Shown: positions 1 to 64,000 of the stretch, in pieces
Layout of the letters: each line of letters begins with the position of its first letter
Position numbering within the stretch: the stretch's first letter is position 1
Source of the DNA: Bacteroidota bacterium
GTDB taxonomy: Bacteria; Bacteroidota; Bacteroidia; UKL13-3
Assembly: GCA_027488905.1 (NCBI GenBank)
Contig: JAIYAT010000034.1
Location: 1-64,000, forward strand
DNA length: 64,000 nucleotides
Direction of reading: 5' to 3'
Notes under the pieces: model-generated
Database searches by the model: none
What the model saw: only the letters and a program-made list of their open reading frames with translations
Told to the model about the DNA's origin: nothing
Program-made: the position numbers and the translations under genes

Positions 1-88
1 AATGGTGGGAAGCTACTCCATAAATGGTGGGAAGCTACTCCATAAATGGTGGGAAGCTACTATACAAATGGTGGGAAGCTACTCCATA
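1..88. repeat. 22-bp tandem repeat, four copies at the window edge
   Basis: Four head-to-tail copies of a 22-bp unit starting AATGGTGGGAAGCTACT lie at 1-22, 23-44, 45-66 and 67-88. Copies 1, 2 and 4 are identical; copy 3 differs only in its last bases (ATACA instead of CCATA). The array may continue left of the window. There are no spacers, so it is not a CRISPR array. The rest of 89-220 shows no gene I can support. Confidence 0.9.
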
Positions 89-184
89 AAAAGTTTAGAG
101 AAAGAGTGTCTTTGGAGACTAATTTCCAACTATTGGCAATTTGGGAAATCCCTTCAATGAATATGCCATCCCGCTGGGATTTTA

Positions 185-213
185 CCATGGGCCATCGACT
201 ATCGTCCATGGAC
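185..213. repeat. Dispersed imperfect palindrome, copy A
   Basis: The segment CCATGG...CCATGG with an inner ATCGACTATCG core is an imperfect inverted repeat. A related element lies at 10138-10168, and both are followed within about 30 bases by a TAAACAAAAA run. It sits just beyond the terminator of tRNA-Glu. It looks like a small intergenic repeat family; function unknown. Confidence 0.6.
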
Positions 214-221
214 TTTTAAAC

Positions 222-250
222 AAAAAAACCTGCCAACATCTTGACAGGTT
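222..250 (-). terminator. Rho-independent terminator after tRNA-Glu
   Basis: The hairpin at 227-250 pairs AACCTGCCAA with TTGACAGGTT around a CATC loop. Read on the minus strand it is followed by a run of seven T (222-228 as A on the plus strand). It lies 58 bases downstream of the minus-strand tRNA-Glu, so it most likely ends that transcript. The plus-strand side also has a T-rich tail, so it could work both ways. Confidence 0.75.
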
Positions 251-307
251 ATTAATTTTTTGCAGCATGCTCACCACACTCAATCCTCACACTCCAAACT
301 GCCTCTG

Positions 308-379
308 TAGCCCGTAGGGGAGTCGAACCCCTCTTCCCAGAATGAAAATCTGGTGTCCTAACCGATAGACGAACGGGCC
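308..379 (-). tRNA. tRNA-Glu (anticodon TTC)
   Basis: The minus strand folds as a tRNA. The acceptor stem is GGCCCGT/ACGGGCT, with a G-U pair at the end. The anticodon stem CCAGA/TCTGG encloses the loop TTTTCAT, giving anticodon TTC. The T arm GAGGGGTTCGACTCCCC is standard. The discriminator base is A and CCA is not encoded. The gene stands alone, with a terminator at 222-250. Confidence 0.96.
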
Positions 380-501
380 ATTATTTTGGGTTGGCAAAAG
401 TAGGATTTTTTTGGAGAAAGCAAAATGTTTTTGAAAATATTTTTCAAAGTTTCTAATGCACCCAGCTAAGTCCCTTCTATTCACTTGTCATACGCGCCTT
501 C

Positions 502-511
502 GGTTCAAACC
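502..511. repeat. Iterated near-palindrome GGTTCAAACC, intergenic copy
   Basis: This is the first of 16 exact copies of GGTTCAAACC or its complement GGTTTGAACC in the window. Here the symmetry extends to 499-514 (TTCGG...CCGAA). The other copies start at 5145, 7262, 8296, 10892, 23138, 23916, 24847, 24997, 27490, 29402, 31225, 41126, 41380, 55087 and 63961. Fully palindromic relatives are GGTTTAAACC at 13512 and GGTTCGAACC at 50239. Role unknown; see findings. Confidence 0.9.
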
Positions 512-520
512 GAAACATTA

Positions 521-576
521 GCAAACATTTGTTTTTCTTTTATATCCTTTATCTTTAGCAAATTAATTTTTTAACC
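521..576 (+). repeat. Direct repeat of the gapA promoter region, left copy
   Basis: This 56-base segment nearly duplicates 2413-2467 upstream of gapA, with three substitutions and one 1-base length difference. The two copies have the same orientation and enclose the GH16 gene. The arrangement suggests that the GH16 gene was inserted in front of gapA with duplication of the gapA promoter segment. Confidence 0.85.
528..557 (+). promoter_or_regulatory. Candidate Bacteroidota promoter upstream of GH16
   Basis: TTTG at 528-531, an 18-base spacer and TATCTTTA at 550-557 match the phylum's TTTG/TAnnTTTG promoter except for the final base (A instead of G). It is a copy of the better promoter at 2420-2449. 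It lies over 100 bases before the GH16 start, so it may be weak or only a duplication remnant. Confidence 0.45.
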
Positions 577-670
577 TGACTATTCAATTTTAATTTTCTT
601 TCAATTCAATAGTCTTCCGTCTTTGTTAAACTTCTGATATTTGTAAACCGACTTATAGAAAAAATAAAAA

Positions 671-2284
671 ATGAAATATATACTAAGCCTTTTAGTTTTA
701 ATTGGTTCAACAATTGGAAACGCGCAAAGCATTTATGACGATTTTGACGGGAATGGCAATATTAAGAATTGGTTTGGAGACAACTGCGGGTTAGATACAA
801 GCTTTAATAATCCTTTTAAGGATAGTGTAAACGGAAGCAATAAAGTAATGCAGTACAACGATAATGGGGGACAATTTGCCAATGCCAGGTTTGATGTTGC
901 TAAAAATTTTAAATTAATAGATTCAAGCACTTTTACCTTATTAATTTATGTCCCCTCTAGTTCGATAACAGGCAGTAGTAATAATCAAATTTCTTTAAAA
1001 CTACAGGATAAAAATCTAGCAGAACCCTGGTCTACCCAATGCGAAATAATAAAACCGCTCATATTGGATAAATGGCAATGGGTAAGTTTTAACTTTGCAA
1101 AGGACAGTTATATCAATCTAGATCCAAACTCATTACCTCCCACCAAAAGACAAGATTTTAACAGGGTATTGCTGCAGATAAATGGTGAAAATAACAGCAA
1201 CAGGGTAATTGCCTATATCGATAATTTTTACTTTTATTCAAACGATAGCGTACCAAAAAGCAAATACGATCATTTGGTTTGGTCAGATGAATTTAATACG
1301 ATTGGGGACCTGGATTCAGGCAAATGGTTCAGGCAAACCCAACTTCCAAATGGGGAAAGTTGGTATAATGGAGAGATTCAGCACTATACCAACCGGTTAT
1401 CTAACTCATCAGTTTCTGATGGAATATTAACAATTGTAGCAAAAAAAGAAACCTTTACCGACCAGGGAAAAACGAAAAATTACACTTCAGCCAGGCTCAA
1501 CTCCAAATTTGCCTTTACTTATGGAAGAGTTGAAATAAAAGCAAAACTACCTACCGGCGTAGGAACATGGCCTGCCATTTGGACGCTTGGCCAAAACATA
1601 AATGAACCAGGGGCCTATTGGTCGAACCAAGGATTTGGAACTAAAAATTGGCCTGCGTGTGGCGAAATAGATATTATGGAACACTGGGGAAATAATCAGA
1701 ATTTCGTTCAAAGTGCCATGCACACCCCATCAAGTTCAGGTAATACCATCAACAAAGGGGGAAGAATAGTAACAACTGCTTCTTCAGAGTTTCACATTTA
1801 TACCTTGGAATGGAGCCCCGAGAAAATGGAGTTTGCGGTAGATGGAATAACTCATTATACCTATGAACCATCGGTATATAATAGCTCAACCTGGCCATTT
1901 AATGAACCGCAATATTTAATTCTAAATATTGCCATACAACCCAGTATTGCGGCTAACTTTACCCAAAGCGCAATGGATATTGATTATATAAGGGTTTTTC
2001 AGGAAAAAGCGTCCGGGTTAGACGCGGTAAATCATAAACCACAATTTAACTTTTTCCCCAATCCAGTAAGCGACCAGATTAACATTGATTTATTAAACAA
2101 CTTCAATGAAAATACCACTGTAATAATTACGAATCTGTTGGGCAAAGTTATTTACATTCATGAGGTATTTGTAAATGGAAGCAATTTACAAATCAACCAT
2201 TTAACGCATCTAAATTCGGGGCTATACCTACTTACTTTTGCTTTAAATAATAGGATCCATCAATTTAAGTTTATTAAAAACTAA
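671..2284 (+). CDS. Secreted GH16 beta-glucanase (laminarinase-like) with T9SS sorting domain
   Basis: A 537-residue secreted glycoside hydrolase of family 16, which hydrolyses beta-1,3 or mixed-linkage glucans. Residues 1-19 are a signal peptide. Residues about 20-185 form a beta-rich module that may bind carbohydrate. The GH16 domain follows at about 200-445, with the catalytic signature E332-I-D334-I-M-E337 (nucleophile and acid/base glutamates) and the usual W-P-A-I-W segment before it. The last ~75 residues (FFPNPVSDQ onward) are a T9SS type-A sorting domain, so the enzyme should be exported across the outer membrane. The exact substrate cannot be read. The gene is bracketed by direct repeats of the gapA promoter, which suggests acquisition. 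Confidence 0.9.
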   Translation: MKYILSLLVLIGSTIGNAQSIYDDFDGNGNIKNWFGDNCGLDTSFNNPFKDSVNGSNKVMQYNDNGGQFANARFDVAKNFKLIDSSTFTLLIYVPSSSITGSSNNQISLKLQDKNLAEPWSTQCEIIKPLILDKWQWVSFNFAKDSYINLDPNSLPPTKRQDFNRVLLQINGENNSNRVIAYIDNFYFYSNDSVPKSKYDHLVWSDEFNTIGDLDSGKWFRQTQLPNGESWYNGEIQHYTNRLSNSSVSDGILTIVAKKETFTDQGKTKNYTSARLNSKFAFTYGRVEIKAKLPTGVGTWPAIWTLGQNINEPGAYWSNQGFGTKNWPACGEIDIMEHWGNNQNFVQSAMHTPSSSGNTINKGGRIVTTASSEFHIYTLEWSPEKMEFAVDGITHYTYEPSVYNSSTWPFNEPQYLILNIAIQPSIAANFTQSAMDIDYIRVFQEKASGLDAVNHKPQFNFFPNPVSDQINIDLLNNFNENTTVIITNLLGKVIYIHEVFVNGSNLQINHLTHLNSGLYLLTFALNNRIHQFKFIKN

Positions 2285-2412
2285 AGCTTATAAGGCCTTG
2301 GTAAATTGGCGCTTTAGTGGCTTATAAAGTCACTGTTATTTTTCAAACTCAACTTCATTTATTATACTAAACTAGTTATTCGATATTTAGAATTTTAAAA
2401 ACAGGTAAAATT

Positions 2413-3475
<1,063 letters not shown>

Positions 3476-3513
3476 GCTTCTGGCAACTAGCAGCTGGCTT
3501 CTGGCAGTTGCAA
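3476..3513. repeat. Short intergenic repeat rich in GCTTCTGGCA, copy A
   Basis: Directly after the gapA stop codon lies a 38-base run built from GCTTCTGGCA, CTAGCAGCTGG and GGCAGTTGC units, with internal direct and inverted similarity. A related run follows the next gene at 4234-4268. No function is evident. Confidence 0.5.
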
Positions 3514-3537
3514 AATGTTAAATACCTATTCAAAAAA

Positions 3538-3565
3538 AGCCTCGAATTATTCGGGGCTTTTTTAT
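3538..3565 (+). terminator. gapA rho-independent terminator
   Basis: AGCCTCGAAT at 3538-3547 pairs with ATTCGGGGCT at 3549-3558 with one G-T pair. It is followed by a T-rich tract. Confidence 0.85.
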
Positions 3566-3632
3566 TTCCAGCTTTTGGCACAGGTTTTGAATTACTGCCT
3601 TTATTATTATTTTTACCTAAATATATTTAATT

Positions 3633-4232
3633 ATGAAACCAAGTTTTAAAGGCCTGATACGTTCAGGAATCATCGTTGCCGTTATTGCTTTGGCAATGAC
3701 CTCTTGCAAATCTAAAAAAGCAGCAACACCTATCGAACAAACTACTGGAGCAAAAGAAATTTCAGTTCCATTTTCAAGCAAAGAATACTACAGCGACAAA
3801 GAGAATTTCCGTGCTAAAAGCAGTGGTAACAGCCCCGACCAACCTACTGCTAAGAAAATTGCACTTCAAAATGCAAAAAGCGAAATGGCTGGTTTGATCC
3901 AAACTACCATTAAAAAAGTTACTGAACAATATACCCTTCAACGCACCATTGGCACTGAGCAAGAATTCAATAATAAATTTGAAGAAATGGCGCGCGAAGT
4001 AACCAACCAACAATTGGTAGACGTTAAAATTATTGGCGAACGCTTGTTCAAAGAAACCAATAATACCTACACTTTTTGGGTGGCCATTGAAGCCAATAAA
4101 ATGGATATTTTAAGTGGCATTGATAAAGTGATTAGCAACAACAAGAAAATCGAGCAAGATTACGACAAGAAAAAGTTCGAAGAAATCTTCAATGCAGAAA
4201 TGGAAAAGTTAGCCAAGGAAAGAGGCTACTGA
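3633..4232 (+). CDS. Lipoprotein with LPP20-like domain
   Basis: A 199-residue lipoprotein. The N-terminus has a positively charged segment, a hydrophobic core and the lipobox ALAMTSC, so lipidation is expected near residue 25. The soluble part holds a segment of the form ...AKKIALQNAKSEMAGLIQ... that resembles the LPP20 lipoprotein family, followed by a charged helical C-terminus ending KLAKERGY. The following gene has the same type of domain, so the pair may act together at the cell envelope. No enzymatic function is apparent, and the family assignment rests on pattern recognition only. Confidence 0.7.
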   Translation: MKPSFKGLIRSGIIVAVIALAMTSCKSKKAATPIEQTTGAKEISVPFSSKEYYSDKENFRAKSSGNSPDQPTAKKIALQNAKSEMAGLIQTTIKKVTEQYTLQRTIGTEQEFNNKFEEMAREVTNQQLVDVKIIGERLFKETNNTYTFWVAIEANKMDILSGIDKVISNNKKIEQDYDKKKFEEIFNAEMEKLAKERGY

Positions 4233-4233
4233 G

Positions 4234-4268
4234 GAAGCCACTAGCTTCTTGCTTCTAGCAACTGGCAA
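4234..4268. repeat. Short intergenic repeat, copy B
   Basis: A GAAGCCACTAGCTTCTTGC-type run sits immediately after the stop of the lipoprotein gene and resembles 3476-3513. Both copies are directly downstream of stop codons. Confidence 0.45.
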
Positions 4269-4286
4269 TAACAAATATAACTTTAC

Positions 4287-5690
4287 ATGAAACAACTTAC
4301 TTTGATATTTGTCTCTCTCCTATTGTTTGCTTGTAAAAGCCAGCAAACAGTGGTAAAAAGTAGCGCCAATCTTCAAAGTAACAAACGGCCAAATTGGGTA
4401 GACCAAAGGCCTGTAAATAGTTTCAATTATGTAGGAATCGGCAGGGCGAGTAAAATTATTAACCCTGCCGATTACTTACAAATGGCCAAAAAAGAAGCTT
4501 TACAAGACCTAGCAGGTGAAATTAAAGTGACCATTTCTACCAATAGCATTCTTTCTCAATACCAAAACAATACCCAATTTAACCAGCAATTTTTCTCGGA
4601 TACCCGCCTCAATGCGCAGGAGTTTCTAGAAGGCTTTACTGTTGTAGATAGTTGGGAGAATAAAAATGAATATTGGATTTATTATACCCTTAGCAAAGAA
4701 GAATACGAGGCGCAAAAAAGAAGAAAAATTCGCTTGGCTGCCTCCCAAGCTATTGAGCTTCTGGAAAAAGCCGATGACTTAAACCTGAATGATAATTTCG
4801 TTTCTATCTTTAAACTTCGTGTAAAGGCATTAAGCAGGTTGCAGCCTTATTTAAATGAAGCCATCTCTGGAGAATATAAAGGCAAACAAACTTACCTGGT
4901 CAACGAGATAATCTCTCAATTGCAGTCGCAACTTTTTTTAATTGCTATTAAAGCAAACCCAACTTCTTTAGAGGCAAGCGCTGGTAAACCTTTCACAACA
5001 GCACTATCTGCATTAGTTTATATAAAAAGTAAAGATTCTACACTTGCAACGTTAAGCAGTGTACCTATGTTGGCTGTAGACAATGCTAAAAAATTACAAG
5101 GCAATCCTAAGGCAGCCTCCAACTCAGAAGGTGTAGTGGTTTTCGGTTTGAACCGAACCCTTTCGCGTGAACCCAATCAGTTGGTGATTTTGAGGCCAGA
5201 TTTGGAAAAATTAATACTAACAGATAGCTTAAACAGCAGTGCAAAAACTCTTTTACTCAACTTAGAAACCCCTACTGCTACCGTAAATATTAAAGTGGAG
5301 CCATTGAGAATCTACTTTGTAAGCAAAGAAATTAACCATGCTATACCCCTTGCCTACCCAATTTTAGAACCTGCCTTAAAAAAGAAACTAGCCGAAAATG
5401 GTTGTTTATTTACAAATAATCCAAACCAAGCTGATTACATTTTATCCCTTGAAGCTAGCACAAAAGACCTAGGCATAATTTGGGGAAATATGATGCAATC
5501 TCTACTCGATTTTGAGCTCATCATCAAGAATCCAAAAAATGGAGATGAACTTTTGCACGAAAATTTAACCGGCATCAAAGGGTTTCAAACCACCAAAGAA
5601 AAAGCTGGAGAAGACGCTTTCAAAAACACCTTAACGCCTTTGCTTCAAAAAGTATTTCCAGAAATAGAAAAGGCGCTTTTCTACCAATAA
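4287..5690 (+). CDS. Lipoprotein with N-terminal LPP20-like domain
   Basis: A 467-residue lipoprotein with lipobox LLLFAC near residue 16. Residues about 35-160 are LPP20-like: RPNWVDQRPV, then YVGIGRA, then MAKKEALQDLAGEIKVTI, a pattern in which a polar protein helix follows a short beta strand. The rest is a long, mostly beta and helical region of unknown role. It lies 54 bases after the smaller LPP20-like lipoprotein in the same direction, so the two are probably co-transcribed. The iterated motif GGTTTGAACC at 5145-5154 falls inside the gene and encodes G-L-N within FGLNRT. The function is not known. Confidence 0.7.
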   Translation: MKQLTLIFVSLLLFACKSQQTVVKSSANLQSNKRPNWVDQRPVNSFNYVGIGRASKIINPADYLQMAKKEALQDLAGEIKVTISTNSILSQYQNNTQFNQQFFSDTRLNAQEFLEGFTVVDSWENKNEYWIYYTLSKEEYEAQKRRKIRLAASQAIELLEKADDLNLNDNFVSIFKLRVKALSRLQPYLNEAISGEYKGKQTYLVNEIISQLQSQLFLIAIKANPTSLEASAGKPFTTALSALVYIKSKDSTLATLSSVPMLAVDNAKKLQGNPKAASNSEGVVVFGLNRTLSREPNQLVILRPDLEKLILTDSLNSSAKTLLLNLETPTATVNIKVEPLRIYFVSKEINHAIPLAYPILEPALKKKLAENGCLFTNNPNQADYILSLEASTKDLGIIWGNMMQSLLDFELIIKNPKNGDELLHENLTGIKGFQTTKEKAGEDAFKNTLTPLLQKVFPEIEKALFYQ

Positions 5691-5701
5691 GTTTACAAAC
5701 T

Positions 5702-5738
5702 CATCAATTCTTTAAACTTCACGGCTTGGCGCCTGCTT
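5702..5738. repeat. 37-bp exact direct repeat of the LytTR gene end, left copy
   Basis: These 37 bases are identical to 6419-6455, which encode the C-terminal residues of the LytTR regulator on the minus strand. The two copies enclose the small lipoprotein gene at 5878. The left copy has no coding role; it is a detached fragment of the regulator's 3' end. Confidence 0.9.
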
Positions 5739-5877
5739 CAAATAGGTTTTAATATCTTTAAGTCAATCCTTGACATTATTAAACTTGGAAATTACGAGGT
5801 ACATTTGGAGGATAAATAGTTTTTTATATTTTTGTTTATAAATTAAATTATTACCCTCAATTAATTTTAACAATATT

Positions 5878-6267
5878 ATGAAATTATTCCTTAGCAGTAT
5901 TTCCATTTGTATTCTTTTGCTCTTATCATGCAATAAATCTAATGATACAACACCAACACCCACAACACCCAAAACCCCAAGTATAAAAGGTTCTTGGACA
6001 GGAGGAGCTGGAACGGGCAATTATGACCTTGACTTCACTGACACAACATACTCATTCGGCAGTTCAGGATTTACATTGGAGTCTGGCACATATACCCAAT
6101 CGGGAAACACCTTGAATTTTATAATGGATAATTCGTCACTTTGTTCTCCTTCTACATCGCCATTTAAATATACTTTCAGCATAACAGGTTCAACGCTTAA
6201 AATGACAAAGGTAACCGACAACTGCACATTCAGGTCCGCTTCTTTTGCAGGTAATTTTACAAAGTAG
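5878..6267 (+). CDS. Small lipoprotein, lipocalin-like beta fold suspected
   Basis: A 129-residue lipoprotein: signal sequence with lipobox LLLLSC near residue 18, then a Thr/Pro-rich linker (TPTPTTPKTP), then about 90 residues of alternating beta-strand character starting IKGSWTGG and ending FAGNFTK. The G-x-W near the start of the domain and the repeated strand pattern resemble the small lipocalin-like lipoproteins common in Bacteroidota, but I cannot assign a ligand. The gene stands between two 37-bp direct repeats (5702-5738, 6419-6455), so it looks like an inserted accessory gene. Confidence 0.65.
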   Translation: MKLFLSSISICILLLLSCNKSNDTTPTPTTPKTPSIKGSWTGGAGTGNYDLDFTDTTYSFGSSGFTLESGTYTQSGNTLNFIMDNSSLCSPSTSPFKYTFSITGSTLKMTKVTDNCTFRSASFAGNFTK

Positions 6268-6409
6268 TCATTAGTTAAATTTAGTCTTCGGATTTCATCG
6301 CTTAGACTATGAAATGACATATGTATTTGCTACAAGCATTTTGTATTCCAATTCTATATAGGTGGAAAAAACAAATACTATTGCTTTATTCAAACTAATT
6401 ATGAAGTTG

Positions 6410-7129
6410 TTACAGCGACATCAATTCTTTAAACTTCACGGCTTGGCGCCTGCTTACTTCAACCTTGCTACCGTCTTTCATGTAAAATAAAAAGCCCGAA
6501 TTAAAGAAAGGTTCAATTCTCTCGATACAATTTAGGTTGATAATCTGTTGCCTATTGGCTCTAAAAAACAACTTTTCGCTCAATCTCTCGTCTAGCGAAT
6601 TAAGAGTTCTATGAATAAGTGGCTGGTATTTATCAAAATGAATTTTTGCATAGTTTCCTGCCGATTCTATAAGTCTTATGTCTTCCAATTTTATATACCA
6701 GCATTTATCACCGTCTCTAATAAATACCTTTTCATGGGCAGACAACCTTTGCTTTCCTTTGTTTTGCTGAGATTCTTCAATTTGGCGTTTTGCTTTCTGA
6801 ATAGCTTCTCCAAGTCGGTCTTTCTCTACAGGCTTTAACAAATAGTCTAATGCATTTACCTCAAACGCTTTCAAGGCATACTCATCATAAGCAGTAGTAA
6901 AGATAATGGAAGGCGTTTCAATTAATTCTTCTAACATGTCAAAACCAGTTTTCTCTGGCATTTGAACATCTAGAAAAACCAATTGAGGCTTTTGCTTATC
7001 AATTATTTCTAAGGCCTCATCTACATTGGCTGCCTCTGCAATAATTTGAATTTCAGGAAACTCCTTAAGTAAAGCTTTTAAGCCTTCTCTGGCTAATTTT
7101 TCATCATCTACTATTAATGTCTGAATCAT
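6410..7129 (-). CDS. LytTR-family response regulator
   Basis: A 239-residue response regulator. Residues 1-115 are a receiver domain with acidic residues D8/D9, phospho-acceptor D54 (FLDVQMP) and the conserved Lys in LLKPVEKDR. Residues about 140-237 are a LytTR DNA-binding domain (FIRDGDKCWYIKLEDI..., then RTLNSLDERL, then FFRANRQQIINLNCIERI), typical of AgrA/AlgR-type regulators. Its start overlaps the stop of the sensor kinase by four bases (7126-7129), so the two form an operon and a two-component pair. Its last 37 bases are duplicated at 5702-5738. Target genes are not known. Confidence 0.93.
   Translation of the reverse strand: MIQTLIVDDEKLAREGLKALLKEFPEIQIIAEAANVDEALEIIDKQKPQLVFLDVQMPEKTGFDMLEELIETPSIIFTTAYDEYALKAFEVNALDYLLKPVEKDRLGEAIQKAKRQIEESQQNKGKQRLSAHEKVFIRDGDKCWYIKLEDIRLIESAGNYAKIHFDKYQPLIHRTLNSLDERLSEKLFFRANRQQIINLNCIERIEPFFNSGFLFYMKDGSKVEVSRRQAVKFKELMSL
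6419..6455. repeat. 37-bp exact direct repeat, right copy (inside LytTR gene)
   Basis: Partner of 5702-5738. It forms the 3' end of the LytTR regulator coding region and is therefore the original copy. Confidence 0.9.
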
Positions 7130-8157
7130 ATCGGTATTTCTATTTTGGTTATAACATTATTGTCTGGACCATTAGCTATCGAAAAAATTGCCTTGTTATC
7201 ATATAAGATTTCAAGTCGCTTTTTTGTATTCTCTAATCCAACTCCTTGATGGGCTTCGTTTGGTTCAAACCGACCCGTATTGATAATTTGGATATGCAAA
7301 AATCCACCCTTGATAAGGGCTTCAAAATAAATATTTCCTCCCAACTTACTTTTTGAAATTCCATGTTTTACGGCATTCTCCACCAATGTTTGCAACATCA
7401 TTGGAGGAACTTGAACTTGCAAAGCCGATCCGTCAGGAATTTGCATGGTACAGGTAAGTCGCTCTTCAAAACGGATTTTCTCTATGGCTAAATAATCTTT
7501 AACTGTGTCAATTTCTTGCTTAAGGCTAACTGTTTTAAGCTTACTCATTTGCAAAGAACTGCGCAACAAACTTGAAAGTCGTGTAACAGCTTCTTTCGAT
7601 TGGTTTGGGTTTAAATCAATTAAAGTTCTAATGCTATTGAGGGAATTAAAAAGAAAATGCGGATTGAGTTGGGTTTTTAGGTTTTGATATTGATTTTCTT
7701 TGAGTATAGCTTCTAGTTGGTAACGCTCCTTTTCAATTTCCAAGGACCTTTCCCAATATTGAAACAAATGATACACCAAGGCCCAGAGTAAGATGTACTT
7801 GCTCCAATTAAAAAGGTAGTTAATAATTAAAATCCAATCTATTGGAAATTGTTGCAACAAAGGAACGGTTATCCTATCTAAATAAATATTGATTATGGTG
7901 AGTAAAGTAGAAATGATAACTACACCAAGAATTGCCCTAGGAATTAATTGGGCCATTGGCCTTTTAATCCACTCCATTTTAATGATAAAAACCCTGTAAA
8001 AATGGGTCAAAAGAATTCCTGCTACATAATTAATGGCAACATTCAAAACCAATAATCCATTGTACCCATATATATTCCCATACCCAATAAACTCAAGCAT
8101 TACAAACAATAGCCAGCCACCAATCTGACACAACCAATAAAGTGTATTCTTGTTCAT
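7126..8157 (-). CDS. LytS-type sensor histidine kinase
   Basis: A 343-residue membrane sensor kinase. The N-terminal ~130 residues contain four hydrophobic segments (about 8-28, 35-52, 72-92, 105-130). A short coiled linker leads to a His_kinase domain with H167 in LNPHFLFNSLNSIR. The ATPase part has the N-box LQTLVENAVKHGI and the G-box GVGLENTKKRL. It lacks a large extracellular sensor, as is usual for this class in Bacteroidota. It is transcribed just ahead of its LytTR regulator with a four-base overlap. The signal sensed is unknown. One copy of the iterated 10-mer lies at 7262-7271. Confidence 0.93.
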   Translation of the reverse strand: MNKNTLYWLCQIGGWLLFVMLEFIGYGNIYGYNGLLVLNVAINYVAGILLTHFYRVFIIKMEWIKRPMAQLIPRAILGVVIISTLLTIINIYLDRITVPLLQQFPIDWILIINYLFNWSKYILLWALVYHLFQYWERSLEIEKERYQLEAILKENQYQNLKTQLNPHFLFNSLNSIRTLIDLNPNQSKEAVTRLSSLLRSSLQMSKLKTVSLKQEIDTVKDYLAIEKIRFEERLTCTMQIPDGSALQVQVPPMMLQTLVENAVKHGISKSKLGGNIYFEALIKGGFLHIQIINTGRFEPNEAHQGVGLENTKKRLEILYDNKAIFSIANGPDNNVITKIEIPI

Positions 8158-8246
8158 TAGGGTAAAGGTAGCAGATTGGATATAAAAGACCCGAATTTCT
8201 TACACCAATGGCACGTAAAATGATTCAATGGAAAAGAATGAGGACG

Positions 8247-8281
8247 AAAAAAAAGGGTAAGCTTCAATAAAGCATACCCTT
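8247..8281 (-). terminator. Terminator after atpC
   Basis: On the minus strand AAGGGTATGCTT (8281-8270) pairs with AAGCTTACCCTT (8264-8253) with one mismatch. It is followed by a run of T (A at 8247-8254). It ends the atpD-atpC transcript. Confidence 0.85.
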
Positions 8282-8295
8282 TTCAATTATTTATC

Positions 8296-8305
8296 GGTTT
8301 GAACC
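8296..8305. repeat. Iterated near-palindrome GGTTTGAACC at the atpC stop codon
   Basis: An exact copy of the window-wide 10-mer, preceded by C. It overlaps the last base of the atpC stop codon and lies between the gene and its terminator. Confidence 0.9.
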
Positions 8306-8535
8306 TAAGCTAATACTACAATTTTGTTATTGAGTATTTCTACAATTCCACCATTTACCTCGAAGCTTTGTTTGCCTTCTTTGGTTTTAAGGATTACCTT
8401 ACCTTTATCTAAACTAGAGATAAGTGCAGCATGGTTGTTTAAAACCTGAAACTGTCCTTTGCTACCTGGCAATGTAACAGCATCTGCCTCTCCGCTAAAC
8501 AAGGTTTGATCTGCTGTAATAATATCTATATGCAT
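8305..8535 (-). CDS. atpC: ATP synthase F1 epsilon subunit, short form
   Basis: A 76-residue epsilon subunit of F-type ATP synthase, part of the central stalk that links the F1 head to the rotor ring. It contains only the N-terminal beta-sandwich (MHIDIITADQTLFSGEA... through VNGGIVEILNN). The C-terminal helical hairpin that inhibits ATP hydrolysis in longer (about 130-residue) epsilon subunits is absent, which is common in this phylum. It follows atpD by 17 bases. The remaining ATP synthase genes are not in this window, as expected where atpDC are split from atpBEFHAG. Confidence 0.93.
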   Translation of the reverse strand: MHIDIITADQTLFSGEADAVTLPGSKGQFQVLNNHAALISSLDKGKVILKTKEGKQSFEVNGGIVEILNNKIVVLA

Positions 8536-8552
8536 AGTTAGTTGGTTTAAAA

Positions 8553-10119
<1,567 letters not shown>

Positions 10120-10137
10120 TAAAAGATTTTAAAAAAA

Positions 10138-10168
10138 GTCCATGGTCGACGGACGATGGTCCATGGTC
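10138..10168. repeat. Dispersed imperfect palindrome, copy B
   Basis: GTCCATGGTC...GGTCCATGGTC around a GACGGACGAT core. It resembles 185-213, with the same TAAACAAAAA tail after it. It lies between the thioesterase gene end and the atpD promoter. Confidence 0.6.
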
Positions 10169-10184
10169 TGAGAACTATCGACTA

Positions 10185-10709
10185 CTAAACAAAAAGGGCC
10201 TTTAATTCGGTTGCCTCATCTGGTTTCATTTTGCCAGCAAGTATTAACCTTAATTGTCTCCTGCGAAGGGCGCCTTCGAATCTCTTTGTTTCTTCCTCTG
10301 TTTCTGGTTCTAACCCAGGGCAAAGAACAGAGCTCCCATTTCTATCCAAAGCCACAAAAGTATAGTAGGCTTCGTTGCTTAAGAAACTTTCTCCAGTAGG
10401 AATATTTTCGGCCCATACTTTAATATAAACTTCCATTGAGGTGTTAAAGGCGCGGGAAACTTCGGCCTGTAAGGTAACCACATCGCCCAATTTGATAGAT
10501 TTACCAAAACTCACGCTATCCACAGAGGCGGTTACTACTGTTTTACCAGCATGTTTTTGGGCAGCTATGGCAGCTGCAATATCCATCCAATGCAACAAGC
10601 GCCCACCCATAAGATTGTGAAGGGTATTTGTATCATTAGGCAATACCATTTCATTCATAATGGTGCGAGAATGCGCAGGTTTTTTAATTATTTTTTCTTT
10701 TGGTGTCAT
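10185..10709 (-). CDS. Acyl-CoA thioesterase, hotdog fold (YciA/BACH-like)
   Basis: A 174-residue hotdog-fold thioesterase expected to hydrolyse acyl-CoA to free acid and CoA in the cytoplasm. Family features are an early N-D-x-N-x-L-x-x-G motif (NDTNTLHNLMGGRLLHWMD), a following Ala-rich helix, VTASVDSVSFGKSIKLGDVV, and a C-terminal charged tail. I chose the ATG at 10709 (MTPKEK). A longer reading frame starts at 10757, but a candidate promoter at 10728-10757 lies between the two starts. The chain-length preference cannot be read. Confidence 0.85.
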   Translation of the reverse strand: MTPKEKIIKKPAHSRTIMNEMVLPNDTNTLHNLMGGRLLHWMDIAAAIAAQKHAGKTVVTASVDSVSFGKSIKLGDVVTLQAEVSRAFNTSMEVYIKVWAENIPTGESFLSNEAYYTFVALDRNGSSVLCPGLEPETEEETKRFEGALRRRQLRLILAGKMKPDEATELKALFV

Positions 10710-10727
10710 AACTTTCGCTTTAATAAA

Positions 10728-10757
10728 CCAAAATAGCTGATTGGTTTGGGGGCGCAA
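10728..10757 (-). promoter_or_regulatory. Weak promoter candidate for the thioesterase
   Basis: On the minus strand TTGC (10757-10754) and TATTTTGG (10735-10728) are separated by 18 bases, the same spacing as gapA and atpD. The -7 box is imperfect. It supports the shorter start at 10709. Confidence 0.35.
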
Positions 10758-10862
10758 GTTAGTGCTTGTGGGCTTTATTTCTTTTATTTTTTAAATACAA
10801 TCCACATTATAGGTTATTAATTATTTAACATATTTCTAACATATATTTTCTTCATTTGACAT

Positions 10863-12329
10863 ATGAAAAATCAAACTTCCGAAACAGAGTTGGTTCAAAC
10901 CTTAAATGCTTTGCTAAACGAGCTTAATGCAATCAAAAAGCAATATGCCTCACAGTTAAAAAAAATTAGCAAAACAAATCAGAAATCGGCGCTTAACTTA
11001 TTGCAATATCTAGCTGCACGTAAGCATGATTTGCGTGCCATACAAGATGAGCTGCACTCAAATGGCTTGTCTTCTCTTGCAAGTTCGGAAGGAAATTTTA
11101 TAGACTCACTTCAAAAAGTTTTGTCGTGGCTAAATGGCAACCCAACTTTAGTTGCCCATAAAGATAAAACGCTTCCTACCCTTTCTAAAAACAGTATTGC
11201 GCTTTTTGGTGAACCAATCAATAAGTTTATTCCACAAATCATGGTTACCTATGACAAGGATTTTGCTCAGAATTTAGATTTGGTAAACAAACTCATACAC
11301 CATGGGATGTCCATTGCTAGAATAAACTGCGCCCATGATAGTCAGGAAGATTGGTTGAAAATGATTCAAACTACTCAGGTGGCAGGCCAACTCAACAATA
11401 AACCATGTAAAATTTACATGGATTTACCTGGCCCAAAAATTAGAACTGTAATTCTTGGTAAGGGCAAAAAGGAAGGAAAAATTGCCATAAACGAAGGTGA
11501 ACTATTATGGTTAGCAGAGAAAGATGCAAAGTATAAAACCAAAGAAAAAGTAATTGGCTTAACCATTGAAAATTTTGTGTCCCAAATAAAACTTGGTTCA
11601 ACCCTACTCTTTGATGATGGCATCATAGAAGCAGTAGTTAAAGAAAAGCAGGATAAAATGCTTCGCATTATGATTGTTAGAAATTCTTCTCGCAAAGATG
11701 TCTTAAAATCAGATAAAGGAGTAAATTTCCCCGATACTGTTTTGCATGAAAACAGCCTTACAGCTTTTGACGAAGCTTGTTTGCCTTTTATCCTTGAGCA
11801 GGCAGATATGTTGGGATATTCGTTTGTGCAACGTAGCGAAGACATTCATTATTTGTATAGCAAACTGCAAGAACTTGGCAAACCCAATTTTCCAGTTGTC
11901 TTAAAAATTGAAACACAATCAGCAGTGAATCAATTACCAGAATTATTGCTAACTGCTATGGAATATGGTTCGCCAGGCGTTATGATTGCTCGTGGCGATT
12001 TGGCGGTAGAAATTGGCTTTGAACGTTTAAGCGAAATTCAGGATGAAATTTTATGGATTTGCGAAGCCGCTCATGTGCCCGTGATTTGGGCTACACAAGT
12101 GTTAGAAAACTTAAATAAATCTGGCATCCCAACTAGAGCAGAAATTACAGATGCCGCGCATGCTTCTATGGCAGAATGTGTGATGATTAACAAAGGTGAA
12201 AATACCGTAAAAGTGTTAAAATCACTTAAAGAAATTCTCAATAGAAATGGAAGACATCATTGGAAAAAAAGGCATATGATGCGCAAATTAGCCATTGCTG
12301 AAAATTTCTTTTCTACACCAAATGAGTAG
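10863..12329 (+). CDS. Pyruvate-kinase-like protein with N-terminal extension, no C-domain
   Basis: A 488-residue member of the pyruvate kinase superfamily. Residues 1-125 are a charged helical extension not found in ordinary pyruvate kinase. The barrel follows: ARINCAHD, MDLPGPKIRT (186-195), LKIETQSAVNQL, GVMIARGDLAVEIG and IWATQVLENLNKSGIPTRAEI. The catalytic Lys of KIE, the Mg-binding E and D, and the ATQ threonine are kept. The usual Glu of GPEIR is Lys192, the change known from K+-independent pyruvate kinases. Ser of NFSHG is Ala. The allosteric C-terminal domain is missing. It may be a pyruvate kinase or act on another phosphoenol substrate. The 3' end overlaps the converging radical SAM gene by 17 bases. 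Confidence 0.75.
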   Translation: MKNQTSETELVQTLNALLNELNAIKKQYASQLKKISKTNQKSALNLLQYLAARKHDLRAIQDELHSNGLSSLASSEGNFIDSLQKVLSWLNGNPTLVAHKDKTLPTLSKNSIALFGEPINKFIPQIMVTYDKDFAQNLDLVNKLIHHGMSIARINCAHDSQEDWLKMIQTTQVAGQLNNKPCKIYMDLPGPKIRTVILGKGKKEGKIAINEGELLWLAEKDAKYKTKEKVIGLTIENFVSQIKLGSTLLFDDGIIEAVVKEKQDKMLRIMIVRNSSRKDVLKSDKGVNFPDTVLHENSLTAFDEACLPFILEQADMLGYSFVQRSEDIHYLYSKLQELGKPNFPVVLKIETQSAVNQLPELLLTAMEYGSPGVMIARGDLAVEIGFERLSEIQDEILWICEAAHVPVIWATQVLENLNKSGIPTRAEITDAAHASMAECVMINKGENTVKVLKSLKEILNRNGRHHWKKRHMMRKLAIAENFFSTPNE

Positions 12330-13995
12330 TGAATTGCTCCTCCTGAAATAAGCAACTTGCTTTGTTCAATCCATCATATTGCAAACACAAATTATAGCTG
12401 CCATACTGAATTGTTCCGTCTTCTTGGTATTTTAGAAAATCAAAGTTCAATGGTAGAACAATATGTCTGTATTTATTACGGTTGGCACCCATTTTATTGA
12501 GTAAGGCAGATTTTTGTGTAAACTCAATTTCGTTAAGATATTTCTCTTTTGGCTTAACTTTAAAATGTAAATAATAATCTAATGCTACCAATTGTTGCAT
12601 AATCTTATCTTCAGGGTAATGCGTCTCACAAAATTCAAATAAGATATCAAAAGAATCTTCAAGTGAATGTTTATGAAAATCACTTTTCTGGTTGAACCAA
12701 GCGCCCAAATCTCTCAGAAAGTTAAAGATGCTTCCCAGTTGCTCTGCATGCAATAAGGTCTGCTTTGCACGACCTTTATTCCAATATAATTCTAAAGCTT
12801 CTTCAAGGTAAGTTATTTGTTGGAGTTCTTCCTTGCTTAGGTAATTACTTTCAATAATTTGATAAGGCGGGTTTGGGTCGAACCGAAACCCATACTGCTC
12901 ATATTTTTCTCTTACAGGCGTGCCTTTTAGAAACTTTAAAAATCCCAACTGCAACTCTGGCGGGTGTAAAGCAAACACTTGTTCAAAGCTATAGGCTATA
13001 TCGCTCAAATAATCTAGAGGTAGGCCTACGATAAGGTCTAGGTGCATCTCTACATAATCACGCAATTGCTTAATGATGCCGCTTGTTTTTTCGAAGTTTT
13101 GCTTTCTACTTACTTCTAAATTGGCCTTTTGATTAACCGTTTGTATGCCAATCTCGAAACGAAATAATCCTTTAGGAACCTTTTCTTGGATATACTTTAT
13201 GATATCAGGGTGCACAATGTCGGCAGTGATTTCGAATTGAAAGATATTCCCGGGTTGGTGATGGTCGAGAATAAACTGAAACATGTCGATTGTAAAGTCT
13301 TTTTTGACATTAAAAGTTCTGTCTAAAAACTTTATCACCTTTCCATGTTGCATGAGGTACAACAAATTTTGTTTGATGGTAGCAATGGGCAAATACCTCA
13401 CTTTATTGTCTAAACTGGCCAAACAAAACTCGCATTTATAAGGGCAGCCGCGAGAAGTTTCGATGTAGGCTACCTTGGTTTTAAGTTGCTCCTGTGGTTC
13501 GAACTGGTAAGGGTTTAAACCTTCAAGGCGGTTAATATCAAAGTTAGCTCCATCTGGCAAATAGTGTATTTGTTCAGCATACTTATGCACCAAATTTGGG
13601 ATGTGTTGAACCAAGGGATATTGTTGCAGAAACTGCTCAAAGGGTAATTCTCCTTCGCCCACAATAATATAATCTACCTCGGGTAAAGCAATCACGTCTT
13701 GCCAATCGTAGCTTACCTCTGGCCCACCCAACATAATTTTAATATCGGGATTAAGGGCTTTGAGTTTTCTCGCAACAGTGAGGGTTTGGGTAATATTCCA
13801 GATATAGCAACTAAAAGCCACTACCTCATAAGACTGGCAGGCCTTTGCAATTTCATCAGGGTTTTCCTTGATGGCAAATTCCTTCCAATCCAAGCCTTGG
13901 TGATGCTTGTTTAAACCATACAGTAAACGTATGGCCAAGTTCATGTGAATGTACTTGGCGTTGAGGGTTGTAAGTAGAATGCGTGTTTGATTCAA
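12313..13995 (-). CDS. B12-binding-domain radical SAM protein (DUF4080-type)
   Basis: A 560-residue radical SAM enzyme. Residues 1-120 resemble a cobalamin-binding domain (LTTLNAKYIHMNLAIRLL, then SCYIWNITQTL, then IMLGGPEVSYDW). The radical SAM core has the iron-sulphur cysteines C184-x3-C188-x2-C191 in SRGCPYKCEFCLAS. The C-terminal part (from about 370) matches the region found with this subclass in Bacteroidota. It should cleave S-adenosylmethionine reductively, but the substrate is unknown. Its first ~120 codons are duplicated at 18992-19341 on the far side of the next gene. Confidence 0.85.
   Translation of the reverse strand: MNQTRILLTTLNAKYIHMNLAIRLLYGLNKHHQGLDWKEFAIKENPDEIAKACQSYEVVAFSCYIWNITQTLTVARKLKALNPDIKIMLGGPEVSYDWQDVIALPEVDYIIVGEGELPFEQFLQQYPLVQHIPNLVHKYAEQIHYLPDGANFDINRLEGLNPYQFEPQEQLKTKVAYIETSRGCPYKCEFCLASLDNKVRYLPIATIKQNLLYLMQHGKVIKFLDRTFNVKKDFTIDMFQFILDHHQPGNIFQFEITADIVHPDIIKYIQEKVPKGLFRFEIGIQTVNQKANLEVSRKQNFEKTSGIIKQLRDYVEMHLDLIVGLPLDYLSDIAYSFEQVFALHPPELQLGFLKFLKGTPVREKYEQYGFRFDPNPPYQIIESNYLSKEELQQITYLEEALELYWNKGRAKQTLLHAEQLGSIFNFLRDLGAWFNQKSDFHKHSLEDSFDILFEFCETHYPEDKIMQQLVALDYYLHFKVKPKEKYLNEIEFTQKSALLNKMGANRNKYRHIVLPLNFDFLKYQEDGTIQYGSYNLCLQYDGLNKASCLFQEEQFTTHLV
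13627..13976 (-). repeat. 350-bp direct repeat, functional copy (inside radical SAM gene)
   Basis: This segment matches 18992-19341 with about 10 mismatches in 350 bases (about 97% identity) and no gaps that I can see. Most differences are silent. The two copies have the same orientation and enclose the 1538-residue FG-GAP gene. Confidence 0.92.
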
Positions 13996-14175
13996 GAGAA
14001 ATTAATATAGGTGCAAATTAAGCAAATTAAGTTTGGTACTTTCATGTCAATTAATTGTTTGGATTAAATTTAGCGACAATTAAAAAATCTAATTCGTGCG
14101 AAATACAATTTTATAAATCTTCGTTTTAATATCTTTGTTTACCTTAATCATTTAAATACTTTATAAAAGCCAAAT

Positions 14176-17100
14176 ATGAAACCTTTTAAGATTTACTGTT
14201 TAGTTAATAGTAGTAGGGTAATTTTACTTTTTGTGTCTATCCTTTTTATCAATAATTCTAGCTTTGCGCAAACGCCGATTATTTCTTCATTCTCACCTTC
14301 GAGTGACTCGGCAGGTTCAATTGTGACCATAATCGGAAGTGGCTTTAATTCTGCTTCAACCCAGAATGTTGTTTACTTCGGTTCAACCAAAGCTTTAGTA
14401 AACACAGCATCTACAACTGCTTTAACGGTAACTGTTCCCTTAGGCGCAACGCATTCTCCAATTGCGATACTAAATCTTACTTCTGGATTAATTGGCTATA
14501 GTTTGAATCATTTTTTTCCTACTTTTAAACCAAACAAGAGTTTCGCTTTATCTAATGCTGATTTTGACCTTAAGCTTGATTCGATTACTTTAACAAACCC
14601 GCAAGACATTTGCTTGGGAGATTTTGATTTAGATGGCAAATCTGACATTGCCATCATTTCTCCCACAACAAGTTCTATTGCTATTCACAAGAATACTGGA
14701 ACGAATGGAAGTATGTCTTTTTCAAGTAATGTGAATTTTTCTACAACGATTAATTCGAGAGCAATTGCATTAGGAGACTTTGATGGTGATGGAAGGCTGG
14801 ATTTAGCTGCAACAAATAATTCCACTGTCTCTATTTTAAGAAACACAAGTGTTTTTGGAACAATATCCTTTGCTACAAAAATTGATTTTACAACTGGCAC
14901 CAATTCAATTAATCTAGAAGTTTGTGATATAAATTCTGATGGAAAGTTGGATATTGTTGTGGCGAATTTTGACAACAATACAATATCGGTTCTCCGGAAC
15001 ACCAGTGTTGGGGGAATAATCTCATTTGCAACCAAGGTTGATTTTTCTGCTGGACAAAATCCCGTTGGTTTGGCAGTTGGTGACTTAAATGGGGACACAA
15101 AATTAGATATAGCTATTACTAATTTCAATACCAGCGCAGTATCCATACTTAGAAACACCAGTGTAGGTAGTGTTTTAAGCTTTGCCACATTAATTAGTCT
15201 AAGTTCACCAAACGCTCCATTTGATGTTAAAATGGCAGATATGGATTCGGATGGAAAGCTTGACCTAACTGTATTGAATTCGGGGTCAAATTTGATTTCT
15301 GTTTTTAGAAATACGAGTATATTAAGTGCAATTTCCTTTGCAACTAAATTAGATTATGGAGTTGGGGTGAACCCCAGATCTATGAGTATTGGCGATCTAG
15401 ATGGGGATGGGAAGCTCGACATTACCGCAACCAATCAGAGTAGCAATACTGTATCCATTTTAAGAAATACTGGTATTATTGGAAATATCAGCTTTCAGAC
15501 CAAAGTAGATCTATTATCGGCTTCAGAACCGAGGGGTGTAAGCATTGGAGACTTAAACGGTGATGGAAAATCGGACATTGTAACGGTTAATTCAAACGCT
15601 GCTAATTTCTCAATTTTTCGCTATAGCTGGGTATTACCGATACAACCACCTCAAATTTCCTCCTTTTCGCCCAAAAGCGGTGAGAACAGCAGCATTGTTA
15701 CAATTTATGGCTTTGGGTTCCATCCATACCCAGATAGCAATTTCATTTTTATGGGCGCAGCGAGAGCTGTCTTAAATTTTAATAACGATTCAAGCTTGAT
15801 GGTTACTGTCCCTAATGGTGCAACATTCGGCCCAATTTCCATTACCAATACATCAACGGGCTTAACCACCATCTCACAAGAAAATTTCACCCCTACCTAT
15901 ACGCCAAACAAAACTAAAATCAATGTTACAGATTATAAGGCAGACAAGATTATAAACTCTAATTTTGGGTCAAGCGGAATAAGCATATCGGATTTAAATG
16001 GTGATGGCACTTCTGATTTGGCAATTATAAATTATCAAACTAATAAATTATTAATCTTTAGCAATACCAGCTCTCTAAGTGGTATATCATTTGCGCCAAG
16101 GATTGAATATACTACAAGTGTAAATCCATTCGACCTATTCATAGGTGATTTAAATGCAGATGGTAAACCTGATATTGCAGTTACTAACCACAACTCAAAC
16201 TCAGTTTCTGTATTTCGCAATACAAGCATTGGGGGCACTATTTCATTTGCTAATAAAGTTGATTTTGCCACCGGTAATGGACCTTTTAATGTTACCATGG
16301 GTGATCTTGATGGCGATGGGCGATTAGATTTAGCAGTTGCTAACGGAAATTCTCATACTGCCTCTGTGCTAAAAAATACTTCAATCAATGGCATTATTTC
16401 CTTTGCCCCAAAAATTGATTATGGGATAGGATTTAGCCCTAGGCCATACAGTTTAAAGATAGGGGATCTAAATGGAGACAAAAAGCCTGATTTAATTGTA
16501 GCCAATAATGTGAGTTTTACTTTTACAATATTTAGAAATATAAGCAATCCAGGAGTAATAATATTTGCTCCAAAAGTTGATTTTGTTGCGGGTGGAGGGC
16601 AAACCAGAGTTTGCTTAGCAGATTTTAATGAAGATGGAAAACTGGATATGGCAATAGCAAATAGGAATTCTAATAATATATCTGTTTATAGAAATCTAAG
16701 TTTGGGTGATTCAATTTCATTTGCTCCAAAATTAGATTTTGCAACAGCGTTGCAGCCTCAAGATATAGAAGTTAGCGATTTAAATGGTGATGGTAAACCA
16801 GATTTGTTAGCTGCAAATCAAGGTGCTCATTCCATTTCGATTTTTATCAATAAATTCAACCCCAGTAATGGTCAAATTTCATTTACATCGAAGGTAGATT
16901 TTCCCTCTCCTTTGAGTCCTGTAGCTTTATGTGTTGGAGATATCGGGCTAGATAACAAGCCAGAAATTGCTGTTGCAAATGTAAACTCTGACACCTTAAA
17001 TATTTTTAGTCTTAAGGGTATTTTAAACAATACAATTTCCACTATTCATCCTTATATCTGTCAAGGGTCTACTATTTCACTTTTGGGTAGCATGCCTATT

Positions 17101-18792
17101 GGAGGAAATAATACTACTTACAATTATTCATGGTTAAGTTCAACTATAAGCGAGAATGTTGGATTTACACCTATAAGCTTAGCCACCTCAGCTGATTATA
17201 CCGCAGGTCCGTTTACACAAAATACTTGGTTTAGAAGGGTGGTAACCTCTGGCCCTACTGGACCATTAGGTTTTGTTGATACCTCAGATGCATTACTTAT
17301 TAAACCAACCACAGCTAATTTTTGGACAGGAGCAAGTAGCAGTAATTGGGGCACCCCGAGTAATTGGGGTTGCGGATATGTTCCTATGATCAATGACAGT
17401 GTTGTAATTATTTCAACACCAAACCAACCAATTATTATTGATGGAGGCAGAATTACCAATTTTTTATACATAACTCCAAATGCATCGCTTAGTTTAAATA
17501 ATTTCGCATCCAAACTAACAATAATGAATAAGTTTACCAACGAAGGTATATTTAATCATGTAGCTGGCGAACTTATCTTCGGAGGAAATTTAAACCAACA
17601 AATTCCACAAGGGAACTATAATAGAATTACTGTAAATAATCCATCAGGAGTTAACCTGAATGGAAACATTACTCTCTATGATTCTTTAAAATTAAATAAT
17701 GGGTTAATTAAACTAGGCCCATACAATCTTACATTGGCAAGTAACCCAGTTGTTTTCAATTTCAATTCATCACGGTATATTCAAACGAATGGCACTGGAA
17801 AATTAGTTATAAATAACCTTGGTATTACTGGAAGAACAGGAGCAATTACATTTCCAATTGGAAACACTACCTTTAATCCAATAACCTTAACAAACCTTGG
17901 CTCATTAGACAATTATGGGGCAAGAATTATCGACAGCGTTATTAATCCCCTCACAGGTGCGAAACTAGTTGCCGGAGCCGTTGAAAGAACTTGGGTAATT
18001 AATGAGGAAACAATTGGGGGCAGTAATGTAAATATTAGCCTCCAATGGAATAGTTCTAATGAACTCCCTTCATTTAACAGAGCAAATAGCTATGTAGCTC
18101 TTTTTTCGGGCAATAACTGGTTCTCACATCCTGCTAATTCTGCATTAGGAACAAACCCTTTCACACAATCCCGAGCTGGTATAAACAACCTTTCCAATTT
18201 CAGTGTTGGATCAAACGGAATTTTACCAGTTAATCTGATTGATTTTAAGGGCACTTGGGATGAAAACAAAATCAATCTTTTCTGGACAACAGCAAAGGAG
18301 CGTAACAATAGCCATTTTATTATTGAAAGGTCAATAGACAAAATTCATTTTGATAAAGTTGGAAAGTTAGATGGATGGGGAAACACAGACAAACTTTCTC
18401 ATTATATATTTACCGACACTCAAGACTTAGATAAATTAGATGATTCTTCCATTCTTTATTACAGATTGCAACAGAACGATTATGATGGCAATATTAACTA
18501 CCATGGAGTGATTGCTATAAAGAATTTGAATCAAGCAATTGAAACAATAAGTATTAGTCCCAATCCTTTCAATTCGCAAACGAATATTAAACTTCAAATT
18601 TCTTATACCGAAATTATAAACATAAAAGTAGTTAATTTAAATGGAGAAGTAGTATTAGAACAAGAATCTCTTGCAAAAGAAGGACAAAACTCAATAGAAC
18701 TATTTAATTCAAATCAGCTTAATTCTGGTATATATTTTGTCTGGATTAATTCGTCCCTTGGAAATACCTACAAGAAAATTGTAAAACTTTAA
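14176..18792 (+). CDS. Giant secreted FG-GAP/VCBS repeat protein with IPT/TIG domains and T9SS signal
   Basis: A 1538-residue exported protein. Residues 1-32 are a signal peptide ending SFAQ. Two IPT/TIG domains (ISSFSPSSDSAGSIVTIIGSGF near 35; ISSFSPKSGENSSIVTIYGFGF near 500) each precede an array of FG-GAP/VCBS-type repeats marked by Ca-binding loops such as GDFDGDGRLDLA and GDLNGDGKSDI, alternating with SFATK-type strands. A middle region (about 950-1350) resembles surface beta domains. A C-terminal FN3-like segment (VNLIDFKGTWDEN) leads to a T9SS type-A sorting domain (SPNPFNSQTN...). It is likely a cell-surface or secreted adhesin or scaffold. The gene is bracketed by 350-bp direct repeats of the radical SAM gene. 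Confidence 0.85.
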   Translation: MKPFKIYCLVNSSRVILLFVSILFINNSSFAQTPIISSFSPSSDSAGSIVTIIGSGFNSASTQNVVYFGSTKALVNTASTTALTVTVPLGATHSPIAILNLTSGLIGYSLNHFFPTFKPNKSFALSNADFDLKLDSITLTNPQDICLGDFDLDGKSDIAIISPTTSSIAIHKNTGTNGSMSFSSNVNFSTTINSRAIALGDFDGDGRLDLAATNNSTVSILRNTSVFGTISFATKIDFTTGTNSINLEVCDINSDGKLDIVVANFDNNTISVLRNTSVGGIISFATKVDFSAGQNPVGLAVGDLNGDTKLDIAITNFNTSAVSILRNTSVGSVLSFATLISLSSPNAPFDVKMADMDSDGKLDLTVLNSGSNLISVFRNTSILSAISFATKLDYGVGVNPRSMSIGDLDGDGKLDITATNQSSNTVSILRNTGIIGNISFQTKVDLLSASEPRGVSIGDLNGDGKSDIVTVNSNAANFSIFRYSWVLPIQPPQISSFSPKSGENSSIVTIYGFGFHPYPDSNFIFMGAARAVLNFNNDSSLMVTVPNGATFGPISITNTSTGLTTISQENFTPTYTPNKTKINVTDYKADKIINSNFGSSGISISDLNGDGTSDLAIINYQTNKLLIFSNTSSLSGISFAPRIEYTTSVNPFDLFIGDLNADGKPDIAVTNHNSNSVSVFRNTSIGGTISFANKVDFATGNGPFNVTMGDLDGDGRLDLAVANGNSHTASVLKNTSINGIISFAPKIDYGIGFSPRPYSLKIGDLNGDKKPDLIVANNVSFTFTIFRNISNPGVIIFAPKVDFVAGGGQTRVCLADFNEDGKLDMAIANRNSNNISVYRNLSLGDSISFAPKLDFATALQPQDIEVSDLNGDGKPDLLAANQGAHSISIFINKFNPSNGQISFTSKVDFPSPLSPVALCVGDIGLDNKPEIAVANVNSDTLNIFSLKGILNNTISTIHPYICQGSTISLLGSMPIGGNNTTYNYSWLSSTISENVGFTPISLATSADYTAGPFTQNTWFRRVVTSGPTGPLGFVDTSDALLIKPTTANFWTGASSSNWGTPSNWGCGYVPMINDSVVIISTPNQPIIIDGGRITNFLYITPNASLSLNNFASKLTIMNKFTNEGIFNHVAGELIFGGNLNQQIPQGNYNRITVNNPSGVNLNGNITLYDSLKLNNGLIKLGPYNLTLASNPVVFNFNSSRYIQTNGTGKLVINNLGITGRTGAITFPIGNTTFNPITLTNLGSLDNYGARIIDSVINPLTGAKLVAGAVERTWVINEETIGGSNVNISLQWNSSNELPSFNRANSYVALFSGNNWFSHPANSALGTNPFTQSRAGINNLSNFSVGSNGILPVNLIDFKGTWDENKINLFWTTAKERNNSHFIIERSIDKIHFDKVGKLDGWGNTDKLSHYIFTDTQDLDKLDDSSILYYRLQQNDYDGNINYHGVIAIKNLNQAIETISISPNPFNSQTNIKLQISYTEIINIKVVNLNGEVVLEQESLAKEGQNSIELFNSNQLNSGIYFVWINSSLGNTYKKIVKL

Positions 18793-18913
18793 TAATGCAT
18801 TATTCAATAAAAATATTGGATTTATTAATAAGTATCGAATTATCCAAAAATTAAAATTGATAAACAAAAACAATTAGGTGGCGGTCAACTTGACTTTTTC
18901 TTTGTAGACTATT

Positions 18914-19405
18914 TTAATTGGGGATAGCAAAACTTCTATATAGGCAGATATCTAACTTTAAATTTTTTGTTTGGGTTTGAATTTTAAATTTCAGAAACTG
19001 TTCAATGGGTAATTCACCTTCGCCCACAATAATATAATCCACTTCGGGTAAGGCAATCGCGTCTTGCCAATCGTAGCTTACCTCTGGCCCACCCAACATA
19101 ATTTTAATATCGGGATTAAGGGCTTTGAGTTTTCTGGCAACGGTGAGGGTTTGGGTAATATTCCAGATATAGCAACTAAAAGCCACTACCTCATAAGACT
19201 GGCAGGCCTTTGCAATTTCATCAGGGTTTTCCTTAATGGCAAATTCCTTCCAATCCAAGCCTTGGTGATGCTTGTTTAAACCATACAGTAAACGTATGGC
19301 CAAGTTCATGTGAATGTACTTGGCGTTGAGGGTTGTAAGTAAAAATGTATGCTGCTTCAATATCTTCAGTAAAAGACAAAGGTAAATACTTGAACCTAAT
19401 AGCAA
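18914..19405 (-). pseudogene. Truncated copy of the radical SAM gene
   Basis: The reading frame encodes about 120 residues nearly identical to residues 7-123 of the radical SAM protein at 12313-13995 (three replacements: V to A, F to I, Q to K). It then runs into unrelated sequence and stops. The cysteine cluster and the rest of the enzyme are missing. The N-terminus also differs: residues KQHTFLLTTLN replace NQTRILLTTLN, and the start codon is not preserved as ATG. This suggests that the copy descends from a diverged allele. It is not expected to be functional. Confidence 0.85.
18992..19341 (-). repeat. 350-bp direct repeat, truncated-gene copy
   Basis: Partner of 13627-13976, about 97% identical and in the same orientation. 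It marks the right boundary of the DNA containing the 1538-residue FG-GAP gene. Confidence 0.92.
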
Positions 19406-19487
19406 AAAGATATCTAAGAAGTAGGATTAAACTACTAGTAAAAAAAGGGAATTTTTATTCTTCAATCTTAATTTGCCACAAAAAATT

Positions 19488-19706
19488 ATGAAAACAAAAG
19501 CAATAAATAATTACCGGGACAACTTGCAAAATGAAAAAACAAAATATATTTGCATTGACATGGACAAGGTTAAAAACAAACAGAAAATGATGCAATCAGC
19601 TAAAAAATTTATAGCTGATAAAAAATCTGTAGGTTTATATCTTAAAGGACAAATATCGATTAAAACCCTCCATGAAAAAGGCATTAAACTTACCATGCCT
19701 ATTTAA
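19488..19706 (+). CDS. Small charged protein upstream of the DUF6169-like gene
   Basis: A 72-residue protein, rich in Lys (22% by eye), without signal peptide or membrane segment. I chose the ATG at 19488 (MKTKAINNY); a TTG five codons earlier is less likely. The C-terminal half, SAKKFIADKKSVGLYLKGQ, then LHEKGIKLTMPI, has the look of short Bacteroidota proteins that precede DUF6169 genes. It overlaps the next gene by 35 bases, so translation is probably coupled. An antidote role for the partner is possible but unproven. Confidence 0.6.
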   Translation: MKTKAINNYRDNLQNEKTKYICIDMDKVKNKQKMMQSAKKFIADKKSVGLYLKGQISIKTLHEKGIKLTMPI

Positions 19707-20178
19707 GGTCGTTCTTGATTTAGAAACTTTAAATTACTCCTTTACTTCTAAAAATCAAATTGAATATAAAATAGCGTTTATTGATGCTTTATATTTATTT
19801 GAGGGTACTAGTTTCTTTAAGGAAATTTCAAACGTCTTTGGCTTAATAATTGAAAATACAACTTCGAAAAATGCCCCCTTAGATATTGAAGTACAGAAAA
19901 CTATTGAAGAAATTGTTAGCCATTTTTTCGAAAATCATCAACACTCTATTATTTATTTATGTGATAGCTCAGACAAAAGAGCTTTAACAAGACATAGGAA
20001 ATTTAACAGATGGTACTTAAAAAGCGCTATTAAAATTAACCTAGTAAAGGTAGATAAAATAATAACAACTGATGAAGATACGAACCATTACGTCAGTCTA
20101 ATCTTTCATAAAGAGAATTCCTTTTCAAATCTTTTGGAAAATGCATTTAATGAAGTGGTTGACAGTCTTCAGAAGTAG
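19672..20178 (+). CDS. DUF6169-like protein
   Basis: A 168-residue protein of unknown function. Key features are an N-terminal YSFTSKNQIEYKIAF segment and a central IIYLCDSSDKRALTRHRKFNRWY segment, the pattern I associate with the DUF6169 family: a strand ending in C-D-S-S-D, then a basic helix with R-x-R-x-F-x-R-W. No signal peptide or transmembrane segment is present. The start overlaps the preceding small gene; the exact start is uncertain. Together the two genes form a compact module between a duplication boundary (19341) and a convergent gene, which suits an accessory, possibly toxin-antitoxin-like, pair. The function is not established. Confidence 0.65.
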   Translation: MKKALNLPCLFKVVLDLETLNYSFTSKNQIEYKIAFIDALYLFEGTSFFKEISNVFGLIIENTTSKNAPLDIEVQKTIEEIVSHFFENHQHSIIYLCDSSDKRALTRHRKFNRWYLKSAIKINLVKVDKIITTDEDTNHYVSLIFHKENSFSNLLENAFNEVVDSLQK

Positions 20179-20206
20179 TTCTGTTTTTACCACCAACCAC
20201 CTCAAA

Positions 20207-20962
20207 CTACTTTTTATCCTTAAGCGATTGCACCTCATTAGAGAGTGCTTGCATATCATCTTTTAAGCCATTCACAAAATCATTCATGTTTTGAAGACCT
20301 TCCTTTAAAACATTACTTTGACGTTCTGTATAATGTTGTGCACTTCTAGTTTCTGCGCTCAGTTTAGTTTCGAAATTCTTCAAATGTTCATCTAAGGCAA
20401 TTTTGCTGTCTTGCAAAGTCCGCTCCATAGCAGCAAGCCTAACAAGCTGTGCACTTTCGGCTGCCTTCAATTGTTTTTTACCAGTCATCAAAGCAAAAAT
20501 TGCCAATAATAGTCCAGCAATTGAAATTACCCATAACAACATAACCTGCATGTTGAGTTTTTCATTTAAGGCTTTCAACTCAGTAATTCCGCTTTTAGAT
20601 TCTGCTTGAACTTCTTCAATTGAAGTTCTTGTTTTATTTAAAGAATCAGAAGTTAAGTTGATTTTGAAATTAGTAGAATTCAAAACTTCAACCACTTGCT
20701 TCATTTGGTTTGCAAGTGCATTTAATTGTTGGTCTTTGTTGCCAATGCTTCCTCTGATAGAACCAAGGGTACCTTGCATAGCTTTCACTTGATTTTTTAA
20801 GGAGGTGCTCAAAGAATCATAATCTTTTTTAAGCACATAAGGAGAAGGACCTGAAGGTTTTTTTGCAACTGGTGCAGCGGCAGGTTTTGGAGCAGGCCTA
20901 GGCTGTGAAATTGCGCTCATCGCTGCCCAACAGAAAATAAGTAGTATAAGTATTTTTTTCAT
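20207..20962 (-). CDS. Secreted/membrane coiled-coil protein of unknown function
   Basis: A 251-residue protein. Residues 1-19 are a signal peptide. A Pro/Ala/Lys-rich stretch (20-37) and a long coiled-coil (about 45-140) follow. A single membrane helix (about 143-163, MLLWVISIAGLLLAIFALMTG) then leads to a second coiled-coil (165-250) on the other side. This topology puts the first coiled-coil outside the inner membrane and the second in the cytoplasm. No enzymatic motif is visible. It resembles membrane-spanning scaffold or sensor proteins in layout only. Confidence 0.65.
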   Translation of the reverse strand: MKKILILLIFCWAAMSAISQPRPAPKPAAAPVAKKPSGPSPYVLKKDYDSLSTSLKNQVKAMQGTLGSIRGSIGNKDQQLNALANQMKQVVEVLNSTNFKINLTSDSLNKTRTSIEEVQAESKSGITELKALNEKLNMQVMLLWVISIAGLLLAIFALMTGKKQLKAAESAQLVRLAAMERTLQDSKIALDEHLKNFETKLSAETRSAQHYTERQSNVLKEGLQNMNDFVNGLKDDMQALSNEVQSLKDKK

Positions 20963-21105
20963 ATCGTAAAATTTAACTTCAATATTGAGGAATTTTCCTG
21001 AATAATTTCTGTTAAATTATTGGTATTGAACGAAAAGGATTAATTTTTTATTAAGTTTTAAATAAGGATTGCGCAGCATTACTGTTTTTTAGCTATTTTA
21101 CGATC

Positions 21106-21727
21106 ATGCCTAAAAAGCCCCTTTTAGCTTTATTATTTCTTGCTTTAGCCTTAAAGCTAGGTTATGTTGTTATAAATTTAATAAGTCCAGAAGAATACAC
21201 CCGCATGAGAAGCGTTGATTTGTACCTAAAATATTTTCTTCAAATATTTTCAAATAACGATTCCGGTTGGTATAAGTCCGCGTGCTTCATTGCTATTGCT
21301 TAGTAGCGTTTGCTCAATGCTACTTCCATTGATATTCTTTAAATGGTTGGAATCAATAGGGCATGATAAAGAACAGTCCTATTGGTCAGCTTTTTTACTA
21401 ATGGCCTTTCCACATGCTTATTACTTTTCGATGATTTACACAGAAAGCTTGTTTCTGCTTAGTGGCATAGCTGCATTATATTTCCTAGAAAAAGAGCAAT
21501 GGCTTTTGTATGGTGTCGCTTGCTTTATTTTATTGCCTATGTACGAAGGTGCTGCTACTTCTCAACCTAGGTTTATTAGCACTGCATTTCCTTTGTTCAT
21601 GGTATTAGGAGGAAAATTAAGCAAAATCAAAACTAGTTTCCACAAAACCATGGTTAGTATTATAGTGGTTTTATTACATTATGCCAGTTTCATTGCTTGG
21701 AACAATACCTGGCCTTTGAGTTACTAA
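21106..21727 (+). pseudogene. Decayed integral-membrane glycosyltransferase-like gene
   Basis: Two overlapping frames cover this stretch. Frame 1 (21106-21303) encodes an N-terminal membrane helix and ends NDSGWYK then shifts out. Frame 2 (21290-21727) encodes four more membrane segments (SVCSMLLPLIFFKWLES, SAFLLMAFPHAYYFSMIYTESLFLLSG) and a C-terminal MYEGAATSQPRFISTAFPLFMVLGG. The D-S-x-W-Y, M-I-Y-T-E-S and Q-P-R-F motifs are in the order seen in PIG-V-like/GT-C mannosyltransferases, but the segments between them are missing. A frameshift near 21275-21290 and one or two internal deletions (near 21280 and 21535) explain this. Confidence 0.65.
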
Positions 21728-21942
21728 AGAAAAGCTCATTTTTAGCTTATTCATTGCTTTTAAACTTTGTAAAAACAGTATCTCATTCAAATTCGAAATC
21801 AACCAAAGGATGATTTCTTCTACGACTACCTTTCTGCTTGGCTATTATTGTCCCTTCCTGATTAATATCAGTAGCTAAACTCAGCATTTGGACTACCTTT
21901 ACGGAACTCTGGTGAAAACACAGAAGTTAACAAAGAAACTAT

Positions 21943-22353
21943 ATGGAAATGATAATTGAAAAGCGCAAGAAATTGCAGGAGATACAAGAAGAATTTAATG
22001 CCTTGTTCCCTTTTTTAAAATTGGAATTTTACGCCAATGAACATGCAAGCGAAGAAGGTTCGGCCAAGCGAAATACGCTTGATTCGACACTTAGCATCGA
22101 GTCGGTTCAACACAAAACCGCAGAGGGAAGCCTCGCCATCCAAGGCAACATGCGGGTAGCGGAGTTGGAAAATGCATTTGAAGAAATGTACGGCCTATCC
22201 GTTCAAGTATTCAGAAAATCGGGCAACACATGGTTGCAAACCACCACCTCGGATAGCTGGACCTTGAACGAACAAAACCAAAAGGCCCTAGAAAAATACG
22301 AGGTAATCAAAGAAGACAGTGTTGACGCTATGGATTTGCAGGATTTGGAGTAA
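21943..22353 (+). CDS. Conserved hypothetical protein
   Basis: A 136-residue soluble protein without signal peptide. It begins with a charged helix (KRKKLQEIQEEFNALFPFLKLEFY), followed by beta strands and a C-terminal segment FRKSGNTWLQTTTSDSWTLNEQNQK. That C-terminal pattern is familiar from unannotated Bacteroidota proteins, but I do not know its function. It precedes the lipocalin gene by nine bases in the same direction, so the two are likely co-transcribed. Upstream 21728-21942 shows no gene. Confidence 0.65.
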   Translation: MEMIIEKRKKLQEIQEEFNALFPFLKLEFYANEHASEEGSAKRNTLDSTLSIESVQHKTAEGSLAIQGNMRVAELENAFEEMYGLSVQVFRKSGNTWLQTTTSDSWTLNEQNQKALEKYEVIKEDSVDAMDLQDLE

Positions 22354-22362
22354 ATTTACATA

Positions 22363-22890
22363 ATGAAATTCTCACTTTCCATATTTATCCTTTTACTTTT
22401 CACTTCCTGCCAAGGCCAAACCAGCATGATAGACAAAACAGTTGTTGCCAATTTTAACCTAGAAAGCTATTTGGGTCAATGGTATGAAATTGCGCGCTAC
22501 GACCATTCTTTTGAACGTGGCTTAGTGGGTGTTACTGCCACTTATTCTATACGCCCCGATGGAAAAATTAAAGTAGTGAATGCTGGCTATAAAAATAGCT
22601 TAACAGGAAAAAGGTCGGAAGCCATTGGGAAGGCTAAAGTACCTAACTCTGCTGAACCTGCCAAGTTAAAAGTGGCCTTCTTTTGGTTTTTTTATGCAGA
22701 TTATTTTGTAATAGAACTCGACCCTAATTACCAATGGGCAGCAGTGGGCAGTAGCTCCAATGATTACCTATGGATTTTATCTCGAACACCACAAATGGAT
22801 AAATCTATTTACAATGATATTTTACAAAAACTAACCAAACGCGGGTACGATACACAAAAGTTAATCTTGGTGACGCAAGCAGGTGGTTGA
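22363..22890 (+). CDS. blc: Outer-membrane lipocalin (Blc-like)
   Basis: A 175-residue lipoprotein of the bacterial lipocalin family, which binds lipids or other small hydrophobic ligands at the outer membrane. The lipobox LLLFTSC places lipidation near residue 17. The lipocalin signature GQWYEIARYDHSFERG is present near residue 38, followed by VTATYSIRPDGKIKVVN and the third conserved block YLWILSRTP. Length and motif order are normal. It is followed by tRNA-Arg on the other strand. Confidence 0.9.
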   Translation: MKFSLSIFILLLFTSCQGQTSMIDKTVVANFNLESYLGQWYEIARYDHSFERGLVGVTATYSIRPDGKIKVVNAGYKNSLTGKRSEAIGKAKVPNSAEPAKLKVAFFWFFYADYFVIELDPNYQWAAVGSSSNDYLWILSRTPQMDKSIYNDILQKLTKRGYDTQKLILVTQAGG

Positions 22891-22950
22891 TAGCCTTTAG
22901 AACTTTGCCTTACAATTTATTTTTTTAACCCTGCGGATTTTTAATTCTAG

Positions 22951-23022
22951 TGCACCCGAAGGGATTCGAACCCCCATCTTCAGAACCGGAATCTGAAATT
23001 CTATCCATTGAACTACGAGTGC
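22951..23022 (-). tRNA. tRNA-Arg (anticodon CCG)
   Basis: The minus strand folds with acceptor stem GCACTCG/CGGGTGC (one G-U pair), anticodon stem TCAGA/TCTGA and loop TTCCGGT, giving anticodon CCG. The T arm GGGGGTTCGAATCCC is standard. Discriminator A, CCA not encoded. Confidence 0.95.
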
Positions 23023-23137
23023 AAATAAATGGCAGCTAAGATAGGCTTATTTTTAATTCTACCCAATTGACTAAGCAATGCCTTCCATCCACTCCTTTGT
23101 AGCTTTTGTTACACGTTTTCCTGAGCGATATCATATA

Positions 23138-23147
23138 GGTTCAAACC
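23138..23147. repeat. Iterated near-palindrome GGTTCAAACC, intergenic copy
   Basis: Exact copy of the window-wide 10-mer, followed by G. It lies between tRNA-Arg and the 32-residue membrane miniprotein, 24 bases before the latter's start codon. Confidence 0.9.
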
Positions 23148-23158
23148 GAAACCTACCC

Positions 23159-23166
23159 TACCTTTG
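23159..23166 (+). promoter_or_regulatory. Candidate -7 box TACCTTTG for the miniprotein
   Basis: TACCTTTG matches TAnnTTTG exactly and ends four bases before the ATG at 23171, so the transcript would be leaderless or nearly so. I see no TTTG at the expected -33 position; the iterated 10-mer occupies that area. Confidence 0.35.
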
Positions 23167-23170
23167 AAGC

Positions 23171-23269
23171 ATGATTTTTGGGAAAATAATATTTGCTATT
23201 GTACTGCTTCATCTAGTGGTTGGCTTTGGCTGGGTAATTTATAAGTTTGAACATAAGGAAAAGCACTAA
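23171..23269 (+). CDS. 32-residue single-pass membrane miniprotein
   Basis: An ORF of 32 residues: MIFGKIIFAIVLLHLVVGFG, then WVIYKFEHKEKH. One hydrophobic helix of about 20 residues is followed by a short charged tail, so the C-terminus is probably cytoplasmic. A TACCTTTG box lies just upstream. It resembles the small membrane proteins often missed in annotation. Partner and function are unknown. It is convergent with tex, whose stop codon is 21 bases away. Confidence 0.6.
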   Translation: MIFGKIIFAIVLLHLVVGFGWVIYKFEHKEKH

Positions 23270-23289
23270 GACTTGTCTTAAAAGCTGCA

Positions 23290-25416
23290 TTAAACCTCTT
23301 TCATAGAGAGACTGATGCGCTTTCTTTCTAAGTCTACTTCCATAACCTTTACTTTTACTTGCTGTTGCAACTTCACAACTGTATTGGGGTCACTCACATA
23401 TTTGTTGGCTAATTGAGAAATGTGTACCATGCCATCTTGCTTCACCCCAATGTCTACAAAGCAGCCAAAGCGTGTAATATTGGTTACAATACCTGGCAAT
23501 ACCATGCCTTCATATAAATCTTCTGGCTTTCTAACGTCTGCAAAAGAAAATGCCTCTAATGCTGGCCTTGGATCTCTGCCGGGTTTTGCCAATTCTGCTA
23601 ATATATCCTTTAGGGTAAACATCCCTGTTTGCGCATTCACCAAAGCATTTAGGTTAACCTGTTTGCGTAAGGTTTCTTGTTGAACCAAATCCTCTACTTT
23701 ACAGTTTTGTTGCATCGCCATAGCTTCAACAACAGCATAGCTTTCTGGATGCACTGCACTGTTATCTAAAATATTTTTTGCATTTGGAATGCGCAAAAAA
23801 GCCGCGGCTTGTTCAAATGCCTTAGCTCCCAATCGTGGCACTTTGTTTAATTGTGCTCTACTTTTAAACGGCCCATTAGCCTGTCGAAAATCCACAATAT
23901 TTTGCGCTAAAGTTTGGTTCAAACCAGAAACATAGGTGAGTAAACTTTTACTGGCAGTATTTACATTTACACCCACCTGATTTACGCAAGAAACTACCAC
24001 GGCATCTAGCTTTTGTTTAAGCTTGGCTTGGTCAACATCATGCTGGTATTGCCCAACACCAATAGATTTGGGGTCTATTTTCACTAGTTCAGCTAAAGGG
24101 TCGGCAAGCCTTCTGCCAATAGAAACAGCACCGCGCACGGTAATGTCTTTGTCTGGAAATTCGTCCCTACCAATTTCTGAAGCAGAATAAACTGAAGCCC
24201 CATTTTCGTTTACCATAAATACCTGAACGGTTTTAGCAAACTTAATTTCACGTATCCAGCTTTCTGTTTCTCTACCTGCGGTTCCGTTGCCGATGGCAAT
24301 GGCTTCAATGTCAAAAGCAGTAATCATATCTAATAAAATCCTTGTAGCTTGGGCCGTTTGTTGCTGCGGCTCATGCGGATAAACTACCGCATCTGCCAAT
24401 AAATTCCCTTCTGTAGAGAGACAAACTATTTTGCAACCCGAGCGAAAGCCAGGGTCGATACCCAAAATTCGTTTATTCCCCAAAGGAGCAGATAATAGTA
24501 ATTGCTTTACGTTTTCGGCAAACACGTGAATGGCCTCTTCATCTGCTTTAGCTTTAAGGGTTTTGCGGTATTCGTTTTCTATAGATGGGAACAATAATCT
24601 TTTGCAAGCATCGGTTAAGGCCATTGAAATTTGCTGACTTGCTTCATTGTTTCTTTTGACGAACAGGGGCGCTAAACTATTCACCACTTCCTCTTCTTCG
24701 GGTGAAATAGAAAGTCTAATTATACCTTCCTCTTCGGCCCTAAAAATTGCCAATAAACGGTGTGATGGACATTTGCTAGCAGCTTCTTCAAAGTTAAAAT
24801 AATCTCTATACTTGGCTCCTTCGGTTTCTTTGCCTTTTACTAATTTGGTTTGAACCAAAGATTGTTTTTCAAATCTATTTCTTATCCGTGTGCGCACATT
24901 AGCATCTTCGTTAATACCTTCGGCAATAATGTCTCTTGCACCTTGCAAAGCAGCTTCTTCGGTGGGTACGTCTTTGTTAAGGTATTTGCTAGCTTCGGTT
25001 TGAACCGAGGCGTTTGAAGCTGTTAAAATCCAATTTGCAAGAGGCTCAAGGCCTCGTTCGCGGGCAACACTGGCGCGAGTTTTTCTTTTAGGTTTATAAG
25101 GTAAATATAAATCTTCTAACACATTTTCTTCCCAACAATTATGAATTTGTGCTGCAAGTTCTTTGGTAAGTTTGCCTTGGCTTTCTATGGTTTCTAAAAT
25201 GCTTTGTTTGCGCTTAAGAAGTGTTTCTAATTGAGCAACTCTATTCCTTATATATTCTATTTGTACTTCATCCAAACCACCAGTTGCTTCTTTTCGGTAA
25301 CGAGCGATGAAAGGTGTGGTGCAAGCTTCTAAAATTAACTTGTGTGTAGTGCCCACCTGGGCAGTTCTTAAATTGGCTTCTGTGGCTACTTTTGCGTAAA
25401 TTTCTTGTGTGTTCAT
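23290..25416 (-). CDS. tex: Tex-family RNA-binding transcription accessory protein
   Basis: A 708-residue Tex protein, a cytoplasmic nucleic-acid-binding factor linked to transcription. Domains in order: N-terminal helical Tex region (1-190), helical core, YqgF/RNase H-like domain starting RILGIDPGFRSGCKIVCL (about 316-440), helix-hairpin-helix region (LLTYVSGLNQTLAQNIVDFR and PRLGAKAFEQAAAFLRI, about 485-560), and a C-terminal S1 domain (GMVLPGIVTNITRFGCFVDIG, about 632-706). Length is a little under the usual ~770. The gene holds three copies of the iterated 10-mer (23916, 24847, 24997), read as GLNQ once and as VQT twice. Confidence 0.93.
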   Translation of the reverse strand: MNTQEIYAKVATEANLRTAQVGTTHKLILEACTTPFIARYRKEATGGLDEVQIEYIRNRVAQLETLLKRKQSILETIESQGKLTKELAAQIHNCWEENVLEDLYLPYKPKRKTRASVARERGLEPLANWILTASNASVQTEASKYLNKDVPTEEAALQGARDIIAEGINEDANVRTRIRNRFEKQSLVQTKLVKGKETEGAKYRDYFNFEEAASKCPSHRLLAIFRAEEEGIIRLSISPEEEEVVNSLAPLFVKRNNEASQQISMALTDACKRLLFPSIENEYRKTLKAKADEEAIHVFAENVKQLLLSAPLGNKRILGIDPGFRSGCKIVCLSTEGNLLADAVVYPHEPQQQTAQATRILLDMITAFDIEAIAIGNGTAGRETESWIREIKFAKTVQVFMVNENGASVYSASEIGRDEFPDKDITVRGAVSIGRRLADPLAELVKIDPKSIGVGQYQHDVDQAKLKQKLDAVVVSCVNQVGVNVNTASKSLLTYVSGLNQTLAQNIVDFRQANGPFKSRAQLNKVPRLGAKAFEQAAAFLRIPNAKNILDNSAVHPESYAVVEAMAMQQNCKVEDLVQQETLRKQVNLNALVNAQTGMFTLKDILAELAKPGRDPRPALEAFSFADVRKPEDLYEGMVLPGIVTNITRFGCFVDIGVKQDGMVHISQLANKYVSDPNTVVKLQQQVKVKVMEVDLERKRISLSMKEV

Positions 25417-25476
25417 GTAAGGGTGTAAAGATAAGCAAACACAATTTATATGTTTTACTTAAGTATTTACACCTAC

Positions 25477-26157
25477 TTAATGCCTAATAATATTGCCATC
25501 TTCCATTTCAATAATCCTAGTGGTTCCTTCGGCAAAAGAAGGATCATGTGTAACCACCAATAAGGTTTGCTGAAACAATTCTGATAACTCTTTAAAGGTT
25601 TCATACACAATTCTAGAGTTGGCAGTATCTAAATTTCCTGTGGGTTCATCTGCCATGATAATTGCAGGATTGTTGATGAGTGACCGTGCAATGGCAACCC
25701 TTTGCTTTTGCCCACCAGACAATTGATTAGCGGGCTTGTCTGCTAAATTTCTTATGCCAAGCACTTCTAATTTTTTCAAGGCATTTTCTTTGATTTCTTC
25801 CTCAGACAATTCATTCAATTTGAGCGCAGGCAGCATCACATTTTTTAGCACACTAAATTCATTCAGCAAATAATGAAACTGGAAAACAAAGCCAATTTTC
25901 TTGTTTCGAACACGTGCTAATTCTTTTTCCGACTTCTTACTCATTTCTTCCCCATCAATCCACAACTCTCCTTTATAATCGGTGTCCATGGTAGAAAGAA
26001 TATAAAGCAAGGTAGACTTCCCACAGCCTGATTTGCCAATGATAGAAGCAAACTCTCCCTTTTGAACCGAGAAATTTATACCATGTAATATTTCAACTTC
26101 AACTGGGTCTGTGAAGCTTTTTCGAATGTCCTTTGCAACTAATATTGGTTCAGCCAT
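25477..26157 (-). CDS. ABC transporter ATP-binding protein (MacB/LolD type)
   Basis: A 226-residue ATPase of the MacB/LolD class. It has Walker A GKSGCGKST, signature LSGGQKQRVAIARSL, Walker B IIMADEPTGNLD and the switch His in VVTHD. Length is normal. It is the last gene of a three-gene run after the membrane-fusion protein and the FtsX-type permease; the permease stop and this start are one base apart. Together they should form a tripartite exporter or a lipoprotein-release system. The substrate cannot be read. Confidence 0.93.
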   Translation of the reverse strand: MAEPILVAKDIRKSFTDPVEVEILHGINFSVQKGEFASIIGKSGCGKSTLLYILSTMDTDYKGELWIDGEEMSKKSEKELARVRNKKIGFVFQFHYLLNEFSVLKNVMLPALKLNELSEEEIKENALKKLEVLGIRNLADKPANQLSGGQKQRVAIARSLINNPAIIMADEPTGNLDTANSRIVYETFKELSELFQQTLLVVTHDPSFAEGTTRIIEMEDGNIIRH

Positions 26158-26158
26158 A

Positions 26159-27412
26159 TTACTTACCTCTAATGATAATTACTGGATCTATCTTACTAGC
26201 TTTTCTGGCAGGAAACCAACCCGCAAACCAAGTAGTAGCAAAAGTAAATACCAATGCTATCACAAAATAAATTGGATTCATGTCTACAGGAAATGTTTTT
26301 ACTGTTGGCACAGCAGCAGAATTAAACGGAATCTTACTAATTGCTGTGGTTAGTAAGACACTAAATACCAATCCTGCTGCACAACCTACCAATCCAATGA
26401 TTACAGAAATCATCAAAAATACACGTTTTACATCTCTTCCTGCAAAGCCGGTTGCTTTAAGTATGGCGATAGTATCCATCTTTTCATAAATCATCATGTT
26501 AAGGATGTTATAAATACCAAAGCCTGCTACAATTAGCAAGGTAATTCCTACCGCATAAGAAATAATGGTTCTTACTTGTGTGCCAGTTTCAAATTGCGAA
26601 TTGGCAGCTTGTATATCTATTGCATCTAAATCAAATATTCCACCATATTCTTTAGCAACTTTCGGAGCCATTAAAATATCTTTCAACTTTACTTGTATGT
26701 CTGTAATATAAGCATTGCCTTTACCAGTAACCTTTTGCACAGTAGAGAGCGAAGCAAAGCTTTGGGTTTTATCATAATCGGCAATACCACTTTGATATAA
26801 GGCAACTACTTTTAATTGAAATCTTTCACCATTAGGTGTTGTCACTTGTACCACATCACCAATTTCTGCCATTAAGGTTTCTGCAAGTGGTTTACCTAAA
26901 ATTATGCTATTAGGAATTTGCTTAACATCAATGGCATTGCCAAGTGTTATATAATCTTCAAAATGAAAATAGCTTACTTCTTTTTCTGGATCAATCCCAC
27001 TTAAAAAACCTGTAATATCTGAAGCACCAGTATTAAAAAACACTTGTGAACTCAACCTTCTTGAGTAACCCAAAACCCGTTCATCCTTATCTAAAGTTTG
27101 TAATATTTTATTGGCATTATAAATTTCTAATCTAGCATTGCTTGCTTTAACAGAGCTAATAAAATGATGGGCACTCGTGTCTGGATAAGCTAATTTGATA
27201 GGCTGCTTAGCACTTACTTTTATTTCATTATACAAACGCACATGTGCTGTTCTATTGCCAATTAGGCCATCCAGCATTTTGTTTAATCCGCTCATAAAAC
27301 TTAGCAGGGTAACAAACATGGTAATGCCAAAAGTTACACCCACAGCCGCTACAATTGTTTGCTTTAAACGAGCGCGTAAAAGCGTTAATGCTATTTGCAA
27401 CAGAAGCTTCAT
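26159..27412 (-). CDS. ABC transporter permease, FtsX/MacB type
   Basis: A 417-residue permease. One membrane helix lies near residues 18-42, followed by a large periplasmic MacB-like domain (about 45-275) and three C-terminal helices (about 280-302, 330-358, 376-400). The end AGWFPARKASKIDPVIIIRGK is the typical FtsX C-terminus. The gene lies between the fusion protein (five bases upstream) and the ATPase (one base downstream), so the three are co-transcribed and co-translated. Confidence 0.92.
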   Translation of the reverse strand: MKLLLQIALTLLRARLKQTIVAAVGVTFGITMFVTLLSFMSGLNKMLDGLIGNRTAHVRLYNEIKVSAKQPIKLAYPDTSAHHFISSVKASNARLEIYNANKILQTLDKDERVLGYSRRLSSQVFFNTGASDITGFLSGIDPEKEVSYFHFEDYITLGNAIDVKQIPNSIILGKPLAETLMAEIGDVVQVTTPNGERFQLKVVALYQSGIADYDKTQSFASLSTVQKVTGKGNAYITDIQVKLKDILMAPKVAKEYGGIFDLDAIDIQAANSQFETGTQVRTIISYAVGITLLIVAGFGIYNILNMMIYEKMDTIAILKATGFAGRDVKRVFLMISVIIGLVGCAAGLVFSVLLTTAISKIPFNSAAVPTVKTFPVDMNPIYFVIALVFTFATTWFAGWFPARKASKIDPVIIIRGK

Positions 27413-27417
27413 AATTA

Positions 27418-28497
27418 CTATGGCTTAATTAGCGCATCATCTTTTGTTATGCCACTCAAAATTTCTACTTGTTCATAGTCCATCAATCCGGTTTGAACCA
27501 AGCGTTTTTCTCCATTTGCTAAAACAACAAATTGCTGATCTACCAGCAAATTTCTAGGTATAAGCAGTGCCTTTTCTTTGCTTTGAATTACAATATTTGC
27601 TTCGGCAGTTAGGTTTGGATAAAGGGCTTCAGGCGCTTTCATAAAATTAGCTTCCACTAAAAATGTTTTATTGCGCTCATTCATAATTGGAATTATTTTA
27701 CTCACTGTCGCTTCAAATACTTTGCCCTTATAACTATCCATGTTCAATAAAACTTGCTGTCCAACTTTTACTAAGGCTATATCAAATTCATCTACTAATA
27801 ACTCTAAATAGAAAGTATTGGCATTAGCAATTACAGCCACTTGACTTTGAGCTGTTACCATCTCACCCTTTTTCTTAAGAATTGAAAAAACCCTGCCATT
27901 CAACTCGCTTTTCACAGTTAAATCTCCCAATTGGGCTTCGCTAATTTCTGCATTTGTTTTGGCTTGGTTTGCTGCATAATCTACTTGCCTTTTCAATTGA
28001 TTGTACTTCAATACAGAAGAGGAATAATTTGCTTTACTTCTTTTATAGTTTAAAGTTCTTTGCTCAAGTTCTAGCTTAGAACCCACCTCTTGTTGAAACA
28101 AAGTTAATTGCCTAGCATAAAGCATTGAGTCTTCATGTAAAGTTTCTTTTAGTACTTCCATAGACTGCTGTAATTCTAAAAGCTTATCCTGATTTATCTG
28201 AAAATCATTAAACCTTGCAGTAGCTTTTGCGTTATTTTGAGCCAAAGACAATACCTCGTTATCAATTTTTAAAATAGCTTGCCCATCTTTTACAAAATCT
28301 CCTTCGGAGACTAAAACCTCTTTTATGATACCATTGCTTCTAGCAAATACTTGGTACTGATTTTTACCTTTAACAACACCCGAGGCATAAACAGATTGGG
28401 TAATAGGTTTGTAAGCAGCGTAAAATAACTCTTGCTTCTTGTTACAGGCGGCAAAGAGCAAAAAGAACGCAATTAACAAAAGGATATTTCTGAACAT
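27418..28497 (-). CDS. Periplasmic membrane-fusion lipoprotein of the ABC exporter
   Basis: A 359-residue HlyD/RND-type adaptor. I chose the ATG at 28497 (MFRNILLLIAFFLLFAAC) because it begins directly with the lipoprotein signal; a frame starting at 28518 adds seven residues before it. After the lipobox come a lipoyl-like half (SNGIIKEVLVSEGDFVKDGQAILKI), a coiled-coil hairpin (about 75-170), the second lipoyl half (LTVKSELNGRVFSILKKKGEMV) and a beta-barrel domain. It should link the ABC permease to an outer-membrane channel, which is not encoded here. One iterated 10-mer lies at 27490. Confidence 0.9.
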   Translation of the reverse strand: MFRNILLLIAFFLLFAACNKKQELFYAAYKPITQSVYASGVVKGKNQYQVFARSNGIIKEVLVSEGDFVKDGQAILKIDNEVLSLAQNNAKATARFNDFQINQDKLLELQQSMEVLKETLHEDSMLYARQLTLFQQEVGSKLELEQRTLNYKRSKANYSSSVLKYNQLKRQVDYAANQAKTNAEISEAQLGDLTVKSELNGRVFSILKKKGEMVTAQSQVAVIANANTFYLELLVDEFDIALVKVGQQVLLNMDSYKGKVFEATVSKIIPIMNERNKTFLVEANFMKAPEALYPNLTAEANIVIQSKEKALLIPRNLLVDQQFVVLANGEKRLVQTGLMDYEQVEILSGITKDDALIKP

Positions 28498-28573
28498 TTC
28501 TATGGTACTTAAAATCAATTACAAAGATAACTTACCTCGCAGCCTTTAGTATATGACAATTATCATTAAAGCA

Positions 28574-29662
28574 TTACTCAAAGTTCCACCAAGCACTGTC
28601 TGGATAAAAGTATCCAAATACAACTGGTTGACCGATTAAAGGTGTTGTAATTTTTTGATTTGCTGCTTTTGCCGCTGCCGTTACACGTTTAATAGGCTCG
28701 TTCCAAGGATGCAGTGCTAATGAAAATTTACCATAATGCACTGGCATAAGTATTTCTGCGCGTAAATCCTGGGCAGCATGAATAACTTCTTCTGGGCGCA
28801 TGTGAATATAGGGCCACATATCATTGTATTGACCACACTCTAACAAGGCAAAGTCAAATGGACCGTGTTGTTCGCCAATTTCTTTAAAGTGCTTTCCAAA
28901 GCCGCTGTCGCCACCTAAATAAATTTTTCGTGTTGGGGTTTTAAGCGCAAAAGAAGACCAAATGCTTTGGGCTCTGGTAAACTTTCTGCCTGAGAAATGC
29001 CTTGCAGGCAATGCAGTTAAGGAAATTTGAGCGCCAAGATCAGTGGTTTCGTTCCAATCTAATTCAATTATTTGAGAATCTGCTATGCCCCAATGGTTAA
29101 GGTGCGCGCCCACCCCTAAAGAAGTTACAATTTTTCCAAAATTTCCTTTTAGCTCAAGGATAGTTTGATAGTCTAAATGATCATAATGGTCGTGGGTTAG
29201 CACCAAAATATCTATAAATGGAAAGTCGGAAGTTTTGCACACATCTGCACCTTTAAAGCTCTTGGCAAATAAACTAATTGGAGAGGCACTACCGCTAAAT
29301 ACTGGGTCAATTAAAAACTTTATTCCATCTGTTTGAAGCAAATAAGAAGAATGTCCAAACCATATTACTTGCGGCAAGGTTGGGTCTAGTTTTCTTAGGT
29401 CGGTTTGAACCGAAGGAATGTTACTCTTTGGTTCTGTATTGTTGGGTTTGTTTAGAAAAGACTTTGCGGCATCCCAAGTGGAAATGCCAGGCGCGAAATC
29501 AGGTGTATGTTCTAGGTTTAAAAACTTACCTTCTTTATAATTTTCTGATTGTTGAATTCTTTTTAAACGAGCACCTGAGGGTAACTTCCCAAAAACAGCT
29601 TGAGTCAAAAAAATGTAGCTTGCTCCACCTAAGAGCAAGGCGATAATTATAAAAGTCTGCAT
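28574..29662 (-). CDS. Metallo-beta-lactamase-fold hydrolase (NAPE-PLD/UlaG-like)
   Basis: A 362-residue metal-dependent hydrolase. Residues 1-20 are a hydrophobic segment, probably a membrane anchor or signal. The metal-binding motif THDHYDHLDY (about 155-164) is the H-x-H-x-D-H signature. Further conserved parts are VIWFGHSSYLLQTDGIKFLIDPVFS, LPARHFSGR, YLGGDSGFG and MPVHYGKFSLALHPW. The arrangement resembles N-acyl-phosphatidylethanolamine phospholipase D-like enzymes and UlaG-type lactonases. The substrate is unknown. One iterated 10-mer lies at 29402. Confidence 0.88.
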   Translation of the reverse strand: MQTFIIIALLLGGASYIFLTQAVFGKLPSGARLKRIQQSENYKEGKFLNLEHTPDFAPGISTWDAAKSFLNKPNNTEPKSNIPSVQTDLRKLDPTLPQVIWFGHSSYLLQTDGIKFLIDPVFSGSASPISLFAKSFKGADVCKTSDFPFIDILVLTHDHYDHLDYQTILELKGNFGKIVTSLGVGAHLNHWGIADSQIIELDWNETTDLGAQISLTALPARHFSGRKFTRAQSIWSSFALKTPTRKIYLGGDSGFGKHFKEIGEQHGPFDFALLECGQYNDMWPYIHMRPEEVIHAAQDLRAEILMPVHYGKFSLALHPWNEPIKRVTAAAKAANQKITTPLIGQPVVFGYFYPDSAWWNFE

Positions 29663-29762
29663 TTCGGGTGCAAGGTTAGGACCAATAAATCATTCGAAAT
29701 ATGCTTTATCGATAAATTAACCTAATGTATCGACAAATTGCTAATAAAGTTAGACTTAAGTA

Positions 29763-30272
29763 TCAGCAACCAGGCTTTTTAGATTCATCAATTTTATCCG
29801 AGATAATTGGAAAGCCAAAAGCGCCCTTTTGAATAGTTACTTTAACCGTATCCGTTCTTTGGCAATCCTCTTTAGGGCAAATAAAATTTACTCTAGCACT
29901 CTTTTCGTAGATGTAAACCTCCAATTCATAGGTATCGCTTATACTCTCAAAATGTTCAACTGGATAGCGGCGTTGGTATTTTTCTGAAGACAAGGTTTGG
30001 TTCAAAAAGATAAAAAGATAAAAAGAACCTACGGCTAGCACTGCTGACAAACCAAAGCTAAACCAATTGACTATACCAAGTATTTTCATTGAAAGTAAGG
30101 GAAGTAAAATTAATACAGCTGCCACTATAAAGATTTCTGTAAAATATTGCGGCAAGGCAGTATATCGAGAAAATTTAATTGCAATGTTGACATATATCCA
30201 GTAGGCAGTGGCTATCAGCACAGCATTTGTGATAATTAGCACAAGTGTAAATAGTATTTTTTTAGGATTCAT
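29763..30272 (-). CDS. Membrane protein of unknown function
   Basis: A 169-residue protein with three hydrophobic helices (about 7-30, 47-66, 70-92) followed by an 80-residue polar domain containing a pair of cysteines in ICPKEDCQRTD and a C-terminal Cys. The polar domain is mostly beta by pattern. No family is recognised. It is divergent from thiamine pyrophosphokinase, 48 bases apart. Confidence 0.6.
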   Translation of the reverse strand: MNPKKILFTLVLIITNAVLIATAYWIYVNIAIKFSRYTALPQYFTEIFIVAAVLILLPLLSMKILGIVNWFSFGLSAVLAVGSFYLFIFLNQTLSSEKYQRRYPVEHFESISDTYELEVYIYEKSARVNFICPKEDCQRTDTVKVTIQKGAFGFPIISDKIDESKKPGC

Positions 30273-30320
30273 AAGCTAGCTTGTTTTTCAAAGAAAAGTA
30301 AAAAACTGCATATTGCATAA

Positions 30321-30983
30321 ATGTCATCACACCATGTTGTACGAGATACCCAAGAACCTGCATTAATAATTGCCAATGGAGCGGCTTGCAGCATTGAATT
30401 ATTAAACCAATTGTTAGAATGGAATCCAATTGTTATGGTTTTGGATGGCGCCTTAGACAGGGTTCTTGAATTGGGAATAAAAATAGATATTGTATTGGGT
30501 GACTTTGATAGGAGTTTTAATCCTGAAGAAAAAGTTGCTCATCAGCAGCCAATTGAAATCATTCATACCCCTGATCAAAACAAAACAGATTTAGAAAAGG
30601 GAATAGAATTATTGGCTAGTAGAGGTCACACAGCTATTAATATCATTTGGGCAACAGGGCTGCGTTCAGACCATACCATAAATAATATCACCAACTTGGT
30701 TAGGTACATGGGAAAAGTAAATCTTGTAATGTATGATGATTATTCTAAAATCTACGCTTTACCTAAATCTTATGAAAAATGGTTTATTGCTGGAACTATT
30801 ATTTCACTCATTCCAATTGGAGAAGTAAAAGGTGTAGAAACAAGTGGATTAAGATATAACTTGAGTAACGAAAGTTTACAAATAGGTTTTAGAAGTGGAA
30901 GCAGCAATGAGGCTTTGGAAGATGGCATGGTAAAAATTAGCTACCAAGAAGGATTTCTATTGATGATGGAGTGCCAAGACTAA
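30321..30983 (+). CDS. thiN: Thiamine pyrophosphokinase
   Basis: A 220-residue kinase that transfers pyrophosphate from ATP to thiamine, giving the cofactor thiamine diphosphate. Diagnostic segments are VLDGALDRVLELGIKIDIVLGDFDR (acidic G-D-F-D site), PDQNKTDLEKGIELL (D-x-x-K-T-D-x-E) and ATGLRSDHTINNITNL. The C-terminal beta domain (VKGVETSGLRYNLSNESL, then GSSNEALEDGMVKIS) has the usual G-L-R/L-x-Y and S-N-E motifs. Monocistronic, with a terminator right after the stop codon. Confidence 0.93.
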   Translation: MSSHHVVRDTQEPALIIANGAACSIELLNQLLEWNPIVMVLDGALDRVLELGIKIDIVLGDFDRSFNPEEKVAHQQPIEIIHTPDQNKTDLEKGIELLASRGHTAINIIWATGLRSDHTINNITNLVRYMGKVNLVMYDDYSKIYALPKSYEKWFIAGTIISLIPIGEVKGVETSGLRYNLSNESLQIGFRSGSSNEALEDGMVKISYQEGFLLMMECQD

Positions 30984-30987
30984 AACA

Positions 30988-31013
30988 AAAAAGGGGGCTT
31001 GCGCCCCCTTTTC
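30988..31013. terminator. Bidirectional terminator between thiN and the 1324-residue protein gene
   Basis: AAGGGGGC (30991-30998) pairs perfectly with GCCCCCTT (31003-31010) around a TTGC loop. It has A-rich sequence before it and TTTTC after it. It lies between two convergent genes and can serve both. Confidence 0.88.
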
Positions 31014-31033
31014 TAATTATTAAGATTCTTATC

Positions 31034-34000
31034 TTATTTAATAATAACTAATCTAGAAGTTAATGCTGCATCAGCACCACTAATTCTAACCATGTACATT
31101 CCTTCGCTAAGGTTAGATGTACCAATTTCTATTGTATGTTTACCAGTATTGAATTTAGAAGCAGGGATATTGATGATTTCCTTACCTGTTAAATCCATTA
31201 CAGAAACACTAACGTTTTCAGTTTGGTTCAAACCGAAATCTACAAAAGCCATATCTCTAGTTGGATTTGGATATACCATAAAGCTATTGAATAATGCTGC
31301 TTGCTCAGCAATTGAAGTAGCGTTAACAATGATTGCTTTGCTTACTGAATCAACACCATAAATATGTGTAGCTAGCAATGTAACTGTGTAAGTTCCATTT
31401 GCTGCATAGGTATGTGTTGCATTTTTAGTAGCGGCAGTGTTTCCATCACCAAATTTCCAAGTGTAATTAATGGTTAAACCTTTTTCTACAGTTGTATTAG
31501 TGAAAGTTAATTCACGTGAACCAGTTGTTCCATTTTGTACGTATGTGAAATCAACCAAAGGAAGAATGCTTACGTCATTAATTGTTACTTCGAAAGTTTT
31601 AACTGAATTACCACACTTGCTTCTAGCAGTTAAAGTAACTGTGTATTTTCCATTTAATGGATAAGTGAAGCTAGGGTTCATTGCGCTAGAAGTATCAGTT
31701 GTGCTAGAAGCTACACCAAAATCCCAGAAGTATGAAGTTGCGTTAGATGAACTGTTAGCGAAATCAACTTTCAAAGTAGATGAAGTTGCAGGAGCAGTAA
31801 AGTTTGCAGTTGCACCTGGGTTATTGATTGGAGATGCATTGTAATTAGTGTTTTGAGGATCAAAATTACACCAGCAGTTTGTCCAGTTACTATCAGGGTT
31901 ATCACCCATAGCACCTCTAAAAGGAGTTTTAGTAAAGAAAGCATCAGCAACGCGAGCATCAGTAAATGCAGCACCAGTTAAAGCTGGAGAACCCGCAACA
32001 GGAGCAAAATTAGGATTAGTATAGTTGAAAGGATTACCTAAAACGCCATCAGCACTTAAAATTGAATCGTTTTGGCTTAAAACTTTAGCACGAGCGCCTG
32101 AGAATGAAGAATTATTTACTGCACGTAAGTTACCTGCTAAGATATTGTTCTTAAAGCTCATTGAATCGTTTTGGTGTTTTTGACCTGTGCGCGTTCCGTC
32201 TACAAACACACCTTCGTTCCAACCCATGAAGATTGAGTTATAAATTGAAGTTGAAGAGTTACGACGAATACGAGCGCCATTGTTAAATGAGTTTCCATAA
32301 CCTAAAACTCTGTTATTAGCTAATGGACCTACAACTGTTACATTTGAGAAGGTTGGATCAGTATAAGGCTTAGCTTCAGTACCAGAACCATCATTATCCG
32401 ACTCAAATCCGTTAGTTGTTGGACCAGAACCAACGTCAAATAAATTAGAATCGCGTTGAACTAATGCAAATTGAATTCTACCAGAGAAACCAAAATCAAC
32501 ATCCAAATCATCATCTACGTTGCGGTGAGAAACTAAGTATTTAGCATCAGCAGTACCACCAAACCACTCAAAACCATCATCATCAGCAAATGATACTTGA
32601 ACATATTCTACTTTAGTTTGCTTACCAATAGCACCCATAGTTAAACCATTGATTTCGTTACCTGGTGTAATAACCGTACCAGCATACTCAATACGCACAA
32701 AACGTAAAGTACCAGCATTGTGGTTATCGTCATTTCCACCATATAAAGCATCTCCATTTGCGTTGTCAATATCACCTTCTACAGCATTTTGAATACCAGC
32801 TTCACCGGTTGCAACTGCAGCACCTGGACAAGTTGAACAATCTGTTGGGCGATTAATTCTGGCTTTACCAAGAACAACTAAACCACCCCAATCTCCTTTG
32901 TTACGTTGGCCAGCAGGCTTAGCAGAGGTGAAAACGATTGGTTGATTTTTTGTACCATTGGCTTCGATTCTGCCATTACGAGTGATAACTAAAGTTGCTT
33001 TATTAGCACCACCTTTAATGATAGTACCTGGTTGAATGGTTAATACTGCATTGTTTTTAACAAAAGTATAACCGTTGATGATATAAATAGTATCAGCAAA
33101 GAAAGTAGTGTTACCTGTAATATCTCCAGTGAAAGCTCTAGTTGGAGATGCAATTCCAGAAACATTAATTTGTCTGCTAGTAACATTTGAGCATGTTCCA
33201 GAAATAGCAGTTAAAGCAACTGTGTAAGTTCCGTTAGCAGCATAAGTATTGCTTGGGCTTGCAGTTGCTGAAGTGTTACCATCTCCAAAATTCCAGCTGT
33301 AAGTTGATGCATTTGTTGAAGTGTTTGTGAAATTAACAACACCTGCACCTGTTCCTGCTGCACTTGTAAAGCTAGCAGTTGGTGTAGTATTTACAGTTAC
33401 AGTGATGCTATCCATTAAAGAACAACCTGTGATAGTATCTCTAACAGTTACAAAATACTTAGTAGTTGTAGTTGGATTTGCAGTTGGACGAGCAGCAGTT
33501 GTTGAACTTAAGCCTGCAGCAGGCGACCAAGTTGCTCTGTAAGGTCCAGTTAAATTTTGACCAATTACCAAAGATCTACCTGAACAGATTGTTGAATCTT
33601 TACCAGCATCGTAAGTCAATGGTAATAAGTTCAAAGGACCATTATCATAATTAGTAATTTGTGGGTTAAAGTTACACCAGCAATTTGTCCAATTATTATT
33701 TGGATCAATTGCACCACGATAAGTAGTTGGCATAAAAAATCCATCTGCAACACGCGCATCTGTAAATGAAGCACCTGTTAAAGCTGGAGAACCAGTTATA
33801 GGAGCAAAATTAGGATTAGTATAGTTGAAAGGATTACCTAAAATACCATCAGCACTAAGGATTGAATCGTTTTGGCTTAATACTTTGGTACGAGCGCCAG
33901 AAGCAGAAGAATTATTTACTGCACGAAGGTTACCTGCAAGGATATTGTTCTTAAAGCTCATTGAATCGTTTTGAAGCTTTTGTCCTGTGCGTGTTCCATC

Positions 34001-35008
34001 AATAAAAACACCTTCATTCCAACCCATAAAAATTGAGTTATAAATTGAAGTTGAAGAGTTACGACGGATACGAGCACCATTGTTAAATGAGTTTGAATAA
34101 CCTAATATTCTGCCATTTGCCAAAGGACCTACAACCGTTACGTTTGAGAAAGTTGGATTAGTATAAGGTTGTGCCTCTGTTCCTGAACCATCATTATCAG
34201 ATTCAAAACCATTAGTAGTTGGACCAGTACCAATATCATATAAGTTTGAATCGCGTTGAACTAATGCAAATTGGATTCTACCAGTAAAACCAAAATCTGT
34301 ATCTAAATCATCATCCACATTGCGGTGAGATACTAAATACTTAGCATCTGCTGTTCCACCAAACCACTCAAATGCATCATCATCAGCAAATGAAACTTGA
34401 ACATACTCAATTGTTGTTTGCTTACCAATACCACCCATGGTTAACCCATTGATTTCGTTTCCTGGAGTGATAACAGTTCCAGCGTATTCTATACGAACAT
34501 AGCGCAATGTACCAGCATTGTGGGTATCATCATTTCCGCCATATAATGCATCACCTGCTGCATTGTCTACGTCACCTTCAACTGCATTTTGAATACCAGC
34601 TTCAGCAGCTGCAACAGTTGATCCAGGACAAGTAGTACAATCTGTAGGGCGATTGATTCTAGCCTTACCTAAAATAACTATACCTCCCCAGTCTCCTTTT
34701 GAACGTAAACCGCTTGCTTTTTCAGATGTGAATACAATTGGTCTGTTAGCTGTTCCGTTGGCTTCAATTCTACCATTACGGGTAACAATTAGTGTAGACC
34801 TATTTCCTGCCTTACCTTTGATAATGGTACCAGGCTGGATGGTGAGGACAGCATTGTTTTTTACATAAACAAATCCATCTAGGGTGTAGACAGTATCGCT
34901 GTAAAAAGTGACATTGTTAGTAATATTTCCAGAAATCGTTCTTGCTTTCTGTGCAAAAGTTAGGACGGAAATAAAACTTACGAGAATGATTAAAGTAATC
35001 TTCTTCAT
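31034..35008 (-). CDS. Large secreted protein with duplicated module, PKD domains and T9SS signal
   Basis: A 1324-residue exported protein: signal peptide (1-19), first module (about 20-445) of repetitive beta structure (NAVLTIQPGTIIKG, GDWGGIVILGKARI, FADDDAFEWFGG), a PKD domain (about 545-620), a second copy of the same module (about 630-1070), two more PKD domains (WDFG..., WKFGDGNT...) and a T9SS type-A sorting domain (VYPNPTRDM). The modules look like right-handed parallel-helix domains. The gene follows the TonB receptor, and such secreted partners are often found beside receptors without SusD. Likely a surface-exposed binding protein. The ligand is unknown. Confidence 0.8.
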   Translation of the reverse strand: MKKITLIILVSFISVLTFAQKARTISGNITNNVTFYSDTVYTLDGFVYVKNNAVLTIQPGTIIKGKAGNRSTLIVTRNGRIEANGTANRPIVFTSEKASGLRSKGDWGGIVILGKARINRPTDCTTCPGSTVAAAEAGIQNAVEGDVDNAAGDALYGGNDDTHNAGTLRYVRIEYAGTVITPGNEINGLTMGGIGKQTTIEYVQVSFADDDAFEWFGGTADAKYLVSHRNVDDDLDTDFGFTGRIQFALVQRDSNLYDIGTGPTTNGFESDNDGSGTEAQPYTNPTFSNVTVVGPLANGRILGYSNSFNNGARIRRNSSTSIYNSIFMGWNEGVFIDGTRTGQKLQNDSMSFKNNILAGNLRAVNNSSASGARTKVLSQNDSILSADGILGNPFNYTNPNFAPITGSPALTGASFTDARVADGFFMPTTYRGAIDPNNNWTNCWCNFNPQITNYDNGPLNLLPLTYDAGKDSTICSGRSLVIGQNLTGPYRATWSPAAGLSSTTAARPTANPTTTTKYFVTVRDTITGCSLMDSITVTVNTTPTASFTSAAGTGAGVVNFTNTSTNASTYSWNFGDGNTSATASPSNTYAANGTYTVALTAISGTCSNVTSRQINVSGIASPTRAFTGDITGNTTFFADTIYIINGYTFVKNNAVLTIQPGTIIKGGANKATLVITRNGRIEANGTKNQPIVFTSAKPAGQRNKGDWGGLVVLGKARINRPTDCSTCPGAAVATGEAGIQNAVEGDIDNANGDALYGGNDDNHNAGTLRFVRIEYAGTVITPGNEINGLTMGAIGKQTKVEYVQVSFADDDGFEWFGGTADAKYLVSHRNVDDDLDVDFGFSGRIQFALVQRDSNLFDVGSGPTTNGFESDNDGSGTEAKPYTDPTFSNVTVVGPLANNRVLGYGNSFNNGARIRRNSSTSIYNSIFMGWNEGVFVDGTRTGQKHQNDSMSFKNNILAGNLRAVNNSSFSGARAKVLSQNDSILSADGVLGNPFNYTNPNFAPVAGSPALTGAAFTDARVADAFFTKTPFRGAMGDNPDSNWTNCWCNFDPQNTNYNASPINNPGATANFTAPATSSTLKVDFANSSSNATSYFWDFGVASSTTDTSSAMNPSFTYPLNGKYTVTLTARSKCGNSVKTFEVTINDVSILPLVDFTYVQNGTTGSRELTFTNTTVEKGLTINYTWKFGDGNTAATKNATHTYAANGTYTVTLLATHIYGVDSVSKAIIVNATSIAEQAALFNSFMVYPNPTRDMAFVDFGLNQTENVSVSVMDLTGKEIINIPASKFNTGKHTIEIGTSNLSEGMYMVRISGADAALTSRLVIIK

Positions 35009-35108
35009 ATAGTTGTGTATTAATTTAAGATTACCAAAATTAACTTTGCCTTATTAGGTATACATTACGTTATTGTTACCAAAAGGTTAACAACGTAAAT
35101 CGGACAAA

Positions 35109-35139
35109 CAAAAAAGCCAGAGAAAAATCTCTGGCTTTT
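35109..35139 (-). terminator. Terminator after the TonB receptor gene
   Basis: AAAAGCCAGAGA (35112-35123) pairs perfectly with TCTCTGGCTTTT (35128-35139). On the minus strand it ends in TTTTTTGTTTG. It separates the receptor from the downstream secreted-protein gene, so the latter needs read-through or its own promoter. Confidence 0.85.
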
Positions 35140-35164
35140 AAAAAAATTGAAATCCGTTTATTTC

Positions 35165-38086
35165 TTAAAACTTATAACTTAAACCAAAACTAAGTGTTAA
35201 ACCCATTTTGTATTTAAAAATAGTATTGTCTCTTTTTCCAGAATCAGGAGTTCCAATAACAGCTGGATCAATAAGTGTTTTGTAATCATACTTATCATAC
35301 TTTTTATTGTCATTGTTATCTTGGTAAAAAACCAAATCTTGATGCAACAAATCACCAATTACAAATTTTGCATCTAAGCCTTTATAGATCCTTTTTGACA
35401 AAGAAATATCGATAACTGTTCTTGGATTTTCATATAAATCTGGGGCAGTTCCGTTTTTCTCGCGTACAAAAGCAATTCTTCTTCCAACTCTGTTTAAGAA
35501 AATGGCAGCAGAGAAATTTGACTTAGGATCAAAAAACTGAAAACTTGTATTTAAGATATAAGGTGATTGTCCTTGTAAAGGACGAGTTCCTATTTGTGCA
35601 GGAGAAATTGATGGGTCTAACTTAACTTCTGAAATAATGTAAGCATAATTAATAGTAAAGCTAAATTTACGCAAGAATTCAGTTTTAAATGCTGCATCTA
35701 AAAAGTCGAAGTTCTTTCTTAACTCTAATTCTACACCATAATTAGTAGCAGTAGAATTACTAGTATAGCCTAATTGCGTTGAACCTACATTTTCGTAAAC
35801 TTGCTCAATTGCGTTTTCAAAAGTTTTATAAAATAAAGACGCAGACATCAATTGTCCTTCGCCAGGATAATACTCAAAACGCACATCGTAATTATTGATA
35901 CGTGTACGCGCTAAACCAGTATTACCAGCCACAACTGTATTGTAGTTAAAGTCGTAAAATTGGAAAGGTGCCAATTCTCTAAACTCTGGTCTTGCCAATG
36001 ACCTGAAATAAGAAGCCCTAATGTTTGTTTTCTCTGTTAGTTCATAAGTAAAGTTAACAGATGGTAAGAAATCTGTGAAAGTAGTATCAACTTTAATATC
36101 ATTGTTTGTTTGATCTTTACTTTCTAGCACTTGGCGGTAAGTCTCAAACCTTACTCCATAGCTCATTCTTATGCGACTTAATATTCTTTGGTCAAACATT
36201 AAATAAGCTGCAGCCAAATTTGAATATGCTTGATAAACATCTTGTGGATTAATTCTCTCATCAATGAAAAATGTATCTTGCTTAAACTTTTCATAAAGGA
36301 AAATTTCATCAATTGGCAATTCATAAAAAGGATTACTTTGAGGTAATACATTTGTATTTGTTTTATAACCCATTGCACGTGCTTGGAAATCACGTTGTCT
36401 GTTTTGGTACATCCCTCCAAATTTCAAATCAGTTTTAACACTTTTACCTGAAAGAAAACTAGCAGGTAACTGAAAATTTAAGTTTGCACTTCTTATACTT
36501 TCATCCAAATCAGAGTAGAAACGACCAGTTTGTGAAATATCAATCTGATTTGACATGGAAACTCTATAATTAAAACGCTCCTCAGAATTTCCTGGATCCT
36601 TTAAAGCTGCAGATGATTTAAACCTTCTAAAATCAGGAATTTGTCTGCTAATGATGTTATTATTTAATACCCAATTTATTTTTAGCTTAGCTGCTTTAAC
36701 ATAATGATCTCCAATTAACTGTGAAGTTAATAGTTGATTCTGTTGGTAAAAGTAATAGGTGTTCTTTAAAAATGGAAGTGATACATCTTGGTAGGTATCA
36801 ACGCCACCTCTTAAAATGGTTTGATCTTCTGTATTAATGGTGTAAGTATTCTTAAATGAAATCTTGTTATTGGTACCAAGTTTCAATCCAAAATTTGCCA
36901 TGAATCCAGCTAAAATTTCATTTTTATAAACATCATCCAAATTGCTAGATACTAATTCATTTACATTTGTAGAAGTAAAAGGTTTATTTACAGTTACCCT
37001 ATCCACATTAGTATTACGGTTACTGTTGCTATAAGATGCTGATAATATAAATCCAAATTCATTGTTCTTTTTTGAGCCGAGTTTATAAGCGTTACCCCCA
37101 GATGCATTGATTGAAAAGTTAACTGGTATTTTATCAATTTTAACTGTTTCCCAATCGTCATTAAACTTAAAACTGTTATTATACTTTTCGGTTGCAGAAG
37201 ATTTTTCATAATCTAATCGCCCAGGAACCCCAACTGGATATTTTCTGGTTCCATCATCCAATCCTAACCAATCTGTTTTTCCTCCATTATAGGTATAACC
37301 AGTTTCCCCAGTAGTAATACTATGTGAACTTAAACTAAAACCTACCGAAAAGAATGACTTCTCAGGAATGTCTTTGGTATTAATGGTTATCATTCCTCCA
37401 GCAAAATCTCCTGGTAAATCTGCAGAACCAGATTTAGTAATTACCATGTTATCCAACATGTTAGAAGGAATAATATCAAATGAAAATGCTTTTCTATCAC
37501 TCTCTGTACTTGGTAGTGGCGCACCATTAATGTAAGCAGTATTATATCTATCATTCAAACCGCGTATAACTGCAAACTTGTTGTCCTGAATAGAAGTACC
37601 ACTCACACGTTTCATTACATCTCCTGTTGTTGCATCTGGCGTCTTTTTAATCATATCTGCCGAGATACCATCAGAAATTGAAACGCTTTTCTTTTGTTGA
37701 ATCAAAAGCGCGCTTGAGTTCTCTTTCTTTAAAGTACCAGTAATAACAACCTCTGCAAGCTCTTTTGTGGCAGCCTCCAACGCTATAGTAAGTGGTGTAA
37801 CTTCATTAGCTTTTACCACTATACCTTGAATTGTCTTTTTTGAATATGAAACATACGAGGCAATCAAATTATAAGTACCTGGTTGTAAATTGCCAATCAT
37901 GAATTTCCCTTCAAAATCAGTAGCAGCTCCAAAGGTGGTTCCCTCTATGATAACTGTTACGCCAATTAACTCTTCACCAGTCTTTTTATCAATAATTTGC
38001 CCAGCGATTTTTCCTGTGTTGGCATTTGCCATACCTATTAAGGCTTGAAATAGGCCCACAGCTAATAATAACAATCTAACTTTCAT
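35165..38086 (-). CDS. TonB-dependent outer-membrane receptor
   Basis: A 973-residue receptor that should import a large substrate through the outer membrane using TonB energy. I chose the ATG at 38086 (MKVRLLLLAVG), the start of the signal peptide; a frame from 38119 adds 11 residues. After the signal comes a carboxypeptidase-regulatory-like domain (GQIIDKKTGEELIGVTV through VKANEVTPL), a plug domain (SGTSIQDNKFAVIRGLNDRYN, then DFAGGMITINTKDI) and a 22-strand barrel ending in aromatic GLSYKF. There is no SusD-like gene next to it. Neighbours suggest phosphate- or metal-related nutrition. Confidence 0.92.
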   Translation of the reverse strand: MKVRLLLLAVGLFQALIGMANANTGKIAGQIIDKKTGEELIGVTVIIEGTTFGAATDFEGKFMIGNLQPGTYNLIASYVSYSKKTIQGIVVKANEVTPLTIALEAATKELAEVVITGTLKKENSSALLIQQKKSVSISDGISADMIKKTPDATTGDVMKRVSGTSIQDNKFAVIRGLNDRYNTAYINGAPLPSTESDRKAFSFDIIPSNMLDNMVITKSGSADLPGDFAGGMITINTKDIPEKSFFSVGFSLSSHSITTGETGYTYNGGKTDWLGLDDGTRKYPVGVPGRLDYEKSSATEKYNNSFKFNDDWETVKIDKIPVNFSINASGGNAYKLGSKKNNEFGFILSASYSNSNRNTNVDRVTVNKPFTSTNVNELVSSNLDDVYKNEILAGFMANFGLKLGTNNKISFKNTYTINTEDQTILRGGVDTYQDVSLPFLKNTYYFYQQNQLLTSQLIGDHYVKAAKLKINWVLNNNIISRQIPDFRRFKSSAALKDPGNSEERFNYRVSMSNQIDISQTGRFYSDLDESIRSANLNFQLPASFLSGKSVKTDLKFGGMYQNRQRDFQARAMGYKTNTNVLPQSNPFYELPIDEIFLYEKFKQDTFFIDERINPQDVYQAYSNLAAAYLMFDQRILSRIRMSYGVRFETYRQVLESKDQTNNDIKVDTTFTDFLPSVNFTYELTEKTNIRASYFRSLARPEFRELAPFQFYDFNYNTVVAGNTGLARTRINNYDVRFEYYPGEGQLMSASLFYKTFENAIEQVYENVGSTQLGYTSNSTATNYGVELELRKNFDFLDAAFKTEFLRKFSFTINYAYIISEVKLDPSISPAQIGTRPLQGQSPYILNTSFQFFDPKSNFSAAIFLNRVGRRIAFVREKNGTAPDLYENPRTVIDISLSKRIYKGLDAKFVIGDLLHQDLVFYQDNNDNKKYDKYDYKTLIDPAVIGTPDSGKRDNTIFKYKMGLTLSFGLSYKF

Positions 38087-38298
38087 AAGTTTAAAATTGG
38101 GTCGAAAGTATTGCTGCAAGATTATCTAAAGGTTACTTGCTTGTTAGCGTATTATTAGCACAATGTTAAGTTAATATTAACAATCAAGAATATCAAGCAC
38201 TTACAAACCTATTGATTTTAACTTAACCTGAAGCTACCAATCTGATAACATCAGCTTGAGTTTCATCAAACTCTCCTTCCCATGAAAATCAAAATAAA

Positions 38299-39636
38299 TT
38301 AGTCGAGAAGTATATTTTCATCCCCCTCCGCATAGGGCAAATACAACAAAACCAATCGCATCATTTCATTGCTCTCATCCATGCCCGTTTCAAATGCCAT
38401 AGCCTTTGCTGGATAGTTTGGATTGTTTGGGTTAGCATTGGTATTGTCGTAACTAGCCTCGGCATGCAATACAGAACCTGCAGGAACTTTAATTATTGAT
38501 TTGAACCGATAAAAATCCTGCCAATTAAAATCCCACTCAGGAATATCAACCAATGGAATGGTATCATTCGACTTCGTTACGGCGTAAGCTTTAAATGTTT
38601 TTCCAATCAAATGCATATGTGGGTTTATATGCAGTAAACTTACATCATTGTTAAATTTAACATTTAAATGCGCTTTGTAAATGGTGTCGGCTGGAATTTG
38701 CCAGGTAAAACCCGGACTTGGATTCCTAGGTTGAAAAGCTGCAAAGCCCACCTTTCTCTCAATTGGCTTGCTAGAGGTATATAATCCAAGGGCTGATTGA
38801 TCTTCGGCATCTACTGCACTAGGCGAATAATGCAAACTCCGAATCAACAACACACCTCTTTTGGGCAAATCAAATCCTACTCCGGCAGGAAATTTTATCT
38901 TATCAGTTCCTGGCAACCAACCACCATGGTAAACTTCTCGTGGCATCTCTCCGTTTTTGCCGATCATCTTAAAATAGTTAAAATCTCTTAAATCCTCAAC
39001 CCTATTTACCGAATCTTCTTTGTATGTAAAATAATCGGGACCAGCATATACATCCACCTCTTCAGAAACCTCAAAAATCTGATAGGTAGCATGGTGCAAG
39101 GCTGCTTTATTGCCTGGTAAAAACTTTAAACCATTGATGGCAAAATTAGAATCTAACTCAAATGGAATTTTATAACAGATATAGGTATTCTTAGAAGATG
39201 CTTTTAAACGATAGGCTTTTGGCATTTTCATAACAATATCCGGTGTGTCTCTGATAGAAGCGGCTTGAACCAACTCCTCCTTTTCTAGTTTACCTTTATT
39301 TGCACCTTCTTTTATCCATTGAAGTAAAACCTTTTTTTCTTTTGTGTTTAAAGAGCGATTAGCTGCAAAATCTCTATAGGTGGAATTTGCTTTCCATGGC
39401 GGCATACTGCCATTTTCAACAACAACTGCCATCTCCTTAACATGTCGTTTTATCTCCTCAAAGTTTGTTAAGGCAAATGGGGCATATCCATTCTCATAAT
39501 GGCAATTCATGCATTTATTCGAAAGAATAGGCAGCACTTCTTTTGCATAAGAAACTTTCTGAGCAAGAACTCCAGACAAGAAAGTTTGGGTCAAACCGAA
39601 AAATAAAAATAAACAACGACTAATATTCACCACCAA
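38299..39636 (-). CDS. Heme c / copper monooxygenase-like secreted protein
   Basis: A 445-residue exported protein. The signal peptide ends near LAQ (about 26). A c-type heme site C42-x-x-C45-H46 (KCMNCHYENGY) is followed by SMPPWKANSTYRDFAANRSL, a pattern seen in Bacteroidota cytochrome/monooxygenase fusions. The second half contains HHATYQIFE and the copper-ligand-like HINPHMHLIGK (H-x3-H-x-H), resembling the ascorbate-dependent type II copper monooxygenases. The activity and substrate are not known. Its start overlaps the end of the peroxidase gene by 17 bases, so the two are co-transcribed. Confidence 0.78.
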   Translation of the reverse strand: MVVNISRCLFLFFGLTQTFLSGVLAQKVSYAKEVLPILSNKCMNCHYENGYAPFALTNFEEIKRHVKEMAVVVENGSMPPWKANSTYRDFAANRSLNTKEKKVLLQWIKEGANKGKLEKEELVQAASIRDTPDIVMKMPKAYRLKASSKNTYICYKIPFELDSNFAINGLKFLPGNKAALHHATYQIFEVSEEVDVYAGPDYFTYKEDSVNRVEDLRDFNYFKMIGKNGEMPREVYHGGWLPGTDKIKFPAGVGFDLPKRGVLLIRSLHYSPSAVDAEDQSALGLYTSSKPIERKVGFAAFQPRNPSPGFTWQIPADTIYKAHLNVKFNNDVSLLHINPHMHLIGKTFKAYAVTKSNDTIPLVDIPEWDFNWQDFYRFKSIIKVPAGSVLHAEASYDNTNANPNNPNYPAKAMAFETGMDESNEMMRLVLLYLPYAEGDENILLD

Positions 39637-41548
39637 TAATACGATTATCTAATTCAGGCATCAACTCTACTTTTGGAAGTGCTTCTGGCACTTCAAAAGC
39701 ATAACTTGTATCTTCCAAACTATTCATAAAGGCAATGATACTTTCAATTTCTGCTTTTGTTAAATTAAGTGGATCACTCGACAAGGTTTGAAAAGGAACC
39801 GTCAATCCATGACCAACCCCACCCCCTTTGTTATAAAAATCCATTACAGCCTCTAGGGTTAAAAAACTTCCATTATGCATATAAGGTGCAGATAAGCCAA
39901 TGTTTCTAACCGTAGGGGTTTTAAAAGAATGCTCATAAAAATTTACCTTTTCCTTGAACCTACCTTCTGACCTTCCTTTATCTGTGTCTAATGTCCAAAC
40001 TTTTTGCGCAGCATCACTTGGAACACCTAATACTTCAGATTCGGAGTCGAAAAATAAAGGAGGAGTGGTACCATTAAACACTGGTGCAAAGTGACAGGTA
40101 CCACAAGCGACCTTACCCATAAATAAATTAAAGCCTTTGATTTGTTTGGCAGTAAGCATTGTGCTATTTGCACTTCGCACAGCTTTGTCAAAGGAAGAAT
40201 TAAATGAGGTTAATGAACCTACGTAAGCAGCAAGTGCATAAGATAAAGTAGTTCTATTTATGCTTGCGTTATTAAAATCAGGAAAGGCCTCCTTAAAAAA
40301 CTTCTTATAAGATTCACTTCCATTCAACTTCTGAAAAATATCAAAATAGCTTGTATTAAACTCCTCTTTACTAAAAATAACATGTTCTGTTTGGTCTTCT
40401 AATGAGCTTGCCCTTAAATCATGGAAATATCTTTCGGCAAAAACTGCATTAATCAAACTTGGTGAATTTCGCTGTATAAACTCTCCTTTTTTAATGGAGC
40501 GGCTCTTTGGCAAGCCATCGGTAAAACCTAATTTCGGGTTATGACAACTTGCGCAACTGCGCATATTGTTGGCAGAAAGTATTGGGTCATAAAACAATAA
40601 CTTACCCAACGCTTTCACCTTATCATTTCTATAATTTGGAGGAAGCTTTAAATAAAAATCCTTTTGTAATAAGTTGGCTTCGAATAAATTTTGTGCTTCA
40701 AAATTCAAAGCATTATTGCCGGGATTAACCTCTTCCATGGTTTCAATTTCTAAAACCAGCTTGGCCTCATTTAACTTTGCAATCAATGGGTTTAGGTTTT
40801 CTATTAAAAACGCAAACCGATTCATTTCATCAAAGTTTTTGCTGTCGTTCAAAGCTTTTATAGAAGCATTTAAAAGTTTTTCAATCTGTGCATAAAGCTC
40901 AGGCTTTTTGGCCGTTAGTGCTGCTTGATATAAACTTATAAAAGACCTTATGCTTTTCAACACTGCTTTTGAATCTTCTATACCAGCAAGGGTTCCTGGT
41001 GTATCAAACCCTGTTAGTCCTAAACTAAATAATCTTACTAAAGCTACAAAAGCGCCTTCAAAAATGTATCTGTCATAAATTTTAGTTTGCCATTGGTAAT
41101 CTTGCAAAGTTCTTTTAAGGGTTTCGGTTTGAACCAATAGCTGAGCGGCTGCGGCCGAATCTGGAAGCTCAGTCATTAATTCATCTATTACTTGCAAGCC
41201 AACAGGTTCTATAACCAATAAACTAGGTGCTGTTTTCTCTAGATGTGGCAAAGGTGCACCGTTAATGTGTTCCTTAACCAAAACTGGGTCGGTATATTCC
41301 AATAAGAATTCTATTTGTTTATAGCTTTGCCTTAGTTCAGCATAAGCAAGTTTTACAACCTTAGTTTGAACTTTTCCTTGGTTCAAACCAAAAACTAGGT
41401 TATTAAATTGAGTTAATGTTTGTTTAAAATGAGCAAGCTTATCTACTGCTAAAGATTGTGAAAGTGTATCACTTTGCTTATTAGCACTTAAAAGTGTCCA
41501 AGAAAAAGCAATTCCTAACAAACCAATAACTACTAGTAATTTTTTCAT
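39620..41548 (-). CDS. Di-heme cytochrome c peroxidase-like protein with N-terminal helical domain
   Basis: A 642-residue periplasmic protein of the CCP/MauG family. I chose the ATG at 41548 (MKKLLVVIG), which starts the signal peptide; an upstream in-frame start at 41584 lies inside a terminator hairpin. Residues about 30-310 are a long helical region not present in the classical ~330-residue peroxidases. The two heme sites are C332-A-S-C335-H336 and C482-G-T-C485-H486, and YMHNGSFLTLEAVMDFYNKGG is the usual C-terminal segment. It should reduce peroxide or oxidise a partner protein. It overlaps the monooxygenase-like gene. Confidence 0.85.
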   Translation of the reverse strand: MKKLLVVIGLLGIAFSWTLLSANKQSDTLSQSLAVDKLAHFKQTLTQFNNLVFGLNQGKVQTKVVKLAYAELRQSYKQIEFLLEYTDPVLVKEHINGAPLPHLEKTAPSLLVIEPVGLQVIDELMTELPDSAAAAQLLVQTETLKRTLQDYQWQTKIYDRYIFEGAFVALVRLFSLGLTGFDTPGTLAGIEDSKAVLKSIRSFISLYQAALTAKKPELYAQIEKLLNASIKALNDSKNFDEMNRFAFLIENLNPLIAKLNEAKLVLEIETMEEVNPGNNALNFEAQNLFEANLLQKDFYLKLPPNYRNDKVKALGKLLFYDPILSANNMRSCASCHNPKLGFTDGLPKSRSIKKGEFIQRNSPSLINAVFAERYFHDLRASSLEDQTEHVIFSKEEFNTSYFDIFQKLNGSESYKKFFKEAFPDFNNASINRTTLSYALAAYVGSLTSFNSSFDKAVRSANSTMLTAKQIKGFNLFMGKVACGTCHFAPVFNGTTPPLFFDSESEVLGVPSDAAQKVWTLDTDKGRSEGRFKEKVNFYEHSFKTPTVRNIGLSAPYMHNGSFLTLEAVMDFYNKGGGVGHGLTVPFQTLSSDPLNLTKAEIESIIAFMNSLEDTSYAFEVPEALPKVELMPELDNRIIGGEY

Positions 41549-41554
41549 ACGCTT

Positions 41555-41590
41555 AAAAACAAAAAGTCGGGGTTGGCAAGCCAACCCCGA
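41555..41590 (-). terminator. Terminator between phoX-like gene and peroxidase gene
   Basis: TCGGGGTTGGC (41567-41577) pairs perfectly with GCCAACCCCGA (41580-41590) with a two-base loop. On the minus strand it is followed by CTTTTTGTTTTT, ending only about seven bases before the peroxidase start codon at 41548. Confidence 0.88.
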
Positions 41591-41629
41591 ACCATTTGAT
41601 CAAATTCTAACTAAAAATGAAGACCTTAA

Positions 41630-43489
41630 TTATTCTACTACAAACTTTAAAGACTCACCTTTATCATTCATGATGATATAAGTTCCACTAGCTAAGTCTG
41701 TAACATCAACTGTATTAACATCACGGTAAACTTTCAAACGCTTTCCGTTAATATCATAGATAGCAACGTCCATTGCTTTATCTAAATTTAACTCACGTGC
41801 AACTGGATTTGGATATACTGAGAAAGTAGCTGTACCAGACTTTTTAATATCATTCAAGGCAGTTGGTATTCCATCCCATCCGCTAATTGCATAAGTTAAT
41901 GAGTTATTGTATGGGAATGTATTTGTTGTTGCAGGATGTTGAGCATTCAACAACATTGTTTTACTATCCAAGGCAATGGCACCTGTAATTTCTGCACCTG
42001 GAGAACAAGCTGCAACACGAATCAAATCACTAAAAGTAGGATTAGGAATAGACATGTCTAATAAAAATGCCTCACAAATAGTTTGATTTGAACCTTGGTA
42101 TTCTGCTGGTGTACGTCCCCAGTTTCTTCCATTTAAATCTTCACTAATAATCATGTAATCTTTGTTTCCAACATGCATAAAGTTTAATCCATCAGGATTT
42201 GAAAGGTGAATTGAAGGATATTGGCTTACTGGCTTAGATGCTGCAGAACCATTAAACGGACCACCTTCGATGTAAGTTTTAACTTCGTTAGTAGTTAAGT
42301 CTAATTCTAAAACACGACCATAATAATCTTTGAAAGCTCCGTTTCTTACTGAATCAGCTGCTGCTGCATCAGAATTAGGGAAATCAGAACCATTAACTGT
42401 TTTATAACGATTCTTATACGCTAATACTAAATGTGGAGCAACTACACCTGTAGCTTTAAAAGCATTACCAGGATTATCATTACCAGTTTCTGTAACATAA
42501 ACTTTACCATTTCCTTTGTTATAAGCAACCCACTCTAAACGAGTAAACATAGTAGCACCGTTTCTTAAACCAAATTTGCTGATGTTTAACATGGTGTCAA
42601 AATCATTTGGCACAGTAATCCATTTAGTTGGCGCATCATGCTTGTAGATGTAAGTAGTACCAGAAGTAAAATCACCTGCAGTATTAGCCACAAACTTTAC
42701 CAATAAACCTGGAGTAGCATCTTCTCCTAAGAAAACAGTTTTGTTATCTGGAAGAATAGCTCCACCTTCCCAACCAGCTCTACCCCAGTTGTATTGTTTG
42801 CGGATTGCCTTTGCTTGCTTAGGGTCAATTTCTACCATCCAATTCCAGTTTTGGTATTTCTTAATGGTTTTTCCATTAAAGCCAGGGAAACCTGCAGGAG
42901 TGGTAGTTCCAATTGTAAAATCTGCAGTATCTCTTAATCCAGAACTAACAGAAGCATTATTGCTAGCCAACCATTCTTCTGCTGTCCAAATTCTACCATC
43001 TGGTGCTGAAATACCAGAGCAGTTCATACCAGTTTCGCCAGTGATATTTGTGAAATCTACGTTGAAGAATTTTCCAGAACGGCCATCATTTAAAGTTTGA
43101 GGAACAATTTCTAAGACATCGCCTTTTAATCTGCGAAGTTTAAAAACTGTCATACCACCACCATCACCAATCATATCATTCTTTTGAATCATTTCATGGT
43201 TAACAGAAACCCAACCTAAATCAGGTGTTCCAGCAGCTTTATCTGGTGTAAAACCAATAAAATCATGCCATTGCTTTGCTACAGTTTTACCGGCAGGGTT
43301 GCCATAAGTAGGAGTTGTTTCTACTGTATCAACACCACCTACAAATAAAACTTGTAGTTTAAGAGGTGATTTTGGCATCCAAACAGTCGTTGCAGACCAA
43401 GTTGTGTCAATATTTACAGGAAAAGGAATTTGTGCTGAAGCTGCCATAGCGAGTGACAGACCCAATACTGAAAGTAATGATTTTTTCAT
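41630..43489 (-). CDS. phoX: PhoX-family phosphatase with T9SS signal
   Basis: A 619-residue exported protein of the PhoX/DUF839 family, calcium- and iron-dependent alkaline phosphatases. I chose the ATG at 43489 (MKKSLLSVLG), the start of the signal peptide; a frame from 43516 adds nine residues. The sequence GMNCSGISAPDGRIWTAEEWL matches the N-C-x-G...T-x-E-E metal-site motif of PhoX, and VSVNHEM, GWEGGAI and MLNAQHP further match the family. Residues about 548-619 (VYPNPVARELN...) are a T9SS sorting domain, so it acts at the surface or outside. It starts the phosphatase-peroxidase-monooxygenase group. Confidence 0.85.
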   Translation of the reverse strand: MKKSLLSVLGLSLAMAASAQIPFPVNIDTTWSATTVWMPKSPLKLQVLFVGGVDTVETTPTYGNPAGKTVAKQWHDFIGFTPDKAAGTPDLGWVSVNHEMIQKNDMIGDGGGMTVFKLRRLKGDVLEIVPQTLNDGRSGKFFNVDFTNITGETGMNCSGISAPDGRIWTAEEWLASNNASVSSGLRDTADFTIGTTTPAGFPGFNGKTIKKYQNWNWMVEIDPKQAKAIRKQYNWGRAGWEGGAILPDNKTVFLGEDATPGLLVKFVANTAGDFTSGTTYIYKHDAPTKWITVPNDFDTMLNISKFGLRNGATMFTRLEWVAYNKGNGKVYVTETGNDNPGNAFKATGVVAPHLVLAYKNRYKTVNGSDFPNSDAAAADSVRNGAFKDYYGRVLELDLTTNEVKTYIEGGPFNGSAASKPVSQYPSIHLSNPDGLNFMHVGNKDYMIISEDLNGRNWGRTPAEYQGSNQTICEAFLLDMSIPNPTFSDLIRVAACSPGAEITGAIALDSKTMLLNAQHPATTNTFPYNNSLTYAISGWDGIPTALNDIKKSGTATFSVYPNPVARELNLDKAMDVAIYDINGKRLKVYRDVNTVDVTDLASGTYIIMNDKGESLKFVVE

Positions 43490-43587
43490 TTTGCTTAATT
43501 TACGATTTGCTGACAAAAGTCAGTTTATCTTATTAAGCAAACTTTTCCTTCACTTAAACAAATTAAAATCCTAAAGTTAAGATAACA

Positions 43588-44778
43588 TTACGCAATGACT
43601 TTTAGCTCCATGCCAATTTTAATAAATGCAGCAATAGCCTTATCTAAATGCGCCTTCTCATGACCAGCCGAAATTTGAACCCTAATGCGGGCTTGTCCTT
43701 TTGGTACAACTGGATAATAAAATCCAACCACATATACGCCTTCATCTAAAAGCTTAGCCGCAAAGTCTTGGGATAATTTAGCATCATACAGCATGACAGG
43801 AACAATTGGATGCTCACCTGGCTTAATATCAAAACCTGCTTCAGTCATTTTCGCCCTGAAGTACTGGGTACTTTCCCAAAGCTTATCTCTTAAAGCTGTA
43901 GTTTCGGTTAGCATATTTAATACTTCTATGCTTGCACCCACAATAGACGGAGCTAATGTATTAGAGAATAAATATGGCCTTGAACGCTGGCGCAATATTT
44001 CTATCACTTCTTTTTTGCCAGAAGTAAAACCGCCCATGGCGCCACCTAAGGCTTTTCCTAAGGTTCCAGTAATAATATCTATTTTACCTAAAACGCCTCT
44101 GTATTCGTGAGTGCCTCTTCCGTTATCTCCCATAAACCCGCTGGCATGACATTCATCTACCATAATAAGAGCATTATACTTCTCTGCTAAAGTAACAATA
44201 TGATCTAATTGAGCAATAGTTCCATCCATGCTAAAAACACCATCCGTTACAATAATTCTATTGCGGCAATGTTGCGTTTCTTGCAGCTTAGTTTCTAAAT
44301 CAAGCATGTTATTATGCTCGTAACGGTGTCTTTCAGCTTTGCAAAGTCTAACACCATCTATGATACTTGCATGGTTTAAAGCATCACTTATGATTGCATC
44401 TTGCTCATTAAACAAAGGCTCAAAAACACCTCCATTGGCATCAAAGGCTGCCGCATATAAAATGGTATCTTCAGTTCCTAAAAAATCTGCAATTTTTTGC
44501 TCTAGTTGTTTATGTATGTCTTGAGTACCACAAATAAATCGAACCGAACTCATACCAAATCCATGGGAATCTATTGCATTTTTTGCAGCAGATGTCACTC
44601 TTGGGTGTGAGGATAATCCTAAATAATTATTGGCACAAAAGATAAGTACTTGCTTGCCATTTTCTAAGGTAACTTCAGCACCTTGTGGTGAGGTAATGAT
44701 ACGCTCTCTTTTATATAATCCTGCCGATTCAATCTCTGCTAATTCAGCTTGAAGTTGTTGTTGTAATTGTCCGTACAT
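43588..44778 (-). CDS. kbl: Glycine C-acetyltransferase (2-amino-3-ketobutyrate CoA ligase)
   Basis: A 396-residue PLP enzyme of the alpha-oxoamine synthase family that cleaves 2-amino-3-ketobutyrate with CoA to glycine and acetyl-CoA, the second step of threonine degradation. The PLP lysine is in TGTLGKALGGAMGGF, the substrate loop is VDECHASGFMG, and the N-terminal SSVRFICGTQDIHKQLE and C-terminal GQARIRVQISAGHE are typical of KBL. Length is normal. Threonine dehydrogenase is not in this window. The gene lies 51 bases after the FG-GAP gene, in the same direction. Confidence 0.95.
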   Translation of the reverse strand: MYGQLQQQLQAELAEIESAGLYKRERIITSPQGAEVTLENGKQVLIFCANNYLGLSSHPRVTSAAKNAIDSHGFGMSSVRFICGTQDIHKQLEQKIADFLGTEDTILYAAAFDANGGVFEPLFNEQDAIISDALNHASIIDGVRLCKAERHRYEHNNMLDLETKLQETQHCRNRIIVTDGVFSMDGTIAQLDHIVTLAEKYNALIMVDECHASGFMGDNGRGTHEYRGVLGKIDIITGTLGKALGGAMGGFTSGKKEVIEILRQRSRPYLFSNTLAPSIVGASIEVLNMLTETTALRDKLWESTQYFRAKMTEAGFDIKPGEHPIVPVMLYDAKLSQDFAAKLLDEGVYVVGFYYPVVPKGQARIRVQISAGHEKAHLDKAIAAFIKIGMELKVIA

Positions 44779-44829
44779 AGTTTAAGAATTTTCAGCGAAT
44801 ATAATAATTTTAGTTTGGGTCGAACCAAG

Positions 44830-47124
44830 TTATTCTATTACCACCTTATGACTCATTCTAGCGCCTGTAACCGTTTCGATATTCAAGATATACAAACCTT
44901 TTTCTAGGTTCAAGGCTAATTCTTGCTCATAACCATTGATAGTGCCTTTAGTTATTTCTGCACCTGTTAAAGAATAAACTGTATAGTTTGCATTTTTTAG
45001 GTTTGTATTGAACCTAAGCATAAAGCGCCCGTTAGACGGATTTGGATATAAGACCGATTCAAAACTTTCTTTTTGAGTATTTTTTAGGCCACTGATAATC
45101 CCACTGATTGTGGGCGAATAAAGTTGCAGCCCTCCTCTTGTGTTTCCTATCAATAATTCACTCACCCCATCTGCATCTATGTCACCAGTAAAGGGTACAC
45201 TTCTTGCTCCAAAGGTGTAATCTGCTAAGGGAGCACTAGGAAAGTCGCTGTAAATACCTGATATCTCTTGACACACACGTGTCGCGCTCGGGTCAAAGTT
45301 TCTAAACAAATGTACACGTCCAGATTGTGCTCCAACCAAAATTTCAAAGTTACCATCTTTGTCTAAATCGCATACATGTGGTGTTGAATATCCAGGGAAA
45401 TAAAATGGTGGTTGGCCCGGACTTAATGCCACTTGAGAAATATTAATTTTACCGATTGAATCTATGCTTGGGTCTGCACCAAAGGCTGCAGAATCCGCCC
45501 TTCCATTATTTTGATAGTAAGCCAAAGTTCCATTTCTTCTACCAATTACAATGTCTAAGGCATTGTCTTTATTTAAGTCTATGAGTTGTGGGGCAGCAAA
45601 AGTTCCCGCATAGATATTAAAATAATTGTTGCTGATTTTATTGAAACTTAGGTTTGATCCGTTGCTTGTATTTTTATAATAATGAAGGCTGCCGTTTTGA
45701 TCACCAAGCAGTAAATCTAATTTACCATCATTGTCTAAGTCGCCAAAAGTGGGAGAAATTCTATAAATCTTATTGGGACCATCATTGATTTTTAAAAAGT
45801 TGGTATCTTTTAACACATAAGAGGCTTTTGCACTTGTTCCAATATTTTCATAATACACCAACCTATCGTTACTGTTGCTTGTAAATAAAAAATCTCCTTG
45901 AGTGGCAATTACCATGTCTAAATCTCCGTCATTATCTAAATCTGCCAACTGCGGGGCACTGCTGCCACCTAGGTCTAGCATCTGCCCTACTAAAAAGTCG
46001 GATTGTTGAAACGCAAACTGAAAGGCAGTAGCAGATGTATTATGATAGCTTAGCACCATGTTCCTGTTCTTGGCTCCTTCAGGTGAGTTTGGTGTAACTA
46101 TTAAATCTCTGCGGCCATCTCCATTGATATCTACTAAATAGGTGGCTGGGAATAACTGAATAGAGGCTCTTTTACCAACCATTGGAAACACGGTATCTTG
46201 CTTGATGATAGAATCTCTTCCTAACTTATTTATGGTTCTGCCATTGGTTAAAAGAATTACTTCATTAAACCCTACATCACCATATAATAAATCTTTATCA
46301 CCATCATTGTCATAATCTAAGAGCGTTAAAGTTGTACCATTGTGTTTGCGACCATGTTTATATTCTCGGAAACACGGACTATTATCATTAAGCAAAAAGC
46401 CGTTTGTATTAACTAAATAAGACATATACCCCCAACATTCGTCTCTATATTTAAACAACAATGAATCACATCCATATTTTAGTTCCTTACTCATGTTCTG
46501 GTAAAAGGTAATCACATTCTTTCCATTTGGCATTATGAGCAAATCCAAATCGCCATCACCATCTATATCGTCTATTGCATTGATGTCGGAAATGGATAGG
46601 TTCAAATTAAAAGGTGGCAAATCTGCTATACCTACATCCTTAATTTGGTTTTTGTCTTGCGTCCACTTTAGCACACCAGGAGTAGTACTTATATTTCTTA
46701 GGACACGCAAGCCATTGGAAGAAATGTATTCTCCTGGATCTGGTTGACTGTTATAATCTGTTTCGGTAAAAATATCCATTTTGCCATCACAGTTATAATC
46801 TCTTAGCAAGGCCCAACTGTATAACTTTGGAAATTGCACTTCATATTGTGGCGCATGTACCCAACGATTGTTTTTGCGCAAGAAGCAAAATACTTTGTTA
46901 CCAATTCGCTCAAACACAAATAAATCTTGCACATTGTCTCCATCTAAATCTATGTTAGAAAACTGAGGATTACTCCATCCTCCAGTAAAGGGATACAATA
47001 AAGTATCCAATCCATTCTCACTAACTTTTGCTTTGTTGGCAAGGTTAAATTTTATGACTTGGGCAGGGAGGTTTAAATACAAGCCCATTAAAAGTATAGA
47101 GAGTATAGGTAATTTTAATTTCAT
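44830..47124 (-). CDS. Secreted FG-GAP/VCBS repeat protein with T9SS signal (paralogue 1)
   Basis: A 764-residue exported protein with a signal peptide (about 1-21), many Ca-binding FG-GAP/VCBS repeats (DLDGDNVQDLFVFER, DYDNDGDKDLLYGD, DIDGDGDLDLL, DADGVSELLIG) arranged as a probable beta-propeller, and a T9SS sorting domain (LYPNPSNGRFML...). It is closely related to the gene immediately upstream (47219-49522); the N-terminal halves match over most positions. The pair likely arose by tandem duplication and serves at the cell surface. No enzymatic motif is present. Confidence 0.85.
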   Translation of the reverse strand: MKLKLPILSILLMGLYLNLPAQVIKFNLANKAKVSENGLDTLLYPFTGGWSNPQFSNIDLDGDNVQDLFVFERIGNKVFCFLRKNNRWVHAPQYEVQFPKLYSWALLRDYNCDGKMDIFTETDYNSQPDPGEYISSNGLRVLRNISTTPGVLKWTQDKNQIKDVGIADLPPFNLNLSISDINAIDDIDGDGDLDLLIMPNGKNVITFYQNMSKELKYGCDSLLFKYRDECWGYMSYLVNTNGFLLNDNSPCFREYKHGRKHNGTTLTLLDYDNDGDKDLLYGDVGFNEVILLTNGRTINKLGRDSIIKQDTVFPMVGKRASIQLFPATYLVDINGDGRRDLIVTPNSPEGAKNRNMVLSYHNTSATAFQFAFQQSDFLVGQMLDLGGSSAPQLADLDNDGDLDMVIATQGDFLFTSNSNDRLVYYENIGTSAKASYVLKDTNFLKINDGPNKIYRISPTFGDLDNDGKLDLLLGDQNGSLHYYKNTSNGSNLSFNKISNNYFNIYAGTFAAPQLIDLNKDNALDIVIGRRNGTLAYYQNNGRADSAAFGADPSIDSIGKINISQVALSPGQPPFYFPGYSTPHVCDLDKDGNFEILVGAQSGRVHLFRNFDPSATRVCQEISGIYSDFPSAPLADYTFGARSVPFTGDIDADGVSELLIGNTRGGLQLYSPTISGIISGLKNTQKESFESVLYPNPSNGRFMLRFNTNLKNANYTVYSLTGAEITKGTINGYEQELALNLEKGLYILNIETVTGARMSHKVVIE

Positions 47125-47218
47125 TGTTCTATTTAATATTATTCAAATTTATCGAAAAGCTGGTTTATTTAGCTGCAAATGACGAATATCATTTGTTCTA
47201 TACGAGAATTTTACTTTC

Positions 47219-49522
47219 TCATTCTACAATTATTTTTTTACTGATGAAATCTCCTTGGCTGGTTTCAATATAAAGTAAGTAAAATCCAGAGGAAAGATTA
47301 GTTACCAGCGTAGTTTCATACCCTTCTATTTGTCCTTCCAATAATTTTGAACCTGTAATAGAATAAATAGAATAGTTTGCAGCCATTAGGTTTTTGTTGA
47401 ACCGAAGGTTAAAGCTACCTTTACTTGGATTAGGAAATACTACAAATTCTAACACATCTTTAGTTAGCGTTGCATTGCCACTAATAATTCCCTTGATAAT
47501 GGGTGTAAATGATTCTAGCCCACCTTTGTTTGAACCAATTAATAGCTCAGGCTTTCCATCATTGTCTAAATCTCCGCAAAAAGGGGTACTAAATTTTCCA
47601 AAAAACAAGTCTCTTGGCTGTGAGCCTTCATAAGACAGGTACAAGTTAGTAATCTCTTCACACTTTCGGGTAGCACTTGCTTCAAAGTTATTGAACAATT
47701 GCACTTTACCGCCGTTGGTACTGCCTATTGAACCAACTAATATTTCAAACCTTCCATCTTTATCAATATCGCATACATGTGGGTGCGAATAACCAGGAAA
47801 ATAATAGTCGGGTTGACCCCCTACACCTTTAGAAAATTCTGAAACGTTAATGCCTCCTATAGAATCTATACTTGGTTCAGACCAAAAAACAGCGCTGTCT
47901 ATTGTACCTTTGTTCTCAAAATAAGCCAAGGTGCCATTTCTTCTGCCAAGCACAAGGTCAAGCTTAGTGTCTTGGTTCAAATCTATTAACTGAGGTGTAG
48001 CAAAAGTGCCAGCATAAATATTAAAATAATTGCTGCTCACTTTTCTGAAATCAATCTTACTCTCTGTACTGATATTTAGGTAATAATGAATAACACCATT
48101 GATATCCCCAATGATTAAATCGGGCTTACCGTCGTTGTTTAAATCACCAAAGCTTGGAGAGATTTCGTAAATTTTAGTTGGACCAGCATTTATCTTGAGA
48201 AAATTGGTATCGCGGAGGACAAAGTTGGCTTTTGTTTTGTTGCCAATGTTCTCATAATAATGCAATCTATCATCACTGTTGGAGGTATATACAAAGTTTC
48301 CATGGGTGGCAATTACTAGGTCTAAATCGTCATCCTTATCTAAATCTACCAATTGTGGTTTGCTACCACCACCTAAATCGAGCATGTCTCCAATCAAGAA
48401 ATCATCTTGCTGAAAGGTAAATTGATAGGCCGTTGGCGAGGTATTGATATAACTAAGCACCATGTCTTTATTCATGGCACCTTCTGTGGAATTAGGTGCT
48501 ACAATTAAATCTTTCTTACCATCATTGTTTATGTCTACCAAATAAGTTGCTGGAAAAACCTGCACCGAAGCACGACGACCAGTTAGCGGAAACAATGTAT
48601 CTTGACGGATGATAGAATCACGACCTAATGAATTAAGTGTTTTACCATTGGTAAGAAAGGTAACATCGTTGTAACTTAAGTCTCCATAAAGCAGATCCAT
48701 ATCACCATCCTTGTCATAATCAAAGGCCGTAATGGTGGAACCATTGTGTTTAAACGCTCTTTTATAATCACGAAAACAAGGGCTGGTATCATTTAATAAA
48801 AATCCGTTTTTATTAACCAAATATGAAATGTAACCCCAACACTGGTCTCTGAATTTAAACAAAATAGAGTCGCAACCATAATTCAACTCTTTGCTTTGAT
48901 TTTGGTAATACATGAAAATATTTGTGTTGTCAATCATAGTAATTAGGTCTAAATCACCATCATTATCCATGTCTTCAAATTCACTTAAATCTCTAAATGC
49001 CAAACTAAGCTTTTCTTCCGGTAATTCTCCAGAAGGAGTGGTAAAAACTTTATCACTTAATTGAAACCATTTTAATTTACCCGGCTCAGTTGTAATATTT
49101 TTTATCACCCTTAGCCCATTACTTCTATCATAATTTCTGGAATCAACAGGACCGTTAGGGTCTAATTCAGTGAAAATATCTGGCTTACCATCGCAGTTAT
49201 AATCCTTCAGTTTTACCCATTGGTATAAGGGCGGAAACTGAGCCTCGAATTGTGGCGCATGTACCCATTTATTGTTTTTCCGCAGGAAACAAAGTACCCT
49301 GCCGCCTGAGCGCTCAAAAACAAATAAATCGTTTATGTTATCCCCATCTAAATCTATGTTTGAAAATTGGGGATTGCTCAAGCCCCCAGTAAAAGGATAT
49401 AAAAGTGTGTCTATTCCGTTTTCTGAAACAGTAGCTTTGCTAGCTCTTTGAAATTGTATGACCTGGGTATAGCCAAAGAAAGATATGAGGGTGGTGTAGA
49501 AAATTAGTAGTAATTTCTTCAT
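47219..49522 (-). CDS. Secreted FG-GAP/VCBS repeat protein with T9SS signal (paralogue 2)
   Basis: A 767-residue exported protein of the same layout as its neighbour 44830-47124: signal peptide (about 1-19), FG-GAP repeats from near residue 50 (DLDGDNINDLFVFER, DYDKDGDMDLLYGD, DLDNDGKPELLIG) and a T9SS sorting domain at the end (VFPNPSKGSFNL...). The shared segment RKNNKWVHAPQFEAQFPPLY in both proteins shows recent common descent. It is the first gene of the minus-strand run and is divergent from murF, 59 bases away, where promoters for both must lie. The ligand is unknown. Confidence 0.85.
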   Translation of the reverse strand: MKKLLLIFYTTLISFFGYTQVIQFQRASKATVSENGIDTLLYPFTGGLSNPQFSNIDLDGDNINDLFVFERSGGRVLCFLRKNNKWVHAPQFEAQFPPLYQWVKLKDYNCDGKPDIFTELDPNGPVDSRNYDRSNGLRVIKNITTEPGKLKWFQLSDKVFTTPSGELPEEKLSLAFRDLSEFEDMDNDGDLDLITMIDNTNIFMYYQNQSKELNYGCDSILFKFRDQCWGYISYLVNKNGFLLNDTSPCFRDYKRAFKHNGSTITAFDYDKDGDMDLLYGDLSYNDVTFLTNGKTLNSLGRDSIIRQDTLFPLTGRRASVQVFPATYLVDINNDGKKDLIVAPNSTEGAMNKDMVLSYINTSPTAYQFTFQQDDFLIGDMLDLGGGSKPQLVDLDKDDDLDLVIATHGNFVYTSNSDDRLHYYENIGNKTKANFVLRDTNFLKINAGPTKIYEISPSFGDLNNDGKPDLIIGDINGVIHYYLNISTESKIDFRKVSSNYFNIYAGTFATPQLIDLNQDTKLDLVLGRRNGTLAYFENKGTIDSAVFWSEPSIDSIGGINVSEFSKGVGGQPDYYFPGYSHPHVCDIDKDGRFEILVGSIGSTNGGKVQLFNNFEASATRKCEEITNLYLSYEGSQPRDLFFGKFSTPFCGDLDNDGKPELLIGSNKGGLESFTPIIKGIISGNATLTKDVLEFVVFPNPSKGSFNLRFNKNLMAANYSIYSITGSKLLEGQIEGYETTLVTNLSSGFYLLYIETSQGDFISKKIIVE

Positions 49523-49581
49523 TAGTAGGCTTGTTAATAAAACGAACTTAGTAAATTAGCGGCTTAATTTTATGTTAATTA

Positions 49582-50868
49582 ATGACTACTATTCAAGATT
49601 TGTACGCGATTTTTCTTGCCTACCCTACTGTTTGCACTGATACCCGTAAGCTTTCGCCCAATTGTCTTTTTTTCGCCTTAAAAGGAGACAATTTTAATGG
49701 CAATGCTTTTGCCCAAAAAGCAATTGCCGAAGGAGCTGCTTATGCCATTATTGATGAAGCTCAAGAAACCTCCAACCACAAGTTTATTTTAGTGGAAGAT
49801 GTGTTAGCAAGCTTACAACAATTGGCTACATGGCACAGAAAACAATTGAACATACCGGTAATTGCCATTGTTGGTTCAAACGGAAAAACCAGTACCAAAG
49901 AATTAATTAGCGCTGTGTTGACCCAAAAGTATCATACCCTTAGTACACCAGGGAATTTTAATAACCATATTGGTTTACCTTTGACATTATTGATGTTAGA
50001 AAAACACCATGAAGTGGCTGTTATTGAAATGGGGGCAAACCATGAAGGAGAAAACAAATTGTTATGCGAAATTGCTCAACCTACCCATGGTTTAATTACC
50101 AACAATGGCAAAGACCACTTAGAAGGTTTTGGCAGCTTGGAAGGTGTAATTCGCTCCAATGCCGAGCTTTATGATTACTTCATTACCAAGCAAACTGGAA
50201 TAGTCTTTGTGAATGCAGTTGACACTGTTTTAATGTTTGGTTCGAACCAAATAAAAAAAAGAATTACCTACAGTGCAAATTCAGAGGTAACAGCAAATTT
50301 TACAGCAACTGAAATTAGCTTGCAACCAAACATAAACTTTCAATTGAATGACATTGGTTTTAGCAGTAAACTTAGTGGCGACTATAACCTTGAAAACATT
50401 ATGGCAGCAGTGGCCATTGGCTTTCATTTTGAAGTAGCAGCAGAAGGAATTGTAAGGGGTATTGCAGGCTATACTGCTAAAAACCTTCGCTCTGAATACT
50501 TTGAAACAGAAAGAAACAAAATCTTTTTAGATGCATACAATGCCAACCCTAGCAGCATGATGGCAAGTATTAAAAACTTTGTGGCAATGCCTGCAGAAAA
50601 TAAGTTATTGATTTTGGGAGACATGTTTGAGCTTGGTAGTTACGAGGCGGAAGAACACCAAAATCTGGTTGACTTTTGCCAATCACTTGGATTGAAAAAC
50701 GTTTGGTTGATAGGAAAAGCCTTTGCCAATACACAAACCCACTTTTTAAAATTTGCAGATAGCGAAACCTTGAAAGTACAACAAGATTTAAAAGCATTAA
50801 CTCAACAATCCATTTTTTTAAAAGGCTCCAGAGGGATGAGACTAGAGCGATTGGTAGAATACTTATAG
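49582..50868 (+). CDS. murF: UDP-MurNAc-tripeptide D-Ala-D-Ala ligase
   Basis: A 428-residue cytoplasmic Mur ligase that adds the D-Ala-D-Ala dipeptide to UDP-MurNAc-tripeptide in peptidoglycan synthesis, using ATP. The ATP-binding loop is IVGSNGKTSTKELI; further signatures are TPGNFNNHIGLPLTLL, AVIEMGANHEGE, FLDAYNANPSSM and LGDMFELG, the standard MurF set. It stands apart from the usual mur cluster. The 217 bases after its stop hold no gene I can support. Confidence 0.95.
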   Translation: MTTIQDLYAIFLAYPTVCTDTRKLSPNCLFFALKGDNFNGNAFAQKAIAEGAAYAIIDEAQETSNHKFILVEDVLASLQQLATWHRKQLNIPVIAIVGSNGKTSTKELISAVLTQKYHTLSTPGNFNNHIGLPLTLLMLEKHHEVAVIEMGANHEGENKLLCEIAQPTHGLITNNGKDHLEGFGSLEGVIRSNAELYDYFITKQTGIVFVNAVDTVLMFGSNQIKKRITYSANSEVTANFTATEISLQPNINFQLNDIGFSSKLSGDYNLENIMAAVAIGFHFEVAAEGIVRGIAGYTAKNLRSEYFETERNKIFLDAYNANPSSMMASIKNFVAMPAENKLLILGDMFELGSYEAEEHQNLVDFCQSLGLKNVWLIGKAFANTQTHFLKFADSETLKVQQDLKALTQQSIFLKGSRGMRLERLVEYL

Positions 50869-51085
50869 GATATACATTTAACAGATGACTTGTAAGCAAA
50901 CAGCAAAAAGGCTGAGTTTCAGTAAATCAAAAAGACTCAAAAAAATGGTATTGGCAAACATTTTATGACAATCTTCTTCTGCAATTTTTGAGCAAAATGT
51001 AACTAGCTATTGTTGGTTTTGAAATCAAAGCAGATAATGTTGAAAATGTTTTTAAATTTAGCCTAAACGGAGATTAAAAAAGTTT

Positions 51086-51673
51086 ATGGAAATGTATAAT
51101 GGCGTAGAGACTTTTCATGCAAAGACAAGAGCAGACTGGAGAAAATGGTTGGAAAAAAACCACCTAACCGAAAAATCTGTTTGGCTTATCATTTATAGAA
51201 AAGAAAGTGACATTCCAAGCATATACTATCCTGAAGCTGTAGACGAAGCCCTATGCTTTGGTTGGATAGATAGCAAACCCAACAAGCGAGATAACAATAG
51301 TTACTTTCAATTCTTTTCTAAGAGAAACCCAAAAAGCAATTGGAGCAAAGTGAATAAAGAAAAAGTTGATAAACTTATTGCGCAAGGACTTATGCAAAGT
51401 AAAGGTTTAGAAATGATTGAAATCGCAAAGCAAAACGGCACCTGGACAGCACTAGATGAAGTAGAGAAAATTACGATACCAGACGATTTAAAGGAACTAT
51501 TTGAAAAAAATAAAACAGCCTTAGAAAACTGGGAGAAATTTTCACGTTCCTCTAAAAGAGGAATTTTGGAGTGGATTATGAACGCAAAAAGGCCAGAAAC
51601 GCGCAAAAAAAGAATTGAAGAAACGGTATCTCTTGCCGAGAAAAATAGTAAAGCTAACCATTATCAAAAATGA
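51086..51673 (+). CDS. YdeI/OmpD-associated family protein
   Basis: A 195-residue soluble protein of the YdeI family: an N-terminal segment FHAKTRADWRKWLEKNHLTEKSVW (split here for brevity), then YYPEAVDEALCFGWIDSK, FSKRNPKSNWSKVNK and a C-terminal helical part ending in a basic ARRPETRKKRI-like tail (MNAKRPETRKKRIEE). The family is common in Bacteroidota and firmicutes and is linked to antimicrobial-peptide tolerance in a few bacteria, but the biochemical role is not known. Confidence 0.85.
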   Translation: MEMYNGVETFHAKTRADWRKWLEKNHLTEKSVWLIIYRKESDIPSIYYPEAVDEALCFGWIDSKPNKRDNNSYFQFFSKRNPKSNWSKVNKEKVDKLIAQGLMQSKGLEMIEIAKQNGTWTALDEVEKITIPDDLKELFEKNKTALENWEKFSRSSKRGILEWIMNAKRPETRKKRIEETVSLAEKNSKANHYQK

Positions 51674-51770
51674 TGAACAACCCAATTTATGAAAAGCAAA
51701 GTTTGGATAGAATGGATTATCTTCGTTTGATAAGCGCCAATTCTGGGAACTTAAATTAATAAAAAGCATT

Positions 51771-52700
51771 ATGAAATCAGTCTTCACCTCAATCGTATTT
51801 GTGCTAGCAACAATGTTGACTTATGGACAAAACATATATTCAAAAACTTTTGGAAGCAATATTGATAAGGCTATCATCTTTTTGCACGGCGGACCTGGCT
51901 ACAACAGTGCAAACTTTGAAGCCACAACAGCTCAACAACTTGCCGACAAGGGGTTTTTTGTAATAGTTTATGATAGACGTGGAGAAGGACGAAGTATAAA
52001 CCAAAATGCAAAGTTTACTTTCAACGAAACTTTTGAGGACTTAAATGCTATTTATCAAAAATTCAATCTAACCAAAGCAACTTTAATTGGGCATAGTTTT
52101 GGTGGAGTTATTGCTGCACTTTTTACCGAAAAACACCCTGCAAAGGTTCAATCTATTGTGCTAGTTGGGGCACCAATATCTTTGCAAGCCACTTTCAAAA
52201 CTATACTATCTAAGTCTAAGAGTATTTATTTCACTAAAAAAGATTATGTAAATTTAAATTACATTTCAATGCTCGAAAAGATGGATACTACAAGTATTCA
52301 ATACAGTTCTTATTGTTTTGGACATGCCATGCAAAATGGTTTTTATACTCCCAAAACTCCTACGGAAGAAGCCAAAACTATCTATTCAAACTTTAAGGCA
52401 GATTCCTTGATGGTAAAATATGCTTCTAAAATGTCTTATGAAGCACCACAAGGATTTTGGGAAAATGAAAGATATACAACCATCGACCTAACAAAGAATT
52501 TGAAAGCCTTTCAAAACCAGAAAATACCTATCTATGGAATGTATGGCAAAGAAGATGGCCTTTACGCTGAGAGCCAGGTTACAGAATTGCAAAATCTTAT
52601 TGGTTCAAACAATCTAAAATATTTTGATAACTGCTCCCACAATGTATTTATGGATCAACAGGCTCAATTTATTGAAGCGTTGCAAGCATGGATAAAATAA
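51771..52700 (+). CDS. Secreted alpha/beta hydrolase
   Basis: A 309-residue alpha/beta hydrolase with a signal peptide (1-18, ending TYG). The oxyanion segment IIFLHGGPGYNS, the nucleophile elbow LIGHSFGGVIAAL and the late His in DNCSHNVFMDQ give the Ser-Asp-His triad. The H-G-G-P-G motif and the D-R-R-G-x-G-R-S segment resemble proline-iminopeptidase-like and related hydrolases. The substrate is not clear. It is followed 20 bases later by the dioxygenase-like gene. Confidence 0.85.
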   Translation: MKSVFTSIVFVLATMLTYGQNIYSKTFGSNIDKAIIFLHGGPGYNSANFEATTAQQLADKGFFVIVYDRRGEGRSINQNAKFTFNETFEDLNAIYQKFNLTKATLIGHSFGGVIAALFTEKHPAKVQSIVLVGAPISLQATFKTILSKSKSIYFTKKDYVNLNYISMLEKMDTTSIQYSSYCFGHAMQNGFYTPKTPTEEAKTIYSNFKADSLMVKYASKMSYEAPQGFWENERYTTIDLTKNLKAFQNQKIPIYGMYGKEDGLYAESQVTELQNLIGSNNLKYFDNCSHNVFMDQQAQFIEALQAWIK

Positions 52701-52720
52701 AAATGTTAAAATAGCTGAAA

Positions 52721-53602
52721 ATGCAACGCAAAAAATTCTTACAAACCTTAGCTGCCTTACCACTTATGACCATAGATTCTCTCTCCTCACTAGAAAACTT
52801 TGCTTCGAATCAGGCCTCGGGTCAAACCATGCCTACAATATTTATAGGCCACGGAAGCCCTATGAATGCTATTGAAGAAAATGAGTTTGTAACAGGATTT
52901 AAAAACAGTGTAAAAAACGTTCCTACCCCCAAAGCTATTATCTGCATTTCCGCACATTGGTTTACGAAAGGTACTAAAGTTACCGCAATGGAAATGCCCC
53001 CAACCATACATGATTTTTATGGCTTTCCACAAGCCTTATTTAATGTTCAATATCCAGCTAAAGGAGATCCTAAACTTGCAAGAGAAACCCAAAAGCTTCT
53101 TGAACCAACCCTAGTTGAATTGGATGAAAAATGGGGCCTAGACCACGGCGCATGGAGTGTACTAAAACACCTTTACCCTAAAGCAGATGTTCCTGTGATT
53201 CAACTTAGCATAGACTTTAGCAAAGATCCAATGTGGCATTATAATTTTGCCAAACAATTAAAAAGCTTACGAAATAAGGGAATTCTTATCCTTGGAAGCG
53301 GTAATATAATTCATAACTTAGGCTTAGCAGATTTTGCAAAAATTAACCAAATTGGATTTGGCTTTGATTGGGCACATGAGGCACATCATTCCCTTAATTC
53401 ATACATTTTGAAAGAAGATATTAAAGCTTTGGCAAATTATCAATTGGGCTCCCAAGCCCTGAAATTAGCGGTGCCTACTCCCGAACATTATCTTCCTTTA
53501 CTTTATATATTAGCTTTAAAAAATGACAAAGAAGAGTTATCATTTTTTAACGACAAATTATTAGCAGGCTCTTTAAGTATGACCTCCTTCAAAATCTCTT
53601 AA
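52721..53602 (+). CDS. ygiD: Extradiol DOPA-dioxygenase-like protein (YgiD/LigB family)
   Basis: A 293-residue protein of the class III extradiol dioxygenase family, YgiD/4,5-DOPA dioxygenase type. Expected metal-site histidines lie in IFIGHGSPMNA, ICISAHWFTKG, GSGNIIHNLG and PTPEHYLPLLY. The first ~30 residues (MQRKKFLQTLAALPLM) form a signal-like segment with a basic pair R-K-K-F in the position of a Tat motif, though not the classical R-R, so the export route is uncertain. E. coli YgiD acts on L-DOPA; the substrate here is not proven. Confidence 0.85.
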   Translation: MQRKKFLQTLAALPLMTIDSLSSLENFASNQASGQTMPTIFIGHGSPMNAIEENEFVTGFKNSVKNVPTPKAIICISAHWFTKGTKVTAMEMPPTIHDFYGFPQALFNVQYPAKGDPKLARETQKLLEPTLVELDEKWGLDHGAWSVLKHLYPKADVPVIQLSIDFSKDPMWHYNFAKQLKSLRNKGILILGSGNIIHNLGLADFAKINQIGFGFDWAHEAHHSLNSYILKEDIKALANYQLGSQALKLAVPTPEHYLPLLYILALKNDKEELSFFNDKLLAGSLSMTSFKIS

Positions 53603-53654
53603 TAATAATTAGCCAATCAACATTTGGCTAATACTAAGTATTTCATTTCTCAAA

Positions 53655-53686
53655 TTTGCATGGCAAATTCTAATCTGTTAGCTTTG
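53655..53686 (+). promoter_or_regulatory. pepP promoter (TTTG - 20 - TAGCTTTG)
   Basis: TTTG at 53655-53658 and TAGCTTTG at 53679-53686 with a 20-base spacer match the phylum's promoter. Transcription would begin near 53692, after the two upstream in-frame starts (TTG 53624, ATG 53660), which decides for the ATG at 53705. Confidence 0.7.
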
Positions 53687-53704
53687 GTGCAAACCATTGC
53701 AAGT

Positions 53705-54994
53705 ATGAAATACGATAAACTTCCAAATGCGCTATTTATAGATAATAGAAGCCGTTTCAGTGCTCAACTAAAACCAAATGCAATTGCGCTGTTTCACAGC
53801 AACGACGAGCACCCTTGGAACGGTGATGCTACCTTCCACTTTAAACAAAATTCTGACCTCTATTGGTTAAGCGGTGTTGACCAAGAAGATACTTGGCTGT
53901 TACTTTATCCTAACAGCCCAATTCCTGAAATGCGTGAAGCACTTTTTATTAAGCGTACCAATGATACTATGGTTATTTGGAACGGACACAAGTTAACCAT
54001 GCAACAAGCCCGAGAGGTAAGTGGTATTCAAAGCATTTTTTGGTATGATGAATTTGAAACGAAAGCGCATCAACTCATTAATTATGCAAGTTATTTCTAT
54101 TTGAACCTAAACGAAAATGACAGGGCTGTTATTAAAACTCCTTACAAAGATTTAAGAATTGCACATGAGATGCGCCAAAAATATCCTTTGCATGAGTTTG
54201 AAAGGGCAGCACCAATTCTCCATCGCTTAAGGTCCGTTAAAAACCAGTGGGAATTGGAGGTAATGAAGCAAGCGGTAGAAATTAGCCACAGCATGATTCG
54301 TCGCATTTTAAAGTTTGTAAAACCCGGTGTTTGGGAATACGAAATAGAAGCAGAAGTAATACATGAATACATTTCTAAACGCGCGAATGGACACTCTTTT
54401 CATCCCATTGTGGCAAGTGGCGCAAACTCTTGCATTCTGCATTATGTAGACAATAACCAACAATGTAAAGATGGCGATATTTTGTTATTAGATTCTGGCG
54501 CAGATTACGCAAACTATGCTAGTGATATGACAAGAACCCTTCCTATCAATGGTCGGTTCAACCCGAGACAAAAAGCAGTTTACAATGGAGTATTACATGT
54601 GATGAAAGAGGCTAAAAAGCTATTAAAACCAGGTGTTAAGCTAATGGAATATCAAGCTCAGGTAGGACTAATTATGGAAGAACAATTGGTAAAGCTAGGG
54701 TTGATTTCGTTAGAGGATATTAAAAATCAAAATCCTGCTTGGCCAGCTTATAAAAAATATTTTATGCACGGAACCAGTCACTTCTTAGGCATAGATGTGC
54801 ATGATGTGGGCATGCGTTACGAGCCTATGCAAGCGGGCATGACCTTTAGTTGTGAGCCGGGAATTTATATTGCGGAGGAAAACATTGGCATTCGCTTAGA
54901 AAATGAAATCCTAATTACAGAAAACGGAAACATCGATTTAATGGCTCATATTCCAATTGAGGCAGAAGAAATCGAGCAACTCATGCATAGCTAA
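53705..54994 (+). CDS. pepP: Xaa-Pro aminopeptidase (aminopeptidase P, M24B)
   Basis: A 429-residue metallopeptidase that removes the N-terminal residue before proline. The start is MKYDKLPN, chosen because the promoter lies upstream of it and downstream of the longer frames; the length then matches the family (about 440). The N-terminal creatinase-like domain (1-170) has HFKQNSDLYWLSG. The catalytic domain has the metal ligands in LLLDSGADYANYASDMTRT, HGTSHFLGIDVHD, CEPGIYI and RLENEILIT. It overlaps the HAD phosphatase start by one base (TAATG), so the two are translationally coupled. Confidence 0.95.
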   Translation: MKYDKLPNALFIDNRSRFSAQLKPNAIALFHSNDEHPWNGDATFHFKQNSDLYWLSGVDQEDTWLLLYPNSPIPEMREALFIKRTNDTMVIWNGHKLTMQQAREVSGIQSIFWYDEFETKAHQLINYASYFYLNLNENDRAVIKTPYKDLRIAHEMRQKYPLHEFERAAPILHRLRSVKNQWELEVMKQAVEISHSMIRRILKFVKPGVWEYEIEAEVIHEYISKRANGHSFHPIVASGANSCILHYVDNNQQCKDGDILLLDSGADYANYASDMTRTLPINGRFNPRQKAVYNGVLHVMKEAKKLLKPGVKLMEYQAQVGLIMEEQLVKLGLISLEDIKNQNPAWPAYKKYFMHGTSHFLGIDVHDVGMRYEPMQAGMTFSCEPGIYIAEENIGIRLENEILITENGNIDLMAHIPIEAEEIEQLMHS

Positions 54995-55650
54995 TGATTA
55001 CCACCTTATTATTTGATATGGATGGCTTGCTTGTAGATTCAGAGCCATGGTGGAAAGTTGCAGAAAAAGAGGTTTTTTCAGGATTCGGTTTGAACCTAAC
55101 TGATGATTTACTAAGGCAAGTCATGGGATTTAGATTGAACGAAGTGGTAGCACATTGGTATCAGTATCAACCATGGGAAAATCCAAATTTTGAAGCCACC
55201 GAAAAAGCCATAATTGACTGCATGGAAAGTTTGCTTGATAAACATGCGGTAGCCTTACCTGGCGTTATGGAAAGTTTGGAATTTGCCAAAGAAAAAGGCT
55301 ATAAAATAGCATTAGCTTCCTCCTCTTCCATGCGGTTAATTGAAGTGGTTGTAAATAAATTAGGTATCAAAGACTTTTTTCAATTGTGTTTTTCAGCAAA
55401 CTCCGTTGAATTTGGAAAGCCTCATCCTGCAATTTTTTTAGAAACTGCAAAAATTTTAGGGTCTTTCCCCCAAGAATGTTTAGTGATTGAAGATTCTATA
55501 AACGGCATGGTTGCGGCAAAAGCAGCTAGAATGAGCTGTGTAGTAGTTCCAGAAGCCATAAATAGAAACAATCTAAAATACGAACTTGCTGATTTTAAGC
55601 TAGAAACTTTAAATGATTTTCCTAATTTACTTCTGAATTTAAATACATAA
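54994..55650 (+). CDS. hxpB: HAD-family sugar-phosphate phosphatase (HxpB/YniC-like)
   Basis: A 218-residue haloacid dehalogenase-like phosphatase. Motif I is LLFDMDGLLVDSEPWW with catalytic Asp; the cap segment VVAHWYQYQPW matches E. coli YniC/HxpB (hexitol phosphatase) better than beta-phosphoglucomutase; motif II is ALASSSS, Lys is in KPHPAIFL and motif IV is VIEDSINGMVAAKAA. It should dephosphorylate a sugar or sugar-alcohol phosphate. It shares a base with pepP and is followed six bases later by the PAS protein, so the three form one unit. Confidence 0.87.
   Translation: MITTLLFDMDGLLVDSEPWWKVAEKEVFSGFGLNLTDDLLRQVMGFRLNEVVAHWYQYQPWENPNFEATEKAIIDCMESLLDKHAVALPGVMESLEFAKEKGYKIALASSSSMRLIEVVVNKLGIKDFFQLCFSANSVEFGKPHPAIFLETAKILGSFPQECLVIEDSINGMVAAKAARMSCVVVPEAINRNNLKYELADFKLETLNDFPNLLLNLNT
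55087..55096. repeat. Iterated near-palindrome GGTTTGAACC inside the phosphatase gene
   Basis: Exact copy of the 10-mer within codons for G-L-N (FGLNLTDD), again the frame in which it reads GLN. Confidence 0.85.
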
Positions 55651-55656
55651 ATTAGT

Positions 55657-56256
55657 ATGCAAAACTTCCTTGAATGCTACACCCAAGCACTTACCGAAGG
55701 AATCCCAGATAGTGTTTGGGCTTTTGATAAAGACTATAAGCTAGTATTATGTAATGCTGCCTTCCTTGACATGAGAAAATCTTTGTATGGATTTGATTTA
55801 GTACCAGGTGATAGTTTTTTTAAAGGAGTTACAGAACAAAGCATCCAAAAATGGATACCTATCTATAATGAAGTATTGAATGGCAAACGACTTATCCTAG
55901 ATGATACACGGGATGTAAAGGGATACTTTAAGCAAGTCCGTATAAGTTTGGCACCAGTTCATAATAAAAATAATGAGGTAATTGGCTGCATGGGAATTAC
56001 AATAGATATTAGCCAAGTAAAGAACCTTGAGTCACAAATTAAACAACTAAAAGTAGGAATCGCAGACGTTACTAAAACGCTAAGAGGCCCGCTGAAACAG
56101 AGTTTAGAAAGAATGTTTAGTCTAGAAGACCAATTGGCCCATAACCTTAATTTAGAACAAGAGGAAAAAGAAGAAATAATAAGACTGGCTACCAATGAAC
56201 TGCAATTAATCAAAAATGCCTTATTGGAATTAAACGAACTCGAACAACTACTTTAG
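55657..56256 (+). CDS. PAS-domain protein with degenerate kinase H-box (Lys in place of His)
   Basis: A 199-residue soluble protein. Residues about 10-125 form a PAS domain (DSVWAFDKDYKLVLCNAAF, then PVHNKNNEVIGCMGITIDISQVK). The C-terminal 70 residues form a helical hairpin resembling a histidine-kinase dimerisation domain; the H-box-like segment VTK140TLRGPLKQ has Lys140 where the phospho-accepting His is expected. There is no ATPase domain. It lies just before the 1784-residue sensory protein and may dimerise with it or with the REC-PAS protein. The ligand is unknown. Confidence 0.7.
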   Translation: MQNFLECYTQALTEGIPDSVWAFDKDYKLVLCNAAFLDMRKSLYGFDLVPGDSFFKGVTEQSIQKWIPIYNEVLNGKRLILDDTRDVKGYFKQVRISLAPVHNKNNEVIGCMGITIDISQVKNLESQIKQLKVGIADVTKTLRGPLKQSLERMFSLEDQLAHNLNLEQEEKEEIIRLATNELQLIKNALLELNELEQLL

Positions 56257-56317
56257 TAAGGTGTTTATCAAACGCTACAATACTTTGACATTTCAACTTT
56301 TATAAGCATCTATTTTT

Positions 56318-59300
56318 ATGGCTAAATCTATCAAGGAAAAAAAAATAAGCGCTTCAGCTGAAAAAAAATTAGAGGATGCTCTTGAAAGTCCAAAACTTTG
56401 TATCATTGGTATTGGGGCATCGGCAGGCGGTTTGGAAGCGCTACAAGATTTTTTTTCGCATTTACCATTGCTTGATAACACTAGTGTGGTTGTAGCACAA
56501 CATTTAAGTCCGACCCATAAGAGCATGTTAGTTCAACTTTTAAGTAGACAAACTAAATTAGAAGTAACGGAAGCTTTTCATGGAAAAAAATTAGAAGCGA
56601 ATAAGATTTATATAACACCACCTGATAAAGATATCAGTATTGTAAAGGAACACATTTACTTAAGTAAGCCATCTGCTCCTTTTGGGCCTAAACCTTCGGT
56701 GGACGTGCTATTTAAAAGTTTAGCTGAAAATGTAAATGCAAATCTCATTGGAATTATTTTATCGGGCACAGGCTCGGATGGGGCACTAGGCATAGAAGCA
56801 TTAAAAAATATTGGAGCCTTTACCATGGCACAAGAGCCAGAAACGGCAAAATATGATGGGATGCCACAGGCAGCTATTTTAACTGGCTGCATAGACACAA
56901 TAACAGCTGCAGATAAAATGGGTGCAGAAATTGCAAATTACCTAGAGCATCCAGAAAGTATTAATTTTTCAAGAAAACCAAATTCAGAAGAAACGTCAGT
57001 CCTTGAAAAGATTTTCCAATTATTAAGCAGTAAAACAGGCACAGATTTTAGTAATTATAAATCTGCAACCATCTTTAGACGACTAGAAAAAAGAATTGGA
57101 CAACTTAAACTAAAATCAATTGAGGAATACTTGCAAGTAATTGAACAGAACCCAAAAGAGGCAGATGAGATGTTCAATTTAATTCTTATTGGGGTAACAA
57201 CTTTTTTCAGAGATATAGAATCGTTTAAGGCCTTAAAAGAAAACCTAAAAAAGTTAATTGCAACAAAAAAATATGGAGACAGTATCCGGATATGGGTACC
57301 TGGATGCAGCACAGGTGAAGAACCCTATAGCATTGCAATAATGTTAAGCCAAATATTAAAGGATAAGTTAAGGCATTATAAAATTCAAATCTTTGGTACA
57401 GATATAGACGAAAGAGCCATTCAATCTGCTAGAAGAGGGATTTACGCTAGTTCCTCTTTAGAATCAGTTTCAGAGGATATTAAAGAGGGATTTTTTATTA
57501 AAAAGGGAAAAGAATTTGAATTAATAAAAAGCATTAAAACGATGGTGCTTTTCTCTAAGCATGACCTTACAAGAAATCCCCCCTTTTTAAAATTAGATTT
57601 AATTTCCTGTAGAAATTTATTGATTTACTTCAACGCCTCTTTACAGCAACATGTTATACCTATATTCCACTACTCTTTGTTGCCAGAAGCCTATTTATTC
57701 TTAGGAAAATCTGAATCGGTGAGTTCCTTTACAGATCTTTTTGGAGCCATTGATGCAAAGAACAAAATATATGTTCGTAAGAAAGGATCAAACTTACATT
57801 CCATTAAATTTTCGGCATTTAAAGTTCAACAAACCTATAACCTAGAAACAAAGCCAAATACAAATCATTCCAAAACCTTAAGTGTTGGAGAACTAGTAAA
57901 AGAAACCCTATACAATACTTTTGAGCATCCTTATGTAGTAGTTGACGAGCAACTTGACATCCAGGAAATACATGGGGATGTAAGGTTATTTATTACGCTT
58001 AACAGTGGCGTGATGCAAATCAACCTAATAAAAATGGTGAATCAGGAGATACAAATTGAGCTTCGCACCTTGTTGGCAAAGGTTGTAAAACAAAAGGAAA
58101 ACTTAAAAAGTGAGATTAAAAGGTTTGAACTTTTTAACAACTATTATTATGTAAGAATACATGCAAGACCTTTAATATTTAATAATGCTGCTGGAAATCT
58201 TTACTTGGTTATTTTTGAAAAATTAGATATCAATGAATTCATTGCTAAAGGACCCGTAGAAAGTTCAGAGGAGCTGGTGAATGAAAAAATAACAGAATTA
58301 GAACACGAGCTAACCGCGACCAAAGAGCATCTTCAAACTTACATCGAAGAAATTGAAACAAGTAATGAGGAACTTCAATCTCTTAATGAAGAGCTTCAAA
58401 GTACAAATGAAGAATTACAATCGAGCAACGAAGAGTTAGAAACAAGTAATGAAGAACTTCAAAGCACCAATGAAGAAATTCAGATTACTTATGCAGAGCT
58501 AAAAGCTGTAAATGAAGAATTAGAAAAAAAGGAAAAAATGTTGAATCAGGTGCAAGCCAATTCCCTTGCCCTATTAAACATTGAATTACATGGATTGTTG
58601 CTCATTGACACATCTTATAAAATTATTCAATTTAATTATCAAGCTTCCCAAATATTTAAAAAACTTAGCAGAAGTTCGCTCAAGCTGGCAGATTCGATGA
58701 TTGATTTATTTCCACGTAATCACCTTCAAGAATTTATTGATGATTTTGCAGTAGCAGCCAACGGTGAAAATTTTTACAGTGAAAGAATGTTCAATACCAA
58801 TGAAGGAGAATCCTGTTGGTTTGAAGTAAATTACATTCCGATTATTCAAGAAAACAAGTCTATTAAAGCCGTTGCATTGGCTTTTAATGATGTAACAGAT
58901 AAGCATATTTTAAATGAGTCTGTGCAAAGGGCAGAAAACTTGCTGAAAGAAAATGAATTGCTAATGATAGAGGCGCAAAAAGTTGCCAAAATGGGCAGTT
59001 GGAACCTCGATCTTAAATCAAATAAACTTAGCTGGTCTCAACCTTTATATGATGTTTTTGATGTAGATCATGAACATTTTAAAGAATCCCATGACTCCTT
59101 TCTTAGCTTAGTCGATGAAAAGGACAAAGCCTTTGTAGAGGCTACAAATTTTAAAGCAAAAGAAACAGGACAATCATTTAATATTACCTATAAAATCACC
59201 ACTCCAAAAGGCGAAAAAAGAGTAATTGAAGAGTTTGGATTTTGCGAGAAAGATGAAAAAGGAAACATCATCAGGCTTTTTGGTACAGCACAAAATATTA

Positions 59301-61672
59301 CAGATAGATCTAAAAAGGAAGAAATGCTTAGGTTGTTTGAGAATGTAATTAAACATTCTAAGGATGCTGTCAATATTTCAAAAACAAGCAAACAATCCGA
59401 TGTTTCCCCAATTGCCATTTACATTAATAAGGCATTTGCGCATTTATTTGGTTATACCCAAGAGGAGATCATCGGAACTGACAATACACAATTTTTTGGA
59501 CCAAAATCGGATCAAACCGAACTATTTAAATTAAGTGAAGGGTTTAAAAACCATGTACCTGTTGAATCAACAATTATTTGCTATAAAAAGAGCGGAGAAA
59601 CCTTTTGGAACAATATTTCTTGCAGTCCAGTGCTTTCTAATGATGGCGAACCCATTTATTGGATTTCCATTCAAAGGGACGTAACGGAGATTCAAACCAA
59701 AATTAAACAAAAGAGGTTATTAAATAATATTAATGGGCATTTCCGCACTCAGGAATTATCAGAAGCACTTAAACTAAGCATTTCTGATTTACTTGAATTT
59801 AGCCAAAATGTTGCCTCAGACTTATGGCTTGTTGATAAACAATCTAATAAAATTAATTACCTTTTTACTGCTCGTACTGCAGAACTTTCAATTGTTATTG
59901 GAAAGGAATCCATAATAAATGGTAGCCTTGAATTAGGAAGGGGAATTGCAGGAAAAGTTTGGGAGAAAAAAGACATTGAAATAATTAACCTAGAGGCATT
60001 TCCTGAACTTGAGAACATCAATAAAGAAATTATTGAAAAATATAATCTCAAATCAGTTGTAGGTTATCCAATTATTTCCAATTCAGAAGTTATTGGAGTC
60101 ATAATTAGCTTGAATAATGAAGCATTTCAACCCTTAAATTTCAATCACTTTGCCATAATTGAAGCGGTTGCTGTTTTAGGAAATGAGATTACCCGTAAAA
60201 AAACAGAGGAAGAAAACAGCAGAATACTAGAAACAGCTGCAGACATTATTTGTGTAGCTAGTTTTGATGGATATTTCCTCAAAATCAATAAAGCTGCAAC
60301 ACAAATATTAGGGTATTCAGAAGAAGAATTGCTTAGTAAACCCTATGAACAATTTATCCATCCAGAGGATAGGTTTCAGACTAATGGAGCTAGAGTTGAG
60401 ATAAGTAATGGCAAAGCTATTAGCTATTTTGAAAACAGGTATATTACCAAAACTGGTGAAGTGGTTTGGTTAGCTTGGAGCACAGTTCCCTTATTAAATG
60501 AATCTTTACATTATGCGGTAGCTAAAAACATTACCAAACAAAAACAAGCAGAGAACACACTTAAAGAATCTCTTCAATCCCTTTCGGATTATAAAGATGC
60601 CTTAGAACAAAGTTTTAATATGGTGCTTACAGACCCAGATGGATTCATTATTGACGTTAACAAGGCAACAGAATCCCTTTCTGGTTATACTAGGGAAGAA
60701 CTTATTGGTACACATACACGTGTCAACCGTTCTGGACTTCATCCCCAAAGTTTTTATGCAAAAATGTGGGACACCATCAATAGTGGAAATATTTGGAGAG
60801 GAGAAATCCATAACAAGCGAAAAGATGGTAGCTTTTATTGGGTAGACACAATAATTGTTCCCCTTAAAAATACCGAAGGAAACATCATTAATTTCTTAGC
60901 CATACGCTCAGATATTACTGCAAGAAAAGAGAATGAGGAAAACCTCATAAAGTTAAATAAAGATTTAGCCAAAAAAGCCCATGAACTTAAACTTTCCAAT
61001 ACAGAATTAGAACAATTTGCAGTGGTAGCCTCTAGAGATTTACAAGAACCGCTAAGGATGGTAACTAGTTTTCTATCTCAATTAAAAAAGAGGTACGGTT
61101 TGACCCTAGATGAAAAAGCTAATGAATACATTGACTTTGCCTCAGCTGGAGCTAGAAATATGCGAGACGTCATCCTAGATTTACTTGAATTCTCGAAAGT
61201 TGGAAATGAAAATGAAATTGCCACACATTTCAATCCAAGCGAATTAATTGAAGAAGTAAAGTTAATTGATAAGAAAGTTATTTCAGAAACAAACGCAATC
61301 ATAAGAATTGAAAAACTACCTGAAATATTTGCATACCGAAGCAGTACTACAAAAATTATTCAGCATCTGATAGATAATGCAATAAAATTTAGGAAGCCAA
61401 ACCTTCCACCCATCATAGACATTAGCGCTATCACCTTTGAAGATAAATGGGTATTCGCTATAAATGATAATGGAATTGGAATTGACCAAGAATTTTATGA
61501 GAAAATTTTTATCATTTTTCAAAAACTACATCCAAAAGATGTTTATCCTGGCTCTGGAATGGGCCTAGCAATTGTAAAGAAAATGGTAGAAAGTATGGGT
61601 GGTGAAATTTGGCTAGATTCTAAGCCTGATATTGGAACTACCTTCTATTTTTCAATACCAAAAACATTATAA
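56318..61672 (+). CDS. CheB-CheR-PAS-GAF sensory protein with His-to-Arg kinase H-box
   Basis: A 1784-residue multi-domain protein. CheB methylesterase (about 25-210): triad S35 (GASAGGLEAL), H62 and D154 (GTGSDGALG). CheR methyltransferase (about 235-490) with the SAM-binding GCSTGEEPYS near C330. A glutamate-rich coiled coil (about 660-740; NEELQS repeats). Then PAS domains at about 750-865, 880-1000, 1005-1130, 1305-1420 and 1425-1545, with a GAF domain (about 1140-1300) between the third and fourth. Last come an H-box-like helix VASR1573DLQEPLR, where Arg replaces His, and an intact ATPase domain (N1687; D1717-x-G-x-G1721; GSGMGLAIVKK). It may receive signals and modify methyl groups. Confidence 0.85.
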   Translation: MAKSIKEKKISASAEKKLEDALESPKLCIIGIGASAGGLEALQDFFSHLPLLDNTSVVVAQHLSPTHKSMLVQLLSRQTKLEVTEAFHGKKLEANKIYITPPDKDISIVKEHIYLSKPSAPFGPKPSVDVLFKSLAENVNANLIGIILSGTGSDGALGIEALKNIGAFTMAQEPETAKYDGMPQAAILTGCIDTITAADKMGAEIANYLEHPESINFSRKPNSEETSVLEKIFQLLSSKTGTDFSNYKSATIFRRLEKRIGQLKLKSIEEYLQVIEQNPKEADEMFNLILIGVTTFFRDIESFKALKENLKKLIATKKYGDSIRIWVPGCSTGEEPYSIAIMLSQILKDKLRHYKIQIFGTDIDERAIQSARRGIYASSSLESVSEDIKEGFFIKKGKEFELIKSIKTMVLFSKHDLTRNPPFLKLDLISCRNLLIYFNASLQQHVIPIFHYSLLPEAYLFLGKSESVSSFTDLFGAIDAKNKIYVRKKGSNLHSIKFSAFKVQQTYNLETKPNTNHSKTLSVGELVKETLYNTFEHPYVVVDEQLDIQEIHGDVRLFITLNSGVMQINLIKMVNQEIQIELRTLLAKVVKQKENLKSEIKRFELFNNYYYVRIHARPLIFNNAAGNLYLVIFEKLDINEFIAKGPVESSEELVNEKITELEHELTATKEHLQTYIEEIETSNEELQSLNEELQSTNEELQSSNEELETSNEELQSTNEEIQITYAELKAVNEELEKKEKMLNQVQANSLALLNIELHGLLLIDTSYKIIQFNYQASQIFKKLSRSSLKLADSMIDLFPRNHLQEFIDDFAVAANGENFYSERMFNTNEGESCWFEVNYIPIIQENKSIKAVALAFNDVTDKHILNESVQRAENLLKENELLMIEAQKVAKMGSWNLDLKSNKLSWSQPLYDVFDVDHEHFKESHDSFLSLVDEKDKAFVEATNFKAKETGQSFNITYKITTPKGEKRVIEEFGFCEKDEKGNIIRLFGTAQNITDRSKKEEMLRLFENVIKHSKDAVNISKTSKQSDVSPIAIYINKAFAHLFGYTQEEIIGTDNTQFFGPKSDQTELFKLSEGFKNHVPVESTIICYKKSGETFWNNISCSPVLSNDGEPIYWISIQRDVTEIQTKIKQKRLLNNINGHFRTQELSEALKLSISDLLEFSQNVASDLWLVDKQSNKINYLFTARTAELSIVIGKESIINGSLELGRGIAGKVWEKKDIEIINLEAFPELENINKEIIEKYNLKSVVGYPIISNSEVIGVIISLNNEAFQPLNFNHFAIIEAVAVLGNEITRKKTEEENSRILETAADIICVASFDGYFLKINKAATQILGYSEEELLSKPYEQFIHPEDRFQTNGARVEISNGKAISYFENRYITKTGEVVWLAWSTVPLLNESLHYAVAKNITKQKQAENTLKESLQSLSDYKDALEQSFNMVLTDPDGFIIDVNKATESLSGYTREELIGTHTRVNRSGLHPQSFYAKMWDTINSGNIWRGEIHNKRKDGSFYWVDTIIVPLKNTEGNIINFLAIRSDITARKENEENLIKLNKDLAKKAHELKLSNTELEQFAVVASRDLQEPLRMVTSFLSQLKKRYGLTLDEKANEYIDFASAGARNMRDVILDLLEFSKVGNENEIATHFNPSELIEEVKLIDKKVISETNAIIRIEKLPEIFAYRSSTTKIIQHLIDNAIKFRKPNLPPIIDISAITFEDKWVFAINDNGIGIDQEFYEKIFIIFQKLHPKDVYPGSGMGLAIVKKMVESMGGEIWLDSKPDIGTTFYFSIPKTL

Positions 61673-61837
61673 AAAATCTTACTGCCTCATTGAACTTCTT
61701 GTTAAAAATAGTTTATACGATCTCGATTAATAGGAATCCTAAGAATAGTCAAAAAACAAAGCATAAAAAAATGCAACATTTTATAGTAGAAATCTATAAA
61801 TAAATTTTAACTTAGTGCCTCTCCAAGCCTATTATTT

Positions 61838-62881
61838 ATGCAAAAAGATACCTACAACTATAAAATACTTATTGCGGAAGATAACCAAGGTGATTTAACA
61901 CTCTTTAAAGATTACCTATCCGATTTCATTACTAATCCTAAGATTTTCCATACCAAATCCTTTAGAGAAACTAAAAACGAAATAGTATTTAATAAAGAGG
62001 AAATTGAAATCATTTTCTTAGACCTCACCTTACCTGATATTAGCCCAATAGAATTACTAAAAGAAGTCATAGCGCTTGCAGGCAATATTCCCATTATAGT
62101 GCTCACAGGCTACTCTGATTTTGCTTTAGCAACCGAATCCATTTCACTTGGTATTTCAGATTACTTACTAAAGGATGAACTAAATAGCACACTATTATAC
62201 AAGAGTATTATTTATAATTTAGAGAGAAACAAAATTGTAACAAGACTTAAAGTTTCTGAACAAAGATATTCAGATCTATTTCAACTAAGTCCAGAACCAA
62301 TGTGCGTGTTAGATTTAGAATTATTAAAATTTATTGATGTAAATAAGGCAGCCTTAAGGCAATATGGATATACTAAAGAGGAATTTCTAAATCTTGAATA
62401 CTATGAACTTAGACCTTCTGAAGACCAAATTCAAGCTAAAAAAGCCATTGAAAAAGTTAAACATGATTCCAACACCTTTGTTGGTTTGGGAATTGTAAAA
62501 CATGTTAGAAAAAATGGCGAAATGATCTATGTGGAGGTTAGAAGCAATAGACTTGATTATGAGAATCGTAAGATTGCGATTATCCTTGCTTCTGACTACA
62601 CAGAACGTGTTAAAAGTCATTTGGCACTTGAATCTCAAAATGATAAACTCAGAGAAATTGCTTGGACCCAATCTCATGTAGTGAGAGCTCCCTTAGCCAG
62701 AATGATGGGAATTGTGAATCTTTTAAAAGAAGGAAATATCCAAGAAAATGAACTTTCAATATTTCTTGAACACCTAAAAACCTCTGCTGATCAATTCGAC
62801 CAAATCATAAGGGAAATTACTTCAAAAGCAGAACAAATAGAAATGGAGAAACTTGTTAGTTACCAACCAACTATTTTATAA
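61838..62881 (+). CDS. REC-PAS protein with histidine H-box but no ATPase domain
   Basis: A 347-residue protein. Receiver domain (about 8-125) with phospho-acceptor D62 (IIFLDLTLPD) and acidic pocket ED in IAEDNQGD. PAS domain (about 142-255) with RYSDLFQLSPEPMCVLDLEL. The C-terminal helix has WTQSH280VVRAPLARMMG, an H-box with the phospho-accepting His intact, followed by a second helix, but no catalytic ATPase domain. It could be a phosphorelay or trans-phosphorylation partner of the upstream 1784-residue protein, which lacks the His. It overlaps the convergent OmpA gene by 22 bases. Confidence 0.75.
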   Translation: MQKDTYNYKILIAEDNQGDLTLFKDYLSDFITNPKIFHTKSFRETKNEIVFNKEEIEIIFLDLTLPDISPIELLKEVIALAGNIPIIVLTGYSDFALATESISLGISDYLLKDELNSTLLYKSIIYNLERNKIVTRLKVSEQRYSDLFQLSPEPMCVLDLELLKFIDVNKAALRQYGYTKEEFLNLEYYELRPSEDQIQAKKAIEKVKHDSNTFVGLGIVKHVRKNGEMIYVEVRSNRLDYENRKIAIILASDYTERVKSHLALESQNDKLREIAWTQSHVVRAPLARMMGIVNLLKEGNIQENELSIFLEHLKTSADQFDQIIREITSKAEQIEMEKLVSYQPTIL

Positions 62882-63819
62882 AGCTCATCCAATTTGGGAG
62901 TCAAAATTATCTCTGTTCTGCGATTTTTTGCCCGTCCCTCCGCAGTTTCATTACTTGCCTTTGGCACATATTCTCCTCGTCCGGCAGAAGTTAGCCTTTT
63001 AGCATTTACCTTATAGGTTTCATCCAATAACCGAACAATATTAGTTGCCCTTGCAACGCTTAAATCCCAATTGTCTTTAAACATGGCCGTTTTAATTGGA
63101 ACATTATCGGTATGTCCTTCAATGGTAATGCTTACGTCTTGGTTCTTATTTAAAATATCTGCTAAGGTCTTAATAGCATCCTTTCCTTTATCCTCTACCT
63201 CTGCGCTACCACTTCTAAAAAGTAACTTATCTGTCATAGAAACATAAACCTTACCTTCTTTCATTTCAACAGTGATTTCATCAGATTTAAAGCCCAACAA
63301 AGCCTTCTTGATGACAGCATTTAAGGCTTGGGTTAAACTATCCTGCTTACGCAACATGGCACGCATTTCAGCTAACTTCCTTTCACGTTCTTCTAATTCG
63401 GCTACTTTTTGGTTCAAGGCTAAATTCAACTGCTCAGTTTTGCTTAGGCTATTTTGAATAAGTTGCGTATACTTATCATTCATCTCGCGATAATCTGATT
63501 GCAACTTGTTATGCTTAGCATCTAAAGCTACATATTGATTGCTTAAGGCATCATAAGCGGCAAGCCAATGCCTATGTGTTGAATCTAAGATTCTATATTG
63601 AATTCCTCTTTCTGTGGTATCCTTTTGATATAATTTTGTTAACAAATACAATGAATCTCTTTGAGCGGTTGCTTCTTTTAATCGCTTAGACATTAAAGTA
63701 TTATGTACTTTATCATTAAAGGTTTTTGCTTCCTTTATTTTACCTTTTGGCTCTAAGTCTTGCGCTTGCAAAAACTGGCTAAGGCCAATTAGTGATAGAA
63801 TTAATAGTACTCTTTTCAT
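62860..63819 (-). CDS. OmpA-family outer-membrane/peptidoglycan-binding protein
   Basis: A 319-residue protein. Signal peptide 1-19 (ending LQAQ), a coiled-coil region (about 60-165) and a C-terminal OmpA-like domain (about 190-310): LLFRSGSAEVEDKGKDAIK, TIEGHTDNVPI, DLSVARATNIVRLL and RLTSAGRGE, ending in the R-R-T-E-I segment. It should link the outer membrane to peptidoglycan. The stop codon region overlaps the convergent REC-PAS gene (22 bases). Confidence 0.9.
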   Translation of the reverse strand: MKRVLLILSLIGLSQFLQAQDLEPKGKIKEAKTFNDKVHNTLMSKRLKEATAQRDSLYLLTKLYQKDTTERGIQYRILDSTHRHWLAAYDALSNQYVALDAKHNKLQSDYREMNDKYTQLIQNSLSKTEQLNLALNQKVAELEERERKLAEMRAMLRKQDSLTQALNAVIKKALLGFKSDEITVEMKEGKVYVSMTDKLLFRSGSAEVEDKGKDAIKTLADILNKNQDVSITIEGHTDNVPIKTAMFKDNWDLSVARATNIVRLLDETYKVNAKRLTSAGRGEYVPKASNETAEGRAKNRRTEIILTPKLDELYKIVGW

Positions 63820-63920
63820 GGAAACTTAGTTTTGAACAAAGTTGGGGAAATTGAAACCATTTGACAAGGGTGTAGTCTTTAAGTTATTCGCAAACCTTCA
63901 CTTTTGTGCAATTTTAGAAA

Positions 63921-63952
63921 CAAAAAAGGCTGCCCAAAAAATTGGACAGCCT
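63921..63952 (-). terminator. Terminator of a gene beyond the right edge
   Basis: AGGCTGCCCAA (63927-63937) pairs with TTGGACAGCCT (63942-63952) with one mismatch. On the minus strand it is followed by a T-rich tract (A at 63921-63927). It serves the minus-strand gene whose last codons are at 63974-64000. Confidence 0.82.
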
Positions 63953-63960
63953 CATTCATC

Positions 63961-63970
63961 GGTTCAAACC
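63961..63970. repeat. Iterated near-palindrome GGTTCAAACC before the right edge
   Basis: Exact copy flanked by C and G, so CGGTTCAAACCG. It lies between a stop codon (63974-63976) and a terminator (63921-63952), as the copy at atpC does. Confidence 0.9.
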
Positions 63971-63973
63971 GAA

Positions 63974-64000
63974 TTATTTTTCTTTATTCTTTTTGTCAAA
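63974..64000 (-). CDS. 3' end of a gene cut by the window edge
   Basis: On the minus strand the last eight codons read F-D-K-K-N-K-E-K and end in TAA (63976-63974). A terminator lies 22 bases beyond. Only the charged C-terminus is visible, so no product can be named. Confidence 0.5.
   Translation of the reverse strand, partial: FDKKNKEK

Follow-up and report, generated by a model that had tools for sequence, protein, structure and literature searches.

How can a sensor kinase with intact ATP-binding motifs signal when the histidine that should receive its phosphate is replaced, and does a neighbouring protein with such a histidine and no ATPase take part? The question is raised by a locus at positions 55657-62881 of the stretch analysed here (the window; positions 1-64,000, 64,000 nucleotides, of contig JAIYAT010000034.1, assembly GCA_027488905.1, from a Bacteroidota bacterium). 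Three genes on the plus strand are concerned: U (55657..56256), encoding a PAS protein of 199 aa with a degenerate tail; B (56318..61672), encoding a CheB-CheR-coil-PAS/GAF-DHp-CA protein of 1784 aa with a His-less kinase core; and D (61838..62881), encoding a receiver-PAS-lone DHp protein of 347 aa without ATPase. B and D were each defined from their ORF, Pfam matches and orthologues. The original prediction had divided kinase functions among the three proteins, and its ORFs, coordinates and residues were all re-checked on the sequence and are correct. No plus-strand terminator-like site was found between U, B and D in a terminator scan, which placed one inside U; the promoter scan, with 18 promoter-like sites where shuffles gave 31.1 on average, says little.

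An arginine at the acceptor site of B

Pfam matches in B comprised CheB (6e-54), CheR (5.3e-53), CheR_N, several PAS domains and HATPase_c (77 bits), with a weak GAF match under the cut-off. HisKA scored 21.5 bits against a cut-off of 26.9, and the DHp region (residues 1555-1640; 60980..61237, plus strand) was delineated from this match together with alignments. Within it, the AGA codon at 61034..61036 encodes Arg1573, which aligns with the acceptor histidine of related kinases and of PDB 8f71. B was found in three genomes among 60 relatives and the window, the orthologues in G009 and G005 being 92% and 68% identical, and the codon is AGA in all three assemblies. Since CAY and AGA have no codon position in common and AGA is also present in the two other B genomes, the arginine reported after VAS in the original prediction is real and arises neither by chance nor by error; a sequencing error or a recent loss of the histidine was ruled out on the same grounds. 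No B orthologue with His at this site was found, the nearest His-bearing homologues being 42-47% identical, so the recent loss that had been named as a refutation is not borne out.

The exact motif VAS-R/S-DLQEPL, searched in 84,980 genomes with a pattern that also admits Ser (AGY) and that misses divergent members, as all such exact searches do, occurred on two other contigs only, both carrying B orthologues. In a class sample of 295 genomes the His form was present in 66 and the Arg/Ser form in 2. A genus scan with the kinase part of B gave Arg in the three B proteins and His in the other 27 of the 30 matches read from 42 listed, and the position is His in 24/24 related kinase cores, a set gathered by a motif admitting no residue but His or Arg there. 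B has lastingly exchanged its acceptor histidine for arginine in three related bacteria.

Constraint on the kinase core and the CheB/CheR half of B

The CA domain (residues 1678-1783; 61349..61666, plus strand; Pfam and alignment) keeps its key boxes, and N1687, D1717 and G1721 are present, as had been claimed for the ATP-binding motifs, together with GSGMGL (1745-1750). B retains 49 of 54 columns that are conserved in at least 85% of the 24 His-bearing cores, ATP-binding residues included, and the only conserved columns at which all three B proteins differ are H1573R, Q1679K and R1736K. B thus combines Arg1573 in 3/3 proteins with preserved CA boxes and is predicted to bind ATP. The predicted structure of the core (mean pLDDT 50.3) was too poor to use.

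These data bear on the reading that the kinase half is decaying after the loss of His while selection keeps the CheB/CheR and PAS parts, which we regard as improbable. In its favour, His in B and Glu in the G005 orthologue stand in place of the first N-box Asn, but this position is also changed in several His-bearing kinases. Moreover, constraint on the CA domain matches that on B overall (dN/dS against G009 of 0.095 and 0.121, with 0.118 for the DHp), and no change is seen in N1687, in DNGIGI or in the glycines of the G2 box, although CA identity to the G005 orthologue is 61%.

The CheB methylesterase domain (residues 30-205; 56405..56932, plus strand) was assigned from a full-length Pfam match and the positions of GASAGG, AQHLSP and GTGSDG, which we take to have catalytic roles; CheR_N and CheR (residues 229-482; 57002..57763, plus strand) were assigned by Pfam. 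Chemoreceptors as their substrates were considered and rejected: PF00015 had no match in G000, G005 or G009 (0/3), the control being positive in 7 of 14 genomes, and chemotaxis adaptation through MCPs is accordingly not what these genomes indicate. The CheB/CheR half would have a substrate that is not a classical chemoreceptor. Among the CheB-CheR-PAS hybrid sensor kinases of Bacteroidia, a 1954-aa frame in G022 resembles B (54% identity over the CheB-CheR-PAS half) but, unlike B, has a different, His-bearing kinase core (SHNMRSPL) at its end. A literature search on CheB-CheR hybrid kinases found nothing bearing on this point.

D is a receiver protein with a lone DHp domain

D matched Response_reg, PAS and, under the cut-off, HisKA (21.7 bits), and no HATPase was found in the Pfam scan. 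The receiver (61865..62191, plus strand; Pfam) contains the predicted phosphorylation site Asp62 (GAC, 62021..62023), which is Asp in 11/11 aligned D-type proteins. The lone DHp (62630..62842, plus strand; sub-threshold Pfam match, motif search and alignment) contains the candidate phospho-acceptor His280 (CAT, 62675..62677), supported by alignment and by a motif search with an open codon. Residues and Pfam therefore bear out the description of D as QSH280VVRAPLA with His, no ATPase and a D62 receiver. DHp domains of this kind were found at 20 places, all 20 without an ATPase, meaning that no G1-box expression matched after the His in frame; D is thus one of a set of HisKA-like proteins with an acceptor His and no HATPase. 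When any codon was allowed at His the same 20 places were returned, 20/20 with His, the pattern (QSHxVRAPLA) testing the His and not the next position, where codons were limited to NTN. The DHp of D is under strong constraint (dN/dS 0.033 against G009).

An acidic residue after the histidine normally helps ATP-dependent phosphorylation of HisKA domains. D has Val, not Glu or Asp, directly after His280, and Lys occurs there in one own-genome relative. The predicted structure of D (mean pLDDT 37.7), with two long C-terminal helices at low confidence (255-297 and 303-340), was too poor to use, and the tree of the D family (3 of 11 inner branches starred) is no basis for claiming congruence with that of the kinases.

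U is a neighbour of the pair

The original prediction had included U, whose motif VTK140TLRGPLK (K140 = AAA at 56074, plus strand) and lack of ATPase were confirmed. However, PAS was the only Pfam domain detected, HisKA being absent from the matches up to E = 1, and the motif is therefore at best a remnant. U follows a HAD phosphatase gene without B or D (1.5 kb flanks) in G013, G002, G010, G015 and G003; the U locus of G012 is cut by the contig, and the U homologue of G022, from the same family, has other neighbours. Lys at position 140 occurs in the three B genomes and, by alignment, in G015, and is replaced in five other genomes (Ser in G013, Gly in G002, Glu in G010, Asp in G003 and Glu in G012). 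Since U accompanies the HAD gene in five genus genomes that show neither B nor D in these flanks, and its Lys is not conserved, it was placed outside the B-D pair, and a three-gene module was rejected.

Gene neighbourhood and the history of the pair

B and D are linked in 3/3 genomes with B; with Arg fixed in B and His invariant in the DHp family of D (20/20), the proposed check of adjacency and conservation favours the pair. Outside the B lineage, a His-bearing DLQEPLR-type kinase lies near a D-type gene (receiver-PAS-DHp) on the same strand at 6 of 9 loci, while none was found in the examined flanks at G001, G007 and G091. The order is kinase, small receiver, D at G013, G034, G018 and G224; two further ORFs separate kinase from small receiver at G069, and at G248 the kinase directly precedes the D-type gene. 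The small receiver is present at 5 of these 6 loci, with orthologues (57-63%) in G018 and G034, whereas the best-scoring match in G000, G005 and G009 reaches only 31-32%. Its absence from the three Arg genomes would be expected if B had become unable to pass phosphate from its own His to a receiver.

In the tree, the B core sits within a clade (95/94) that includes the G013, G034, G224 and G069 kinases, those of G018 and G248 falling outside; rows beside D were picked for being beside D, and their share in the B clade is partly a matter of sampling. One of ten class-sample rows chosen regardless of D (L103-L112), G104, fell in the B clade, where the neighbours up to three genes away include a small receiver and a receiver-PAS kinase, and no D-type gene was found near the other nine in flanks of about 1.5 kb. 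Because His-bearing kinases accompany D-type genes at 6 of 9 outside loci, five of them with the small receiver that the Arg genomes lack, B and D seem to be a long-standing pair whose wiring changed with the loss of the His. The His of D need not be a replacement acceptor, since D-type genes also lie near kinases that retain a His of their own.

Spo0B and HPt proteins take phosphate from receivers or return it to them. D might likewise be a self-contained relay hub, in which other kinases phosphorylate Asp62 and the lone DHp exchanges phosphate with receivers or acts as a receiver phosphatase, B being only a neighbour or regulator; we consider this unlikely, though less so than decay. Phosphotransfer from a receiver would agree with the lack of an acidic residue after His280, and a second, His-bearing DLQEPLR kinase lies a few genes upstream in G005. 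In addition, 14 of the 20 lone-DHp proteins have neither a detected receiver nor a DLQEPLR-type kinase in the examined flanks, so that a lone DHp can work without such a partner nearby, and a phosphatase or phosphotransfer role is suggested for similar archaeal proteins in the part of PMC5847659 drawn on here. Against this, the receiver-bearing D-type proteins do have such a kinase nearby, in 5/6 cases against 0/14 without receiver in the class sample (Fisher p 0.0004; 4/5 against 0/14, p 0.0013, with the two orthologous B-D loci counted once), G091 (L164) being scored as receiver-bearing though its parts occupy two frames and several neighbourhoods (G211, G265, G176) being cut by contig ends.

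Proposed mechanism

We propose, tentatively, that B and D are two halves of one signalling unit, a split kinase. The PAS/GAF domains of B would sense a signal; its ATPase domain, which could not phosphorylate its own DHp, would, in a mixed complex with D, phosphorylate His280 of that protein, and the phosphate would then pass to Asp62 in the receiver of D. In favour of the split kinase are a core fused to CheB-CheR in this lineage with His changed to Arg, the small receiver not found in the genome, and a D that keeps His280 and Asp62 under strong constraint. The Val after His280 counts against direct trans-phosphorylation; the second His-bearing kinase of G005 could feed D there, and the three outside loci with a D-type gene and no such kinase also weigh against it.

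The partner of the Caulobacter protein DivL, DivK, is a single receiver. B might similarly be a pseudokinase whose His-less core binds the receiver of D, perhaps only when another kinase has phosphorylated it, and relays its state to the other domains of B, e.g. CheB/CheR, with no phosphate passing from B to D. In the sections of PMC4211667 drawn on here, DivL has a non-His residue at the acceptor site, retains its N, G1, F and G2 boxes and yet needs no kinase activity to function, which also speaks against the split kinase. The large additional output domains of B and the conserved receiver and D62 of D suit the pseudokinase, but the component that is missing is the small receiver and not D, and the constraint on His280 is not required by it. 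We judge the split kinase the most likely mechanism, with the doubtful but plausible DivL-like pseudokinase close behind.

It is possible, though we hold it with considerable doubt, that this is a natural HisKA-type kinase split by a point substitution, in which the sensor lost its His and works only via the DHp of its receiver-PAS-DHp partner, a protein already encoded close to relatives of the sensor, with CheB/CheR attached for a non-chemoreceptor substrate; the widespread ATPase-less DHp proteins would thereby gain their first candidate for a partner and a function.

Comparison with known systems

A relay with acceptor and catalytic domains on separate proteins had been expected to be new. 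Such arrangements are already in print, in the excerpts of PMC3591291, PMC12675982 and PMC5847659 used here: CheA3/CheA4, FasB/FasC, and the 3.66% of HisKA proteins that lack HATPase (PMC5847659). Neither CheA3 nor CheA4 of Rhodobacter sphaeroides autophosphorylates alone, while their mixture labels CheA3, and split EnvZ is a further precedent (PMC3591291). As proposed for B and D, the catalytic domain and acceptor His lie on two proteins, which are here encoded by genes linked in 3/3 genomes. CheA3/CheA4 have the CheA architecture, however, whereas B and D have HisKA DHp domains; in B the acceptor domain has not been lost, a full DHp with Arg being retained, and D adds its own receiver. No CheA domains (Hpt/P1, CheW-like P5) were listed by Pfam for B or D at E up to 1, with 25 of 26 families covered for B.

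In the heterodimer model for FasB/FasC of group A Streptococcus, the His of one protein, whose own kinase domain is dispensable, is phosphorylated by the kinase domain of its partner (PMC12675982), a transfer like that proposed from B to D. Unlike B and D, FasB and FasC both keep DHp and kinase domains; the excerpt of PMC12675982 reports no Arg for His and places the receiver on a third protein, FasA.

Both DivL and B have PAS domains and a complete DHp-CA in which the ATP boxes are intact and the acceptor site is not His, but the site is Tyr in DivL (Ala in one species) and Arg in B (3/3), and DivL is without CheB/CheR in the portion of PMC4211667 used. AF_1472 of Archaeoglobus, of the REC-PAS/GAF-HisKA type without HATPase, is described as unstudied and its partners as not known (PMC5847659, in part). 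D shares the architecture of this class (receiver, PAS, a HisKA-type domain with His, under the Pfam cut-off in D, and no ATPase). AF_1472 is archaeal, whereas D-type genes often have a kinase neighbour, suggesting a partner.

As split kinases and ATPase-less HisKA proteins are already in print, B/D is a variant of a known arrangement, in which B and D, judging from their sequences, may together form one split signalling relay. Gene order names a likely partner of the receiver-bearing lone-DHp proteins, and the Arg lineage serves as a natural mutant, since any transfer from a His of the kinase itself can be excluded there, so that the role of the lone DHp is directly testable.

Domain assignment and conservation of the acceptor-site arginine

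Re-translation and a residue check placed all three open reading frames, and every residue named in the original prediction, at the expected positions: the PAS protein U (55657-56256, +), the 1784-residue CheB-CheR-PAS/GAF-DHp-CA protein B (56318-61672, +) and the 347-residue receiver-PAS-lone DHp protein D (61838-62881, +), where DHp is the HisKA region and CA is HATPase_c. Using Pfam, CheB, CheR, PAS, a weak GAF and HATPase_c were detected in B, a receiver and PAS in D, and PAS in U; HisKA was weak in B (21.5 bits) and D (21.7 bits; cut-off 26.9 bits) and absent from the Pfam matches of U. R1573 of B aligns with the His of VASHDIKEPLR in the nearest solved kinase (PDB 8f71). The CheB and CheR domains of B are complete by Pfam and motifs, as had been proposed, and their motifs are predicted to be catalytic; a search of the genome of the window (G000) and the two carrying B orthologues, G005 and G009, revealed no chemoreceptor signalling domain (0/3 genomes).

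The conservation of R1573 was borne out, the site being encoded by AGA in G000, G009 (B 92% identical) and G005 (68% identical). A scan of 19 genomes of the genus listed 42 matches to the B kinase part; among the 30 examined, these three proteins have Arg and the remaining 27 have His. Across the class, the His form of the motif was present in 66 of 295 genomes and the Arg/Ser form in two (G000 and G005). Among the 84,980 genomes of genome_contigs, a set possibly excluding the window's own genome, VAS-R/S-DLQEPL was located on two contigs, JAIYCU010000009.1 and CAMDHZ010000004.1, taken as the G005 and G009 loci. The simplest history would be a single substitution in the common ancestor of the three species, subsequently retained.

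Decay of the kinase half of B was weighed against 24 His-bearing cores, in which 54 columns reach at least 85% conservation; the three B proteins all keep 49 of these. Three changes, H1573R, Q1679K and R1736K, are common to all of them, and the G005 protein alone departs at two more columns. Retained features include Asn1687 of the N-box, DNGIGI and the G2 glycines; the first N-box residue is His in B and Glu in G005, as also occurs in some His-bearing kinases. The dN/dS values against G009 are 0.118 (DHp), 0.095 (CA) and 0.121 (whole B). The core thus does not appear to be decaying, and we regard decay as very improbable.

B has a mosaic stretch elsewhere. Identity to G009 falls to 0.68-0.74 at 58590-59189 (B residues ~758-957), against mostly 0.85-0.98 around it, and dS is 1.16 in the PAS1-3 segment compared with 0.17-0.18 in the flanking segments, a pattern resembling recombinational exchange of the first PAS domains. 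Lesser dips to ~0.8 occur in the HAD gene, in U and near B residue 1508. The GAF domain (59708-60187) is 40% identical to G005 against 66-71% in adjacent segments, which may reflect either fast evolution or sensor replacement.

The lone-DHp family and its gene neighbourhoods

The DHp motif of D is QSHVVRAPLAR, and the pattern QSHxVRAPLA was found at 20 places in 17 of 295 genomes. No ATPase G1 box follows in frame at any of the 20, and 19 frames end 56-72 residues past the His; leaving the His codon free returned the same 20 places, all CAC or CAT. As judged from these patterns, ATPase-less DHp domains with an invariant His thus form a distinct family in these bacteria. The His is kept in full-length D relatives (45-47% identical) of G034, G001, G007 and G013, and His and receiver Asp are present in 11/11 aligned D-type proteins. 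G000 encodes two further ATPase-less lone DHp proteins that have the His, at C27:110245 (L092, QSHKVRAPLA) and C28:5519 (L093, LSHIIRRPVA).

Lone-DHp places bearing a receiver have a DLQEPLR-type kinase (His or Arg) in the neighbourhood in 5/6 cases, versus 0/14 for those without a detected receiver (Fisher p 0.0004; 0.0013 with the two B-D loci counted once). The order SHDLQEPLR kinase, small receiver, D-type gene occurs in G013, G034, G018 and G224; in G069 three SHDLQEPLR-type kinases are followed by 145- and 484-residue ORFs and then a small receiver, and in G248 an SHDMQEPLR kinase directly adjoins the D-type gene, after which small receivers follow. DLQEPLR kinases form tandem runs of three ahead of the small receiver and D-type gene at L149 (G069) and L153 (G224). 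No DLQEPLR-type kinase was found in the stretch examined around the D-type gene in G001, G007 and G091, and in G001 an AAHDLKSPL kinase lies two genes beyond it. The D counterparts of G104, G021 and G033 (L167, L118 and L123) are receiver-PAS proteins with a similar receiver, each followed by a full kinase core that is not of the DLQEPLR type; the cores differ in type from one another, which suggests swapping of the C-terminal module with retention of the receiver.

In the tree, the B core is nested (support 95/94) in a 13-row clade otherwise comprising kinases of G034, G013, G224 (three), G069 (three) and G104 and an upstream kinase of G005; those of G018 and G248 fall outside. The G013 small receiver has 57-63% identical orthologues in G018 and G034, but as a query yielded none in G000, G005 and G009 (best-scoring matches just 31-32%). 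The Arg lineage thus lacks the acceptor in the kinase itself as well as the dedicated small receiver, with D retained.

Inclusion of U in a three-protein unit was not sustained. Its orthologue follows an M24 peptidase and a HAD phosphatase in five other genomes of the genus (G013, G002, G010, G015 and G003), with B and D absent from the flanks examined; this order (53624-56256 in the window) is kept independently of B/D. The G012 orthologue lies on a contig fragment, and a homologue from G022 (same family) differs in its neighbours and carries a His (TSHELRRPL). The Lys of U is not conserved across these homologues, and the most fitting view of U is of a PAS protein with a decayed lone DHp, historically unrelated to the B-D pair.

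Mechanism and comparison with known systems

In the split-kinase model, the ATPase of B would transfer phosphate to H280 of D, from which it would pass to D62 of the same protein. The model accounts for everything that the comparison points to: an old kinase-D link, the loss of the kinase His, the missing small receiver and the retention of the ATP boxes, H280 and D62. Against it stand the Val directly after H280, a further kinase with His that lies a few genes upstream in G005, and DivL, a kinase in which Tyr replaces His (PMC4211667) and for which intact boxes are not a requirement; we hold the model as a tentative possibility, a DivL-like role for B as a somewhat unlikely one, and D as a hub fed by other kinases as rather unlikely.

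In the literature searched, we found neither a fixed His-to-Arg kinase adjoining a lone-DHp receiver protein nor gene order naming partners for such proteins. Published accounts describe the split kinases CheA3/CheA4, 1556 HisKA proteins without ATPase among 42417 and a split EnvZ functional in vitro (PMC3591291), a FasB-FasC heterodimer model in which the partner's His receives the phosphate (PMC12675982), and archaeal receiver-PAS-HisKA proteins without ATPase, there called unstudied and without known partners (PMC5847659). The claim that acceptor and catalytic domains on separate proteins constitute a new principle was therefore too strong, as CheA3/CheA4, FasB-FasC, DivL and ATPase-less HisKA proteins are already in print.
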